Virus record (IMG/VR): IMGVR_UViG_3300049032_000020
Location: 1 to 43,377 of that record
Length of the DNA: 43,377 nt
Strand: one strand, 5' to 3'
Origin: a virus
Positions 1 through 43,377 of the stretch are shown here, in pieces. The position numbers were made by a program, and so were the translations under genes. Each line of letters starts with the position of its first letter. Position 1 is the stretch's first letter. The notes beneath the pieces were generated by a model. The model was not told where the DNA came from. It saw only the letters and a program-made list of their open reading frames with translations, and ran no database searches.

Positions 1-29
1 CGCCGCCGCTTCTACCGCCTCGTCAGGGA

Positions 30-248
30 TCACTTCATACCTCCTGCGATGTCTACCAAGCTGGCGCTGATTCCGTCTAGCCGCTGAGCATCATGTTCTG
101 GGCACCAGTACGGACCCCACCACGTTCCCGCAGGTTCAGCGCATCCCTTCTCGATGCAGACACGGCCACTCGGCTCATGGCAGACATGCCCGCGCTCAGT
201 GCGACACATCGGGTGAGCCGTGTCTTCTACCGCCTCGTCAGGGATCAC
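30..248 (-). CDS. small Cys-rich MIPDEAVE-type protein (unit copy 2)
   Basis: A 72-residue protein starting at GTG 248. It begins MIPDEAVEDTA, the start cassette shared with several neighbours, then carries C/H pairs (CRTERGHVCH, CIEKGC, CPEH) that suggest one or two zinc sites. The start overlaps the stop of the 245-496 gene by 4 nt, and its own stop overlaps the next GTG start (GTGA), so translation is probably coupled. An identical copy lies at 42596-42814. The function is unknown. The family is typical of actinobacteriophage accessory operons. Confidence 0.75.
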   Translation of the reverse strand: MIPDEAVEDTAHPMCRTERGHVCHEPSGRVCIEKGCAEPAGTWWGPYWCPEHDAQRLDGISASLVDIAGGMK

Positions 249-496
249 AGCGAGTCTCCTAAATCGTGGGAGCGCAATCTTTCCCGTTCCGCTCGGACCT
301 TCGCGTCAGCCTCAGCGCGTTCTTTCGGATGTTCCGCGTCTAAATGGTCGGCCGCTTCCATCTCGCAGTCATAAAAGCTGCCTCTTCCTGTTCGGTACTC
401 GCACAGGCCGCAATAGAACCGGTACTGGTCAATGATGGATTCCGCGAACAGTTCAGCCTCCATGTAGGGAAGCGTTGTCATCTTCGTCACGTCCAT
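245..496 (-). CDS. small C2H2-like zinc-finger protein (unit copy 2)
   Basis: An 83-residue protein. The ATG at 496 is preceded by GGGAG at good spacing, which favours it over the internal ATG at 481. Residues CGLC about 30 in, followed by a Cys and then HLDAEH, form a plausible CxxC...HxxxH zinc finger, and a charged helical tail follows. It overlaps its upstream neighbour by 10 nt and its downstream neighbour by 4 nt. It is identical to 42811-43062. The function is unknown; nucleic-acid binding is an inference. Confidence 0.75.
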   Translation of the reverse strand: MDVTKMTTLPYMEAELFAESIIDQYRFYCGLCEYRTGRGSFYDCEMEAADHLDAEHPKERAEADAKVRAERERLRSHDLGDSL

Positions 497-717
497 GCCT
501 TCTCCCGCTCGTCCTGCGTTGTGCGCGTCATCACGGCTTCCAAAGGTTTCACCTCGTAGGCTGCGCCGATCATTTCCTCGGATGGCCTGTTTGATATAAG
601 GTGCGGGGCAGCGAACTCTAAGGCCGCCCGTGCGTACTCTCGCGCTTCGGGCACGCTCACACCGCCGCGGGTATGGATACCGAGCGCCGCCGCTTCTACC
701 GCCTCGTCAGGGATCAC
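487..717 (-). CDS. MIPDEAVEAAA-family small protein (unit copy 2)
   Basis: A 76-residue protein starting at GTG 717. It has the MIPDEAVEAAA N-terminus and a second family motif, YARAALEFAAPHL, near residue 30. Its first 36 bp (685-720) are repeated exactly at 1-36 and 42567-42602, and this repeat bounds the 684-bp duplication. GTGA overlap with the 714-842 gene indicates coupled translation. The same protein is encoded at 43053-43283. The function is unknown. Confidence 0.75.
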   Translation of the reverse strand: MIPDEAVEAAALGIHTRGGVSVPEAREYARAALEFAAPHLISNRPSEEMIGAAYEVKPLEAVMTRTTQDEREKAWT

Positions 718-842
718 TTCTTTCTGCTTTCAAAGGTGCCGGGGATGTACTCGGGAGCGCTGTCGTACTTGTGCGCGGGGCAGTCGTGGTGGATGTAGAG
801 CCCCCATGTGCCGGGCTTGATCTTGCAGTTGTCCTCGTTCAT
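714..842 (-). CDS. small hypothetical protein (42 aa)
   Basis: A 42-residue gene, ATG 842 to TGA 714. Its ATG overlaps the stop of the upstream ribbon-helix-helix gene (ATGA) and its stop overlaps the next GTG (GTGA). That unbroken chain of overlaps is the main reason to accept it. The protein begins MNEDNCKIKPGTWG and contains HHDCPAH, so it may bind a metal. I do not recognise the family. Confidence 0.7.
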   Translation of the reverse strand: MNEDNCKIKPGTWGLYIHHDCPAHKYDSAPEYIPGTFESRKK

Positions 843-991
843 TTCGTCCCCTTGTTTTCTACATATTTGGTTAGTGCGTTCCGGATGATGTCGGATAGGT
901 GCTCACCACGCGACCGGGCCAGGGCGAGTGCCGCGTGCCACAGGTCGTCCGGGATGCGGATGTGCCGCATCTTGGTTCCCTTAGTCGGCAT
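839..991 (-). CDS. ribbon-helix-helix (Arc/MetJ-like) DNA-binding protein
   Basis: A 50-residue gene starting at ATG 991. A short basic N-terminus and the strand MRHIRIPDDLW are followed by two helices (HAALALARSRG and LSDIIRNALTKYV). That is the layout of a single RHH domain of the Arc/MetJ/CopG class, which dimerises and binds operators through the strand. It overlaps the upstream gene by 11 nt and the downstream gene by 3 nt (ATGA). It sits in the same operon as the integrase, so roles in integration control or operon autoregulation are possible (inference). Confidence 0.75.
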   Translation of the reverse strand: MPTKGTKMRHIRIPDDLWHAALALARSRGEHLSDIIRNALTKYVENKGTK

Positions 992-1253
992 GTCGTGGCT
1001 TGTATGACCGTGCGCGGTTTTTCAGCATCCTTGGTGTTACCTCACTAAACTGTTGCTCTATTGCGCTTTCCGCGGCCTCATTCAAAACGACGGCGGCGAT
1101 ATACGGGTACGCGGCTTGGATAGATGCGGCAGCCATGAACCAGTAGTGCTTTTGCAGTGGAGCAGGCAGGTCTTCCCACTCCATGTCGTTGTACTGAGAT
1201 CCCGCCTTGTGAGCCGCCTTCGCCGCCGCCTCAATGGCTTCGTCGGGGATCAT
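981..1253 (-). CDS. MIPDEAIEAAA-family small protein
   Basis: A 90-residue protein. ATG 1253 is chosen because it overlaps the preceding stop (ATGA) and starts exactly at the family motif MIPDEAIEAAAKAAHKAG. A second family segment (AASIQAAYPYIAAVV) lies around residues 45-60 and corresponds to ARAALEFAAPHL in the 487-717 protein. Its stop overlaps the RHH gene by 11 nt. The function is unknown. Confidence 0.75.
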   Translation of the reverse strand: MIPDEAIEAAAKAAHKAGSQYNDMEWEDLPAPLQKHYWFMAAASIQAAYPYIAAVVLNEAAESAIEQQFSEVTPRMLKNRARSYKPRHAD

Positions 1254-1477
1254 TCGTCGCCTCCGCAAATAAAGGTGATTGGCACTGCGTACGGTGCGTA
1301 TGTTCCGTTGAGCCTATTGATGGCTTCTTGGATTCGTTCGGGCCCCGTGAGTGTGGACATGTCGCGTGGTCGGCGTGGTTCTGGACGCTGGTATTCGTCC
1401 TCAAGTCGCCAACCGCAAACCTTGCATTCTTCAAGGTCGTCCGTGTGGTCGTAGGCAATCGGGCAGTCCGCGATCAT
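1250..1477 (-). CDS. small zinc-ribbon-like protein
   Basis: A 75-residue protein. ATG 1477 is preferred over upstream in-frame starts because it forms an ATGA overlap with the preceding stop. The N-terminus carries C-x6-H followed by CKVCGW, a CxxC knuckle that could bind zinc. The C-terminal half is unremarkable. It is tightly coupled to both neighbours. The function is unknown. Confidence 0.75.
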   Translation of the reverse strand: MIADCPIAYDHTDDLEECKVCGWRLEDEYQRPEPRRPRDMSTLTGPERIQEAINRLNGTYAPYAVPITFICGGDE

Positions 1478-1755
1478 GACTGGCTCCCATAGGGGTTGTC
1501 GCCTATATTCCTGTAGCACTCCGCACGGAAGCGGAGAGAGGGCACTAGGATCTCGCCCATACCTAACCCGTCAGCGTCGTCAGCCGCTTTGTCTATCGCT
1601 TGCGCCTTGATGTACGGGGCCGCGGCGGCTATTGCCCCGGCGATGAGGGCGAAGTCTCCATGCTCGGCCAGCCAGTTAGCCTTAGTCACGCCTGGCGGCG
1701 GGGTAATCTCGCGCATGGCGTCCTTTGCGGCTTCGATCGCTTCGCAGGGGATCAC
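1474..1755 (-). CDS. MIPCEAIEAAK-family small protein
   Basis: A 93-residue protein from GTG 1755, which overlaps the preceding stop (GTGA). It begins MIPCEAIEAAKDAMREI, a diverged version of the MIPDEAVEAAA cassette. The segment ALIAGAIAAAAPYIKAQAID matches the second family block. A longer in-frame start exists upstream but would overlap the neighbouring gene deeply. The function is unknown. Confidence 0.75.
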   Translation of the reverse strand: MIPCEAIEAAKDAMREITPPPGVTKANWLAEHGDFALIAGAIAAAAPYIKAQAIDKAADDADGLGMGEILVPSLRFRAECYRNIGDNPYGSQS

Positions 1756-2345
1756 TCTTCGCCCCACCCTTCCTGAAGAACAACTACCGGCAGCGCGATC
1801 GCCGGCCAGTACACGAGGTCGCGGCTTCCCGCTTCGTGCCACATCGTCTGCTTCTCATACACGACACCTTCCGCTGACCGGATGACCGTAAACCTCCGCA
1901 GCGCATCCAGCTCCGCGGCCGTTGTGATGGTGCGGCGCTTCGGGTTAGCAGCCATGGCCTCTTCCGCTGATTCCGCCCGCGCCGTCATTTCCTGTGCCCG
2001 ATCGCGCCAACTGTCGCCGCGCTGACGTTCGCGGGCAATTGTGGATTCCTTCAGGTCTTTCAATTCTTCGCGCATCTCGAATAGGCGCATCCATACAACA
2101 TCCCAAGGCCCGTCGCCGTCCTCGCTGATGAGATGATGCAAGCCGGTGACATCGAGCACGTCGCGGCACTGCTTCTCGATGGCCTCATTGAGCGTCTTAG
2201 CGGCACGCTTGCACTTGGCTAACTCTTCGCTGTGCTTGGAGTAGCCGGCGGCGAGGATCGCAGCAGCGGCTCCTTGCGGGTTGTATCCGTAGCCGTGCCA
2301 GCGGTCGTCAATGATCGCCGCCAGTTCGTCTCGCTCGGCACTCAT
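1752..2345 (-). CDS. coiled-coil hypothetical protein
   Basis: A 197-residue acidic/basic helical protein starting MSAERDELAAIIDDRW. Residues about 40-135 are rich in E, K, R and A and are probably coiled coil. The C-terminal 60 residues (TAAELDALRR to VVLQEGWGEE) look globular. It overlaps both neighbours by 4 nt. It is the largest of the small operon proteins, and the function is unknown. Confidence 0.8.
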   Translation of the reverse strand: MSAERDELAAIIDDRWHGYGYNPQGAAAAILAAGYSKHSEELAKCKRAAKTLNEAIEKQCRDVLDVTGLHHLISEDGDGPWDVVWMRLFEMREELKDLKESTIARERQRGDSWRDRAQEMTARAESAEEAMAANPKRRTITTAAELDALRRFTVIRSAEGVVYEKQTMWHEAGSRDLVYWPAIALPVVVLQEGWGEE

Positions 2346-2485
2346 TTGGCGTCCTTGATTTCAATGATGTTCGACTGCCCGTGGTGGTAGATGCGCTGGT
2401 GCTTGTCGGCGGACTTCTCTGCCCAGCCCTTGCGGGCGTAGGTGAGGCTTTCCCAGTTGCATGTGTGGCATGTGGCGAAGCTCAT
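2342..2485 (-). CDS. short zinc-finger-like protein (47 aa)
   Basis: A 47-residue protein starting MSFATCHTCNWES. The start at 2485 overlaps the preceding stop (ATGA); longer in-frame starts would run into the upstream gene. CHTC near the N-terminus and HQRIYHH near the C-terminus give a CxxC...HxxxxHH pattern consistent with one zinc finger. The function is unknown. Confidence 0.75.
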   Translation of the reverse strand: MSFATCHTCNWESLTYARKGWAEKSADKHQRIYHHGQSNIIEIKDAK

Positions 2486-2712
2486 GCGGCGAGTTCCAGA
2501 GCGAGAACCTCGATGAGGTCCAGTTCGGTTTCGAGGTCTTCGCTCCATGCATCGGCTACAGCGTTGAGTTCCGGGTGACGGGAAAGGATGACATCGGTGA
2601 TCGCAGCGGCTGACATGCGGGCGGCGGGGCCTTTTACGTCTACGAGCATCAGGCCGGTCCCGATGAGTACGTCGGTGGTCTTCTCGGTTGCTGCTGCGAT
2701 GAGCTTGTCCAT
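2482..2712 (-). CDS. first gene of the small-protein/integrase operon
   Basis: A 76-residue helical protein starting MDKLIAAATEKTTD and ending in an acidic, leucine-rich helix. A strong ribosome binding site (AGGGGGAAATAAG before ATG 2712) and a promoter 40 bases upstream make it the leader gene of the minus-strand operon that ends in the integrase. The function is unknown. Confidence 0.8.
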   Translation of the reverse strand: MDKLIAAATEKTTDVLIGTGLMLVDVKGPAARMSAAAITDVILSRHPELNAVADAWSEDLETELDLIEVLALELAA

Positions 2713-2753
2713 CTTATTTCCCCCTGCTCGTTTCGGCTTGTTCCGATGTACTA

Positions 2754-2782
2754 ACTCTAAGTGTCCTTACACCCAGAGTCAA
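2754..2782 (-). promoter_or_regulatory. sigma70-type promoter of the small-protein/integrase operon
   Basis: On the minus strand TTGACT (2782-2777) and TAGAGT (2759-2754) are separated by 17 bp. The predicted start near 2747 gives a leader of about 35 nt before ATG 2712. The same TAGAGT -10 hexamer is used at both promoters of the lysogeny switch. Confidence 0.65.
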
Positions 2783-2920
2783 GCCCTATTGCCTATACTG
2801 TAGCCAATGCTAGCGTGCGGTAGCGTATGCAGGCCCTTCCGAGAGGTGCCCAACAACCCCTAGATTCCGCGGGTTTCCGCGCCAGAATAGAAGTAAATCG
2901 AATGGATTAATTATACACCG

Positions 2921-2967
2921 CACGACTCATAATCGTGAGGTCGGGAGATCGAGCCTCCCCACCGCTA
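2921..2967 (+). other. attP core: 3' half of tRNA-Met(CAU)
   Basis: The stretch reads as tRNA from the anticodon arm to the discriminator base. It has stem CACGA/TCGTG with loop CTCATAA (anticodon CAT at 2928-2930) and T-stem GGGAG/CTCCC with loop ATCGAGC. The acceptor strand CACCGCT is followed by A. No D-arm or matching 5' acceptor (AGCGGTG) lies upstream, so this is not a complete tRNA. A tRNA 3' half in a phage with a tyrosine integrase is the standard signature of an attachment site that rebuilds the host gene. Confidence 0.8.
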
Positions 2968-2980
2968 CGCTACGTGAAGG

Positions 2981-3010
2981 CCCCTAGATCCGCGAGATCT
3001 AGGGGTTTTT
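2981..3010 (+). terminator. Rho-independent terminator downstream of the attP tRNA core
   Basis: A perfect 10-bp stem (CCCCTAGATC/GATCTAGGGG) with a 5-nt loop is followed by TTTTT on the plus strand. It is oriented like the tRNA core and begins 13 bases after it. It could therefore end transcription of the tRNA gene rebuilt at the prophage junction. Confidence 0.8.
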
Positions 3011-3092
3011 CTGTACCGCCCTTTGTATCGAATCGGGCCCCTTGAAGCGACCAGAAATAGCCTAACGTTTCGCCTATGGCCCTTTTCCGCGT

Positions 3093-3132
3093 CAGCACAT
3101 CCCAGCCCACCGCAGCACACGCCAGCCCCGTC
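3093..3132. repeat. imperfect 20-bp tandem direct repeat beside attP
   Basis: CAGCACATCCCAGCCCACCG at 3093-3112 is followed at once by a related 20-mer (CAGCACACGCCAGCCCCGTC). About three quarters of the positions match. The location, 125 bp from the tRNA core, suits integrase arm-type sites, but this is only an inference. The rest of 2783-2920 and 3011-3092 holds no gene I can support. Confidence 0.35.
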
Positions 3133-3146
3133 ACAGCCACGGAGGA

Positions 3147-3407
3147 CTAGTCCAGCGCCTCACCCAACCAAGCCTCGGCACTAACCCTGACGACCTGCCA
3201 TTTCTCATCCCACCGGCATTGATATTCGCCCCATCGGACCCATTCGTGGAGGACGTGTGTGGGTGTGGTGGCGATGGCACGCCCGTAGACGGACCTCACG
3301 CGGACGAGCGGGCGGGGGTCGAGCATGTGGACGGTCCCGCCTGGTGCGCGTGCCAGAGCCGCACGCACAGCCGACGCACGCCGCATCCGTTCAAGGTCAT
3401 CCACCAC
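3147..3407 (-). CDS. small hypothetical protein next to attP
   Basis: An 86-residue protein with two adjacent GTG starts (3407 and 3404). The N-terminal 20 residues are basic and helical, and the C-terminus has several Trp residues (HEWVRWGEYQCRWDEKW) and probably forms a small beta domain. No clear ribosome binding site is seen. It follows the HNH terminator, so it needs read-through or its own promoter; a TAACAT box lies just upstream (3416-3411). After integration it would be the gene nearest the host tRNA. The function is unknown. Confidence 0.6.
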   Translation of the reverse strand: MVDDLERMRRASAVRAALARAPGGTVHMLDPRPLVRVRSVYGRAIATTPTHVLHEWVRWGEYQCRWDEKWQVVRVSAEAWLGEALD

Positions 3408-3410
3408 GCC

Positions 3411-3460
3411 ATGTTAAACAACAAAGAGCGGCCCCAACTCCAAAGGAGAAAGGGCCGCTC
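3411..3460 (-). terminator. terminator after the HNH gene
   Basis: GAGCGGCCC (3426-3434) pairs with GGGCCGCTC (3452-3460), with a smaller CTCC/GGAG stem inside the loop. On the minus strand the hairpin is followed by TTTGTTGTTT, an intrinsic terminator for the HNH gene. Confidence 0.7.
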
Positions 3461-3466
3461 AGTGTT

Positions 3467-4015
3467 TCAGGCTGCGAACAGGTCTAGCTCTAGTTGGTTG
3501 GATGTGGCGGACGCTGTTGCCGCTGCTACTTCGGCGTCGTCCCAGATGTGGCCTATGCCCGCTAGTCGGTCCTTATAGACCTGCTTCATTCGGGTACGGA
3601 CGGTTCCGCGGTCCTGCCCGAACTGGTTCTTCTCAACCGTGCGGATCCGGTGACAGTTCGCGCACACGATGTCGCACTTAGCGATCTCGGCAAGCAGGTC
3701 TTCTATGGCGCCGTTAGCCATGCGGTCGGAGATGTGGAATAGCTTCTTCTCATCCGGCCGGTGGTCAAACTCTAAAACCTGCGGGTACTTGGGGTGCAGC
3801 CCGCAGTCCATGCAACCGGACTCGGCTTTGATCTTGTCTACGATTGCTTGGCGTGGTGCGCGGCGTTCTGCCTGGTAACGCTGGTTGCAGCTTCGGCATG
3901 GCTGCTTGATCTTCTTGCCGCGGCGGACAGATGCGCGGGCCTCTGCCTCGATGTAGAACTGGTCTAGTGGCTGCTCTACTTTGCATCGTCCGCAGACACG
4001 GGTGACAATAGACAT
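3467..4015 (-). CDS. free-standing HNH endonuclease
   Basis: A 182-residue protein. ATG 4015 is chosen because AGGGAG lies 7 nt upstream. The N-terminus has a treble-clef-like zinc region (CGRC about 8 in, CRSC about 40 in). The HNH core follows: CMDCG, then LEFDHR, and finally CDIVCANCHRIRT. This gene is isolated from the packaging HNH at 28046 and sits beside attP and the Wzy-like gene, so a homing or mobile origin is more likely than a packaging role (inference). Confidence 0.8.
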   Translation of the reverse strand: MSIVTRVCGRCKVEQPLDQFYIEAEARASVRRGKKIKQPCRSCNQRYQAERRAPRQAIVDKIKAESGCMDCGLHPKYPQVLEFDHRPDEKKLFHISDRMANGAIEDLLAEIAKCDIVCANCHRIRTVEKNQFGQDRGTVRTRMKQVYKDRLAGIGHIWDDAEVAAATASATSNQLELDLFAA

Positions 4016-4044
4016 ATCAGCGCTCCCTAAAGCGTTGGTCACGG

Positions 4045-4071
4045 CCCCGGATAGTTACCGCTATCGCGGGG
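4045..4071. promoter_or_regulatory. imperfect palindrome between divergent HNH and Wzy-like genes
   Basis: CCCCGGATAG and CTATCGCGGGG pair apart from one bulged G, around a 6-nt centre. The palindrome lies between ATG 4015 (minus) and the TATAAT at 4095 (plus), so it could be an operator for both genes or a weak plus-strand terminator (GGGGTTTCTT follows). Confidence 0.4.
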
Positions 4072-4094
4072 TTTCTTACTCTCCAATTATCCCA

Positions 4095-4157
4095 TATAAT
4101 GCCGGATCGCCCCAGCGGAAGTGCCCGTTTCGGCAGGTTACTTAACGGGCACTTCCG
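4095..4157 (+). promoter_or_regulatory. promoter -10 box and leader hairpin of the Wzy-like gene
   Basis: A perfect TATAAT lies at 4095-4100, with only a weak -35 (TTTCTT at 4072-4077). About 10 bases into the predicted transcript, CGGAAGTGCCCGTT (4116-4129) and AACGGGCACTTCCG (4144-4157) form a perfect 14-bp stem with a 14-nt loop. It is followed by GTCTTATT rather than a T-run. The hairpin could attenuate transcription or protect the leader of the gene at 4205. Confidence 0.55.
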
Positions 4158-4204
4158 GTCTTATTGGCCCCTGCGTCTTGAGCTTGCTGGGGTAGTCTCT
4201 TGGG

Positions 4205-5539
4205 GTGTCTCAACTCCTCAAAAACCCCGTGAAAGTCGGCGCGCCCGCTTGGGTCCGGCTGGGCTCTTGGCTGCTGCTGGCCGTGTTTGTCGCCATGCTC
4301 GCGGGCAGGTTCACGCTCGGCAGGTTGGGCGAGTCGCTGCCCGACTTTGACCTCCGGCTAGGCTTCCTTTACGTCATCGCGCTTGGGGTCTCGCTGTGGA
4401 TGGCCGGCGGGCGGGAGCATATTCCGAAGCCGCTCAGGATAGCCGGGGCTGGCCTCTTTAGCGGGTGGGTGCTGTGGCTTGCTTTCTCCAGCATGTGGTC
4501 GCCGGAGGGGGCGAGGGTGGGCGCCACGCTGACTGATCTTGCGTTGCTGTTCGCCTTTACCTGGCTCGCGTGGTTCCTCATGCGTCGGCTTCCGGCGGAA
4601 TCCACTGCGAAGATTTGGAAGTGGATGTTGGTTGCGGGCCTGATCTACTTCGCCCTGGCGATGGCGGCAGGGCCGGGCGCGCAGGGCCGCTACGCTGCAC
4701 CGGGTGGCGGACCGAATGTGTTCGTCCGCATCATGGTGCTCGCGTCTGTCGCGTCGCTGTACTTCACGAGCGTCAAGAAGAAGACGATCTACTTGCTGCC
4801 CGTCCCGCTGTTTGCTGTGGGCGCCGCGTTATCTGGCAGCCGTGGAGGCCTGCTGTCTGCGGCGATCATCCTGCTGGTGTTTCTGTTCCCTATCTGCCGT
4901 CAGCTCGGGGCAAAGCGGATAGCAGGCATGGTCTTCATTGGCGCGGTGGGCGTGTGGATCTTCGCAGCGCTGAATCCCAGCGTCGTGAAGTTCGTGGAGG
5001 ACCGCTTCCTCCAGCAGACACTGGTTGAGGGTTATAGCTCAGACCGGGACAGCATCGCAGAGGACGCCCTGCGGCTGTTCGAGGGGAGTCCAATTAGCGG
5101 CGTCGGCCTGGACGGGTACTTCGCGCTCCAGACTGGCTCCGTGCAGTTTGAGTATCCGCACAATCTGCTGATCGCGACCATGGCTGAATCTGGAACCATT
5201 GGCTTGGTTTTGATTTTGGGGGCGCTACTCACGGTCTTTGTTGTCGCGGTTCGTACCCGCCCGATGCCTGCCGCGGTGCTCTACGCTGCCGGGGCTGGCT
5301 TCTATCAGTTCGTTGCCAGCCTGTTCTCGGGCGACTACTACGACACCAGGTTGATGTGGTTCTTCTTGGGCCTCGCCGCCATTGAGGCGGCTAGAAATCG
5401 CCGTAACGCTTCATCAGAATCGGGAACGCCACAAGAGCAACCCCGGTTGATAAATGGAAAAGCCAGGCGTCTCCCGTCATCACATCAACGACCATCCCCG
5501 CAATCGAGGCCAGCGCCAGCACCCCCATCCAGACGATAA
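4205..5539 (+). CDS. O-antigen ligase/polymerase-like (Wzy_C) membrane protein
   Basis: A 444-residue polytopic membrane protein with about ten hydrophobic segments between residues 20 and 395, starting at GTG 4205. Two hallmarks of the O-antigen ligase/polymerase family are present: GSRGG at about 211-215 after a TM helix, and YPHNLL at about 317-322 after a large outer loop (residues 260-320) that also holds the family-like FEGSPISGVGLDGYF. Such proteins polymerise or ligate surface glycans at the outer face of the membrane. On the opposite strand to the late genes, with its own promoter and near attP, it looks like a lysogenic-conversion gene that alters host surface polysaccharide (inference). 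The last 45 residues are low complexity and overlap an opposing gene. Confidence 0.8.
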   Translation: MSQLLKNPVKVGAPAWVRLGSWLLLAVFVAMLAGRFTLGRLGESLPDFDLRLGFLYVIALGVSLWMAGGREHIPKPLRIAGAGLFSGWVLWLAFSSMWSPEGARVGATLTDLALLFAFTWLAWFLMRRLPAESTAKIWKWMLVAGLIYFALAMAAGPGAQGRYAAPGGGPNVFVRIMVLASVASLYFTSVKKKTIYLLPVPLFAVGAALSGSRGGLLSAAIILLVFLFPICRQLGAKRIAGMVFIGAVGVWIFAALNPSVVKFVEDRFLQQTLVEGYSSDRDSIAEDALRLFEGSPISGVGLDGYFALQTGSVQFEYPHNLLIATMAESGTIGLVLILGALLTVFVVAVRTRPMPAAVLYAAGAGFYQFVASLFSGDYYDTRLMWFFLGLAAIEAARNRRNASSESGTPQEQPRLINGKARRLPSSHQRPSPQSRPAPAPPSRR

Positions 5540-5594
5540 AGGCTGTGGCCGGTCCGCGCTGCCTGCCCCAATGACGCTCCGGTTCCTTGAACAA
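5391..5594 (-). CDS. small two-TM membrane protein
   Basis: A 67-residue protein with two hydrophobic segments (FIVWMGVLALASIAGMVVDV and, after a short loop, HLSTGVALVAFPILM). Its last 149 nt are antisense to the end of the Wzy-like gene, whose C-terminus there is low complexity, which favours this frame as coding. The likely start is TTG 5594, six bases after AAGGGGGAG, but that sequence is the 3' arm of the terminator hairpin at 5598-5632. Internal ATG starts would remove the first TM. The function is unknown. Confidence 0.5.
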   Translation of the reverse strand: MFKEPERHWGRQRGPATAFIVWMGVLALASIAGMVVDVMTGDAWLFHLSTGVALVAFPILMKRYGDF

Positions 5595-5632
5595 AAAGAC
5601 TCCCCCTTGGTGATAAGTGCCAAGGGGGAGTC
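5593..5632 (-). terminator. terminator of the late (structural) operon
   Basis: A 13-bp perfect stem (GACTCCCCCTTGG/CCAAGGGGGAGTC, 5598-5610 and 5620-5632) with a 9-nt loop is followed on the minus strand by TTTTTG. It lies 15 bases after the last tail-fibre gene. The 3' arm also contains the only ribosome-binding-like sequence for the next small gene. Confidence 0.8.
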
Positions 5633-5646
5633 TACTTTGTCCGGGT

Positions 5647-7749
5647 TTAGACTGCTGTGCCCATTGCGTCCCGCCAGACGGTGCCGTCTGACCAGATTGG
5701 CTTGGTCAGGGTTGTGTCGTAGTACTGAGTGCCGGCCGTGACTGCTGTAGCGGTCGGGCGTGATCCTGTCGCGCCCGACTTCACGGTGCCTTCCAGCGCC
5801 AGTTCCTGGATGGCGCCGGTGTTGAACCGGACGAGCATCTGTGTCTTGCCAGCGCCGTTGTCCTTGAAGTAGACACGGGCATTGTTGGCAGCCGGGGCTA
5901 GAGGGTCAGCCGCAAGCTCGGCGTACTCCATGTGCTTAGCGCCCACCTTGACCTGGTCGTTGGCGGACGTGGCGTTATTGGCGCCGAGGGCCACACTGCC
6001 GGTGTGGGTGGCTGCGGCCGACTTGCCCAGCGCGATGCCGAACTGTGCCGTGGCTGAGGCGGCGTCACCAATAGCAACTGAGTCCACCCCGGAGGTTGTC
6101 GCCCCGGAGCCTGCCGCTACGCTTCGGGCGCCACTGGCAGTGGTTCCCTGCCCAATGGCGGTAGCGTTGCCGGATGCTGCGTTGGCTTTCGCGTCCCGCC
6201 CCACTGCGGTGGAGTTGATGTTGGCCGCGCCAGCATCAGTCGCCGCCCTGGCGCCGCGCCCGATTGCCGTAGTGGATACTGAGGCGGTCAGCGCCGAGGC
6301 ACCCACCGAGGTACCGCCGGTGGTCGAGGCGAGGTAGCCGACAGCCGTTCCCGTCGCGTCCGATGACGTTCCGGAACCAACTGACGTGCCCGTGCCGATT
6401 ACCTTGGCGTTGGCACCAACTGCGGTTCCGTTGTGAGTGGTCGTTGCAGCGCCGCCGCCTACAGCGACAGAGAAGTCACCGATAGCCTTCGCCTCCGTGC
6501 CGACAGCAAGGCTTGTCCTGCCGCCAGTGACCTTGCCGCCGAGCACGCGCCCACTGTCCAGCTTGTGAGCTGGGATCTGCCCGATGCCGCCGGTGCGGCC
6601 CTTGGCCGTCTGGTCCCCGAGCTGCTCCCACATGCAGACATGGCCGTCCTGGATGGCGATGCGCCGCCACATCCCGAAGATGCCCGGCTCAGTCCACACC
6701 TGCCCTGCCACGCGCCCATCAGAGGCAGCGACAGGGGCGGGAAGGTCGGTCTCGTCGGAAACGTAGACGATGTAGACAATGCCGGTGTCAGGGTCGCGGA
6801 AGCCCTGGTGAGCGTAGCCGAGAAGCTGGGTGTTGGTCATGCCGCCCCACGCCCACGCGTAGTCGATCTTGTCCTCACCACGGGGGAGGACGTAGACGCC
6901 GTTGTGGGAGTCGTCGGAGCCGAAGACCACGCCCTCGTCAGTCGGCACGCAGACCGTGGGAGCGTTGGCCGGATCGGCGTCGAACTCTGGCCCGTAGGCC
7001 ATCCGGGTCCAGGTGTTCCCATTGTCATCCGATACGAATACACCGGTCGCTACGTCGTGACCCTCGCAGATGAAGAACCGGTCTTCCCACGGGTCATAGG
7101 CTGCTGCATGGATGTGAGTGAGCGCACTAACCCCGGCGCCCACCCGGGCCTCCGTGTCCCACTTGACGGTCCAAGTCAGACCGCCGTCGAGGCTGATCCA
7201 ACCGTAACGGGAGCCAAGGAAGCCCTGCGCCTGGGAGGCGTAGTGCGTGACGATGAACTTAGTTCCGTCGCCGTCACAGGACCACGGGTAGAAGTATGAC
7301 GTGGTGGGGTTGGTCAGAACAGTGTTCCAGCCGATGGAGCCGGTACCCCATCCGGTTGACCGGACGACGCTGGACGTGCCAAACGCGAGCACCTGACCAT
7401 CGCTGGTGGGGATCAGTCGCTGGACGCCCTGCACTCCAGTGACGGGGACGTTGGTGGCGATCGTTGCCCACGTCTCGCCGCCGTCGCTGGACCGGTAAAT
7501 GGTGGCCGGGTTTGCGTTGCTGGTGCCCCAAATGTAGCCACCGAAGGCGCCACATGGGATCGCGTCGGTGCCGCGAGGCTCCACCACGACATCGCGCAAC
7601 GGGAAAGCCTGCTTCGCGATGGTCGCCGCGACGGGCTCAACCTGGGTAAGAATCGTGGCAGATAGTGCCGCTCCGAACGTGGTTGCGGGGTCTGCTGCTT
7701 GTGCCGCCGCGGAGACGGGTGTCAGTGGTTTGGGGTCGAGGATGCTCAT
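5647..7749 (-). CDS. tail fibre: Asp-box repeats fused to a YadA-like trimeric head
   Basis: A 700-residue protein. Residues about 60-400 resemble a beta-propeller with Asp-box (BNR) motifs SSDGGETW (87-94), SLDGGLTW (186-193) and SDDNGNTW (240-247). Residues about 410-595 are a run of 14-15-residue repeats of the type GTAVGANAKVIG and SVAIGDAASATA, the left-handed beta-roll of YadA/Hep_Hag heads that trimerise. The C-terminal 100 residues end in a small motif (YYDTTLTKPIWSDG) often found at fibre tips. The role is probably receptor binding, possibly glycan binding by the propeller (inference). It is the last gene of the late operon and is followed by a terminator. Confidence 0.8.
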   Translation of the reverse strand: MSILDPKPLTPVSAAAQAADPATTFGAALSATILTQVEPVAATIAKQAFPLRDVVVEPRGTDAIPCGAFGGYIWGTSNANPATIYRSSDGGETWATIATNVPVTGVQGVQRLIPTSDGQVLAFGTSSVVRSTGWGTGSIGWNTVLTNPTTSYFYPWSCDGDGTKFIVTHYASQAQGFLGSRYGWISLDGGLTWTVKWDTEARVGAGVSALTHIHAAAYDPWEDRFFICEGHDVATGVFVSDDNGNTWTRMAYGPEFDADPANAPTVCVPTDEGVVFGSDDSHNGVYVLPRGEDKIDYAWAWGGMTNTQLLGYAHQGFRDPDTGIVYIVYVSDETDLPAPVAASDGRVAGQVWTEPGIFGMWRRIAIQDGHVCMWEQLGDQTAKGRTGGIGQIPAHKLDSGRVLGGKVTGGRTSLAVGTEAKAIGDFSVAVGGGAATTTHNGTAVGANAKVIGTGTSVGSGTSSDATGTAVGYLASTTGGTSVGASALTASVSTTAIGRGARAATDAGAANINSTAVGRDAKANAASGNATAIGQGTTASGARSVAAGSGATTSGVDSVAIGDAASATAQFGIALGKSAAATHTGSVALGANNATSANDQVKVGAKHMEYAELAADPLAPAANNARVYFKDNGAGKTQMLVRFNTGAIQELALEGTVKSGATGSRPTATAVTAGTQYYDTTLTKPIWSDGTVWRDAMGTAV

Positions 7750-8462
7750 GCGGTTACCTCCGTGATGGCGGGCTGGTTGGTGATGTTGCCGGCGGTGTCG
7801 CGGGTGACTGCGGGCTGGGTGTAGGTGGTGGTCCCGTGGGTGAGTGTGTAGGAATCGATGGAGCCGGGGAACGTGGCGGATGGTGTGCCCGCGTAGGTGC
7901 CCGTTACGCCGTCAGGCCAGACGATGGCTGCGGCTACGGGAGCGCCGTCGTTGTAGGTGATCGTGCCGGTAAACATGGCCTCGGGTGTGCGTGCCAACAG
8001 CAGGTAATCAAGGCCCTGTACTGTGACCGCGCCCGTCTCACCGTTGATGCTCGTCACGGTGGCGATGGGTGCGAGGGACGGCAGCGACGGGGCACCGGAC
8101 GGGATTGTGGACAGGTCCACTTCTGTCTGCCCGGTCGGGATTTGGAACGTGGTGAGGGGCAGGTGTTTCTTGTCGTTGCCCTTTTCGTACCGGGCCCGTG
8201 CGGTGTAGTGCCAGTTGGTGAACGCGTTGCCGGCCTCGTCTTGGAACCCTGGCTGGTCGGTGTGGGGGAGGATGATTTGTGCCACGCCACCTTCTAGGGG
8301 GGCGACGGTTTCGATGAAGTCCGCCAGTGGTGTGCCCGTCGCCGTATGCACCAAGCGAACGGACGGGGTTATCTCCAAATAGACTTTCGCTTGCCCGCCG
8401 CCGAATGACACGGGCGCTTTCTTTGTCACAAGGCATGTTGTTACGCCCGCGGGTAGTGCCAT
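7746..8462 (-). CDS. minor tail/fibre protein with C-terminal repeat domain
   Basis: A 238-residue protein. The N-terminal part (to about 140) is beta-rich, followed by TSINGETGAVTVQG, a phrase common in phage fibre linkers. The C-terminal 75 residues are clearly related to the end of the next protein (8472-8834), sharing WPDGVTGTYAG and a TYTQP.VTRD phrase. It overlaps the fibre gene by 4 nt, so the two are probably made together. Confidence 0.75.
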   Translation of the reverse strand: MALPAGVTTCLVTKKAPVSFGGGQAKVYLEITPSVRLVHTATGTPLADFIETVAPLEGGVAQIILPHTDQPGFQDEAGNAFTNWHYTARARYEKGNDKKHLPLTTFQIPTGQTEVDLSTIPSGAPSLPSLAPIATVTSINGETGAVTVQGLDYLLLARTPEAMFTGTITYNDGAPVAAAIVWPDGVTGTYAGTPSATFPGSIDSYTLTHGTTTYTQPAVTRDTAGNITNQPAITEVTA

Positions 8463-8471
8463 TCTTTACTC

Positions 8472-8834
8472 CTAGCTAACTTCGATTGGTGGGCGGTTTA
8501 CTACTTGGCCGGTGACACCGTCGCGGGTCACCGTCGGCTGGGTGTACGTGACCGTTGGGGAACCGGCCCGGGTGATCGTGTACCGGTTGATCGAGCCGGG
8601 GAACTGCACCGAAGCGACACCCGCGTAGGTCCCTGTCACACCGTCCGGCCACTCAACAACCGCAGAAATGGGGGCGCCGTCAGCATCGCGTGTGATGTAC
8701 CCCGCGAACAACGACTCAGGATCCCGTGCGAGCTGCAAAAGAGCCGCCTCAAGGTCATCCTCTAACGACTCCAACCGGGCCGCAGACAACGGCGTGTTAC
8801 CAAGAACACCATCCGCCCACTCACGTCTAGCCAT
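8472..8834 (-). CDS. small tail protein sharing a domain with its neighbour
   Basis: A 120-residue protein. Residues 1-40 form a helical segment (SLEDDLEAALLQLARDPES). From there to the end it is paralogous to the C-terminus of 7746-8462. It may be a fibre attachment or chaperone-like partner that uses the shared domain (inference). It is the first minus-strand gene after the plus-strand insert at 8889-9317. Confidence 0.75.
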   Translation of the reverse strand: MARREWADGVLGNTPLSAARLESLEDDLEAALLQLARDPESLFAGYITRDADGAPISAVVEWPDGVTGTYAGVASVQFPGSINRYTITRAGSPTVTYTQPTVTRDGVTGQVVNRPPIEVS

Positions 8835-8875
8835 AAAACTTGCTCCCTCAACTATTAATACGTCCGCCGTTTAGT

Positions 8876-8881
8876 TACACT
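8876..8881 (+). promoter_or_regulatory. putative -10 box for a leaderless mRNA
   Basis: TACACT ends 7 bases before ATG 8889, so transcription would start at or next to the A of the start codon. No Shine-Dalgarno sequence is seen. The -35 is poor, so this is only a suggestion. Confidence 0.35.
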
Positions 8882-8888
8882 TGCCTGC

Positions 8889-9317
8889 ATGGAAACAAAA
8901 TCTCTCGCCCTCGGGGCTGTTGGGACTTTGCTTCTCGGGGGAATGGCTTTCGGGCTTGTTGCTACCGCGAACGCAGAGGACCAGCCCGCACCCACCCCCG
9001 TTACTTCTACCGCGGCCCCCGCGCCTGTACAGGAGCCCGTAGTGTCTGAACCTGTTGTCGAGCCCGTGACTGAGCCTGCACCGGTTGAACCCGCCCCTGT
9101 GGAGCCGGCCCCTGTTGCTGAGCCCGCGCCTGTAGTGGCCGAACCTGCCCCGGTGTACGTCGAACCCGCACCCGTCTACGTCGCACCGGAACCCGTCTAC
9201 GTAGCCCCCGCGCCCGCGCCGGAACCCGTTTACAACCTGCCGCCGCAGACCGCCGTAGCAGTCCCCGGCACATACGCAGCAAACGGCGACCCCAGCAACG
9301 CAGCCAGCAAGGACTAA
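8889..9317 (+). CDS. secreted Pro-rich repeat protein (moron candidate)
   Basis: A 142-residue protein with a clear signal peptide: METK, a hydrophobic core LALGAVGTLLLGGMAFGLV, and a cleavage site at ATANA/EDQ. There is no lipobox Cys. The mature part is dominated by EPAPVEPAPV and PVYVAPEPVYV repeats, an extended polyproline-like stalk that could span the cell wall. It is on the plus strand inside the minus-strand tail module, with convergent stops overlapping the next gene (CTAA). Its orientation and apparent own promoter suggest expression from the prophage, perhaps for surface modification or superinfection exclusion (inference). Confidence 0.8.
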   Translation: METKSLALGAVGTLLLGGMAFGLVATANAEDQPAPTPVTSTAAPAPVQEPVVSEPVVEPVTEPAPVEPAPVEPAPVAEPAPVVAEPAPVYVEPAPVYVAPEPVYVAPAPAPEPVYNLPPQTAVAVPGTYAANGDPSNAASKD

Positions 9318-10021
9318 CGAGTCCAGTACACCGACACGTTCAGCGATGCGCCGCCCGTCGTTGGACCCCAGTCAGTCGGGCCAGTGTTCAACACAACCAG
9401 TCGGCAAGTAATCTCCTGCCCCCCGCTAAGGCCCGTCACTAACGTCTGCTTCAGAGGGAACGTTGATGCGTCCGCGCCGGCGAGTGCCTGCTGAAACCTG
9501 CGAGGCCCCCACGTCGGACCCTGCCCATTAGGCCGGTCAATGTAGACACGCCCGCCGATAGATGAGTTCGCGGCAGTGGGGTTCATGATGCCCACTGAGC
9601 CGAAGCCGGAAACGAATCCCTGCGTGAATCCTGTGGGAACTGTCAGCGTGAACGTGCAGACGGTTTGCTCAGCGAGGGTTACGTTCAGCCCAGCGGTAGT
9701 GTCATTCACGCCCACGTCAAACTTGATTGGGTTCGTGAGCGCGTCGTTCTCGATACTTCCCGGCTGAAGAAATAGCGGCCCGTTGATTGATAGGGACCCG
9801 TTGAACTCGGAGTCGCCGTTGACCTCCAAAGGCCCGTTGATGACGCCCTCGCCGTTGATGTTGACGTAGCCCTCGAAGTCCGTGCCGCCGTCGCGGGGCA
9901 TGATGCCTGTGCGCCCGAAGACGTTGGCTGCCCGAAGTTCGTTCAGTTCCCGGCGAAGGGTCTGTAACTCGCGCACCATCCAGTCTTCACCACGCGGCTG
10001 AAACTGCCCAGGCTGGCCCAT
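9314..10021 (-). CDS. minor tail protein
   Basis: A 235-residue protein. The N-terminus has a short coiled coil (WMVRELQTLRRELNELRAAN), then short NINGEG/VNGDSEFNGSLSINGP beta repeats, and a C-terminal beta domain. This layout fits a fibre or fibre-adaptor subunit. TAATG overlap with 10021-11100 couples their translation. The exact role is not recognised. Confidence 0.75.
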   Translation of the reverse strand: MGQPGQFQPRGEDWMVRELQTLRRELNELRAANVFGRTGIMPRDGGTDFEGYVNINGEGVINGPLEVNGDSEFNGSLSINGPLFLQPGSIENDALTNPIKFDVGVNDTTAGLNVTLAEQTVCTFTLTVPTGFTQGFVSGFGSVGIMNPTAANSSIGGRVYIDRPNGQGPTWGPRRFQQALAGADASTFPLKQTLVTGLSGGQEITCRLVVLNTGPTDWGPTTGGASLNVSVYWTR

Positions 10022-11100
10022 TAGTTGATCCCTTCAATGTGGGTTACGTCGAGGACGGGCGTCACGGTGGTGTCAGTCCATTCGATGCCGAGAGCGCGTG
10101 CCGTGCCGCTGATACCGTCAGGCCACGCCCAGGAGGTTAGGTCGAACCCGACATCGTCGCCAAGGTTGAACGGGGTTGTCTCGTCCGTGGTCGCGGTTAT
10201 GGCGAGCGCCACGGTCCCGTCCTTCAAACCGGCTAGGCCTCGTTCCGCGTGCCCCTCCAGCGTGCTTATCTCCGTGATGGACGTGGACGGCGACCAGCGG
10301 TATTCGATCTTCGGCCGGCCATCACCCGCGGCAACATGCCGGGATGACTGCGGGCGTGCGTCACCAGAACCGGAGGACACGGCCATCACGTCGTTAGCGC
10401 CCTCACCCCGCCTATAGCCCTCCACCAGTTCCGCGTCCACCACGTTGCCGGGAAGGTTGAACGACGACGACGGACCTAAACCCTCCGGCGCCGGCGACCC
10501 GATACGGGCGCCAACATACAACACAAGGCCCAGCTTCCGCTCGTCCACCCATTCCCAGTCAATCGTCCACTCAGGCCCACCAGACACCCCTGAGAGCTCG
10601 TCAATGGCCGCGAACACCGTCTTGTCGTCCGCGTCCAGGTAAGTGCGCTGCCGGACAGGATTAGCACCCGGGAGCATCACCACACGGATGGGGATCCCGC
10701 CCGGCGCCACATACTTGTCAACCAAGTTGGCGACAATGATGTTCTGCTCATGCGAGTAGTTCTCATCCCCAACGTAGCGGTCGTTCAGGTAGTCCTCAGC
10801 CGTGACCATCGACAGGGACACGCCCTCCTTGTGGGAGGTGGTCCGCTCGGTCACCATCCCGCCCCACACAGGCCGGCCCCGATCCTCCGACTCGGACGGG
10901 TCCGTGAGCGCCACCAGGAACACTGACTTCTTCCGTGTCGCGTCCCGCCAGTTCTCCGGCGCCCCATCCAACGGCAACACAGCAGTCTGCGACTCGTGCC
11001 GCCCAATCGTCCGCTTTAGGCTGCCATCGACGCGGAGGGTGGGGAGGTCAGCGATGACGCTGCCGGTGGTAGCTGAGACAGACACCCAAGACAGCGCCAT
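10021..11100 (-). CDS. tail hub/baseplate protein (gp37-like)
   Basis: A 359-residue beta-rich protein starting MALSWVSVSATTG, with motifs WGGMVTERTTS and SMVTAEDYL near residues 75-105. It resembles siphovirus ReqiPepy6 gp37-like minor tail proteins, which occupy the position of a baseplate hub. It follows the lysis cassette instead of directly following Dit. A ribosome binding site (GAGGTCACG) precedes ATG 11100. Confidence 0.65.
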   Translation of the reverse strand: MALSWVSVSATTGSVIADLPTLRVDGSLKRTIGRHESQTAVLPLDGAPENWRDATRKKSVFLVALTDPSESEDRGRPVWGGMVTERTTSHKEGVSLSMVTAEDYLNDRYVGDENYSHEQNIIVANLVDKYVAPGGIPIRVVMLPGANPVRQRTYLDADDKTVFAAIDELSGVSGGPEWTIDWEWVDERKLGLVLYVGARIGSPAPEGLGPSSSFNLPGNVVDAELVEGYRRGEGANDVMAVSSGSGDARPQSSRHVAAGDGRPKIEYRWSPSTSITEISTLEGHAERGLAGLKDGTVALAITATTDETTPFNLGDDVGFDLTSWAWPDGISGTARALGIEWTDTTVTPVLDVTHIEGIN

Positions 11101-11162
11101 CGTGACCTCATTTCTGTGCGGGAGGTATTATCGGTCTTGACAGGCGTGCTAGACCTAGAAAG

Positions 11163-11405
11163 TTACGGAACTTTTTTCAGTGTTACGACTTCAGCGTTGA
11201 TCGCGGACGGGTTGCCGTCCTTACCGCCGAATGCGAGAGCCTTGAGGACCGTCAACGCTGCACCGCCGGCGAAGAACCCGGCGACAACCGGCCAATCCAC
11301 CTCGACAACATTGATCTGGTCCGCGCCCAGAATCAGCAGCGCAGACTGCGCACCCGTGCTTACTGCGCGCTCCGCCGTCGCCCGCCAAAATGCTTTACTG
11401 AACAT
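11163..11405 (-). CDS. holin (r1t-like)
   Basis: An 80-residue protein starting MFSKAFWRATAERAVSTG, then hydrophobic segments around SALLILGAD and WPVVAGFFAGGAALTVLKAL. The KAFWR..AERA N-terminus and the two-TM layout match the phage r1t holin family. ATG 11405 overlaps the preceding stop (TGATG), whereas an upstream start would overlap the previous gene. It follows endolysin and a 49-residue membrane protein. It would form membrane lesions that release the amidase. Confidence 0.8.
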   Translation of the reverse strand: MFSKAFWRATAERAVSTGAQSALLILGADQINVVEVDWPVVAGFFAGGAALTVLKALAFGGKDGNPSAINAEVVTLKKVP

Positions 11406-11554
11406 CACTTCACTCCTATGAGTCGTCGTACGTCGCCCCAGCGGTGACCCCGCCCGATGGCATAAACAGATCGGGCCGCGCACGCCCCGATGATCCCTAA
11501 CCCGAAACACGCCCCACCCGTAAAAGACAGGAGAGCTAATCGCGGGGCGGTCAT
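11405..11554 (-). CDS. 49-aa single-TM lysis-cassette protein
   Basis: A short gene between endolysin and holin. ATG 11554 overlaps the endolysin stop (TAATG) and its TGA overlaps the holin ATG. The protein starts MTAPRLALLSFTGG, has one TM (about residues 6-30), and ends with a basic tail (GRGHRWGDVRRLIGVK). The location and size suggest a second holin, an antiholin or a spanin-like accessory (inference). Confidence 0.75.
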   Translation of the reverse strand: MTAPRLALLSFTGGACFGLGIIGACAARSVYAIGRGHRWGDVRRLIGVK

Positions 11555-12462
11555 TAGTCGCCGCTTGTGACGGTCAGCTTGAGGTTGCCCAGCTTCTCCG
11601 AGAACGCCTTGTAAGCGTCCTCAGCGACCTGTGCAGCGTCAGCCTGGGGAGCGGCCTTCACAGCGTCCACGATGCCCCGCGCTGATGCGGCGATGGAATC
11701 GAGCGTCACCACCAGCCGCCAGTCCGCATAGGACAGCACCGTTTCCGGGGTAGTCGCGCCCTGCTCCAGCTCACCCGTTGAAGGGTTCCGCCGGTCGATA
11801 GGTTCCTTCCAAATTTTCTTCAGGTCACCCTTCGTCGCAGCGTTATCGGCAAGGCTGTTCAGAACCTTGAGCGCGTGTTCCCATTCGTTCTGCGGCACAG
11901 TTGCCATGTCGTCCTCCAGTGCTTTGATCGCTTCACTCGCATAAGACAGCGAGCCGGTAAATACCTGTTGTGCCAGTTGCCGGGTCTGATCCATCCGGCT
12001 CCACAGATACCCGCCGGGGCAGGCTGTGGAATAGAACTGCCGGTGACCTACATAGGTGTCCGCGTCGATAGCGGCCCACCCGTGCCGCTGCGCCACGTCC
12101 ACCAACAGGCGGATGATCGCACCATACGCGGCATCAGAAATCGGCCACGATGAGGGGTCGCTGTCGTTGCCGTTGACCTGCCCGCCCGTGTTCTGAACCT
12201 CGATAGTGATGGAAGGCGCGTCAGCCTCAGCGCTCCCCGAGGTCCACGGACGGTACTCTTCAGGGACATGCCCAAGGATTGTGCCGTCCGTGGTGATGAT
12301 GTACGTGCAGGACGCCTGCTGGTTAGGATCCGACATCCGTTCGATCCCGCCACCAACGCCCGCCCAGTGATGCTGAATCAGCCGAGTGATCGGCCTGCCA
12401 GCGCGGGAACTGAACTTGCCATGATGCGGGACCGTCCCGGAGATGAGTGAAGAGAATGTCAT
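11554..12462 (-). CDS. endolysin, N-acetylmuramoyl-L-alanine amidase
   Basis: A 302-residue protein with an Amidase_2/PGRP zinc fold. The likely zinc ligands are H31 or H32 (IQHHW), H140 (YVGHRQFYS) and C148 (TACPGG), with E88 in SITIEVQN. It cleaves the amide bond between MurNAc and the stem peptide. The C-terminal 130 residues are helical and may contact the wall or regulate the enzyme. No signal peptide is seen, so a holin is needed for export. It overlaps both neighbours. Confidence 0.9.
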   Translation of the reverse strand: MTFSSLISGTVPHHGKFSSRAGRPITRLIQHHWAGVGGGIERMSDPNQQASCTYIITTDGTILGHVPEEYRPWTSGSAEADAPSITIEVQNTGGQVNGNDSDPSSWPISDAAYGAIIRLLVDVAQRHGWAAIDADTYVGHRQFYSTACPGGYLWSRMDQTRQLAQQVFTGSLSYASEAIKALEDDMATVPQNEWEHALKVLNSLADNAATKGDLKKIWKEPIDRRNPSTGELEQGATTPETVLSYADWRLVVTLDSIAASARGIVDAVKAAPQADAAQVAEDAYKAFSEKLGNLKLTVTSGD

Positions 12463-12785
12463 GGCGTGTCCTCGTCTTCTTGCTGGTCCAGGTAATCGAG
12501 GATCACCTTGGGAATCTTCGGGGCGGGTGGCCCAAGCCCTTGATCGATATGCATATTCAGGCGGAGAATGTGCGGGATGTACACGCGGTCCCTCGCCTCA
12601 AACCGGATCTGACGCTTTTCGAGCTTGGCTATCTTCTGATCCTGCGCCAGCATGTTTTCCTGCATCTGATCGATCAGCGCGTTCTCAGGCTTACCCCGGT
12701 GCTGGATCTTCGTCGTCAGCCACCCACCGCCGGCAGCTATCGCCGCCACAAGAGCGGTCGGGAGAACAGTGGACCACTCAATCAC
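12459..12785 (-). CDS. membrane-anchored coiled-coil protein of the lysis region
   Basis: A 108-residue protein from GTG 12785, chosen for its GTGA overlap. It has one N-terminal TM (WSTVLPTALVAAIAAGGGWL), then a coiled coil (ALIDQMQENMLAQDQKIAKLEKR) and an acidic end. Such proteins accompany endolysin genes in many actinobacteriophages and are often called holin-like. The exact role is uncertain. Confidence 0.7.
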   Translation of the reverse strand: MIEWSTVLPTALVAAIAAGGGWLTTKIQHRGKPENALIDQMQENMLAQDQKIAKLEKRQIRFEARDRVYIPHILRLNMHIDQGLGPPAPKIPKVILDYLDQQEDEDTP

Positions 12786-13255
12786 GGGGCCTCCTGCGGA
12801 CGCCGCAACATGTCCTGTAAGGCCGTGACCTTCAGCAAAAAACCGAAGATAAACGCGGCCGGTGTAATCCACCCAACGGCAGAGTTCACCAGGGAGCCGT
12901 CAGTGAAGCCGGTGAAAGCCCAGATCAGCAGGTAACCGAAGCCCCACGCGAACGCTATCCCGGTGAGGAGTGAAATCCCGTAACGTGTGTGCCGGTTGAC
13001 CATGTCCACCACACAGAAAATCCCCGCCAACGCCCAAATAGCAGCCCAGATGCCGAGCGCGTGGCCATTGCCAGTAATCACGTTCTGCGCGCCCGAGAGG
13101 GTGTCAGGGTGGACGGTCGAGTAGTACATAGACCGTGAGAGGCAGTACAGGATGCCCGCCGAGAGTGTAATGTTCCGGCCAATAATGACGCGATGTCGGG
13201 CGCTTATATCACGCATCTGTTCTTCCCCTTCGGGGGTATTGTGTATTTCACCCAT
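12782..13255 (-). CDS. four-TM membrane protein
   Basis: A 157-residue protein with about four TM segments (near 25-42, 68-86, 95-113 and 127-147). AGGAGG lies 10 nt before ATG 13255. It is the first gene of the lysis cassette and overlaps the next by 4 nt. It may be part of a multi-component holin or may act in exclusion; neither is shown. Confidence 0.75.
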   Translation of the reverse strand: MGEIHNTPEGEEQMRDISARHRVIIGRNITLSAGILYCLSRSMYYSTVHPDTLSGAQNVITGNGHALGIWAAIWALAGIFCVVDMVNRHTRYGISLLTGIAFAWGFGYLLIWAFTGFTDGSLVNSAVGWITPAAFIFGFLLKVTALQDMLRRPQEAP

Positions 13256-13296
13256 GCGGGCAATGCCTCCTAGATAGGCGTTGAGGCGTGTGGGTA

Positions 13297-13331
13297 GTGT
13301 GGCGATGGGGCTGCAATCCCCATCGCCACAC
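13297..13331 (-). other. 14-bp perfect stem-loop between tail and lysis genes
   Basis: GTGTGGCGATGGGG (13297-13310) and CCCCATCGCCACAC (13318-13331) enclose a 7-nt loop. Neither side has a T-run, so this is not a standard terminator. It lies in the late transcript between the 345-residue tail gene and the lysis cassette and may affect mRNA processing or stability. Confidence 0.6.
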
Positions 13332-13342
13332 GCTAAAAACTG

Positions 13343-14380
13343 CTAGACCGCGCTCGTCTGATAACTGAACGCGATCTCAAAGAAACTGTTCTGCGCCGCT
13401 GACAACGCAGCATCGAACGGGGTTTTCACCGGATCCGAAGCCACCCAAACCGACGCCACACCAGCATCAGCGAACACCGTCAAATTACGGATAGACCCCG
13501 ACGCAGGAACATAAGTGCCCGACCCCAGATGCATCGATTCCGTACCAGCTATCGGGTAACCAGGCGGCAACGGGCACCGGACCACATTGTTAGACGCGCC
13601 GAGAGAAGCGGCTGCGCCGAACCGGGCCTTAGAGCGGACATGCACCCGGTCGCCCTCAACCCAGTAAGTCCCCGTCAGTGAGCCGCCCGTGCCGAAGTCG
13701 GCGACACCCGTCCAGATCGGCACGTAAGCGGTCCCAAGCGGGCCATTAGACCAGCGCGTGCCGTTCCACGTCTCAACCGTCCGGCCCACAACATCCATCC
13801 GCAGAACAGACAGGCCGTCGTACTTCACCAGCGCGTCACGCTCAGCAGCATTAGCCACCGGCAACGGCGCACCAGCCGCGACATAGACCGCCGGGTTACG
13901 GACCACCGTAGGCGAACCACCACCAGCCGCCGGGACACTGATCGTCCCCACCAGGAATGATCGGGCAGGGAGAGTGGGCGCGGACGGGGTGACAGCGGGC
14001 GTCCCGGCCAGGTACTTCACGTCCGCGTTCACAGCGCCCGAACCGTCGCCCGCCGTCGAATCATTCACCTGAATGTAGACGATGTCCTTACGCGGGTTCG
14101 TGTCATGCGCGGCAGTCACCGTCCCGGTCACGTTCGCATCAGTGGCCCACCCGTACATGCCCTGATGATTAGACGCCCCAGGATCCAGCATCGCCGCGCA
14201 CGCGCCAAGCGTCCACGTCGTAGAAGTCGCCGTCAACACATTGTCAGGCGTGCCAACACGGAAACCTGACCGGCCCCCAAGTTGCCGGCCGGCCCCGCCC
14301 CCATGCTGTGCCGCCCTCGCCTGCCGCTCCTGCTGCGCCGTAATCGCAACGCCATCCGGGGCAAGAAAAGTAATCGTCAT
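13343..14380 (-). CDS. minor tail/receptor-binding protein
   Basis: A 345-residue protein. ATG 14380 is chosen because AGGAGG lies 7 nt upstream. It begins MTITFLAPDGVAITAQQER, followed by a repeat-poor, Gly/Ala/Thr-rich beta domain. The phrases VETWNGTRWSNG and the C-terminal jelly-roll-like region fit a receptor-binding or upper-fibre protein that follows Dit. The role is inferred from position and composition. Confidence 0.7.
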   Translation of the reverse strand: MTITFLAPDGVAITAQQERQARAAQHGGGAGRQLGGRSGFRVGTPDNVLTATSTTWTLGACAAMLDPGASNHQGMYGWATDANVTGTVTAAHDTNPRKDIVYIQVNDSTAGDGSGAVNADVKYLAGTPAVTPSAPTLPARSFLVGTISVPAAGGGSPTVVRNPAVYVAAGAPLPVANAAERDALVKYDGLSVLRMDVVGRTVETWNGTRWSNGPLGTAYVPIWTGVADFGTGGSLTGTYWVEGDRVHVRSKARFGAAASLGASNNVVRCPLPPGYPIAGTESMHLGSGTYVPASGSIRNLTVFADAGVASVWVASDPVKTPFDAALSAAQNSFFEIAFSYQTSAV

Positions 14381-14391
14381 GTGAGGGCCTC

Positions 14392-15303
14392 CTACGACCA
14401 ACTCGGCTTCGTCGTCACCGTCAGCGACGCCGTTTCGGAATAATTCACCGACGAAAACGCGATCACGTTATCCCCCGGATCAAGCGTGAACCAGCCACGC
14501 GAAGTCACATACCCAGACCGTGCAGACTGCCCCTGCGCCAAAACCTCACGCCGGTCCATGTCCACCGTCAAAAACTCACCAACACCCAACGCCAGAGCGC
14601 TACCAAAAGTCAGCGTCCGCCCCTTACCCAGATGCGTCACAGACCAGCCACCAGCCGGCATAGGACCATCCACCCTGAGCCACACAGGCGCCTCAGTGTT
14701 GCCAGGGTTATTGATCGTCACCATGCCCGTGCCGCTCACACCGGTCCATGTGCGGGGCCAGGTACTCGGACGGACCAGACCGCCATTACTGAACGGCAGG
14801 CGGGTTGTTGCCGTTACAAGGTCACCGAACTTACGCGGATCCTTCGCAGACAACAGGACCGAATAGCCCGCCAACTTGTCGCTGTGCCACGTCGGCAGAA
14901 CCTCGCCCTTACGCCGCACCGTCGCATGACGGATCCGCCCCGACTCCAAAACCAGGATGTCGAACGGCTCCAACGAAACAGCCCCATTCAAACGGTCGAA
15001 CGCCGCCTCAATATCCGCGACACCCTTCCCGTGAATCAGCCCACCCAGCGACAGGATCCGCGGCGTCAGATAAGACTCAGACTCAGTCGCACCATGCCCC
15101 CGTGCCCGCTGCCGAAGCTCAAGAGTGGGAGACGGCGAACCATCCCAACCCTCCATCGTCGTCAGCGACCACCGCACCCCAAACTCGTCCGTATCCCCAA
15201 GAATGAAAGACGGGTTCAGGGCAACCATCCGGCCCCTACCGCCATCCGCGAAACCAGGGAAAAGGCCGGGGCTGGGATACGTTACTGGACTTGGGTAAGG
15301 CAT
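14392..15303 (-). CDS. distal tail protein (Dit-like)
   Basis: A 303-residue protein directly downstream of the tape measure. Residues about 45-170 carry typical siphovirus tail-component features (RGHGATESESYLTPRILSLGG, then a domain ending VLLSAKDPRKFG). The C-terminal half is a beta-sandwich with a Trp-rich end. Dit forms the hexameric ring joining the tail tube to the tip. Confidence 0.8.
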   Translation of the reverse strand: MPYPSPVTYPSPGLFPGFADGGRGRMVALNPSFILGDTDEFGVRWSLTTMEGWDGSPSPTLELRQRARGHGATESESYLTPRILSLGGLIHGKGVADIEAAFDRLNGAVSLEPFDILVLESGRIRHATVRRKGEVLPTWHSDKLAGYSVLLSAKDPRKFGDLVTATTRLPFSNGGLVRPSTWPRTWTGVSGTGMVTINNPGNTEAPVWLRVDGPMPAGGWSVTHLGKGRTLTFGSALALGVGEFLTVDMDRREVLAQGQSARSGYVTSRGWFTLDPGDNVIAFSSVNYSETASLTVTTKPSWS

Positions 15304-15318
15304 CCCAGCCCCCTTCTT

Positions 15319-18300
15319 TTACGCGCCAAGACGGGAAGCCCGCCGGCTGAACTCATGGAAAGTAGCGACCGGATCCGACTGCTCATTGATAATCACGTCA
15401 CCAAACGACGCGCCAGACAGACCAGGACCAGCCGCAGAGTACGGTGCGTACCCGAGGGACTGCGCCGAATACTCACGCCCTGGCCGGCCACCACCAGCAA
15501 AGCCCGGGACCTTCGGGAACGTGCCCGCGTTTATCGCCGCTAGCTCACGGTTGTAACGGTTGGAAGACCAGCCATTGATGATCCATTCGCCGGCGTCTAC
15601 TCGGGCTCTAGGTACACCCATAGAATCGACACCAAGGAACCCGTCTGTAACCTCAGTGCCCGGCCCCGTGGTTGGCATCTTCCCGCCAGTGGAGAATGCC
15701 GGAAGCCTGCCGCCCTTCGCGTACGACCCATACAGCCCGCCGCCTTCAGGCTCGTTACCGCCCGCTTCCTCAACACGCCGCACATAGGTTTCCGTGTGAC
15801 GCTTGTTCTCCCAGATGTTGATGACAACTTCCTTCGGGATGGCGTTGATAGCCCCCGTCGTCTGGTCAGCCATTCGCTTAGCCTCATCGGACATCCACGT
15901 TTTGATGTCAACACCCGGCGGGATCTTCATGATGTCCCGCGCCAGCGCAACGGCTTCCTCGTCAGTGTCAGTGAACGCCCGCGCAGCTTCAACTAGTTTG
16001 TTGTACGTCGTGTCCAGGTTCCCAGCTAGCACCTCTTGGCTCGCGCTGTTGGCAGCATTTGCCTGCATCACCCGGTAGCCAGCGCCCGCAATAGCATCAA
16101 GCGCCGCCTCGTTGGAACGGCCCTTCTCAGTCGTCGTGTCCAGTGTCGCGCCGTTACTCTTCAGCGACTCAGCCATAGCGTCGAGGGCTTCCTCGAAACC
16201 ACGCGCCGCGTCCCTAGCACTCAACTGCAACAGGCCAGCGTTTATCAGCGCATCCGTGAACTTCACAAGGTCAGTCACCGTGCCGTCGGCGGCTAGCCCG
16301 ATTTCCTCCAGAGCCTCTTGGATCTCTTCGGCCTGTTCAGCGGACACCTCAGAAGCATCGCCCACTGACTCAATCGAGGTCGCGGCCCCATCGGTCGCCT
16401 TAGCAGCGGCCTCCATTTTGGCGGGCACTTTACCCATCGCCCAGTCAAGAAGCTCCTGCTCAGTCAGGGCAACTTTGGAATCGCTCGCCATCTTTCGCAG
16501 CGAATCAAGGTACTCAGGGAACCGCTCAGCGACCTTGTCCAGGCTCACGCCCTTAGCATCAGCAGACTCCGCAATCGACTTGAACCCTTTAGCCGCAAGC
16601 TCCATATCCCCGGAAGACACAGCCGAAGCGATAGCCTGATCCGCCTTCGTGATGCCATCAGCGAGCTTCGCCATCCCGTTGTCCACGCCCAGATTAGTAG
16701 CGCCAAACGACTCGATAGCGCTGTTGAAGTCCTGATTGATTAGCTTGTTCAAGGCATCGCCAGCGTTGCGGATGTCGCTTTCAAACTCCTTGGCGCCGAT
16801 GTCAGCGAACAGGGAATCGAGCGCGCCCTTCTCCTTCTCGACCCCAACAAGAGCCTGCGCGAACTTCTCCAGAGATGCCGTGGGCGCCTGCATAGAATTA
16901 TGCAGTCCTTTGACAGCCTCAAACCCGATCAGGGCTCCAGTCGCCGCGCCTGCCGCTTTGCTAACCCCAACAAGAGCGCCGCGAGCCTTGCCACCAGCCG
17001 GTGCGAGCTTATCGAACGCCTGCAATGAATCGAGGATCCGCGGCGTAAGCGTCAGGAACGCCCCAGCCCCAAGCGCCGCAACACCAGCCACGCCGCCAAG
17101 TACCGACAGGGCGCCCTTGACCGGGTCAGGGAGCGAACCGAAAGCAGACGCCAAGCCTGCTGCGCCCTCAGCGGCCCCAGCGATGATAGGCAGTAGCACG
17201 CCGCCCGCCTCAATCGCAGCATCCTTGATGTTGTTCCAAGCGATCTTAACTTTGGACTCGGTCGTTTCGTACCGCTTCGCCGCTTCCTCAGCCAGGGCCG
17301 AGTTTGACTGCCAGGCCGAATCACCAAGAGCCAGCGAGTCCGCAAGTAGTTCCCCGGCGCCCGCGAGACGGAGGATAACGCTGGTTTCTTCCGTACCCTT
17401 GATACCAAGATCGGCCATCGTGTCGATGACGTTGCCGCCCTCAGCCTTAACTCGGTTCAGGCCCTTCACCATCATGTCAACGGCGCGGACAGGGTCCTTC
17501 TCAAAAGCCGCAGCAAAGTCCTTGGAAGAAACGCCGGCTACCTTAGCTAGGTTCGCCAAACCCTCCCCGCCGGACTGCACATCCCCGTACATGCGCTGCA
17601 TGACACGGGAAATAACGCCGCCGCCCAGCTCTGCCTCAATACCGACTGATGCCATAGCGTTAGCCAGCGCCAGCACATCAGACTCCGACGCTCCAACAAG
17701 CTTGCCCGCGCCCGCGATGCGCTTAGCCATCGACAGGATCTCAGCCTCAGTAGACGCGCCAGCGTTACCGAGGGCCACAAGCGAAGCGCCGAACCTTTCA
17801 ACACCTTTGGACCCTTCGCGCTCCATCGTGCCCATGACGTTGCTGATCTGCGCGATTGCCGTAGCCGCGTCCTCAGCCGTGAGGTTTGTAGTCTCGCCGA
17901 GGTCAATCATCGTCCGAGTAAACCCGGTAACGTCCTCACGCTTCACGCCTAGCTGACCCGCAGCCTCAGCAACCCCAGCGATCTCCTCATGAGTAGAAGG
18001 CAGCGTCTTAGCCAGGTTCCGAAGCTCACCCTCCAGCGCCGCCATCTGCTCAGGAGAACCATCAACTGTCTTGGTCACGCCCGCCCATGCGGATTCCCAA
18101 TCCATCGCGGCTTTGGCGGCGAGCCCCAACCCGCCGACAGCCGCCGTACCGAAGCCCAGCATCGACGTGCCAGCCGTATCCCACGCCTCGCGGTTCTCGT
18201 TAGCCGACTTCACCAGCTTGCCAAGGTAAGTGTCCGCGGCCTTAGAAGAATCCTCAGAGGCCTTCTTCGTCTTCTGCGTAGACTGAGCCGCTTCCTCCAT

Positions 18301-18360
18301 AGCCTTACGGAATCCGGCGATTTCCGCCGAGAAGATCACCTTTACACGGCGGTCCGCCAT
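15319..18360 (-). CDS. tape measure protein
   Basis: A 1013-residue protein, the longest gene in the window. The N-terminus (MADRRVKVIFSAEIAGFRKA) leads into coiled coil, then a PhageMin_Tail-like region (around WAGVTKTVDGSPEQMAAL). A hydrophobic segment (VLGGVAGVAALGAGAFLTL) lies near residue 430. The C-terminus is Gly-rich. Tape measure proteins set tail length and sit inside the tube. Confidence 0.95.
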   Translation of the reverse strand: MADRRVKVIFSAEIAGFRKAMEEAAQSTQKTKKASEDSSKAADTYLGKLVKSANENREAWDTAGTSMLGFGTAAVGGLGLAAKAAMDWESAWAGVTKTVDGSPEQMAALEGELRNLAKTLPSTHEEIAGVAEAAGQLGVKREDVTGFTRTMIDLGETTNLTAEDAATAIAQISNVMGTMEREGSKGVERFGASLVALGNAGASTEAEILSMAKRIAGAGKLVGASESDVLALANAMASVGIEAELGGGVISRVMQRMYGDVQSGGEGLANLAKVAGVSSKDFAAAFEKDPVRAVDMMVKGLNRVKAEGGNVIDTMADLGIKGTEETSVILRLAGAGELLADSLALGDSAWQSNSALAEEAAKRYETTESKVKIAWNNIKDAAIEAGGVLLPIIAGAAEGAAGLASAFGSLPDPVKGALSVLGGVAGVAALGAGAFLTLTPRILDSLQAFDKLAPAGGKARGALVGVSKAAGAATGALIGFEAVKGLHNSMQAPTASLEKFAQALVGVEKEKGALDSLFADIGAKEFESDIRNAGDALNKLINQDFNSAIESFGATNLGVDNGMAKLADGITKADQAIASAVSSGDMELAAKGFKSIAESADAKGVSLDKVAERFPEYLDSLRKMASDSKVALTEQELLDWAMGKVPAKMEAAAKATDGAATSIESVGDASEVSAEQAEEIQEALEEIGLAADGTVTDLVKFTDALINAGLLQLSARDAARGFEEALDAMAESLKSNGATLDTTTEKGRSNEAALDAIAGAGYRVMQANAANSASQEVLAGNLDTTYNKLVEAARAFTDTDEEAVALARDIMKIPPGVDIKTWMSDEAKRMADQTTGAINAIPKEVVINIWENKRHTETYVRRVEEAGGNEPEGGGLYGSYAKGGRLPAFSTGGKMPTTGPGTEVTDGFLGVDSMGVPRARVDAGEWIINGWSSNRYNRELAAINAGTFPKVPGFAGGGRPGREYSAQSLGYAPYSAAGPGLSGASFGDVIINEQSDPVATFHEFSRRASRLGA

Positions 18361-18409
18361 AGTTCCTCCAAGGGTTTTAGAAACGGGGAAGGCATGGCAA
18401 AATAGGCCA

Positions 18410-18619
18410 ATGACTCAAACTGGGGTAAACAAGAAGCGCGACTACGCATTCATGCTGAAAATCGCGGGGGTAATCGTTGCCTGTCTCGGCGCGTTCCTGC
18501 TCCTGCCGTCTTTCATGTCCGGCAAATCAGGGGCCCCGCTGTCGTGGGGAATGCTAATCGTCGGCGCCCTGCTTATCGGCGCTTCCTACCTGATCGCCAA
18601 ACGCCCTGCGCGTGATTAG
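18410..18619 (+). CDS. small two-TM protein on the opposite strand (moron candidate)
   Basis: A 69-residue protein on the plus strand between the tail chaperone and tape measure genes. TM1 is about residues 16-33 (LKIAGVIVACLGAFLLLPSF) and TM2 about 46-62 (MLIVGALLIGASYLI), with charged ends. Its last 66 bases are antisense to the G-T frame. A CAAAAT box ends 6 bases before ATG, so a leaderless transcript is possible. The function is unknown. Confidence 0.6.
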   Translation: MTQTGVNKKRDYAFMLKIAGVIVACLGAFLLLPSFMSGKSGAPLSWGMLIVGALLIGASYLIAKRPARD

Positions 18620-19410
18620 TTCTTCGTCAATCTCGACGGCGTAGAACGTCTGACCCGGCTCGGCTTTGAAGCCCTTTTGGCCGGTGTGTTCCTCCACAGC
18701 GGCCCGCGCATAGCAGGTTGTGTCCGCGACCTCGTACAAGCCCGCGTTATCCGGGTGCCGGCACTCAAACTTCGGGCGCCCACACTCACACATGCCCTCG
18801 ACATACAGCGTGTAAGCAAACTCTAGGAGCCTGTCCTTCGACTCAGGCAGCGGCCCAAGGTAGGACGACGGCGGACGCTGGAACCGCTCAGCAGTCTTCA
18901 GCGCTGCAACTACTCGCCACCATCGCCCCGTGTAGAGGGCTTCGGCAAAAAATCAGCGCTCACAGATGGAATCTCAGTGGACGCCTTCTGGTATGCCTGC
19001 AAGATAAGGCCGAACTGTGCCGGGCCTAGCTTCTTCTCCAGGCGCTTCACCTGATCCGCGGTGACCTTCGGGGCCGTGATCGCGTCCGCAAGCACCCGGT
19101 ACACCACGCCTTCCGGCTGGTCAGTCAGGAACTCTCGCTTCTCCTCGTCGCTATGCCCCTGCACCCGGATAGTCAGCGCAGAATCATGGAACTGCTGCGC
19201 TAACTTCTGGTATTCGGCCCGGAGTTTCGCGGGACCACCGGCCATGCTCGGCCCGTCCGCGTCTTCCTCATCATCAGCGGCAAGGATTTTAGCCTCCAGC
19301 GTGTCAAGGTCAGCGATCAGGCTGGCCTTCTGGTACACGGTCACGGCACGCTCGGGGCGGTCAGCGCCCTCCAACCAGGCATCAAAGTCAAAATCTTGGG
19401 GGGTTGTCAT
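18554..19410 (-). CDS. tail assembly chaperone G-T (-1 frameshift product)
   Basis: If ribosomes slip -1 at the T TTT TTG heptamer (18952-18946), translation continues past the G stop to TGA 18554, giving about 285 residues. The extension starts FAEALYTGRWWRVVAALKTA and continues FQRPPSSYLG. It ends with a Cys-bearing region (CECGRPKFEC then TCYARAAVEEH), as seen in T domains of actinophage chaperones. The G-T product bridges the tape measure and the tail tube subunit. The extension has no start codon of its own covering this region, which supports frameshifting. Confidence 0.8.
18910..19410 (-). CDS. tail assembly chaperone G
   Basis: A 166-residue protein (unshifted frame). ATG 19410 is preferred because GGAG lies 9 nt upstream; an ATG at 19425 has none. 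It is mostly helical and acidic (DFDFDAWLEG, AADDEEDADG) and ends VSADFLPKPSTRGDGGE. It lies between the major tail and tape measure genes, the conserved place for this pair. Most translation would stop here, with a minority shifting into G-T. Confidence 0.85.
   Translation of the reverse strand: MTTPQDFDFDAWLEGADRPERAVTVYQKASLIADLDTLEAKILAADDEEDADGPSMAGGPAKLRAEYQKLAQQFHDSALTIRVQGHSDEEKREFLTDQPEGVVYRVLADAITAPKVTADQVKRLEKKLGPAQFGLILQAYQKASTEIPSVSADFLPKPSTRGDGGE
18946..18952 (-). promoter_or_regulatory. -1 ribosomal frameshift slippery site T TTT TTG
   Basis: On the minus strand the codons GAT TTT TTG contain the heptamer TTTTTTG in the zero frame. It lies 12 codons before the G stop, and the -1 frame is open from here to 18554. 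Confidence 0.8.
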
Positions 19411-19460
19411 GGGTTTAGGCTCCATTGATTGTGGGTATAAGGCTCATGGTTGGGGATGGA

Positions 19461-19496
19461 GGTTGGCGGCGCGGAGCCTAATACGCGCCGCCAACC
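19461..19496 (-). other. 13-bp perfect hairpin after the major tail gene
   Basis: GGTTGGCGGCGCG (19461-19473) and CGCGCCGCCAACC (19484-19496) enclose a 10-nt loop, 7 bases after the major tail protein stop. There is no T-run. It probably reduces read-through or protects the abundant tail mRNA from 3' decay (inference). Confidence 0.65.
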
Positions 19497-19503
19497 GGTA
19501 TCA

Positions 19504-20016
19504 CTAGGCGCCTGCCGCTACCTCAATGAACGGGTAGCCGCGCTGCACCTCAGCAGGAATGCGGTACTTGATGAAGCCCGTGCCGTCCGTGCGCTGCGGG
19601 GTGTCCGTGATGAACTCGGCGCCAAGGTAGATCTCGTCACCGGCAGCCCAGTCGGCGGTTGCTTCTTTGTCGGACTGGCGGGCGTAACCGTAAACGGTGG
19701 CGCCCTTTTCCTTCAGCGCCGCCCAGCCGGTTTCGTTGACGTCATCGAACCCGCCGGCGGTCAGGAACTTCCGCCACAGGGTCAGGCCAGCGGTGTAGTT
19801 GCTGGCACCGATAGCGTTGGCGTTGCCCTCGTCGCACAGCGCCTTCTCGGCGATCTTGTCCGAGTCCGTAGCACCCCAGGTGAAGTCGCTGGACAGGATG
19901 TCGCAAGAAAGGTCAATGCCCGCGTTGAGTTCCGTAGCCGTGGGGGCTGCCGGGTTCACCGGGGCGGTCGTAAGGATCGTGAACTTCGTTTTGCCGTCGG
20001 CAAGAACGCGAGCCAT
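19504..20016 (-). CDS. major tail protein
   Basis: A 170-residue beta-rich protein starting MARVLADGKTKFTIL, with segments SSDFTWGATDSDKIAEKAL and GYARQSDKEATADW typical of small actinophage tail-tube subunits. It precedes the chaperone pair and tape measure. It would polymerise into the tail tube. Confidence 0.85.
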   Translation of the reverse strand: MARVLADGKTKFTILTTAPVNPAAPTATELNAGIDLSCDILSSDFTWGATDSDKIAEKALCDEGNANAIGASNYTAGLTLWRKFLTAGGFDDVNETGWAALKEKGATVYGYARQSDKEATADWAAGDEIYLGAEFITDTPQRTDGTGFIKYRIPAEVQRGYPFIEVAAGA

Positions 20017-20199
20017 TTAGGCCTCCTTCGTGCCGGCGGAACCGGCTTCAGTGGTATCGGCTTTCGCCGCCTCCCGAGCCTTCTGACTCGGAGTCTTTGT
20101 AAGGTCGTTGAACGGCGCGTCCTTGCGGTCCAGCCACGAAGCCGGGACCACCTGTTTAGCGCCGGTCGTCTTCGAATAAGCGTCGATAAACTCAGTCAT
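20017..20199 (-). CDS. small protein between tail terminator and major tail protein
   Basis: A 60-residue hydrophilic protein starting MTEFIDAYSKTTG, with a Lys/Ala-rich, probably disordered C-terminus (SQKAREAAKADTTEAGSAG). It abuts the major tail gene directly. Similar short proteins recur at this position in actinophages; the role is unknown. Confidence 0.75.
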   Translation of the reverse strand: MTEFIDAYSKTTGAKQVVPASWLDRKDAPFNDLTKTPSQKAREAAKADTTEAGSAGTKEA

Positions 20200-20212
20200 C
20201 GGGCTACCCTTC

Positions 20213-20629
20213 CTAGAGTTTGTTTGAGACGAGTGCGAACTCGTCCACGGCGTACAGTGGGTGAGCGCCTGTGCCTGTGATGGTCACGTCCCGGTCAACT
20301 TGGACATCCATGAGGGACGTCTGCCGCAGCTCCGACGTGTGCCAGCCAGCCACGACCGGGCGTTTACGGTTCAGGGCGGCGCGGACATTCCGGCAATGAA
20401 TCAGGACCGAATCACCCGTCAGCCCCGCATACGTCGCCCGGATCCGCAACGACAACACATCAGGTACGTCTTCCAATGAGTCGCCGTCAGGCCCGCCGCT
20501 CGACTCGTCCCCAAGGTCACCCCACAGCACCACATACGGGTAGCTAGGGGCGTCAGGAACGTTCCACATGTAAACACGCACCGTAGACGGCAACAGGGCC
20601 TTCACCGCGTCATAATGCTCTTTGATCAC
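20213..20629 (-). CDS. tail terminator protein
   Basis: A 138-residue protein. The N-terminal helix MIKEHYDAVKALLP is followed by PDAPSYPYVVLWGD, a phrase typical of tail terminator/completion proteins. The position between the HK97 gp10-like gene and the tail tube gene supports the call. It would form the ring that caps the tail tube and joins it to the head. Confidence 0.75.
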   Translation of the reverse strand: MIKEHYDAVKALLPSTVRVYMWNVPDAPSYPYVVLWGDLGDESSGGPDGDSLEDVPDVLSLRIRATYAGLTGDSVLIHCRNVRAALNRKRPVVAGWHTSELRQTSLMDVQVDRDVTITGTGAHPLYAVDEFALVSNKL

Positions 20630-21015
20630 AGCAGCCCCTCAGTCGCACGAAACGCGAACTCGTAAAAGTTCGGGGCCTCCTCCAACATCGCATCCTCCGG
20701 GTTACGAACCGTCCCACCACCAGGCTTCGACGTACCGAAATACGCGATACCAGCCAAGGAAGCGGACCCGCCACCAGTAGGGCCGATCTCAGCCTCAATC
20801 ACCCCGTCACCGCCGAACCCGTGTTCTTTGATGTCGTAGTTGATCGTTCGCGCCAACTGCTTGAAGTGCCGCGAACGGGAAGCGTCCTTACGCATGATGT
20901 TCTTCGTGTTCACCGCAGACTTAGCAACAACACCCTTGACCTTCGGGAGCATCGCCGCCGGGATTCTACGAAACGACGCAGCCAGCGCATCCAACTCTGA
21001 CGTGTCCGCGCTCAT
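20626..21015 (-). CDS. HK97 gp10-like tail completion protein
   Basis: A 129-residue basic protein (SFRRIPAAMLPKVKGVVAKS, DASRSRHFKQLARTINYDI) with the late motif AYFGTSKPGGG before the C-terminus. This matches the HK97 gp10 family that acts in head-tail joining. It overlaps both neighbours by 4 nt. Confidence 0.8.
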   Translation of the reverse strand: MSADTSELDALAASFRRIPAAMLPKVKGVVAKSAVNTKNIMRKDASRSRHFKQLARTINYDIKEHGFGGDGVIEAEIGPTGGGSASLAGIAYFGTSKPGGGTVRNPEDAMLEEAPNFYEFAFRATEGLL

Positions 21016-21407
21016 CCGGTTATCTCCACAACAGGCAACCGGAACGCCGTGTCAAACGAGTCCGGAGTGAAACCTTCAACACGGTAAACCTTGCCCACCG
21101 TGAACGAATTGAGCAGCGAGGCCGTGATCTCCACCTCGAACCCGTCGCGCACATCCGCCGCGTTCACCGGGATATGAACCTGACGGCTGACGACGGTGAA
21201 GGAATGCTCCCCAGCCTCAGGATTAGTAGCCGCACCCTCCCGCGACTGCACCTTACACTTGCCCTCGTACACCGTCACCCGCTCGTTGGTAACCTCGCCC
21301 GTCTCAGGGTCCGTCACCACCACGCCAGGGGACGTAATCCGACAGGAATCCACCATCAGCGACTCAGCAGCCCGCCTACCTTCCAGCAGGGCGTCTACGG
21401 CGCTCAC
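21012..21407 (-). CDS. head-tail stopper/adaptor
   Basis: A 131-residue protein. GTG 21407 is chosen because it overlaps the preceding stop (GTGA). The sequence DSCRITSPGVVVTDPETGEV near residue 20 and the later HIPVNAADVRDG are typical of actinophage head-tail stoppers (DUF6093-like). It lies between the gp19/gp15-like connector and the gp10-like gene. Confidence 0.75.
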   Translation of the reverse strand: MSAVDALLEGRRAAESLMVDSCRITSPGVVVTDPETGEVTNERVTVYEGKCKVQSREGAATNPEAGEHSFTVVSRQVHIPVNAADVRDGFEVEITASLLNSFTVGKVYRVEGFTPDSFDTAFRLPVVEITG

Positions 21408-21829
21408 AGCGGCACCCACGTATCCGGCGTAACCCACTGCCCATACGACACGACAGGGGCCGTGTTGATCGTGAACGCGTCACCCGTCGAACCCGGCAGC
21501 AGCAACGACCATTCCTCATCCGTCAGACCAAGGAACCCCGCACTATTCGAGGAATCCACAGTCTTAGTCGTGGAATAGTCATCAATCGCAACCGTCGTCG
21601 TCCGCAACCCCTCAGGGTTCTGCAACTTCCGGATAACCGCGGCACAAACAACCCGGCGCACAGTGTTGAACGTCGGCCTGCCTAGGGCTACCAGGTCATG
21701 CAGGTTAGGGATCCGCTCGTCAATCTCCGACACAAGGTCATCGATCCAAGCCTCAACCTGAGCCGTCTCAGTGGGGGAGAGGGTGCGGCCATAGCGCACC
21801 TCGACATCAGCCACAGTCGCATAAGTCAT
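21404..21829 (-). CDS. head-tail connector protein (adaptor)
   Basis: A 141-residue protein starting MTYATVADVEVRYGRTLSPT and helical to about residue 75, with FNTVRRVVCAAVIRKLQNP. This is the Gp19/Gp15/Gp42-like connector family that binds beneath the portal. It follows the capsid gene and a 45-residue gene. Confidence 0.8.
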   Translation of the reverse strand: MTYATVADVEVRYGRTLSPTETAQVEAWIDDLVSEIDERIPNLHDLVALGRPTFNTVRRVVCAAVIRKLQNPEGLRTTTVAIDDYSTTKTVDSSNSAGFLGLTDEEWSLLLPGSTGDAFTINTAPVVSYGQWVTPDTWVPL

Positions 21830-21844
21830 AACCGCACCCTTCCC

Positions 21845-21982
21845 TTACTTTTCGTCGCGCTTAGCAGCAGACCGCGTGGTCTTCGGCTTCTCAGCCACCC
21901 AACCAGCAGCCGTGTAACGCTCCACAAGCTCATCCGGCACGTCAATGACAGCGGTAGAGTTCGGGGCCGTCAGCTTAGCCAC
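21845..21982 (-). CDS. 45-aa protein after the major capsid gene
   Basis: A short gene starting at GTG 21982, three bases after the capsid stop and preceded by AGGCG. The protein begins MAKLTAPNSTAVIDVPDELV, then RYTAAGWVAEKPK and a basic tail. Small proteins of this pattern commonly lie between capsid and connector genes in actinophages. The role is not known. Confidence 0.8.
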   Translation of the reverse strand: MAKLTAPNSTAVIDVPDELVERYTAAGWVAEKPKTTRSAAKRDEK

Positions 21983-21985
21983 GGG

Positions 21986-22885
21986 CTACGCCTGGGTTGC
22001 GTTGGTGAGCTGGGCGAAGTGCGCGATATCGCGGACACGGAAACCGACCTCGAACTCGACGCGAACAGCGAACATGTTGCGCTGCCACAGGTTGAGCTGA
22101 GTGCCGCCGTCGTTGATGGTCGCCTGATCCGAGATGGACAGCTGGATGTCCTCAACAACACCGTAGTGAGCGGAGGTCCAGTCGCCAGCGAAGCCCAGAC
22201 GGGCAGCAGTGCCCGCGCCGGCGCCGTCAGCGTCAGCAGCGTACACGCCACGAGTCAGCGCGACCGGGGCGCCCAGCAGGGCGGGGACAGCGTCGGAACC
22301 AACGCCGCTGGTGAACAGAGGACGGCCCGTAGTGTCGGTGGCGCCGAGCAGAAGGCCGCGAGCCTGCGGAGACAGAGCCCAACCGTTCAGCAGGCCACCG
22401 CCGGTAGCGACGGCCTGGTCAGCAGCCACAAGGCCAGCGTAGGTGTCACCAGCGATGCCGACAGCGGTAGCGCCGCCGAGGGTGTCAAAGTTGGAGCCCG
22501 GAGCGCCGGCAGCGAGACCAAACACGGTTTCATCGAACTTGCGGGCAAGAGCCTGCGGAAGCTTGCGGACAACCTCGTTGTACAGGGCAGCCTTGTCGCG
22601 CTTGAACTGGTTCGAGAACGGGACAATGACAGCCGCGGTGTAAGGCGTCATCAGCTTGTTGTCGAACGTCGGGCGGGAAACCGGCTTCTCAGCGGTTTCA
22701 GCGACCCACTCAGCCTCAGGCTCGCCCGTGATGATCGGAACGGAAACGCCGGAACCGGGCAGGTCGATCTTCTGCGCGAGTTGCATGACAGCCGAAGAGT
22801 ACTCGGCAGCAGACCAGATCTCGGCGGACTGCTCAGGAGTCAGAGTGATCCCGGAGGTAGTGCGGTTGACATCAATGCCAGCCAT
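21986..22885 (-). CDS. major capsid protein (HK97 fold)
   Basis: A 299-residue protein. The N-terminus (ITLTPEQSAEIWSAAEYSSA) leads to VPIITGEPEAEWVAETAEK and then FSNQFKRDKAALYNEV, typical of HK97-like capsids such as those of actinobacterial siphophages. It follows the scaffold gene, and no separate protease is seen. It forms the icosahedral shell. Confidence 0.9.
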   Translation of the reverse strand: MAGIDVNRTTSGITLTPEQSAEIWSAAEYSSAVMQLAQKIDLPGSGVSVPIITGEPEAEWVAETAEKPVSRPTFDNKLMTPYTAAVIVPFSNQFKRDKAALYNEVVRKLPQALARKFDETVFGLAAGAPGSNFDTLGGATAVGIAGDTYAGLVAADQAVATGGGLLNGWALSPQARGLLLGATDTTGRPLFTSGVGSDAVPALLGAPVALTRGVYAADADGAGAGTAARLGFAGDWTSAHYGVVEDIQLSISDQATINDGGTQLNLWQRNMFAVRVEFEVGFRVRDIAHFAQLTNATQA

Positions 22886-22913
22886 GATGATCCCCTTTCA
22901 GAGGAAAGTAGTT

Positions 22914-23396
22914 TTAGAAGTCAGCCAACTGCGCGGCGAATTGATCCGCGGTTGACTGTGTAGCGTCGGCACCCTGCGGTCCTTGGGACAGGTCGGGCTT
23001 CGGGGTTGTCTTTCCCGGCACAATGTCAGCGACGAAAGAGGCCGCGTCTGCACGCAACTCTTCCTCTGTGGCTCCTTGGAGCCGTCCGATGTGCTTAGCC
23101 GGCACACCGGTTTCGAGCGCGACCCGGTAGCGGAGGACGTCAGCGGCGGCTTTTTCGGCCTCCGTGCGTGCCTCCGTAGCGGATGCGGTCACCTCGTCAA
23201 GGGCCTGCTGATGCGAGGCTTCAAGGGTGCTTACCTGGTTCTCAAGTTCAGTCACCCGCCCCTCCGCAGCGTCGGCACGCTTCTCAGCGGCACGCCGTGC
23301 GGCACGTTCAGCGTCAAGTGCTTTCTTCCCGCCATCCCCAAGCGCTTCAGGTTCGCCCTGAGCCGCCGGATCCGTGGGGTTGATTGGGTCAGACAT
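22914..23396 (-). CDS. scaffolding protein
   Basis: A 160-residue, highly helical protein with a long coiled coil (ERAARRAAEKRADAAEGRV through EARTEAEKAAADVL) and a disordered Pro/Gln-rich C-terminus. It lies directly before the major capsid gene. Composition and order match siphovirus scaffolds, which guide procapsid assembly and then leave. Confidence 0.85.
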   Translation of the reverse strand: MSDPINPTDPAAQGEPEALGDGGKKALDAERAARRAAEKRADAAEGRVTELENQVSTLEASHQQALDEVTASATEARTEAEKAAADVLRYRVALETGVPAKHIGRLQGATEEELRADAASFVADIVPGKTTPKPDLSQGPQGADATQSTADQFAAQLADF

Positions 23397-23419
23397 ATTG
23401 GTTCCTCCATCGCGGATAG

Positions 23420-23449
23420 AAAAACCCCCGGAGCGTCGCGCATAGGGGG
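23420..23449 (-). terminator. internal terminator between MuF-like and scaffold genes
   Basis: CCCCC (23425-23429) pairs with GGGGG (23445-23449), with a GCG/CGC stem inside. On the minus strand the hairpin is followed by TTTTT. It sits inside the head operon and could lower expression of one side relative to the other, or act with a promoter not identified here. Confidence 0.55.
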
Positions 23450-23463
23450 AGAATGTAGGGGGC

Positions 23464-24474
23464 CTAGACGACCCAGCCGTAAAGTTTCAGCAGCCGCTTA
23501 GCGTCCGCCTGATCCTTGGCAATCTGATAGATGGTTTCCGGCATCAAACGCGGGGACTTCAGCCGGTAGTATTTCGAGCCGTCCTTGAACACGGACTGAT
23601 CCTTGATGTACTGGGCCTGCGACATCTGCCAGTAAGCGTGACCGCGGCGCGTAGTCCCTTCGCGGGTGTACTTGATCGCCTGCCCGTGAATCTGTCCCGG
23701 CCGTACAGCGCCCGCTTTACGGTAGGCGTTGATTAGCTGGTTCATGTCGGCCCCGTCACGGAACGCCTGCCCATTAGCCTTGGAGCCTAGAACCCGGTCC
23801 TGCTCAGCCTCAGACAAGCTATCGAGGTACGCTTTCGGATCCGTCGTCGCGTCGTCGCCCGTGTCCTCCGTGGATGGCACGTTGCGGCAATCGCAGCCAG
23901 GGTGACGGTTGAACGCCTCCGACTGGCGCGAAGTCTTTCCGGCGAGGATCACGCACCGACCGCACGACGGCGGGTTCAACATCCGCGTCCAGGTACGAAC
24001 ACCGAGCGCACCACCGGCGACCTTCTCAGCCGCCCGGCCCGTATCACTCAGCATCGTCCCCGAAGCCAGCGACAGGAAGTTGCCCCCACGAGCAAGCGCA
24101 ACACCAGGAGACAACCCCGCCGCTACAGCCTGCTTCGCCTGAATCACCGCCCCATACGCCATCGACGCGACCGGCAAACCATCACCAGCGACACCAACGA
24201 ACCGTGAAGCAGCGGACTCATACAACGGAGCACCAACATCCCCGCCAACCTCCGCGAGGACATCCGGCACATACGCCAACGCCCCATCAGCAACCGCCTC
24301 CTGCGCCGAAAACAACACCCGCAGGATGGAAGGCTCAACACGGGCGTAAGAGGCGTCAAAATCGCCGCCCACGCGCCGCCAAAGACGAGCCACCGCCGCG
24401 AGTGCCGCCTGAATCTCAGACCGCTGCTCCGTCGAGTACGCCTGCGCCGTCTCCGGTACCGTTTGCAGCGCCAT
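23464..24474 (-). CDS. MuF-like capsid maturation protein
   Basis: A 336-residue protein. ATG 24474 has AAGG six bases upstream, and the gene overlaps the portal by 59 nt. The N-terminal half is helical. The centre holds RMLNPPSCGRCVILAG and later FNRHPGCDCRN, the conserved Cys/His block of MuF-like minor head proteins. A C-terminal segment (YTREGTTRRGHAYWQMSQAQ) is frequent in actinophage versions. It probably enters the capsid with the portal. Confidence 0.85.
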   Translation of the reverse strand: MALQTVPETAQAYSTEQRSEIQAALAAVARLWRRVGGDFDASYARVEPSILRVLFSAQEAVADGALAYVPDVLAEVGGDVGAPLYESAASRFVGVAGDGLPVASMAYGAVIQAKQAVAAGLSPGVALARGGNFLSLASGTMLSDTGRAAEKVAGGALGVRTWTRMLNPPSCGRCVILAGKTSRQSEAFNRHPGCDCRNVPSTEDTGDDATTDPKAYLDSLSEAEQDRVLGSKANGQAFRDGADMNQLINAYRKAGAVRPGQIHGQAIKYTREGTTRRGHAYWQMSQAQYIKDQSVFKDGSKYYRLKSPRLMPETIYQIAKDQADAKRLLKLYGWVV

Positions 24475-25810
24475 CAGCATCCTTCGCGTCTAGCCGTGCA
24501 AGATACGGGTCCTGGGCTTCACGGGCGAAATACTCCCGCTCCCGATCCTTACGGGCCTCAGACCAGTCCAGCTCGTCCCAAACACCCTCACGAGACAGGA
24601 AACCCTGCCCGTTCGCGTAAGACTTCGACATCGCGTCAGCCGTCTGCGCCTTCGTCGGGGTGCCCGCGTCGTACCATTCGGTGCTGATCCGGTTGCCGTC
24701 AGGCCAATCGCCTGTGCGGAAACGCTCATACAGGGCCATAACCCAGCCCCAACCGTCACCAAAACTCGCCTGCTTCCGCTCAGCGTTCAGGATTAGCCGC
24801 GACTCATCAGCCCGGATAGCGCCCTCAGCCGCAGGATTCACCGAAGTCTGACCGAAATAGCGGGTAGGCAGGCCCGTAACCGAAGACGCGAGCTGCGCAT
24901 AATGGTTCACCGTGTCATGGAAATTCTTCAAATCAGACGCCGTGAACTGCCCAACCTTCGCGTCCTTGTTCGCGTTCGCCCAAATAGCAGAGAAATACGC
25001 CTGCCACGCCGGGATCGGGTTACCGTCCTTGTCCACAAAGTCACCCTTGGACATGCCAAGAACGTACTTCTGCGGGACCGAGTGAGTCTCCGCGGCGATC
25101 TGTAGGTTAGTCAGCGACCGTGCAGCAGCATCCACCAGCGGAATAACGTCCTGCATCTCCGAAACACCAGTCCACCGACCAACACGGCGCCGGTTCAGGA
25201 ACATCACAATCGGCACACGCCCGAGCCGGTGGTCATCACGGTCCACCACAACCCACTTACCGTTACTCTGCCGCTCCATCCACGACGTAGAGTCAGGCAG
25301 GTACAGGGTGCCAAGGTTCGGCCGCAAATCATCCGGAGACTGCCCATACAACCGCAGTCCGGCGTTGATGCGACGGTGCCGGCGGTCAACACTCACCGAC
25401 AACTCCCGCGGCGACTCCACCGTAATCAGCGGGTGGTCAGCGTCTTCCTCGTTCGTCCCCACAGTCACGAACCCGCGGCCAAGGATCATCGTCTCCTGGT
25501 GGTGAATCACCGACTCAGAGTCAAGGTTGTTCGCGTCCCAACCCTCACGCAGCGCCTCGGACGCCCGCTCCTCACCCGGAAGGTAGAACCGGCGCATCTT
25601 CAACCGGTCACCCACCGAATCAACAGCCGTCCGCGACCAGTTAACAACCGTCTCAAACCGCCGCAACTCAGGAGGAACAGCCAGTCCGATATGCTCCAAA
25701 CGCTGGGCGCCCTCATAGTAGGCGTCGTTCCGCTTATCGTCACGGGAATGCGCCGACGCCTGCGCCGCCAAAGCCGCCACAAGCTGGGTATCTTCCAGGC
25801 TCAACGCCAC
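24416..25810 (-). CDS. portal protein
   Basis: A 464-residue protein starting at GTG 25810 after GGAAGGGG. Segments YYEGAQRLEHIGLAVPPELR, VVNWSRTAVDSVGDRL and VPIVMFLNRRRVGRW match SPP1 gp6-type portals of actinophages. The C-terminus is acidic and Gly/Ala-rich. It forms the dodecameric DNA gate. Confidence 0.9.
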   Translation of the reverse strand: MALSLEDTQLVAALAAQASAHSRDDKRNDAYYEGAQRLEHIGLAVPPELRRFETVVNWSRTAVDSVGDRLKMRRFYLPGEERASEALREGWDANNLDSESVIHHQETMILGRGFVTVGTNEEDADHPLITVESPRELSVSVDRRHRRINAGLRLYGQSPDDLRPNLGTLYLPDSTSWMERQSNGKWVVVDRDDHRLGRVPIVMFLNRRRVGRWTGVSEMQDVIPLVDAAARSLTNLQIAAETHSVPQKYVLGMSKGDFVDKDGNPIPAWQAYFSAIWANANKDAKVGQFTASDLKNFHDTVNHYAQLASSVTGLPTRYFGQTSVNPAAEGAIRADESRLILNAERKQASFGDGWGWVMALYERFRTGDWPDGNRISTEWYDAGTPTKAQTADAMSKSYANGQGFLSREGVWDELDWSEARKDREREYFAREAQDPYLARLDAKDADGAANGTGDGAGVLDGAAV

Positions 25811-25825
25811 AGCGCACCCCTTCCG

Positions 25826-26443
25826 TTAGAAAACAAACATGCGGTTATCCGTCACCGCGCCCCACCCGGCCTCGTGAGCGTCAGCCGCAGCAGTATGCGC
25901 AAGGATCTTCGCCATAATCGCGTCGATCTTTTGATGGTCAGCCGGCTTACCCAGCACGTACTTTTGCCCCGGTTTGGCGATCTTCTTAGCGTTCGCCGCG
26001 TGAACCGTAGCGATCGGGCAGCCGTCATGCTTGATGCGGCCCTGCGCCAAATCCACCTCGAACCGGCGGATCTCCGGGTACATCCGGCCAACCTGGTTCG
26101 TTGGCCACTCGAAAACGTGTTCCTCGCCGTACTTCAACGACCAGTCCCCAATCTCCGAATACCAATCGTGCGGGTCGGCATAGAACCGGGACACCGTGTA
26201 TCGCTCGAAAATCTCATCCACGGCAGCATGTACTTCGCCGCGTGGGATGTAGCCGCCCCACTCCGCGGGATTCCAGACAGCGGGGCGCCGATCCGGTCCA
26301 TAGCGCGGAGTGAAGCTAAAACCGTCGATCGTTTCGCACTGAATCGCAGACCAGTCGTTGTTTTCCGAACCGTCGAAACCAACAGCAATCGCGGTCCCGT
26401 CGTCAGGATTCGGCAGCCACAACATTTCCGGCATACGCACCAT
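25826..26443 (-). CDS. large terminase, C-terminal nuclease part (split gene)
   Basis: About 205 residues in the frame +1 relative to the ATPase part. AVGFDGSENNDWSAI gives the first acidic residue of the RNase H-like nuclease, with further acidic positions in FYADPHDWYSE and near the C-terminus. Candidate starts are ATG 26443 and ATG 26434, neither with a clear ribosome binding site. The part upstream of these in frame is antisense-like and adds no terminase sequence. The protein is either a frameshifted product, a separately started subunit, or disabled. Confidence 0.75.
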   Translation of the reverse strand: MVRMPEMLWLPNPDDGTAIAVGFDGSENNDWSAIQCETIDGFSFTPRYGPDRRPAVWNPAEWGGYIPRGEVHAAVDEIFERYTVSRFYADPHDWYSEIGDWSLKYGEEHVFEWPTNQVGRMYPEIRRFEVDLAQGRIKHDGCPIATVHAANAKKIAKPGQKYVLGKPADHQKIDAIMAKILAHTAAADAHEAGWGAVTDNRMFVF

Positions 26444-27464
26444 CCCAAAGACCATCACGCAACCAAGCACCAAGACCATGCACAATACGGTTCCCGTAAA
26501 AACGTTCAGCCTGCGCCGGATCCGTCTCCATCAACTCCGCAGCCTCAGCCTCAATCGCCGCCAAATCCACCCACGGCGAGCCCGCGTAAACATACTTGTG
26601 GATCTTGTGACGCTCAGCCTTGTTCTTATAGCTGAGGTCCGCCGGCGGCTTCCGGTAAAACCGGTAAATATCCTGCGCCTTGGATTCGTAAGTTTGCTGC
26701 GCCGTCGAGTTCTCGGCGGGATCCCACGGGTTCGTCCACTCAATCGAACGGCCACCCATTCCAGCAAGACCACGCCGCATAGTCTGAGCCACACGGACCA
26801 TCTTGTTCTGCACCGTGTAGATGCCGGACTCGTCCATGTTCGCAAAGTTGATCGGGTTACCAAGGCGAGACATGGCCGAAGACGTGACCGCCTCAATCTT
26901 CCCGTTCTCAGGAAGCCTCACAAACTGTTCGCCGGTCTTCATGATCTCGTCCAACGGCCCGCTGCGAACCATCGACTGCAACGGCCGGTACACGTTATCC
27001 ACCTGTTCTTCCGAGGTCGCCACAAGCTGAATCAGCGAAGTCTTCCGCGGGATCCCCATCGCGTCGCCGGGCTCATACTCGTAGATGAACCCGCAGCCGC
27101 AGCCATGATTCCGGCAGTCGTAAACCTCGCCACCCTCAGCCCAGCCGCCGAACACGACTGGCCCGACAGCCTCCAGGCACGTAACAGCAGCCGCAAGAGG
27201 CCCCTTACCGGTCTTCTGCGGGGCGACAACCTGCGAACGCCGGTAAGTGAACGCAGGAGCCAACACAGGACGCTCAGGAACCCACTTAGTGGACGCTTTC
27301 ACCCGGTAGTGATTGGCGATGATCTGCAACTGCCAATCACTCGGGATGAACGGGCGCCCCTTATCGTAGCCATCGGGCACGCTACAGTGAGCCTCAATCC
27401 AATCCGCGCCGAGAAACCCTAGAGTCTGCCCAGCAGGAAACGCAATCGTGAAATCATCCGTCAT
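26403..27464 (-). CDS. large terminase, N-terminal ATPase part (split gene)
   Basis: 353 residues from ATG 27464. The Walker A-like motif is APQKTGKGP (near residue 80) and Walker B is INFANMDES (about 210). The family phrase AERFYGNRIVHG lies near the end. The frame then stops (VVAAES) just where the nuclease domain should begin, and that domain is in the +1 frame at 25826. Together they would make about 550 residues, the usual TerL length. It drives DNA packaging with the 153-residue small subunit. Confidence 0.85.
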   Translation of the reverse strand: MTDDFTIAFPAGQTLGFLGADWIEAHCSVPDGYDKGRPFIPSDWQLQIIANHYRVKASTKWVPERPVLAPAFTYRRSQVVAPQKTGKGPLAAAVTCLEAVGPVVFGGWAEGGEVYDCRNHGCGCGFIYEYEPGDAMGIPRKTSLIQLVATSEEQVDNVYRPLQSMVRSGPLDEIMKTGEQFVRLPENGKIEAVTSSAMSRLGNPINFANMDESGIYTVQNKMVRVAQTMRRGLAGMGGRSIEWTNPWDPAENSTAQQTYESKAQDIYRFYRKPPADLSYKNKAERHKIHKYVYAGSPWVDLAAIEAEAAELMETDPAQAERFYGNRIVHGLGAWLRDGLWDGAYAGNVVAAES

Positions 27465-27915
27465 TCCCCACAACCTTTAGACGGGCACGGGAAGAACTCT
27501 TAGGCTTACCAGCCGCGCCAGTGGCCTTCTCCGGGGTATCGCCGGCAGCAATCTGCCAGCCGTTCTCCTTCAACCCTGCGGGAGTCATCCCGATCTGATC
27601 ACCCAGGCGGATAACCTGGGAAACCAGCGCGGCGTTAGCCTCAGAGTCTTCCATCCGCACTGACCAACGAACATACATAGCAACAACACGCCACCGCCAA
27701 GACTCAACGGACCAAGCCGCAGCCTGCGGAGTGCGCCACAACTCTTCCCAAACCTCTGCCTCGCGGCTGGTCATCTCTGGCAGCGGGAAGTCCGGAACGT
27801 CCCCCCGATAGCCGCCCGCAGGCAGAGCATGGAACACAACACCCTGAGCCGCCGAAGTCAACGAGTTCGGATCCTTCTGAGGACCAGACCTATTACGAGA
27901 ACCACCACGAGTCAT
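27454..27915 (-). CDS. small terminase subunit
   Basis: A 153-residue protein. GGGAGG precedes ATG 27915. The Arg-rich N-terminus MTRGGSRNRSGPQ is followed by a helical core (SREAEVWEELWRTPQAAAW, RWRVVAMYVRWSVR) typical of actinophage TerS, and a basic tail. It recognises the packaging site and hands DNA to TerL. It overlaps TerL by 11 nt. Confidence 0.85.
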   Translation of the reverse strand: MTRGGSRNRSGPQKDPNSLTSAAQGVVFHALPAGGYRGDVPDFPLPEMTSREAEVWEELWRTPQAAAWSVESWRWRVVAMYVRWSVRMEDSEANAALVSQVIRLGDQIGMTPAGLKENGWQIAAGDTPEKATGAAGKPKSSSRARLKVVGNDG

Positions 27916-28045
27916 AGCAGCCTCCCAATGGTTGAAACCTCAAATGTCTGAACCCCCCGCACCACCGGCTCACCTCACCGGCGGTCTGGGGTTGGGTCGG
28001 CCTGGGTGCCCCCCGGTAGGTCTGTACTGCCCTTTGTGCTGCCCG
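27916..28045. other. intergenic region likely to hold the packaging (cos) site
   Basis: 130 bases without a supported gene lie between the packaging HNH and small terminase genes. It contains GTGCCCCCCGGTAGGTCTG (28002-28020) and short G/C inverted motifs (CACCGGCTCACCTCACCGG). In HNH-terminase cos phages the cut site usually lies here. The exact overhang cannot be read from sequence alone. Confidence 0.3.
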
Positions 28046-28366
28046 TCAGAGGTGTGCGCGTCGTCCACCGTCGGAGCGGTTGCAGGTCGAGCACTGTGCA
28101 CCCTTATACCCTCGCCTGTCGTCCGTGTGTCCAAGGTCCAGGCTCGCAGCAGTCAATGGTGTGCGGCAGTCTACGCAGCGGACTGTCTCGCCAGCTTCGA
28201 TGCGCTTGACGATGCCGGCCCTCATCTTCTGATGCTGGTATCCGTACCCGCGTGCGTTGGCATTGCCGCGCTTCTTCTCAGCCTCGGCCTGATGCGTTGG
28301 GCAGAAGGAGGAAGTGGCAACGCTTGGACAACCAGGCTTAGCGCAGATGCGTCGCGCTCTAGCCAT
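28046..28366 (-). CDS. packaging-associated HNH endonuclease
   Basis: A 106-residue protein. The N-terminal CAKPGCPSVATSSFCPTH zinc knuckle precedes RCVDCRTPL, LDLGHTDDRR and CSTCNRSDGGR, the HNH core. Small HNH proteins next to terminase stimulate cos cleavage in several phages. The position directly before TerS supports that role. Confidence 0.85.
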   Translation of the reverse strand: MARARRICAKPGCPSVATSSFCPTHQAEAEKKRGNANARGYGYQHQKMRAGIVKRIEAGETVRCVDCRTPLTAASLDLGHTDDRRGYKGAQCSTCNRSDGGRRAHL

Positions 28367-28538
28367 CCGCCTTCAGGTATCCCTCACTGTTGCCCCAGAC
28401 TGTTGCGGTCCAGTAGGTTCCGTGTTCGACGTCGATGGTGGCTTTGCATTTGCCGCAGCGGAACCAGATGCAGTCTTCGTTGTCGCAGTGCAGGTCGCCG
28501 TCGCGCATGGATGCGGTGCAGGCTGGGCAAGCATCCAT
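28359..28538 (-). CDS. zinc-ribbon protein (59 aa)
   Basis: A short gene from ATG 28538 with GGGAGG six bases upstream, overlapping the HNH start by 8 nt. Cys pairs CPAC, CDNEDC and CGKC give a zinc-ribbon pattern, followed by TYWTATVWGN. It is the first protein of the late operon. The function is unknown. Confidence 0.8.
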   Translation of the reverse strand: MDACPACTASMRDGDLHCDNEDCIWFRCGKCKATIDVEHGTYWTATVWGNSEGYLKADG

Positions 28539-28629
28539 CGTGAGCCTCCCATGCGTCGGGGGTGGTGAGCTTCCCGGCTCGCGCTGCTGTGTCCGTGTGT
28601 GTGACTTGACCAGCGGCCGGTGGGCTCAG

Positions 28630-28692
28630 TGGGCTGGCGGTGGATCGAACACCGCGGCAGCGCTGGGGGTACGCTGCCAAACCATTCAGCCC
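28630..28692 (-). ncRNA. 63-nt tRNA-like RNA lacking a D-arm
   Basis: Minus strand: GGGCTG pairs with CAGCCC as an acceptor stem ending in a free A. A T-arm GCGGTG-TTCGATC-CACCGC follows the consensus exactly, and GGCAGCG pairs with CGCTGCC as an anticodon-like hairpin with a 9-nt loop TACCCCCAG. There is no D-arm and the loop is not a normal anticodon loop. It may be a decayed tRNA or a structural tRNA mimic at the head of the late operon. Confidence 0.5.
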
Positions 28693-28713
28693 GTGCCCGT
28701 AATCGGGGCACAG

Positions 28714-28750
28714 AAAAGGACCGGCCTGCTTCGGCTCGGTCCTGGTTTTT
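28714..28750. terminator. bidirectional terminator between early and late operons
   Basis: AGGACCG (28717-28723) pairs with CGGTCCT (28737-28743). The plus side is followed by GGTTTTT and the minus side by TTTTC. It lies between the 28790 early gene and the tRNA-like element, so it would separate early from late transcription unless antitermination occurs. No clear late promoter was found in 28693-28789. Confidence 0.65.
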
Positions 28751-28789
28751 GTGAGACTTGTAGCCCCATCAAGAGAACACTATCACCAC

Positions 28790-29395
28790 TTAACTCACTT
28801 GTGCCACATCCTTTGCGGGCGTGTCGGTTGTTGCGCGGAGCCATTTGAGGTTGTCGCCGTTCCATTCGGCGCCGCAGTTGTCGCAGTTCGCTGTCCATGT
28901 TCCGGGTTTGGCGATGGTGTCCGCCTCGTGGTCCCAGTAGTGGACGGCCATGCAGGGTTCGCGTTCCGGTCCGTAGAATCTTTGTCCGCAGGCGGGGCAG
29001 GGGATTGATGGGCGCCATGGTGGGCGTTTGGCTTCGAGTATGGTCCGGATGTCGGTGATCCAGTCGAGGGTTATGCGTTCGAGGTAACCCTCCCATTGCG
29101 GGTCTTCGATCATGCCGAACAGGGTGATGAGTTCCGCGAGGTTCCCGCGGTACTCTTTGCCGGTCATTTCGAAGTGTTCGTTGAGGGCTTGGGCTTTGAT
29201 GTCGTTCTCGATCTTCACGGCCTTCGAGTTGACAACCATCCCGGCCCCACCTGAACCGCCGCGCCCAACGGCGAAGTCTGAGGTGCAAGCAGCCCGCAGT
29301 TCGGCCAGTAGCGGCGGCTTGTTTACGAGTTTCCCGTCGTCGGCTACGGTCCAGTGTTCACGGGTTAGCACCTGGACGTTGTCCTTCAAGCTCAC
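28790..29395 (-). CDS. zinc-ribbon protein of the early operon (DUF7341-like)
   Basis: A 201-residue protein starting at GTG 29395 (MSLKDNVQVLTREHW). CPACGQRFYG and CDNCGAEWNG form a C-terminal zinc ribbon separated by about 30 residues. This architecture recurs in actinophage early regions, but the function is unknown. It overlaps the 49-residue gene upstream (GTGA) and ends before a terminator. Confidence 0.75.
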   Translation of the reverse strand: MSLKDNVQVLTREHWTVADDGKLVNKPPLLAELRAACTSDFAVGRGGSGGAGMVVNSKAVKIENDIKAQALNEHFEMTGKEYRGNLAELITLFGMIEDPQWEGYLERITLDWITDIRTILEAKRPPWRPSIPCPACGQRFYGPEREPCMAVHYWDHEADTIAKPGTWTANCDNCGAEWNGDNLKWLRATTDTPAKDVAQVS

Positions 29396-29541
29396 TTGTC
29401 CTCCTGGTTGTATTCGCTGCGTACCATGCGCCCGCGTTTTTTGGTGTGTTTTCGGATGACTGCCCAGAGTTCGTCGTGGAGCCGGTCAGCTTTCCCGGGT
29501 TTCAGCCTCGCTGTGATGATGATGCGGACACGGCCGGTCAT
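29392..29541 (-). CDS. 49-aa basic protein
   Basis: A short gene with ATG 29541 overlapping the preceding stop and TGA overlapping the next GTG. It begins MTGRVRIIITARLKPGKADR, then a helix HDELWAVIRKHTKKRG. It is basic and compact, perhaps nucleic-acid binding. I do not recognise the family. Confidence 0.7.
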   Translation of the reverse strand: MTGRVRIIITARLKPGKADRLHDELWAVIRKHTKKRGRMVRSEYNQEDK

Positions 29542-29924
29542 TGGGGCTCCTGGTTGATGTGGTCGCGGTTGCCGGTCAGGAGGGCGGCAAGGTCACCCAT
29601 GGACATCAGAACGAATTGTTGGGCCGGGTCCGTGGTGCCGCGTCGTTTGGCGATCACAAGGCCACACAGGGCGTCGTCGTTGCCCCTCTCGGTTTCGGCC
29701 TCGTTCAGCCATGGTCCGGGTAGGAGCCTGCCGCCGTAGTCCTTGCATTCGATGACGATCCGTCCACCCATGTGCCGAACCCCTCCAATGTCCCCGCGGT
29801 CCTTCGCGCCGTTCTTCACCCGTCGGTCAATGCGGTCATCGTTAGTCGCGGCAGCTAGGTAGTCCGCTGTGGACCGCTCAAACGTGCTGCCCGCCTTCTT
29901 CGCGCTGGCTCGGTTGCGGGTCAT
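29538..29924 (-). CDS. Holliday-junction-resolvase-like PD-(D/E)XK nuclease
   Basis: A 128-residue protein. GSTFERSTADYL (E16), then DIGG (D45) and IVIECKDYGG (E59, K61) form the Hjc-like PD-(D/E)XK signature. It probably resolves or trims recombination intermediates during replication and packaging. It lies in the recombination part of the early operon with the RecE-like nuclease and SSB. Confidence 0.8.
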   Translation of the reverse strand: MTRNRASAKKAGSTFERSTADYLAAATNDDRIDRRVKNGAKDRGDIGGVRHMGGRIVIECKDYGGRLLPGPWLNEAETERGNDDALCGLVIAKRRGTTDPAQQFVLMSMGDLAALLTGNRDHINQEPQ

Positions 29925-30151
29925 AGTGCGCCCTTCCGTTTGCAGTCACAATTGCCGAGGGTGGCGAGTAGGCGGGCGATGTCAGTGGGTGCGTGGGCGA
30001 TGAACTCGGCGTCTTGCGGCCCTACACCGCCATCGTCAGGAGCTACTGGGATGCCGATGGGGCTGATCCACTCGCCGCCCCCGATGAGTTCCCATGGCCC
30101 GGGTGTTGCTGCGGCGAGCCGGTCTTTGATGTCCTCCAGTTCACTGTTCAC
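29921..30151 (-). CDS. Ead/Ea22-like small protein
   Basis: A 76-residue protein. The N-terminal ELEDIKDRLAAATPGPWE and central DAEFIAHAPTDIARLL are hallmarks of the Ead/Ea22-like family seen in many phages. The function of the family is not settled. It overlaps both neighbours by 4 nt. Confidence 0.75.
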   Translation of the reverse strand: MNSELEDIKDRLAAATPGPWELIGGGEWISPIGIPVAPDDGGVGPQDAEFIAHAPTDIARLLATLGNCDCKRKGAL

Positions 30152-30834
30152 GCTGCGATCTCCTTCAGTTGTTCGATGTACGCCTGGGATTTAAGGCGCC
30201 CCATGACTTGCCCGCCGATGAATCGCGTGTAGGCCGGTGGGATTGCCTCGGCTATGGATTTGCGGTTGTTGGTCCAGTGCATGCCCATCGCTTCCTGCCA
30301 CTGAGCAACAGAGCCTTTGCCGCCGCCTTCTCCGTAGACGGCGAAGTATGGCCCGTCGAACCATTCGCCGTGCCGCCAGCCTGCCACCCTTCCGCGGTGC
30401 GGCTTGTGGGGTATCGGTAGGGGAGTGAACCCGGAGCACTCGAAGTACCGGTGTCGGATGACTGCGAGGCCGAACATTTCGCCGCAGAGTGTCATGTCGC
30501 GGCGGAGGTCTGAGCCTTGGACGTTCTCGATCACTGTGGGGACCTGGTGGAGGGCTAGGAGGGCGCGAGTGGCTGGGATGAGGTTCAGGTACTCCCGGCC
30601 TTTGTTGGTGCCTTTGGTGAGTGCTGAGGACGCCTGGCAGGGTGGGCTTGCGTGGATGGCGTCGTATTCGTGGCCGTGAGCAGCCAGGAACGATATTGCG
30701 TCGGCTTGGATGAATGTGCCGGGGTAGTCGGGTTGCGGTTCGATGTCGATCCCGGTGACGTCGAACCCGGCGTCCATGTAGCCGCGGCCTGCACCACCAG
30801 CGCCGCAGAACAAATCCAAAAGCTTCGGTTTCAC
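30148..30834 (-). CDS. C5 cytosine DNA methyltransferase
   Basis: A 228-residue protein. Motif I LLDLFCGAGGAGRGY (5-19) binds SAM, ASPPCQ (C66) holds the catalytic Cys, and VIENV (102-105 region) is motif VI. The target-recognition part is short, so the enzyme is smaller than bacterial Dcm-type proteins. No partner restriction nuclease is nearby. It probably protects phage DNA from host restriction (inference). Confidence 0.9.
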   Translation of the reverse strand: MKPKLLDLFCGAGGAGRGYMDAGFDVTGIDIEPQPDYPGTFIQADAISFLAAHGHEYDAIHASPPCQASSALTKGTNKGREYLNLIPATRALLALHQVPTVIENVQGSDLRRDMTLCGEMFGLAVIRHRYFECSGFTPLPIPHKPHRGRVAGWRHGEWFDGPYFAVYGEGGGKGSVAQWQEAMGMHWTNNRKSIAEAIPPAYTRFIGGQVMGRLKSQAYIEQLKEIAA

Positions 30835-31202
30835 AATGTCCCCTTAAAGTTCAATGCCGCTTTGTGGGCGGCTCGTTTTTTGGCTCGTAGGTCGGCGTGG
30901 TATTTGGCTTCGGCGGTGTAGCAGTCGAGGCAGGGTTTTTCGCCAGCTTCGCGGTGTCGGTGTGCGGCTGCCATGGTTCCGCATGGTTGGGGTTTGGGTC
31001 GGGGGTTGGGTTGTCCGCGGCGGTGTTCGCGTTGGTAGTGCGCGTTACTGGCTTTGCACCGGTCGCAGGTGGGTGTGCCGTTGCGGAAATGCATCTTCCT
31101 GCCACTGCCCCCGTAGCGGCCGTTACAACCCAACGGACGCTGCTCCGGGTCGTGGTCCAGTTTCCACCGGGCGTTATAGTGCGGTTGCTTCGGTATCTTC
31201 AC
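30831..31202 (-). CDS. Cys-rich double zinc-motif protein
   Basis: A 123-residue basic protein. Two related blocks occur: CNGRYGGSGRKMHFRN...CDRCKAS, then CGTMAAAHRHREAGEKPCLDCYTAEAKYHAD (in parts). The second block fits C-G-T..(6)..RH...GE.PC..C..A...Y, also found in the 38531 protein. It is probably zinc binding and DNA associated; the role is unknown. Confidence 0.75.
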   Translation of the reverse strand: MKIPKQPHYNARWKLDHDPEQRPLGCNGRYGGSGRKMHFRNGTPTCDRCKASNAHYQREHRRGQPNPRPKPQPCGTMAAAHRHREAGEKPCLDCYTAEAKYHADLRAKKRAAHKAALNFKGTL

Positions 31203-31570
31203 AGCAGCCCCCTTGCTTCAAGGTCGGCCCGGCGCTCCTGCCTGCCTTGTTCGAATAGCCGGTCCCATTCCTCGGGGTTCCGGGCACGCCATGACATCGG
31301 GTGCTTGAACGGCCTAGCGGGGGGTTCGAGGGCGTTTTGTTTCGCTTCCCGGCTGTTCTTGATGTTCTGGGCTCGTTTACTGATCGCGCCCGGACTCGCG
31401 GCTATGGCCTCGTTGGCTTTGTAGTGCTCCAACACGGCCTGCTTAGCGACATCGCCTGGAATGTTGGACATCGCATACGCCCACACGTCCACCGACGCCT
31501 CGTTCAGCATCACGCGAGGATCCACCTGGTTGATCCAGGTCAGCATCGCGATTGTTTGCTTGTGATCCAT
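31199..31570 (-). CDS. helicase-loader-like protein (G39P-type)
   Basis: A 123-residue helical protein. The pattern ML.WI...D.R ... VWAYAM..I....AKQAVLEHY, then SPGAISKRAQNI resembles the N-terminal domain of helicase loaders of the G39P kind. It follows the replication initiator in the operon, the usual order. Loading the host DnaB-type helicase is inferred; no phage helicase was found in the window. Confidence 0.6.
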   Translation of the reverse strand: MDHKQTIAMLTWINQVDPRVMLNEASVDVWAYAMSNIPGDVAKQAVLEHYKANEAIAASPGAISKRAQNIKNSREAKQNALEPPARPFKHPMSWRARNPEEWDRLFEQGRQERRADLEARGLL

Positions 31571-31776
31571 CAGGCCTCCAGTTCGTTAGCAAGCTCGCCA
31601 ACTAGTGGGCTTTGTTCGGTATCCGCCCACAGCACGAACTCGCGGCACGCATTTCGCATGATGTCCTTCAGGTAGTCAGGCAGGTCCGCCCAGTCATATT
31701 CGGTCACGGACTCGACCATCGCGCCGGGCAAACGGTCAGGGTGCCCTAGCGGGGGTAGTGCGGTTGGGATTCTCAC
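31570..31776 (-). CDS. small acidic protein between initiator and loader
   Basis: A 68-residue protein whose GTG 31776 follows the initiator stop directly (TGA GTG). Phrases YDWADLPDYLKDIMRNACREF suggest a helical fold. The function is unknown. It is retained because it fills the space exactly between two accepted genes. Confidence 0.65.
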   Translation of the reverse strand: MRIPTALPPLGHPDRLPGAMVESVTEYDWADLPDYLKDIMRNACREFVLWADTEQSPLVGELANELEA

Positions 31777-32580
31777 TCATGCCTCCAGTTCGAAGAGTTC
31801 GGGTTCGTTGTGTTTGGCGTCGTACGCCTGGAGTAGGGCCATGCCTTTAGCGAGGCCGCGGGCGGAATGGTCAGGCCGGGTGTTGGCGGGTTTGGCGTTG
31901 AGTATCCAGTTGCGCCATGTGGCGGGCCAGTCGAGTTTGGTTGCGTCCCTGCCGGTCTTTGCCACCCAGTAGTTGATGAACTTCTCTGTCTCGGTCATGA
32001 GGTCTACGCCCGGTGCTTTTTGGGCTGCCCAGAGCTTCATTTCCGGTGTGACGGTGAAGTCTTCGTTGAGTCGTGAGCCCCGCTTGCGGGGCGAAGAAGA
32101 GGCGCCAGCCTCTTCTTCTTTATTAGGGTCGGGTCGGGTCGGGTCGGGATGGGTCGGGTCGGGGTTACGAACACTTTCCGAACCGTTCGGGACCGTTCGC
32201 CCGAACACCTCCCCTACTTCCGCTTGTTCTAGGGGTTTTGGCTGTTTACGTTTGGCTCGTAACTCGCGCATTCGTTCTCTACTCGCGGCGCGTTCGGCAT
32301 CTACGTCTTGCTTGCTCGGCTGGTACTCGTGCCAGTTACGGAACGTATATCCGTCGTGCGTGCGCTCCCAAAGTCCCGCGTCTACGAGACTTTCGGGCGC
32401 TGTCGGGGGTGCGCCCCACTCCCGAATCATGTAATCGGGGACGTGCCCGTCTGTGAGTTGATCGGCGGCCCAAGAACCGGCTACGGTCCATAGGCCGATA
32501 GCGGCGAACCGTGCGCGTTTGCCGATCTTCAGCAGCTTCCTCGACGCGTGGAACCCGTCATCGACTTTGAACCAGGCCAC
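31777..32580 (-). CDS. replication initiation/replisome organiser protein
   Basis: A 267-residue protein. The winged-helix N-terminus (WFKVDDGFHASRKLLKIG) is frequent in actinophage replication initiators. A low-complexity linker (PDPTHPDPTRPDPN) is encoded by a pentanucleotide repeat. The C-terminal domain contains DFTVTPEMKLWAAQKAPG and WRNWILNAKP. Initiator genes of lambdoid type carry the origin inside the gene, and this one has suitable repeats. Confidence 0.75.
   Translation of the reverse strand: MAWFKVDDGFHASRKLLKIGKRARFAAIGLWTVAGSWAADQLTDGHVPDYMIREWGAPPTAPESLVDAGLWERTHDGYTFRNWHEYQPSKQDVDAERAASRERMRELRAKRKQPKPLEQAEVGEVFGRTVPNGSESVRNPDPTHPDPTRPDPNKEEEAGASSSPRKRGSRLNEDFTVTPEMKLWAAQKAPGVDLMTETEKFINYWVAKTGRDATKLDWPATWRNWILNAKPANTRPDHSARGLAKGMALLQAYDAKHNEPELFELEA
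32075..32205. other. candidate replication origin inside the initiator gene
   Basis: In order on the plus strand: a GCCCCGC/GCGGGGC hairpin (about 32077-32092) and a perfect 11-bp inverted repeat GAAGAAGAGGC/GCCTCTTCTTC (32093-32103 and 32108-32118). Then come a short AT-rich stretch, seven GGGTC-type units (32126-32160) and two ACCGTTCG copies near 32181-32198. Clustered iterons inside an initiator gene resemble a lambda-type ori. Confidence 0.45.
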
Positions 32581-32609
32581 TTAGAGCCTCCCTTCGTTTT
32601 AGTTGTTGT

Positions 32610-32951
32610 TCATGCGACGCGCCCGTTTTTGCGTGCGTCGTGGGCTGCTGCTTCGGCTGCGGCCATGCGCAGGCCGCGTAACCCGCCGTGCATGGGTGCG
32701 GGCTGGGCTGCGATGATGTGGCCGTACTGCTCCCGGTACGCGAGGGCTTCGGGTGTCGGCTTGTACGTGGCGACAGGTTGCAGGCGTTTGCGTGCGGCCC
32801 GGATCCGCTCCAACTCTTTGGCTTTCGCTGCGGACTCTGCGAGGATCGCGGCTTTTAGACGGTTGAGGTTTTCCATCTCGGCCCGGACTTGGTCGGCGGT
32901 CATCGCAACAACGCGGGGCTTCTGGGCGGACTGACCGTATGTGTATGTCAT
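32610..32951 (-). CDS. coiled-coil early protein
   Basis: A 113-residue protein. Residues 15-55 form a helical heptad-like region (DQVRAEMENLNRLKAAILAE), then TYKPTPEALAYREQYG and a Gly/Ala C-terminus. ATG 32951 overlaps the preceding stop (ATGA). The function is unknown. Confidence 0.75.
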   Translation of the reverse strand: MTYTYGQSAQKPRVVAMTADQVRAEMENLNRLKAAILAESAAKAKELERIRAARKRLQPVATYKPTPEALAYREQYGHIIAAQPAPMHGGLRGLRMAAAEAAAHDARKNGRVA

Positions 32952-33139
32952 CGTTTCCTTTTCTTGCGTTGTTGTTCGATGTTTCGGATGGCCTGGTCTT
33001 GGGTTGGGTTGCGGTAGGGGCGTGCGTCACTGCCGCGTGGTTCGATGCGGGGCGTGTCCAGGGTGTGGCACGGGCAGGCGCGTTGGCGGTAACACACGCC
33101 AAGGCCAGTCAGGCAACAACCACGGCGGCACGAGGTCAC
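32948..33139 (-). CDS. small Cys-rich basic protein
   Basis: A 63-residue protein from GTG 33139, overlapping the preceding stop (GTGA), with its TGA overlapping the next ATG. Several Cys (CRRGCC, CYRQRACPCH) in the first 25 residues and a basic C-terminus (IEQQRKKRKR). It may bind zinc and nucleic acid. Not recognised. Confidence 0.65.
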   Translation of the reverse strand: MTSCRRGCCLTGLGVCYRQRACPCHTLDTPRIEPRGSDARPYRNPTQDQAIRNIEQQRKKRKR

Positions 33140-33288
33140 GACCAATCGACCAGTTCCGCCGTGTCGCTCGTCAGTTCCTCCAGCACGTCTTCGGGGAAAC
33201 CATCAAGACGAGCAGGCACTTCAAAGTCATCGGGAACTTCCACGACATGCGTTGACCGCCACTCGCAGGTGATTGTTATTTCTTTCAA
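33136..33288 (-). CDS. 50-aa acidic protein
   Basis: A short gene starting at TTG 33288, with AAGGAG five bases upstream. It begins MKEITITCEWRSTHVVEVPD, and the remainder is acidic (FPEDVLEELTSDTAELVDW). Its stop overlaps the next GTG. The function is unknown. Confidence 0.7.
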   Translation of the reverse strand: MKEITITCEWRSTHVVEVPDDFEVPARLDGFPEDVLEELTSDTAELVDWS

Positions 33289-33309
33289 GGTGGCTCCTTG
33301 GGACACGGG

Positions 33310-33338
33310 GAAGGGCGGCCCGTGTTGGACCGCCCTTC
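33310..33338 (-). other. 9-bp stem-loop between early genes
   Basis: GAAGGGCGG and CCGCCCTTC enclose 11 bases between the 33349 gene's stop and the next start. No T-run follows on the minus strand, and only GAGGGTTT on the plus strand. It may be a weak terminator or processing site. Confidence 0.45.
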
Positions 33339-33348
33339 GAGGGTTTGG

Positions 33349-33576
33349 TTATCGGTTGTCGAGTGCGGCTTCGAGGCGGGCGAGTGTGGCGCGTTGGAAC
33401 TCTTGCCCCTCGGCTACTTCCTCGTGCGTGGCCCATACGGTGAGCTGCTGCCGGCAAAAGTGCGGCTCGACTTTGCCGTTACTGATAGTCAGTTCGTGTC
33501 CGCAACGGTCACAATCGGTGGTGAAGTTCGCGTGCGGCCCGGTCGGCTTCGTGCGGAACGTAAACGGAGACGCCAT
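33349..33576 (-). CDS. small zinc-finger protein next to SSB
   Basis: A 75-residue protein. CDRCGHELT followed about 15 residues later by HFC suggests a zinc ribbon. The C-terminal half is helical (ATHEEVAEGQEFQRATLARL). It follows the SSB gene by 2 nt. The function is unknown. Confidence 0.75.
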   Translation of the reverse strand: MASPFTFRTKPTGPHANFTTDCDRCGHELTISNGKVEPHFCRQQLTVWATHEEVAEGQEFQRATLARLEAALDNR

Positions 33577-33578
33577 GG

Positions 33579-34013
33579 CTAGAACGGAGGCTCGGTCTCG
33601 GCGCCACCGGTTCCCCAGGTGTCGGCGCTGGCCTGCTTGTTGCCGCCCCAGTTACCGCCGCCGCTGTTGTTGGCCTGCTTGGCGGACGGGATCAGCCCGA
33701 CGATGTCAGCGACAACCTCGATCCCGGACCCGGTGGTGCCGTCGTCGTTGGTCCATTCGCGGGTTTCTTCGCGGCCGATAACAACAACCTGCTGCTTAGC
33801 CCCTTCGCGGAGAACATCAGCCAACGTTTCGGCGCGCTTGCCGAAGACGGTCACACGCCGCCAAGTAGTCCCAGTGTCTTTCCATTCCTTGGACTGCTTG
33901 TCGAACCGGGAGTGTCCCTCGGCGACGGTGAAGCTGAGCCGGCACTGCCCCTCGTTGCTGAACGCGGGTTCTTTGACCTTGCCGATATTGCCGTGAAAAG
34001 CGGTCTGTGCCAT
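33579..34013 (-). CDS. ssb: single-stranded DNA-binding protein
   Basis: A 144-residue protein with an OB fold: FHGNIGKVKEP at the N-terminus, WRRVTVFGKRAETLADVL in the middle, and a Gly/Asn-rich linker. The C-terminus ends ETEPPF, close to the acidic tip through which SSB recruits partners. It belongs with the RecE-like gene in the recombination module. Confidence 0.9.
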   Translation of the reverse strand: MAQTAFHGNIGKVKEPAFSNEGQCRLSFTVAEGHSRFDKQSKEWKDTGTTWRRVTVFGKRAETLADVLREGAKQQVVVIGREETREWTNDDGTTGSGIEVVADIVGLIPSAKQANNSGGGNWGGNKQASADTWGTGGAETEPPF

Positions 34014-34015
34014 GT

Positions 34016-34585
34016 TTACTTACTCTCTTCTTCTGTGGGTTCGGTCGCGGGTGCGGCCATTGATTGGATGGTGTCGAGGTGTGCTTGTGGTTCGCCGGCG
34101 GATTTTGCGGCTTTCCAGAGTGCGCGTAACAGGTCCGGGTCACCGTTCGCCTGCTCAGCCTCAGCCAGGAAGTCACGGGCCGGTTGCGGTGCGGGCTTGG
34201 GTGCTTCCTTGAGGGGCTGCACGGTGACGGTTTCGCGTTTGCCGCGGGTGGTGGTGACCTTGACGTTCAGCGGCTTGTCTCCGATGTGGGAGAGGTGCGA
34301 GATTCGGATCCCGCCGACAGTGTCCCTGCCGAATCGAACGTTTGGGTCCTGGTAGAGCGTTACTCGCCGCCCCGCCCATTCGTCAGACTCATCACCCCAT
34401 GCCTTCAACAGGACTCGAATCATGGTCAACGGTGGGCGCCACGCACGGGCCTCACCTTCCAGTGCGATGTCGTACTTCTGTTCGGCGGCGCCTTCCTTGA
34501 CGCCGGCGATGGTGAACGTCCGGGCACCACCTAGGAAGTCGTCTGCGTTCCATTGGTCCGAGCGTGGTTCTGCCGTGATTTTCAC
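34016..34585 (-). CDS. recombination-module protein of unknown activity
   Basis: A 189-residue protein between SSB and the RecE-like nuclease. It begins MKITAEPRSDQWNADDFLGG, contains GRRVTLYQDPNVRFGRDTVG and ends with an acidic EEESK tail. Conserved neighbours suggest a role in single-strand annealing or end processing, but I see no catalytic motif. It overlaps RecE by 4 nt. Confidence 0.7.
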   Translation of the reverse strand: MKITAEPRSDQWNADDFLGGARTFTIAGVKEGAAEQKYDIALEGEARAWRPPLTMIRVLLKAWGDESDEWAGRRVTLYQDPNVRFGRDTVGGIRISHLSHIGDKPLNVKVTTTRGKRETVTVQPLKEAPKPAPQPARDFLAEAEQANGDPDLLRALWKAAKSAGEPQAHLDTIQSMAAPATEPTEEESK

Positions 34586-35400
34586 AGGGTGACCTCCGTG
34601 TTTCCGAGTAGTTCGTCCATCTCGTAGACGGCGTAGTTGGGTAGTTCGATGGGCTCAACAGCCGGGTAGCCGGGCCAGTTGTTCGTGGTGACGCATTCCC
34701 GGAAGATCCGTTTCGCCCGGTCGTTTAGCTGCCGGCCGTAGTCGATGGCTTCCCAGTCGAGCTCCACCACCGACACAAGGTAGGGCGCGGTTTTCTCAAC
34801 CAGCACAAACAGGAAGGGCAGTTCTTCGCCGGTTGCTGCTTTGACGCCGTCGATGTAATGCGCGGCTGACTGGTGGTAGCCGAAGTTGTAGGCAGTCTTG
34901 CCAAAGGTTGCCGGGTTGGCATCCACCGTCGTCTTGAGATCCACCAATAGGCCGGGCTTCCACGCATCGGGGCGGCACTTCAACGTCAGCCCGTCTTCCT
35001 TCCAGAAGACCGACTGTTCCGCCTTATGGCCGGTGAACAGTTCCCGCGCTACAGGGTGAGCCATGACGGCATCGCGCATGGATTTGACCTGCTCAACTTC
35101 CTTGCGGAGTAGCGGTTGCTGACCGGCCGCCAGCGCTGCGGCCTTCGCTTCCTTCGCAGCCTTGGTTAGCCAGTTGTCGGCATCGACGGCGACGAAGTTG
35201 GACACGTCCTGCTCCAAGATCAGCGAGTGCGCCGCGGTTCCGAGGGTGAAGGCGTCCGAGAATTTCGGGTGCGTCTTGTCGTGCTGGTAGTGGGCGGGCG
35301 TCTTGGTTGCCAGCGTCTTCAAGCTGGTTGACCCAAGCGCGGGGTCCTTGTGGTAGTCGGCGCTGCTGATGCCGTCGTAAATGCCGGGCTTGTAGCTCAT
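34582..35400 (-). CDS. RecE-like PD-(D/E)XK exonuclease
   Basis: A 272-residue protein. ATG 35400 is chosen for its ATGA overlap. GIYDGISSADYHKDPALGST is the N-terminal signature of RecE-type nucleases (exodeoxyribonuclease VIII). Later SVFWKEDGLTLKCRPD and LLVDLKTTVD provide the acidic residues and Lys of the active site. It resects double-strand ends for recombination. Confidence 0.85.
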   Translation of the reverse strand: MSYKPGIYDGISSADYHKDPALGSTSLKTLATKTPAHYQHDKTHPKFSDAFTLGTAAHSLILEQDVSNFVAVDADNWLTKAAKEAKAAALAAGQQPLLRKEVEQVKSMRDAVMAHPVARELFTGHKAEQSVFWKEDGLTLKCRPDAWKPGLLVDLKTTVDANPATFGKTAYNFGYHQSAAHYIDGVKAATGEELPFLFVLVEKTAPYLVSVVELDWEAIDYGRQLNDRAKRIFRECVTTNNWPGYPAVEPIELPNYAVYEMDELLGNTEVTL

Positions 35401-35606
35401 TTGTTTGCTTCCTGTAGGGCGTAGGCGAGTGCTTCGGCGTGGGTCCAAAAGTGGTGCCATTCACCGTCAGGGGTGATGACGGTCCAAGGTTCGGCGTTGC
35501 CTATTTCGAGGCGGGTCCCGTCAACGTCATAGCCGCCGTTGAAGACGGCGATGGCGTTATCCCGTGTCTGCAACCAATCGGTGCTGCCGATGCGCGGCGA
35601 CTTCAT
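35397..35606 (-). CDS. 69-aa early protein
   Basis: A small protein starting MKSPRIGSTDWLQTRDNAIA and containing WTVITPDGEWHHFWTHAEAL, probably an alpha/beta fold. It overlaps both neighbours by 4 nt. The function is unknown. Confidence 0.7.
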   Translation of the reverse strand: MKSPRIGSTDWLQTRDNAIAVFNGGYDVDGTRLEIGNAEPWTVITPDGEWHHFWTHAEALAYALQEANK

Positions 35607-36175
35607 GACTGCACACGCCTGTCAGCGTCATTGTGGGTGTATAGCTCGTTGCGCTTAGCGACGACGGCAGCCTCAGCTTCTTCGAGCGAATCGAAGTTCC
35701 CAACGAAAACCGATTTGTTGTTGTGGCCTACCTGGGCGCACCACTTATTGCTGCTTGAACGGTAGTAGACCCCCCTGACGCCTGACTTGCTACTGGAATG
35801 CGCGCCCAGAAGGTTTTCCAAGTTCTGTTTGTTTGTCGCAAGCCGCAGGTGCTCCGGCTTCACGCACTTTCGGTTGTGGCATCGGTGATCTATAAACATC
35901 CCGTCCGGTATCGGACCGACGTGAATTTCGTAGCTGTAGCGGTGCGCTAATACTTGCCTGCCGTCTACTCTGAACCGGGGATATTCGCCGTCCATTACCG
36001 GGTTGGTCCAAACAAGGCAGTCGCCGTCAGACGCGGTGCGCTCCTTGAACCTAAACCGGGGGTCCCAGAGTGTAGTAGTCGGGTTTCCGTACTTCCTCCA
36101 CCGGTGGTAGTGCGTAGCGCACCATCCGCGGGCGAATTTGGGCTTGGGGCAGTCATCCATCTTGCATGTCTTCAT
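35603..36175 (-). CDS. HNH homing endonuclease with AP2 domain
   Basis: A 190-residue protein. ATG 36175 follows AAAGGA at good spacing. An N-terminal zinc knuckle (CKMDDCPKPKFARGWCATHY) precedes the HNH_3 core (VLAHRYSYEIHVGPIPDG, DHRCHNRKCVKPEHLRL). A C-terminal AP2-like DNA-binding part starts SGVRGVYYRSSSNKW. This is the classic layout of free-standing phage homing nucleases. A terminator lies just upstream, consistent with insertion as a unit. Confidence 0.9.
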   Translation of the reverse strand: MKTCKMDDCPKPKFARGWCATHYHRWRKYGNPTTTLWDPRFRFKERTASDGDCLVWTNPVMDGEYPRFRVDGRQVLAHRYSYEIHVGPIPDGMFIDHRCHNRKCVKPEHLRLATNKQNLENLLGAHSSSKSGVRGVYYRSSSNKWCAQVGHNNKSVFVGNFDSLEEAEAAVVAKRNELYTHNDADRRVQS

Positions 36176-36194
36176 CGCGGGTCCTTTCGGGCAA

Positions 36195-36216
36195 TAAAAA
36201 AGACCCTTGCGGGTCT
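36195..36216 (-). terminator. terminator upstream of the homing nuclease
   Basis: AGACCC and GGGTCT enclose 4 bases; on the minus strand TTTTTT follows. It would stop transcription from the genes at 36277-39991 just before the homing nuclease and RecE region, unless antiterminated. It may have arrived with the nuclease gene. Confidence 0.75.
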
Positions 36217-36276
36217 GGCATGGTTTCGGCTGATCCTCGCGGATCAAGTTTCAACGTTTGTTCGAGTTCGTATAGG

Positions 36277-36438
36277 TCACGCCTGTTCGGCGCGCTGGTC
36301 CTGCACATTGTTTCCCCCATGTTGTTGACAGTTCGGGTTGGTGGGTTTTGGGTAACGCGGGTTGTACCGCCAGGCTGGGCAGTCGCAATACCTGTTAGTG
36401 GCGCGGCTCCAGTTCTCCTTCAAATGGTCATGATCCAT
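36277..36438 (-). CDS. 53-aa zinc-binding-like protein
   Basis: A short gene from ATG 36438 with an upstream AGGGAG. It begins MDHDHLKENWSRATNRYCDC, then PAWRYNPRYPKPTNPNCQQH, giving a CxC...CxxH pattern. The function is unknown. Confidence 0.65.
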   Translation of the reverse strand: MDHDHLKENWSRATNRYCDCPAWRYNPRYPKPTNPNCQQHGGNNVQDQRAEQA

Positions 36439-36460
36439 TGGGCTCCCTTGCCCTTAGTGG

Positions 36461-36637
36461 TTACTGCTCTAGCGGTAGCTTGATGTCCCTCGTGGTGGTG
36501 GGCACGAGGATGTAGGCGCGGAGGTCTTCAGGCATGGCACGTAGCTTGGCGATCAAGTGCGTGTCGCAGGCGGGGAGGCCGAACGAATCCGTAGACGGCT
36601 CAGCGGCGAGTGCCAAGGCAGCGGCGCGGGCGTTCAC
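36461..36637 (-). CDS. 58-aa early protein
   Basis: A short gene, GTG 36637 overlapping the preceding stop (GTGA). It begins MNARAAALALAAEPSTDS, then LRAMPEDLRAYILVPTT. I do not recognise it. Confidence 0.65.
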   Translation of the reverse strand: MNARAAALALAAEPSTDSFGLPACDTHLIAKLRAMPEDLRAYILVPTTTRDIKLPLEQ

Positions 36638-36891
36638 GACTGGGCCTCGTCATAGTGCTGGAGAGTGGCGAAACGGTGGAGCATGGATAGCCGTTCGTAC
36701 ATCCGAGACGCGGCAGCCCGCTCCTCATCGGTATAGTCGTCATCGCCCCGCACGGCCTCAATCCACTGCTCATGACGGCACTTTGAGTCCTGCGCGTAAT
36801 ACTCGGCGGCTAGTTCTGCGTCCGTGAAGCGCTTGTCAATCTGCCAGTCATGTTCGAACGGCGGATACACGGTGAGTTGGAGCGGCTTCAC
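36634..36891 (-). CDS. 85-aa early protein
   Basis: GTG 36891 overlaps the preceding stop and begins MKPLQLTVYPPFEHDW. The rest is acidic and helical (DAELAAEYYAQDSKCRHEQW, ERAAASRMYERL). The function is unknown; it is part of an overlapping run of small genes. Confidence 0.7.
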   Translation of the reverse strand: MKPLQLTVYPPFEHDWQIDKRFTDAELAAEYYAQDSKCRHEQWIEAVRGDDDYTDEERAAASRMYERLSMLHRFATLQHYDEAQS

Positions 36892-37118
36892 GGTTGCGCC
36901 TCCCGCTCCATTGGCGGCACATATCCGGCCTTGTACATCTCCGGAACCCAACGACGACGGACCCCGTTTGCCATCTCGCGGCTGATTGACTTACGGAAGG
37001 TGCGGCCATTTCGAAACCTGTCCTCGTGGGCGTGTTCCCAAAACGGGTTGCCGCAGTTGTCGCAGGAGTAGAACGGTTGACCGATCCATGCGAACCCGAA
37101 GCAGTGTCCCCGGTTCAC
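36888..37118 (-). CDS. small zinc-knuckle protein
   Basis: A 76-residue protein from GTG 37118 (GTGA overlap with the 35-residue gene). SCDNCGNPFWEHAHE forms a CxxC...HxH site, followed by a basic helix (FRKSISREMANGVRRRW). The function is unknown. Confidence 0.7.
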   Translation of the reverse strand: MNRGHCFGFAWIGQPFYSCDNCGNPFWEHAHEDRFRNGRTFRKSISREMANGVRRRWVPEMYKAGYVPPMEREAQP

Positions 37119-37222
37119 GGTTGCCCCCAGATCATGTGGCGTTGGCCGGGGAACACGTGCGGGAACCACCGGTCAGCCAAGCGCCTAGTAAGCGTCCACT
37201 TACGGGCGTGACGGGCGCTCAT
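37115..37222 (-). CDS. 35-aa basic protein
   Basis: A very short gene kept because ATG 37222 overlaps the preceding stop and TGA overlaps the next GTG. It begins MSARHARKWTLTRRLADRW. Basic, Trp-rich; the function is unknown. Confidence 0.55.
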   Translation of the reverse strand: MSARHARKWTLTRRLADRWFPHVFPGQRHMIWGQP

Positions 37223-37560
37223 GACTCAAACTCCCACGAGACGTACTCCAACTCGAAAGACACCTTGACCGGCCCAGACTTGTCCATGTCCCGCGGTACG
37301 CAGGAATCATCCCAGCGTTCGGCGTCCTCACCGCCGTAAACAGCCCCGCAGTCAGAATCGAACCAGCCTTGCATCCAGCATTCGTCGTGTGGGACGCGGG
37401 GGTGTTCGTGTGTGTCGTCCCAGTATTCGCATTCGCAGTCCGGGTACTTGTGGCATTCACTGTCTCGGTTGCCACGGCACTCAAACTTGACGGTTGCGAG
37501 GTCCCGCCAGTCGTCCTCATGGAGTGTGCCGGGGGTGACGGTGACGTAATGCACGTTCAT
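37219..37560 (-). CDS. Cys/His-rich acidic protein
   Basis: A 113-residue protein from ATG 37560 (ATGA overlap). Many Cys (CRGNRDSECHKYPDCEC, HDECW, DSDCG) suggest one or two metal sites. The C-terminal VKVSFELEYVSWEFES is a beta hairpin. The function is unknown. Confidence 0.7.
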   Translation of the reverse strand: MNVHYVTVTPGTLHEDDWRDLATVKFECRGNRDSECHKYPDCECEYWDDTHEHPRVPHDECWMQGWFDSDCGAVYGGEDAERWDDSCVPRDMDKSGPVKVSFELEYVSWEFES

Positions 37561-37739
37561 GCTCCCAGCCCCCAAGCCCGGTAATAGGCTTCACGTTTGT
37601 CTACCTTGACAATGGCCGGGAGCGCGCACCATTCAGCCTCAGACAGCCCGTGCCAGCGCGCTATCAACAAATCCCGCACATCCAGACGCGTGTCCGCAAC
37701 CCGGTACTGTGGCCGGCGACGCTTCAAAAACCTCAACAT
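37557..37739 (-). CDS. 60-aa basic protein
   Basis: ATG 37739 lies one base after the preceding stop. It starts MLRFLKRRRPQYRVADTRLD and is basic, with a central HGLSEAEWCALPAIVKV. The function is unknown. Confidence 0.65.
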   Translation of the reverse strand: MLRFLKRRRPQYRVADTRLDVRDLLIARWHGLSEAEWCALPAIVKVDKREAYYRAWGLGA

Positions 37740-37740
37740 C

Positions 37741-37932
37741 TCAGTACCCCATCCTTGCTTCTCTGTCGTGTTCGCGGGCGTCATCAGCCGCGTCCTCATC
37801 CGTGTAGCCGTGCAACTCGCAATAGTCGCCGTAATCCTCGACTTCGTTCTCGCAGTATTCGGCCGGTTCAGGGTCACCCCACATCCGCGCCGAACGAACC
37901 AGCGCCGGACAGTAGATCGTTTCCGCGCTCAT
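37741..37932 (-). CDS. 63-aa acidic Cys/His protein
   Basis: ATG 37932 overlaps the preceding stop (ATGA). Cys at the N-terminus (YCPAL), then EYCENEVEDYGDYCELHGYT, suggest a zinc knuckle followed by an acidic tail. The function is unknown. Confidence 0.7.
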   Translation of the reverse strand: MSAETIYCPALVRSARMWGDPEPAEYCENEVEDYGDYCELHGYTDEDAADDAREHDREARMGY

Positions 37933-38102
37933 CGTTTGGGTCCTGTCAGGTAGTCCGGAAATTCCCGTAAGACGGCTTCTAGTTCTTCGTCGTCCAGGTT
38001 TGCCATCTCCCTGATCCAGGCGTCATACCGGAAAGCCCGCGGCAAGTAATAAGCGGCACCAAACACCGTCGCTGCGAACACCAAGAAGTAAATGCCGTTC
38101 AT
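37929..38102 (-). CDS. 57-aa single-TM protein
   Basis: A short gene, ATG 38102 overlapping the preceding stop. One TM at the N-terminus (IYFLVFAATVFGAAYYL) is followed by an acidic cytoplasmic-type tail (MANLDDEELEAVLREFPD). The function is unknown. Confidence 0.7.
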   Translation of the reverse strand: MNGIYFLVFAATVFGAAYYLPRAFRYDAWIREMANLDDEELEAVLREFPDYLTGPKR

Positions 38103-38281
38103 GACTTCACCTCGGGAACCGTAATTACGACATCCTGGGAAAACCGGATGTCATCCAGCCGTTCGAGAGGCAGGTAGAACCCGACAAGCACCTTCCCTTC
38201 CGGAACACCAAAAGTGTCATAGTCATCAGTCGCAGGCGCCGTGGACAGTAGCCCAACCCTTGCCTTGATTTCCTTGCTCAT
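38099..38281 (-). CDS. 60-aa early protein
   Basis: ATG 38281 overlaps the preceding stop (ATGA). It begins MSKEIKARVGLLSTAPATDD and reads like a small beta domain (KVLVGFYLPLERLDDIRF). The function is unknown. Confidence 0.65.
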   Translation of the reverse strand: MSKEIKARVGLLSTAPATDDYDTFGVPEGKVLVGFYLPLERLDDIRFSQDVVITVPEVKS

Positions 38282-38550
38282 TGCTGTACCCCCTGTTGTT
38301 TGCGGCGCCATGTTCGGAGTGCGCCGTGTTTACGTGTGCTGTTGTTCGATGTTGTGTAACTGACCGGCTCGATAAGGCCCTGGTTCTTCGCCGCAAGGAA
38401 AGCCGCCCCAACATGATTCGGGTGCGGCGGTTTCCTAAGTTCCCGGGCGAGGTCATCCGCAGTGAACACCTCCTGCGAATGGGCTAGCCCGATGATCGTT
38501 GCGACCGCATCCGCCGGCCACTCACTGTCCTCAAGAACTGCGGGCTGCAT
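38278..38550 (-). CDS. winged-helix-like DNA-binding protein
   Basis: A 90-residue protein. VFTADDLARELRKPPHPNHVG and AAFLAAKNQGLIEPV form a small winged-helix pattern seen in phage early genes, followed by a basic C-terminus (RTWRRKQQGV). It overlaps the 38531 gene by 20 nt. Target unknown. Confidence 0.7.
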   Translation of the reverse strand: MQPAVLEDSEWPADAVATIIGLAHSQEVFTADDLARELRKPPHPNHVGAAFLAAKNQGLIEPVSYTTSNNSTRKHGALRTWRRKQQGVQQ

Positions 38551-38932
38551 TGTGGGCCTCCTTCACGCGGGCTTTGCGTTCCCGGTCGTACTTGTTCTTC
38601 GCGTCCCGGCAGCCTTGGCAGATCGGCACGCCATGGTTGCGGTGCCGTGAGTAGCCGCCCAACGTGCCGCACCTTGACGGGTCGAACGGTTTACGCCGGT
38701 TATCGAACTCCAACTCCAGGCCACGCAACGCCTTGTGATAATGCGCGGAACACATGCCCCGGCCGTGGACCCGCCGCTCGCACCCGTCAAGGCTGCACAA
38801 CTTCACCGGCTTGAACGACGGCCCACGCTTGGGAGGCTGCACCGTCCCGTTCCACACGTACTCACGGAACACATAACCCGCCGGCGCAGCGCCAGGACGC
38901 GTGCCGCGGATCGTAGGCAATTCCCTAGTCAT
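38531..38932 (-). CDS. zinc-motif protein with CGT...RH...C..C block
   Basis: A 133-residue protein. LCSLDGCERRVHGRGMCSAH is a zinc knuckle like those in HNH proteins. RCGTLGGYSRHRNHGVPICQ and GCRDAKNKYDRERKAR then repeat the motif found in the 30831 protein. It is basic and probably binds DNA or RNA. There is no HNH catalytic triad, so I do not call it a nuclease. Confidence 0.75.
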   Translation of the reverse strand: MTRELPTIRGTRPGAAPAGYVFREYVWNGTVQPPKRGPSFKPVKLCSLDGCERRVHGRGMCSAHYHKALRGLELEFDNRRKPFDPSRCGTLGGYSRHRNHGVPICQGCRDAKNKYDRERKARVKEAHNAARSS

Positions 38933-39195
38933 GCCGCACCGCCGAACATTTTTTCCTTCTGCTCAGCGGTGAGGCGGTTGCCCTTGTGCCAGTAGCCGCG
39001 ATCATCCCGCCACCACTTAGCCTCAGGCTTAGCGGTCATGGGGTCGAGGTGGTAGTAAGCGCCAGACTCGTCGCGGGACAGGTGCGCGTCGTAAGCAGCT
39101 AGGCCAATGAACGTCTCGCAGCAGGTAGCGCAATGCCCCGCACCATCACCACCAGGAAACGACTTGCCACACTTCGGATGGGTTGCCTTGCTCAT
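38929..39195 (-). CDS. zinc-finger protein
   Basis: An 88-residue protein. KCGKSF, then HCATCCETFIGLAAYDAH gives a CxxC...H pattern close to a C2H2 finger. The remainder (WWRDDRGYWHKGNRLTAEQK) is aromatic. The function is unknown. Confidence 0.7.
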   Translation of the reverse strand: MSKATHPKCGKSFPGGDGAGHCATCCETFIGLAAYDAHLSRDESGAYYHLDPMTAKPEAKWWRDDRGYWHKGNRLTAEQKEKMFGGAA

Positions 39196-39419
39196 GCTGT
39201 TTTCCTTTCGGCGTCTTCGATGTTGCGGAACGCTTGCTTGGGTGTCGGGTCGGAATGGGTGAAGATCCGCTCCAAGTCAAGGTCCGTCATTCGGGCCTGA
39301 CGCTTGCAGAGCTTCAAGGCGAGACGCTGCGCTTTGCTGCGGCCAATCTCATAGCCGTGAACCGCCGCGTACTCGGTGATGCGCTTCTCATATCCGGTCG
39401 TCGTACTGATTTCGGGCAT
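39192..39419 (-). CDS. 75-aa helical early protein
   Basis: A helical, basic protein starting MPEISTTTGYEKRITEYAAV, with DLDLERIFTHSDPTPKQAFR near the C-terminus. It overlaps the next gene by 4 nt. The 120 bases upstream (39420-39542) hold a few A/C-rich runs but no gene I can support. The function is unknown. Confidence 0.65.
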   Translation of the reverse strand: MPEISTTTGYEKRITEYAAVHGYEIGRSKAQRLALKLCKRQARMTDLDLERIFTHSDPTPKQAFRNIEDAERKTA

Positions 39420-39542
39420 GGCTGTAGAAGCCTTTCTTCGTCCGTGGCGAACCTCGGAGCGGAATGGTGAAGGGTTTTTGGGGTTTAGGGCGCTTTATGC
39501 GTTCCCTATAAAGTGGCCGGCGCTGTGGCTGCGGCGGGGGGT

Positions 39543-39737
39543 CTAGCGGGTGGGCGCTTCGGAGGGGAGCGCGGCGAACCAGGATGCGAGTTCTTCGGCG
39601 GCGATCACTGGTTTGCTGGTGGGGTATTTGACGGCGAGGTCGTTACGGCGGATGGCCCGGCGTAGCGTGTCCTGGCTGACCCCGTAGGCTGCTGCGGCGT
39701 CGGCGATGGTGTACGCCTTACGATCCTCGGGGTTCAT
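39543..39737 (-). CDS. excisionase-like HTH protein
   Basis: A 64-residue protein; ATG 39737 overlaps the stop of the Cro-like gene. YTIADAAAAYGVSQDTLRRAIRR is a MerR/excisionase-type winged helix (HTH_17), followed by a strand KPVIAAEELASWF. Such proteins act as directionality factors or early regulators. It is the second gene of the lytic transcript. Confidence 0.75.
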   Translation of the reverse strand: MNPEDRKAYTIADAAAAYGVSQDTLRRAIRRNDLAVKYPTSKPVIAAEELASWFAALPSEAPTR

Positions 39738-39991
39738 GCCGCACTCCGTGCGGTGATGGTGTCGGGGAGTAGTGCGGAGGGTGAGACGTTGATGGCGTCT
39801 GCGATGCTTGTTAGTTCGCGGATGGTGAGGGAGCGGCCCCCGGTGAGGGAGCGGCGGAGGGTGGGGTAGCTGATGCCGGTTACGTCTGAGAGTGCTTTGA
39901 CGTTGGTGCCCCGGATTATAAGGGCGTTGGCGATGCGGTTCCCGATCTCGGTGTCTGCGGTGGCCCCAGCGGCCTGCTGTGAAGTACTCAT
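39734..39991 (-). CDS. Cro-like XRE-family repressor of the lytic promoter
   Basis: An 85-residue protein with an HTH_3 fold: ANALIIRGTNVKALSDVTGI, SYPTLRRSLTGGRSLTIREL, then IADAINVSPSALL. ATG 39991 lies inside a perfect palindrome and 6 bases from a TAGAGT -10 box, so the mRNA is probably leaderless. It is divergent from the 40120 repressor. The order fits a cro/cI-type switch. Confidence 0.8.
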   Translation of the reverse strand: MSTSQQAAGATADTEIGNRIANALIIRGTNVKALSDVTGISYPTLRRSLTGGRSLTIRELTSIADAINVSPSALLPDTITARSAA

Positions 39992-40078
39992 ATGAGTACT
40001 CTAAGTACTTGATCGGATAATTACAAGTACCGTATTCGACCAATCTTGCGGAAACCTTGCGCTAAGGCGAGTACTCGC
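39983..40078. promoter_or_regulatory. operator array of AGTACT motifs in the lysogeny switch
   Basis: AGTACT occurs at 39983, 39995, 40004 and 40070, with AGTACC at 40026. The first two form a perfect 18-bp palindrome (39983-40000) centred on the Cro-like start codon. The last lies in the palindrome GCGAGTACTCGC (40067-40078). A separate ATTGAA-N6-TTCAAT lies at 40082-40099 over the repressor -35. These are likely binding sites for the two XRE proteins. Confidence 0.7.
39998..40026 (-). promoter_or_regulatory. lytic (Cro-side) promoter, leaderless type
   Basis: On the minus strand TTGTAA (40026-40021), a 17-bp spacer and TAGAGT (40003-39998). The Cro-like ATG begins 6 bases after the -10, so transcription starts at or within a base of the start codon. 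Operator motifs overlap both boxes. Confidence 0.65.
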
Positions 40079-40082
40079 GATA

Positions 40083-40112
40083 TTGAAAAAGTGTTCAATC
40101 TGGAACTAGAGT
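40083..40112 (+). promoter_or_regulatory. repressor promoter, leaderless type
   Basis: TTGAAA (40083-40088), an 18-bp spacer and TAGAGT (40107-40112) precede ATG 40120 by 7 bases, which fits a leaderless mRNA. The ATTGAA/TTCAAT repeat overlaps the -35. Confidence 0.65.
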
Positions 40113-40119
40113 TGCCCAC

Positions 40120-40383
40120 ATGGATACTAGCTACGGTGATCGTTTAGCAGAGGCGCTCACCATACAGATCAAAGTTGAACTAGCGGAACGCGATATGACT
40201 CAAAAAGACCTAGCCGAAGCAGTAGGTGTCGGCCGGCCAGCAATGAACCACTACATCAAGGGCCACAAGTCGATGCCTATGCCGACGTTCTTCGCGGTAG
40301 CCGAAGCATTTGGGCTGACCCCTCGCGAACTAATGGGTCGCGCCGAAGCCAGAATCGCCCATCCAGAAGCTCAGACGGCATGA
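40120..40383 (+). CDS. XRE-family immunity repressor candidate
   Basis: An 87-residue protein. MTQKDLAEAVGVGRPAMNHY and KSMPMPTFFAVAEAFGLTP form an HTH_3 domain, with a short C-terminal tail (MGRAEARIAHPEAQTA) and no protease or dimerisation domain. It is divergent from the Cro-like gene and shares its operator region. Repression of the lytic promoter is inferred. Confidence 0.75.
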   Translation: MDTSYGDRLAEALTIQIKVELAERDMTQKDLAEAVGVGRPAMNHYIKGHKSMPMPTFFAVAEAFGLTPRELMGRAEARIAHPEAQTA

Positions 40384-40474
40384 CCCCTAGAGCCTCGGCG
40401 TAGTCGAACAACTCGCCCAAGGTCATAGTCGATATGTGGATGTAGTTCTTCTGCAACGCGGATGCCCCCAGCAT
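40277..40474 (-). pseudogene. C-terminal half of an XRE HTH on the opposite strand
   Basis: Minus-strand reading of 65 residues contains IHISTMTLGELFDYAEALGV then MPSELLDGR. This is the second half of an HTH_3 domain without its first helices. Its 3' part is antisense to the end of the repressor. No start signals are evident. It looks like a remnant of a second, inverted repressor gene, or a chance match. Confidence 0.35.
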
Positions 40475-40506
40475 TCAATTGAAAACGTTTCGGTTCCTGA
40501 CCGTAC

Positions 40507-40543
40507 ACCGCGCCTCCGACAACCCGGGGGCGCGGTCCCTTTT
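40507..40543 (+). terminator. terminator after the repressor gene
   Basis: ACCGCGCC (40507-40514) pairs with GGCGCGGT (40529-40536) and is followed by CCCTTTTCT. A moderate terminator for plus-strand repressor transcription. The rest of 40544-40632 holds no gene I can support. Confidence 0.55.
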
Positions 40544-40632
40544 CTCCGGAACCTTGCCGTTAATCTAGCGCATATAAATTAGGTGGATGAACCATGTCCG
40601 CGTGTCATCCTGGGGCGCGCCGTCTTTCTATA

Positions 40633-40688
40633 TGGACTAGATCAACGTAAGTAAGGTATAACTGCTGGTCAAGGGGGGACTTACCTTA
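40633..40688 (+). promoter_or_regulatory. promoter and inverted repeat of the second HTH gene
   Basis: TGGACT (40633-40638), an 18-bp spacer and TATAAC (40657-40662). A TAAGGTA/TACCTTA inverted repeat (40652-40658 and 40682-40688) straddles the -10 and the leader. AGGAG precedes ATG 40702, so this gene has a normal leader, unlike the first repressor. Confidence 0.5.
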
Positions 40689-40701
40689 TAGGAGCCCTAC
40701 A

Positions 40702-40968
40702 ATGTTCAACATGCCCGCCGGAAAAGAGCCGAAGCCTGGCGCGTTCGCCCGCGCCGTTAGCGATGAGATCCGGCACGCCATGACGAACCATCGGGTTAGT
40801 GGCGCGCAGCTCGCGGGGATGATTGGTCGCTCTCAGAGCTATGTGTCTACGCGGTTACGGAACGTTCAGTCGTTCTCAGCCAACGACGTTGAGACGATCT
40901 GCAAGGCTCTGGACGAGGATCTATTGAAGATGCTTACGGCGGCGGTACGTCGGATGCGCTCCCACTAG
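40702..40968 (+). CDS. HTH regulator upstream of the integrase (second repressor candidate)
   Basis: An 88-residue protein. IRHAMTNHRVSGAQLAGMIG then RSQSYVSTRLRNVQSFSAND is an HTH_3 domain similar to small actinophage immunity repressors. AGGAG lies 8 nt before ATG. It converges on the integrase gene across a shared terminator. Whether this or the 40120 protein sets immunity is unknown. Confidence 0.7.
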   Translation: MFNMPAGKEPKPGAFARAVSDEIRHAMTNHRVSGAQLAGMIGRSQSYVSTRLRNVQSFSANDVETICKALDEDLLKMLTAAVRRMRSH

Positions 40969-40972
40969 CCAA

Positions 40973-41016
40973 CAAAAAACCGGCCCCGCACTCCATTGCT
41001 GGGGGGGTGCGGGGCC
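40973..41016. terminator. bidirectional terminator between HTH regulator and integrase
   Basis: GGCCCCGCAC (40982-40991) pairs with GTGCGGGGCC (41007-41016) around a G-rich loop. On the minus strand it is followed by GGTTTTTTG. It ends the integrase operon and possibly also the regulator transcript. Confidence 0.8.
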
Positions 41017-41020
41017 TTGT

Positions 41021-42346
41021 TCATTGTTCGAGTAGCCTACTGAGGCTGGACATGGCTGCGGTGAGTTGGGGCGCGTTGCCTTTGGATCGGTATTTGCGGG
41101 TCATGGCTATGGCGCTGTGGCCGACGATTTCCTGCGTAATGGCCTCATGTACGCCGGCCTCATACATTAGGTCAACGACCGTATGCCGCGCACCATGCAG
41201 TACCACGTCGGTAGGCAGGCCCGCCTCGACTAAGAGCTTGTTCCATTCTTTTGTGGCACGATCAGGGTCCCAGGGCTTGCCGTCGCGGGTGAAGACCAAG
41301 CCCTCGGACTGGTCGCCCATCTGTAGCTTCAGGATGGACTTCAATGGCTCTACAAGGGGGATAACACGCCAGCCTGCCGACGACTTAGGACGCGTGAGAT
41401 ATAGAGTCCCACCAAGCTCTCTGTACTCCCAGTCAGATGGGGCCTTCGATATGTCTGTGATGCGCTGCAACTGCCAACTGAGGTCGAGCTGATCTGTGAC
41501 CCTATCCGCCTCCAGCCCAAGGATCTCCCCGCGCCGCGCCCCCGTCAAAAGATAGCAAGCCCAGAGCGGCCCGTCCTGCCTCGTTGCAAGGTGCTGGAGT
41601 AGCCTGATGGCTTGCTCTGCGGTTAGCGCCTTTTGGAGGCTCTTACGGGCGCGTGGCCTATCCACAAGCTCGCAGACGTTGACGGGTATTTTGCCTTCGC
41701 GGTGGGCGACTTTGAGTGCGGTTGAGAGCGAGTTGTGGGCGAGTAGCGTGTAGGTGCTGGACAGCATGACGGTATCGGCCGGCAGGTTCTTTTGCCCGCG
41801 TAGAGCCGGATCCTTGGGCGTGTTCTGCATGACCTTGTGTAGGGTGCGGACGTCTTCGGCGGTGAGTTTGTCGAGGCGCTTCTTACCTAACAGAGGAACA
41901 ATATAGCCATCGACAACAGTCCGATACCCCGCCAACGTTTTGGGCCGGATCTTTTGGGGTGCGATGTCGTTGATCCAATGATCCATCCACTTACCCACGG
42001 TGATGCTGTTGGTAGCGATGTTGCCGTGTTTCTCTAGCTCTTTTTTGGCGTTGCGCAGTTCAGCAACCACAGCGCCTTTATCGCGGCGGGCGATCACCTT
42101 CCGCCGCCTCTTCCCGTCCGTGGATGGCAGTTCGAGGGACGCGCACCACATCCCGTCAGCCCGCTGATAAACCCCGCCTTCTCCTTTTGGCCGGCGCTGC
42201 TTGGCCTGTTTTTTGCGGCGGGTGAGTTCGTTGAACTCGTCCAGGAGCCACACTGACGGTTCTTCCCCACGCGCCTCCAGTTTTTTGAGCACGAGCCGGT
42301 CAGCTACCAGGTTCCGCTCATCCTCAGCCGTCCATTTAGCGACCAC
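41021..42346 (-). CDS. int: tyrosine integrase
   Basis: A 441-residue protein if started at GTG 42346 (AAGGAAG lies 12 nt upstream); it overlaps the previous gene by 11 nt. An N-terminal AP2-like arm-binding domain (GEGGVYQRADGMWCASLEL) is followed by a SAM-like core-binding domain (TVGKWMDHWINDIAP). The catalytic domain has R in LLTGARRGEIL, K in PKSSAGWRVIPL, then H384, R387 (HGARH), H410 (IVGHS) and Y419 (TRKYRS). It would recombine the tRNA-Met attP with the host gene. It is the last gene of the small-protein operon, about 3 kb from attP. Confidence 0.9.
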   Translation of the reverse strand: MVAKWTAEDERNLVADRLVLKKLEARGEEPSVWLLDEFNELTRRKKQAKQRRPKGEGGVYQRADGMWCASLELPSTDGKRRRKVIARRDKGAVVAELRNAKKELEKHGNIATNSITVGKWMDHWINDIAPQKIRPKTLAGYRTVVDGYIVPLLGKKRLDKLTAEDVRTLHKVMQNTPKDPALRGQKNLPADTVMLSSTYTLLAHNSLSTALKVAHREGKIPVNVCELVDRPRARKSLQKALTAEQAIRLLQHLATRQDGPLWACYLLTGARRGEILGLEADRVTDQLDLSWQLQRITDISKAPSDWEYRELGGTLYLTRPKSSAGWRVIPLVEPLKSILKLQMGDQSEGLVFTRDGKPWDPDRATKEWNKLLVEAGLPTDVVLHGARHTVVDLMYEAGVHEAITQEIVGHSAIAMTRKYRSKGNAPQLTAAMSSLSRLLEQ

Positions 42347-42599
42347 GTAGCTTTGCCACTTCCTTAGCGATGTACTCGGGCATGTCCCGCCCCTTCCACA
42401 TCTCGACCAATTCTTCCGCTGTCCACGGATCGGGTTGGGCTGCCTTGTAGTCTGGGTGGCTGCACTCTTTGCAGCACATGAGCCCGCTAGCCGCGAATGA
42501 CCTGCACTGCCCATAACCAGCGCCGCAACTCGGGCACGGGTACTTAGCCATCCACTGCGGCATCTTCGCCGCCGCTTCTACCGCCTCGTCAGGGATCAC
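42336..42599 (-). CDS. MIPDEAVEAAA-type zinc-ribbon protein next to integrase
   Basis: An 87-residue protein starting at GTG 42599 with MIPDEAVEAAAKMPQWMAKY. Here the start cassette is fused to a zinc-ribbon body (CPSCGAGYGQC, CCKECSH) and a helical tail (DPWTAEELVEMWKGRD). Its first 36 bp are the repeat at one edge of the 684-bp duplication. It overlaps int by 11 nt. Confidence 0.75.
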   Translation of the reverse strand: MIPDEAVEAAAKMPQWMAKYPCPSCGAGYGQCRSFAASGLMCCKECSHPDYKAAQPDPWTAEELVEMWKGRDMPEYIAKEVAKLRGR

Positions 42600-42814
42600 T
42601 TCATACCTCCTGCGATGTCTACCAAGCTGGCGCTGATTCCGTCTAGCCGCTGAGCATCATGTTCTGGGCACCAGTACGGACCCCACCACGTTCCCGCAGG
42701 TTCAGCGCATCCCTTCTCGATGCAGACACGGCCACTCGGCTCATGGCAGACATGCCCGCGCTCAGTGCGACACATCGGGTGAGCCGTGTCTTCTACCGCC
42801 TCGTCAGGGATCAC
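42596..42814 (-). CDS. small Cys-rich MIPDEAVE-type protein (unit copy 1)
   Basis: Identical to the 30-248 protein, including the GTG start in the repeated start sequence. In a single-copy genome this would be the gene directly before the 42336 protein. Confidence 0.75.
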   Translation of the reverse strand: MIPDEAVEDTAHPMCRTERGHVCHEPSGRVCIEKGCAEPAGTWWGPYWCPEHDAQRLDGISASLVDIAGGMK

Positions 42815-43062
42815 AGCGAGTCTCCTAAATCGTGGGAGCGCAATCTTTCCCGTTCCGCTCGGACCTTCGCGTCAGCCTCAGCGCGTTCTTTCGGATGTTC
42901 CGCGTCTAAATGGTCGGCCGCTTCCATCTCGCAGTCATAAAAGCTGCCTCTTCCTGTTCGGTACTCGCACAGGCCGCAATAGAACCGGTACTGGTCAATG
43001 ATGGATTCCGCGAACAGTTCAGCCTCCATGTAGGGAAGCGTTGTCATCTTCGTCACGTCCAT
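42811..43062 (-). CDS. small C2H2-like protein (unit copy 1)
   Basis: Identical to the 245-496 protein, with the same 4-nt and 10-nt overlaps with its neighbours. Confidence 0.75.
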   Translation of the reverse strand: MDVTKMTTLPYMEAELFAESIIDQYRFYCGLCEYRTGRGSFYDCEMEAADHLDAEHPKERAEADAKVRAERERLRSHDLGDSL

Positions 43063-43283
43063 GCCTTCTCCCGCTCGTCCTGCGTTGTGCGCGTCATCAC
43101 GGCTTCCAAAGGTTTCACCTCGTAGGCTGCGCCGATCATTTCCTCGGATGGCCTGTTTGATATAAGGTGCGGGGCAGCGAACTCTAAGGCCGCCCGTGCG
43201 TACTCTCGCGCTTCGGGCACGCTCACACCGCCGCGGGTATGGATACCGAGCGCCGCCGCTTCTACCGCCTCGTCAGGGATCAC
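43053..43283 (-). CDS. MIPDEAVEAAA-family small protein (unit copy 1)
   Basis: Identical to the 487-717 protein. Its start region (43251-43286) is the hybrid repeat at the junction of the two duplicated units, so its upstream overlap is with the stop of the copy-2 gene at 30-32 in the circle. Confidence 0.75.
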   Translation of the reverse strand: MIPDEAVEAAALGIHTRGGVSVPEAREYARAALEFAAPHLISNRPSEEMIGAAYEVKPLEAVMTRTTQDEREKAWT

Positions 43284-43377
43284 TTCATACCTCCTGCGAT
43301 GTCTACCAAGCTGGCGCTGATTCCGTCTAGCCGCTGAGCATCATGTTCTGGGCACCAGTACGGACCCCACCACGTTC

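Follow-up and report, generated by a model that had tools for sequence, protein, structure and literature searches.

How phage genomes become mosaic is an old question in which recombination at short conserved boundary sequences is set against illegitimate recombination; at most mosaic boundaries, such sequences reportedly cannot be recognized (PMC3029335). A repeat of ~50 bp between genes 67 and 68 of mycobacteriophage Island3 was read as a boundary sequence, the first case in a mycobacteriophage (PMC3029335). In cluster K mycobacteriophages, short repeats termed SAS and ESAS are tied to gene starts, the SAS being a 13-bp sequence (GGGATAGGAGCCC) located 3-7 bp upstream of the starts (PMC3203893). 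For T4-type phages, repeated intergenic elements (PeSL) were proposed to mediate modular shuffling (Arbiol 2010 and Comeau 2014, as cited in PMC4503421).

The window, i.e., the whole 43,377-nucleotide stretch analyzed here (IMG/VR virus record IMGVR_UViG_3300049032_000020), is the genome of a temperate tailed phage closed as a circle, with a host that is probably Arthrobacter-like (soil bacteria). A duplicated block was found in the leftward array of small genes that lies between attP and the tyrosine integrase gene, an array to which an Arc-like ribbon-helix-helix gene also belongs. The features of the window are as follows.

1-684, no strand: copy 1 of the tandem unit (genes A, B and C), identical to 42567-43250
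42567-43250, no strand: copy 2 of the tandem unit, identical to 1-684
43251-43377, no strand: 127-bp end overlap with 1-127 that closes the circle, probably the assembler's k-mer
1-36, minus: gene-start seam (exact repeat) that joins the stop of C to the start of A' at the hybrid junction of the two copies
685-720, minus: gene-start seam (exact repeat) at the start of gene A
42567-42602, minus: gene-start seam of gene D, adjoining the integrase; same 36-mer in relative L001
224-248, minus: start of gene C, where 25 bp of the seam match exactly; repeated at 42790-42814
487-717, minus: gene A, 76 aa, MIPDEAVEAAA family, no Pfam or PHROG match
33-1 and then 43250 to 43053 (listed as 43053-43283), minus: gene A', copy of A
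245-496, minus: gene B, 83 aa, C2H2-like Cys/His pattern; copy B' at 42811-43062
30-248, minus: gene C, 72 aa, Cys-rich; copy C' at 42596-42814
42336-42599, minus: gene D, 87 aa, seam start, Cys-rich body not common to L001
41021-42346, minus: tyrosine integrase (PHROG integrase, 5e-56; Pfam Phage_integrase)
839-991, minus: Arc-like ribbon-helix-helix gene of the array, kept in several relatives (PHROG 6506, 6.9e-12)
2919-2968, plus: attP core, 50/50 identity to the 3' part of tRNA-Met (CAT) of Arthrobacter sp. B2a2-09

The longest open reading frame of the integrase extends to 42514; its likely start is the GTG at 42346, which overlaps the end of gene D. Just past the attP core, a terminator-like hairpin followed by a T run was observed at 2979-3012. 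No tRNA or Rfam element was detected within the window, the attP core corresponding to the 3' half of a tRNA only. Cys/His patterns are abundant in the products of genes B, C and D. Genes A to D had no PHROG match at E<=0.01 and only sub-threshold Pfam matches, for B and D, and a protein search for relatives of gene D returned none.

The initial annotation had described the 684-bp unit at 1-684 as repeated at 42567-43250 and abutting its copy in the circle, and exact matching bore this out. The two copies were found to be without a difference, and the match extends further to 1-720 and 42567-43286. The last 127 bases of the record (43251-43377) are identical to its first 127, and the record therefore closes into a 43,250-bp circle where the 684-bp copies abut head to tail. 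An identical 36-bp repeat is present at four places (1-36, 685-720, 42567-42602 and 43251-43286), with no other place detected for it within 3 mismatches and 0 matches in 100 shuffles. This repeat bounds the two head-to-tail copies at 1, 685 and 42567, the ends of the ancestral unit. With the 684-bp copy set aside, the circle has no exact repeats of at least 25 bp other than these 36-bp seams and the 25-bp piece at the start of gene C. Read on the minus strand, the 36-bp repeat consists of GAA, a GTG start codon and the codons for IPDEAVEAAA, and the edges of the unit are thus composed of gene starts, as had been proposed. The unit comprises three complete minus-strand genes (A, B and C), and its second copy is followed by gene D and then by the integrase. 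That three genes had been added at once in the array leading to the integrase was likewise sustained, with A, B and C all intact and the array ending at the integrase. Several genes of the array were found to open with the same cassette, (A)GTGATCCCNGACGARGCGGTNGARGCGGC, in which the TGA of the upstream gene overlaps the GTG start; this stop/start overlap, (A)GTGA, and roughly the first ten codons, IPDEAVEAAA, make up the cassette.

Like the boundary sequence of Island3, the seam of the window is short identical DNA at gene borders, of the type that joins whole modules by homologous recombination. By contrast to that of Island3, it is the 5' coding end of a gene with a stop/start overlap, and it recurs within one array and across phages, together with a three-gene tandem duplication. 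PeSLs are promoter/terminator stem-loop elements located between genes, whereas the cassette of the window is a coding start in which no hairpin was detected. Like the seam, SAS and ESAS are short repeats found where unrelated small genes start, within the non-structural half of actinophage genomes (PMC3203893). The SAS, however, lies upstream of the start, whereas the repeat of the window is mostly coding, and the SAS motif gave one match with 2 mismatches in the window compared to 1.13 expected by chance. The closest named phages are Bridgette, Bauer and Hestia of Arthrobacter, in which no comparable array was seen. Gene 37 of Bridgette, right before the integrase, is a weak match to gene A, chiefly in its IPDEA-type start, and part of the integrase gene of Hestia is 65% identical in DNA to that of the window. 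The 29-bp core of the cassette had no match within 3 mismatches in Bridgette or Hestia.

The cassette was next considered as DNA rather than as peptide. Given the codon usage of this phage, the probability that IPDEAVEAAA, if coded twice independently, would have identical codons throughout is 8e-5. Among 19 cassettes, the mean agreement was 5.84 of 9 third positions, compared to 3.82 expected and a largest value of 4.86 in 2,000 simulations, and the rare Val codon GTA was present in 13 of the 19. Agreement this far above chance indicates that the cassette DNA is either common by descent or kept for its own sake. The wobble sites still vary between phages. Most cassettes have a GTGA or ATGA overlap, and CAA or GAA precedes the start in 15 of the 27 listed. 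Some genomes of the virus records carry the cassette several times. Cassettes within one genome were not significantly more alike than those of different genomes (p = 0.14, by a permutation that leaves out the tandem copy and the record-edge duplicate), thus giving no general sign of ongoing intragenomic gene conversion. A value of p = 0.001 for homogenization within genomes had been inflated by the counting of these duplicates, and homogenization was rejected upon their removal. No RNA hairpin or stable structure was detected in the seam (z above 0). The degenerate cassette pattern had no exact match in 206 genomes of the host genus Arthrobacter, and in the searches made the cassette was thus met in virus records only. 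The predicted structure of the cassette family is helical and of low confidence (pLDDT 73, pTM 0.43). Some cassette relatives matched phrog_17425 (function unknown), and a literature search for the cassette peptide gave nothing relevant.

The same attP neighborhood with a related integrase was found in G001 (the same as L001), G002, G025, G030, G031 and G032. Integrase identity to that of the window is 62-78% over the five intact integrases and 81% for G001, in which only an N-terminal fragment is present. The arrays between attP and integrase differ among these relatives, with attP directly adjoining the integrase in G002 and no array between them. Pairwise alignment recovers attP and the integrase, together with the gene-start cassette, a second coding module of ~27 bp (ARAALEAAAPH), fragments of the ribbon-helix-helix gene and a small number of other common genes. 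Short common DNA was thus found to border unrelated modules, with the cassette seams (mostly 29-47 bp) in the arrays of all but G002 matching at 83-100%: 36 of 36 positions in L001 and 83-100% in G025, G030, G031 and G032. In L001, the exact 36-mer is at the corresponding place, right before the integrase. From this seam to the integrase, the body of the gene in L001 is no more like that of the window than shuffled sequence is (z = -0.6), and the integrase starts are 87% identical. Judged by this comparison of sequences, the last gene before the integrase is cleanly swapped relative to L001, bounded by the 36-bp gene-start seam and the integrase start. No contig of the viral collection besides L001 has the exact 33-bp seam, and the 684-bp duplication was thus seen once. 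Among isolate prophages with a related integrase (25 loci), a regular expression for IPDEA-type gene starts matched none.

Several further observations were made in these relatives. At L001:2575-4286, a partial integrase N-terminus resembling that of the window is directly followed by a different, second integrase on the other strand, an arrangement that suggests integrase replacement. In the tblastn match, the integrase frames at G030:C1:6856-8235 and G032:C1:17721-18914 include one TGA and two TAG codons, perhaps only at the alignment ends. The small proteins of the A2 family (e.g., L001:2493-2777) look modular, with an IPDEAVEAAA start, an ARAALEAAAPH middle and often an AWDEG...NPYRK tail.

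Duplications were also detected in other arrays. In G025 (L080, reverse strand 1541-2298), a ribbon-helix-helix gene and its neighbor are present twice with a period of 607 bp (151 bp at 97%), an older tandem duplication whose second copy is frameshifted and decayed. The breakpoint is near the start of the ribbon-helix-helix gene and not at an IPDEA cassette, and the cassette is thus not the sole route to duplication. G039 (L058) carries a comparable gene twice, with a period of 799 bp and 98% identity over 136 bp, where the contig end interrupts the repeat. Together, these two cases indicate that recent duplication here is not peculiar to one assembly. Elsewhere, near-identical direct repeats were noted at L063:8166-8321 and 9764-9919 and at L111:7410-7625 (96% and 99%).

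We consider it probable that homologous recombination acts between the gene-start repeats, with whole genes duplicated, deleted and swapped as a result, and that in this phage it has duplicated A, B and C. A crossover that pairs the gene starts of A (685-720) and D (1-36 of a one-copy ancestor) and takes place on sister or concatemeric phage DNA would generate A-B-C as a 684-bp tandem unit. The same recombination would also delete units and swap cassettes between phages. Since the cassette spans an upstream stop together with the start that follows it, such recombination would yield whole genes throughout and leave their neighbors intact. The initial annotation had attributed the duplication to unequal crossing over between paralogous gene starts. 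This remains the best fit, as the breakpoints are exactly the 36-bp gene-start repeat, but the data do not distinguish a homologous crossover from replication slippage over that repeat, which would give an identical product, nor do they establish exactly two copies. We infer the recombination event itself, the recombinase and that the duplicated form is common in the sampled population. The context, i.e., a variable array, cassette seams, a swap and other duplications, makes a real event likely.

The assembly bears on both the identity and the number of the copies. An end overlap of 127 bp was also present in two of nine other IMG/VR records tested and, given this recurrence, is probably the k of the assembler. 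Graphs were built at k=127 for one-, two- and three-copy circles. The one-copy circle had no branch and gave a contig of 42,693 bp; the two- and three-copy circles gave the same three edges with a branch exactly at window base 1, which accounts for the record beginning there. Both 684-bp copies are thus one graph edge printed twice, such that neither the identity of the copies nor their number (2, 3 or more) can be taken as independent evidence. The absence of visible difference noted by the initial annotation is real in the record but, in a de Bruijn assembly at k=127, counts for nothing as evidence. The duplicated and single forms differ only in the words of the junction, 90 at k=127, 18 at k=55 and none at k=33, and because the junction needs k-mers of its own at k=55 to 127, reads across it must have existed in some number. 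Short loops in the assembly graph are a known trouble for short-read assemblers, and the phage could have one copy, with the junction derived from a low-frequency chimera, made when PCR switched templates over the 36-bp repeat, or from a short graph loop walked once. Such an artefact would fit a contig that starts exactly at a graph branch and ends one k later, and at k=33, where words are shorter than the 36-bp repeat, the one-copy and two-copy forms are composed of identical k-mers. The junction k-mers at the larger k and the recent duplications in the same array of two other records argue against it, and we regard an artefact as unlikely. It is also quite unlikely that the record is one form of a polymorphic population, in which one, two or more copies are continually made at the seams, although two and three copies give one and the same k=127 graph, a one-copy admixture adds no new 127-mers, and instability is expected of 684-bp tandem repeats in a phage that recombines. 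A direct terminal repeat of a linear phage genome would place the same 684-720 bp at both record ends, as found here, yet the edges of the repeat are gene starts, and this reading is very improbable. In its simple form it was rejected, as a one-copy closure without hybrid junction would be expected and position 43250 instead runs into 1-127 and not into 685 onward.

The cassette may also be kept mainly for translation control, through coupled stop and start codons and a preferred initial coding sequence, with the duplication being incidental. The GTGA/ATGA overlap, the preferred start context and a codon choice conserved beyond usage are in line with such a role, for which the start-associated sequences of the cluster K mycobacteriophages provide a precedent (PMC3203893). 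By contrast, the seam has no stable RNA structure and its wobble sites vary between phages, and we consider translation control somewhat doubtful as the main reason for the cassette. It is compatible with homologous recombination between gene starts as the source of the duplication.

A broader proposal, plausible but advanced here tentatively, is that the cassette is a recombination seam common to a group of actinophages, by which a pool of small genes may be added, lost, duplicated and traded whole at the attP-integrase site. The array would then be integron-like yet run on ordinary homologous recombination, with the window in mid-duplication. The proposed seam can be named at this locus, recurs in one array and in several phages, and edges both a tandem duplication and a clean one-gene swap, and its geometry accounts for the intact products. 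Thus, the boundary model becomes directly testable at one locus. Identical gene starts before otherwise unrelated genes suggest how small phage genes shuffle as whole units.
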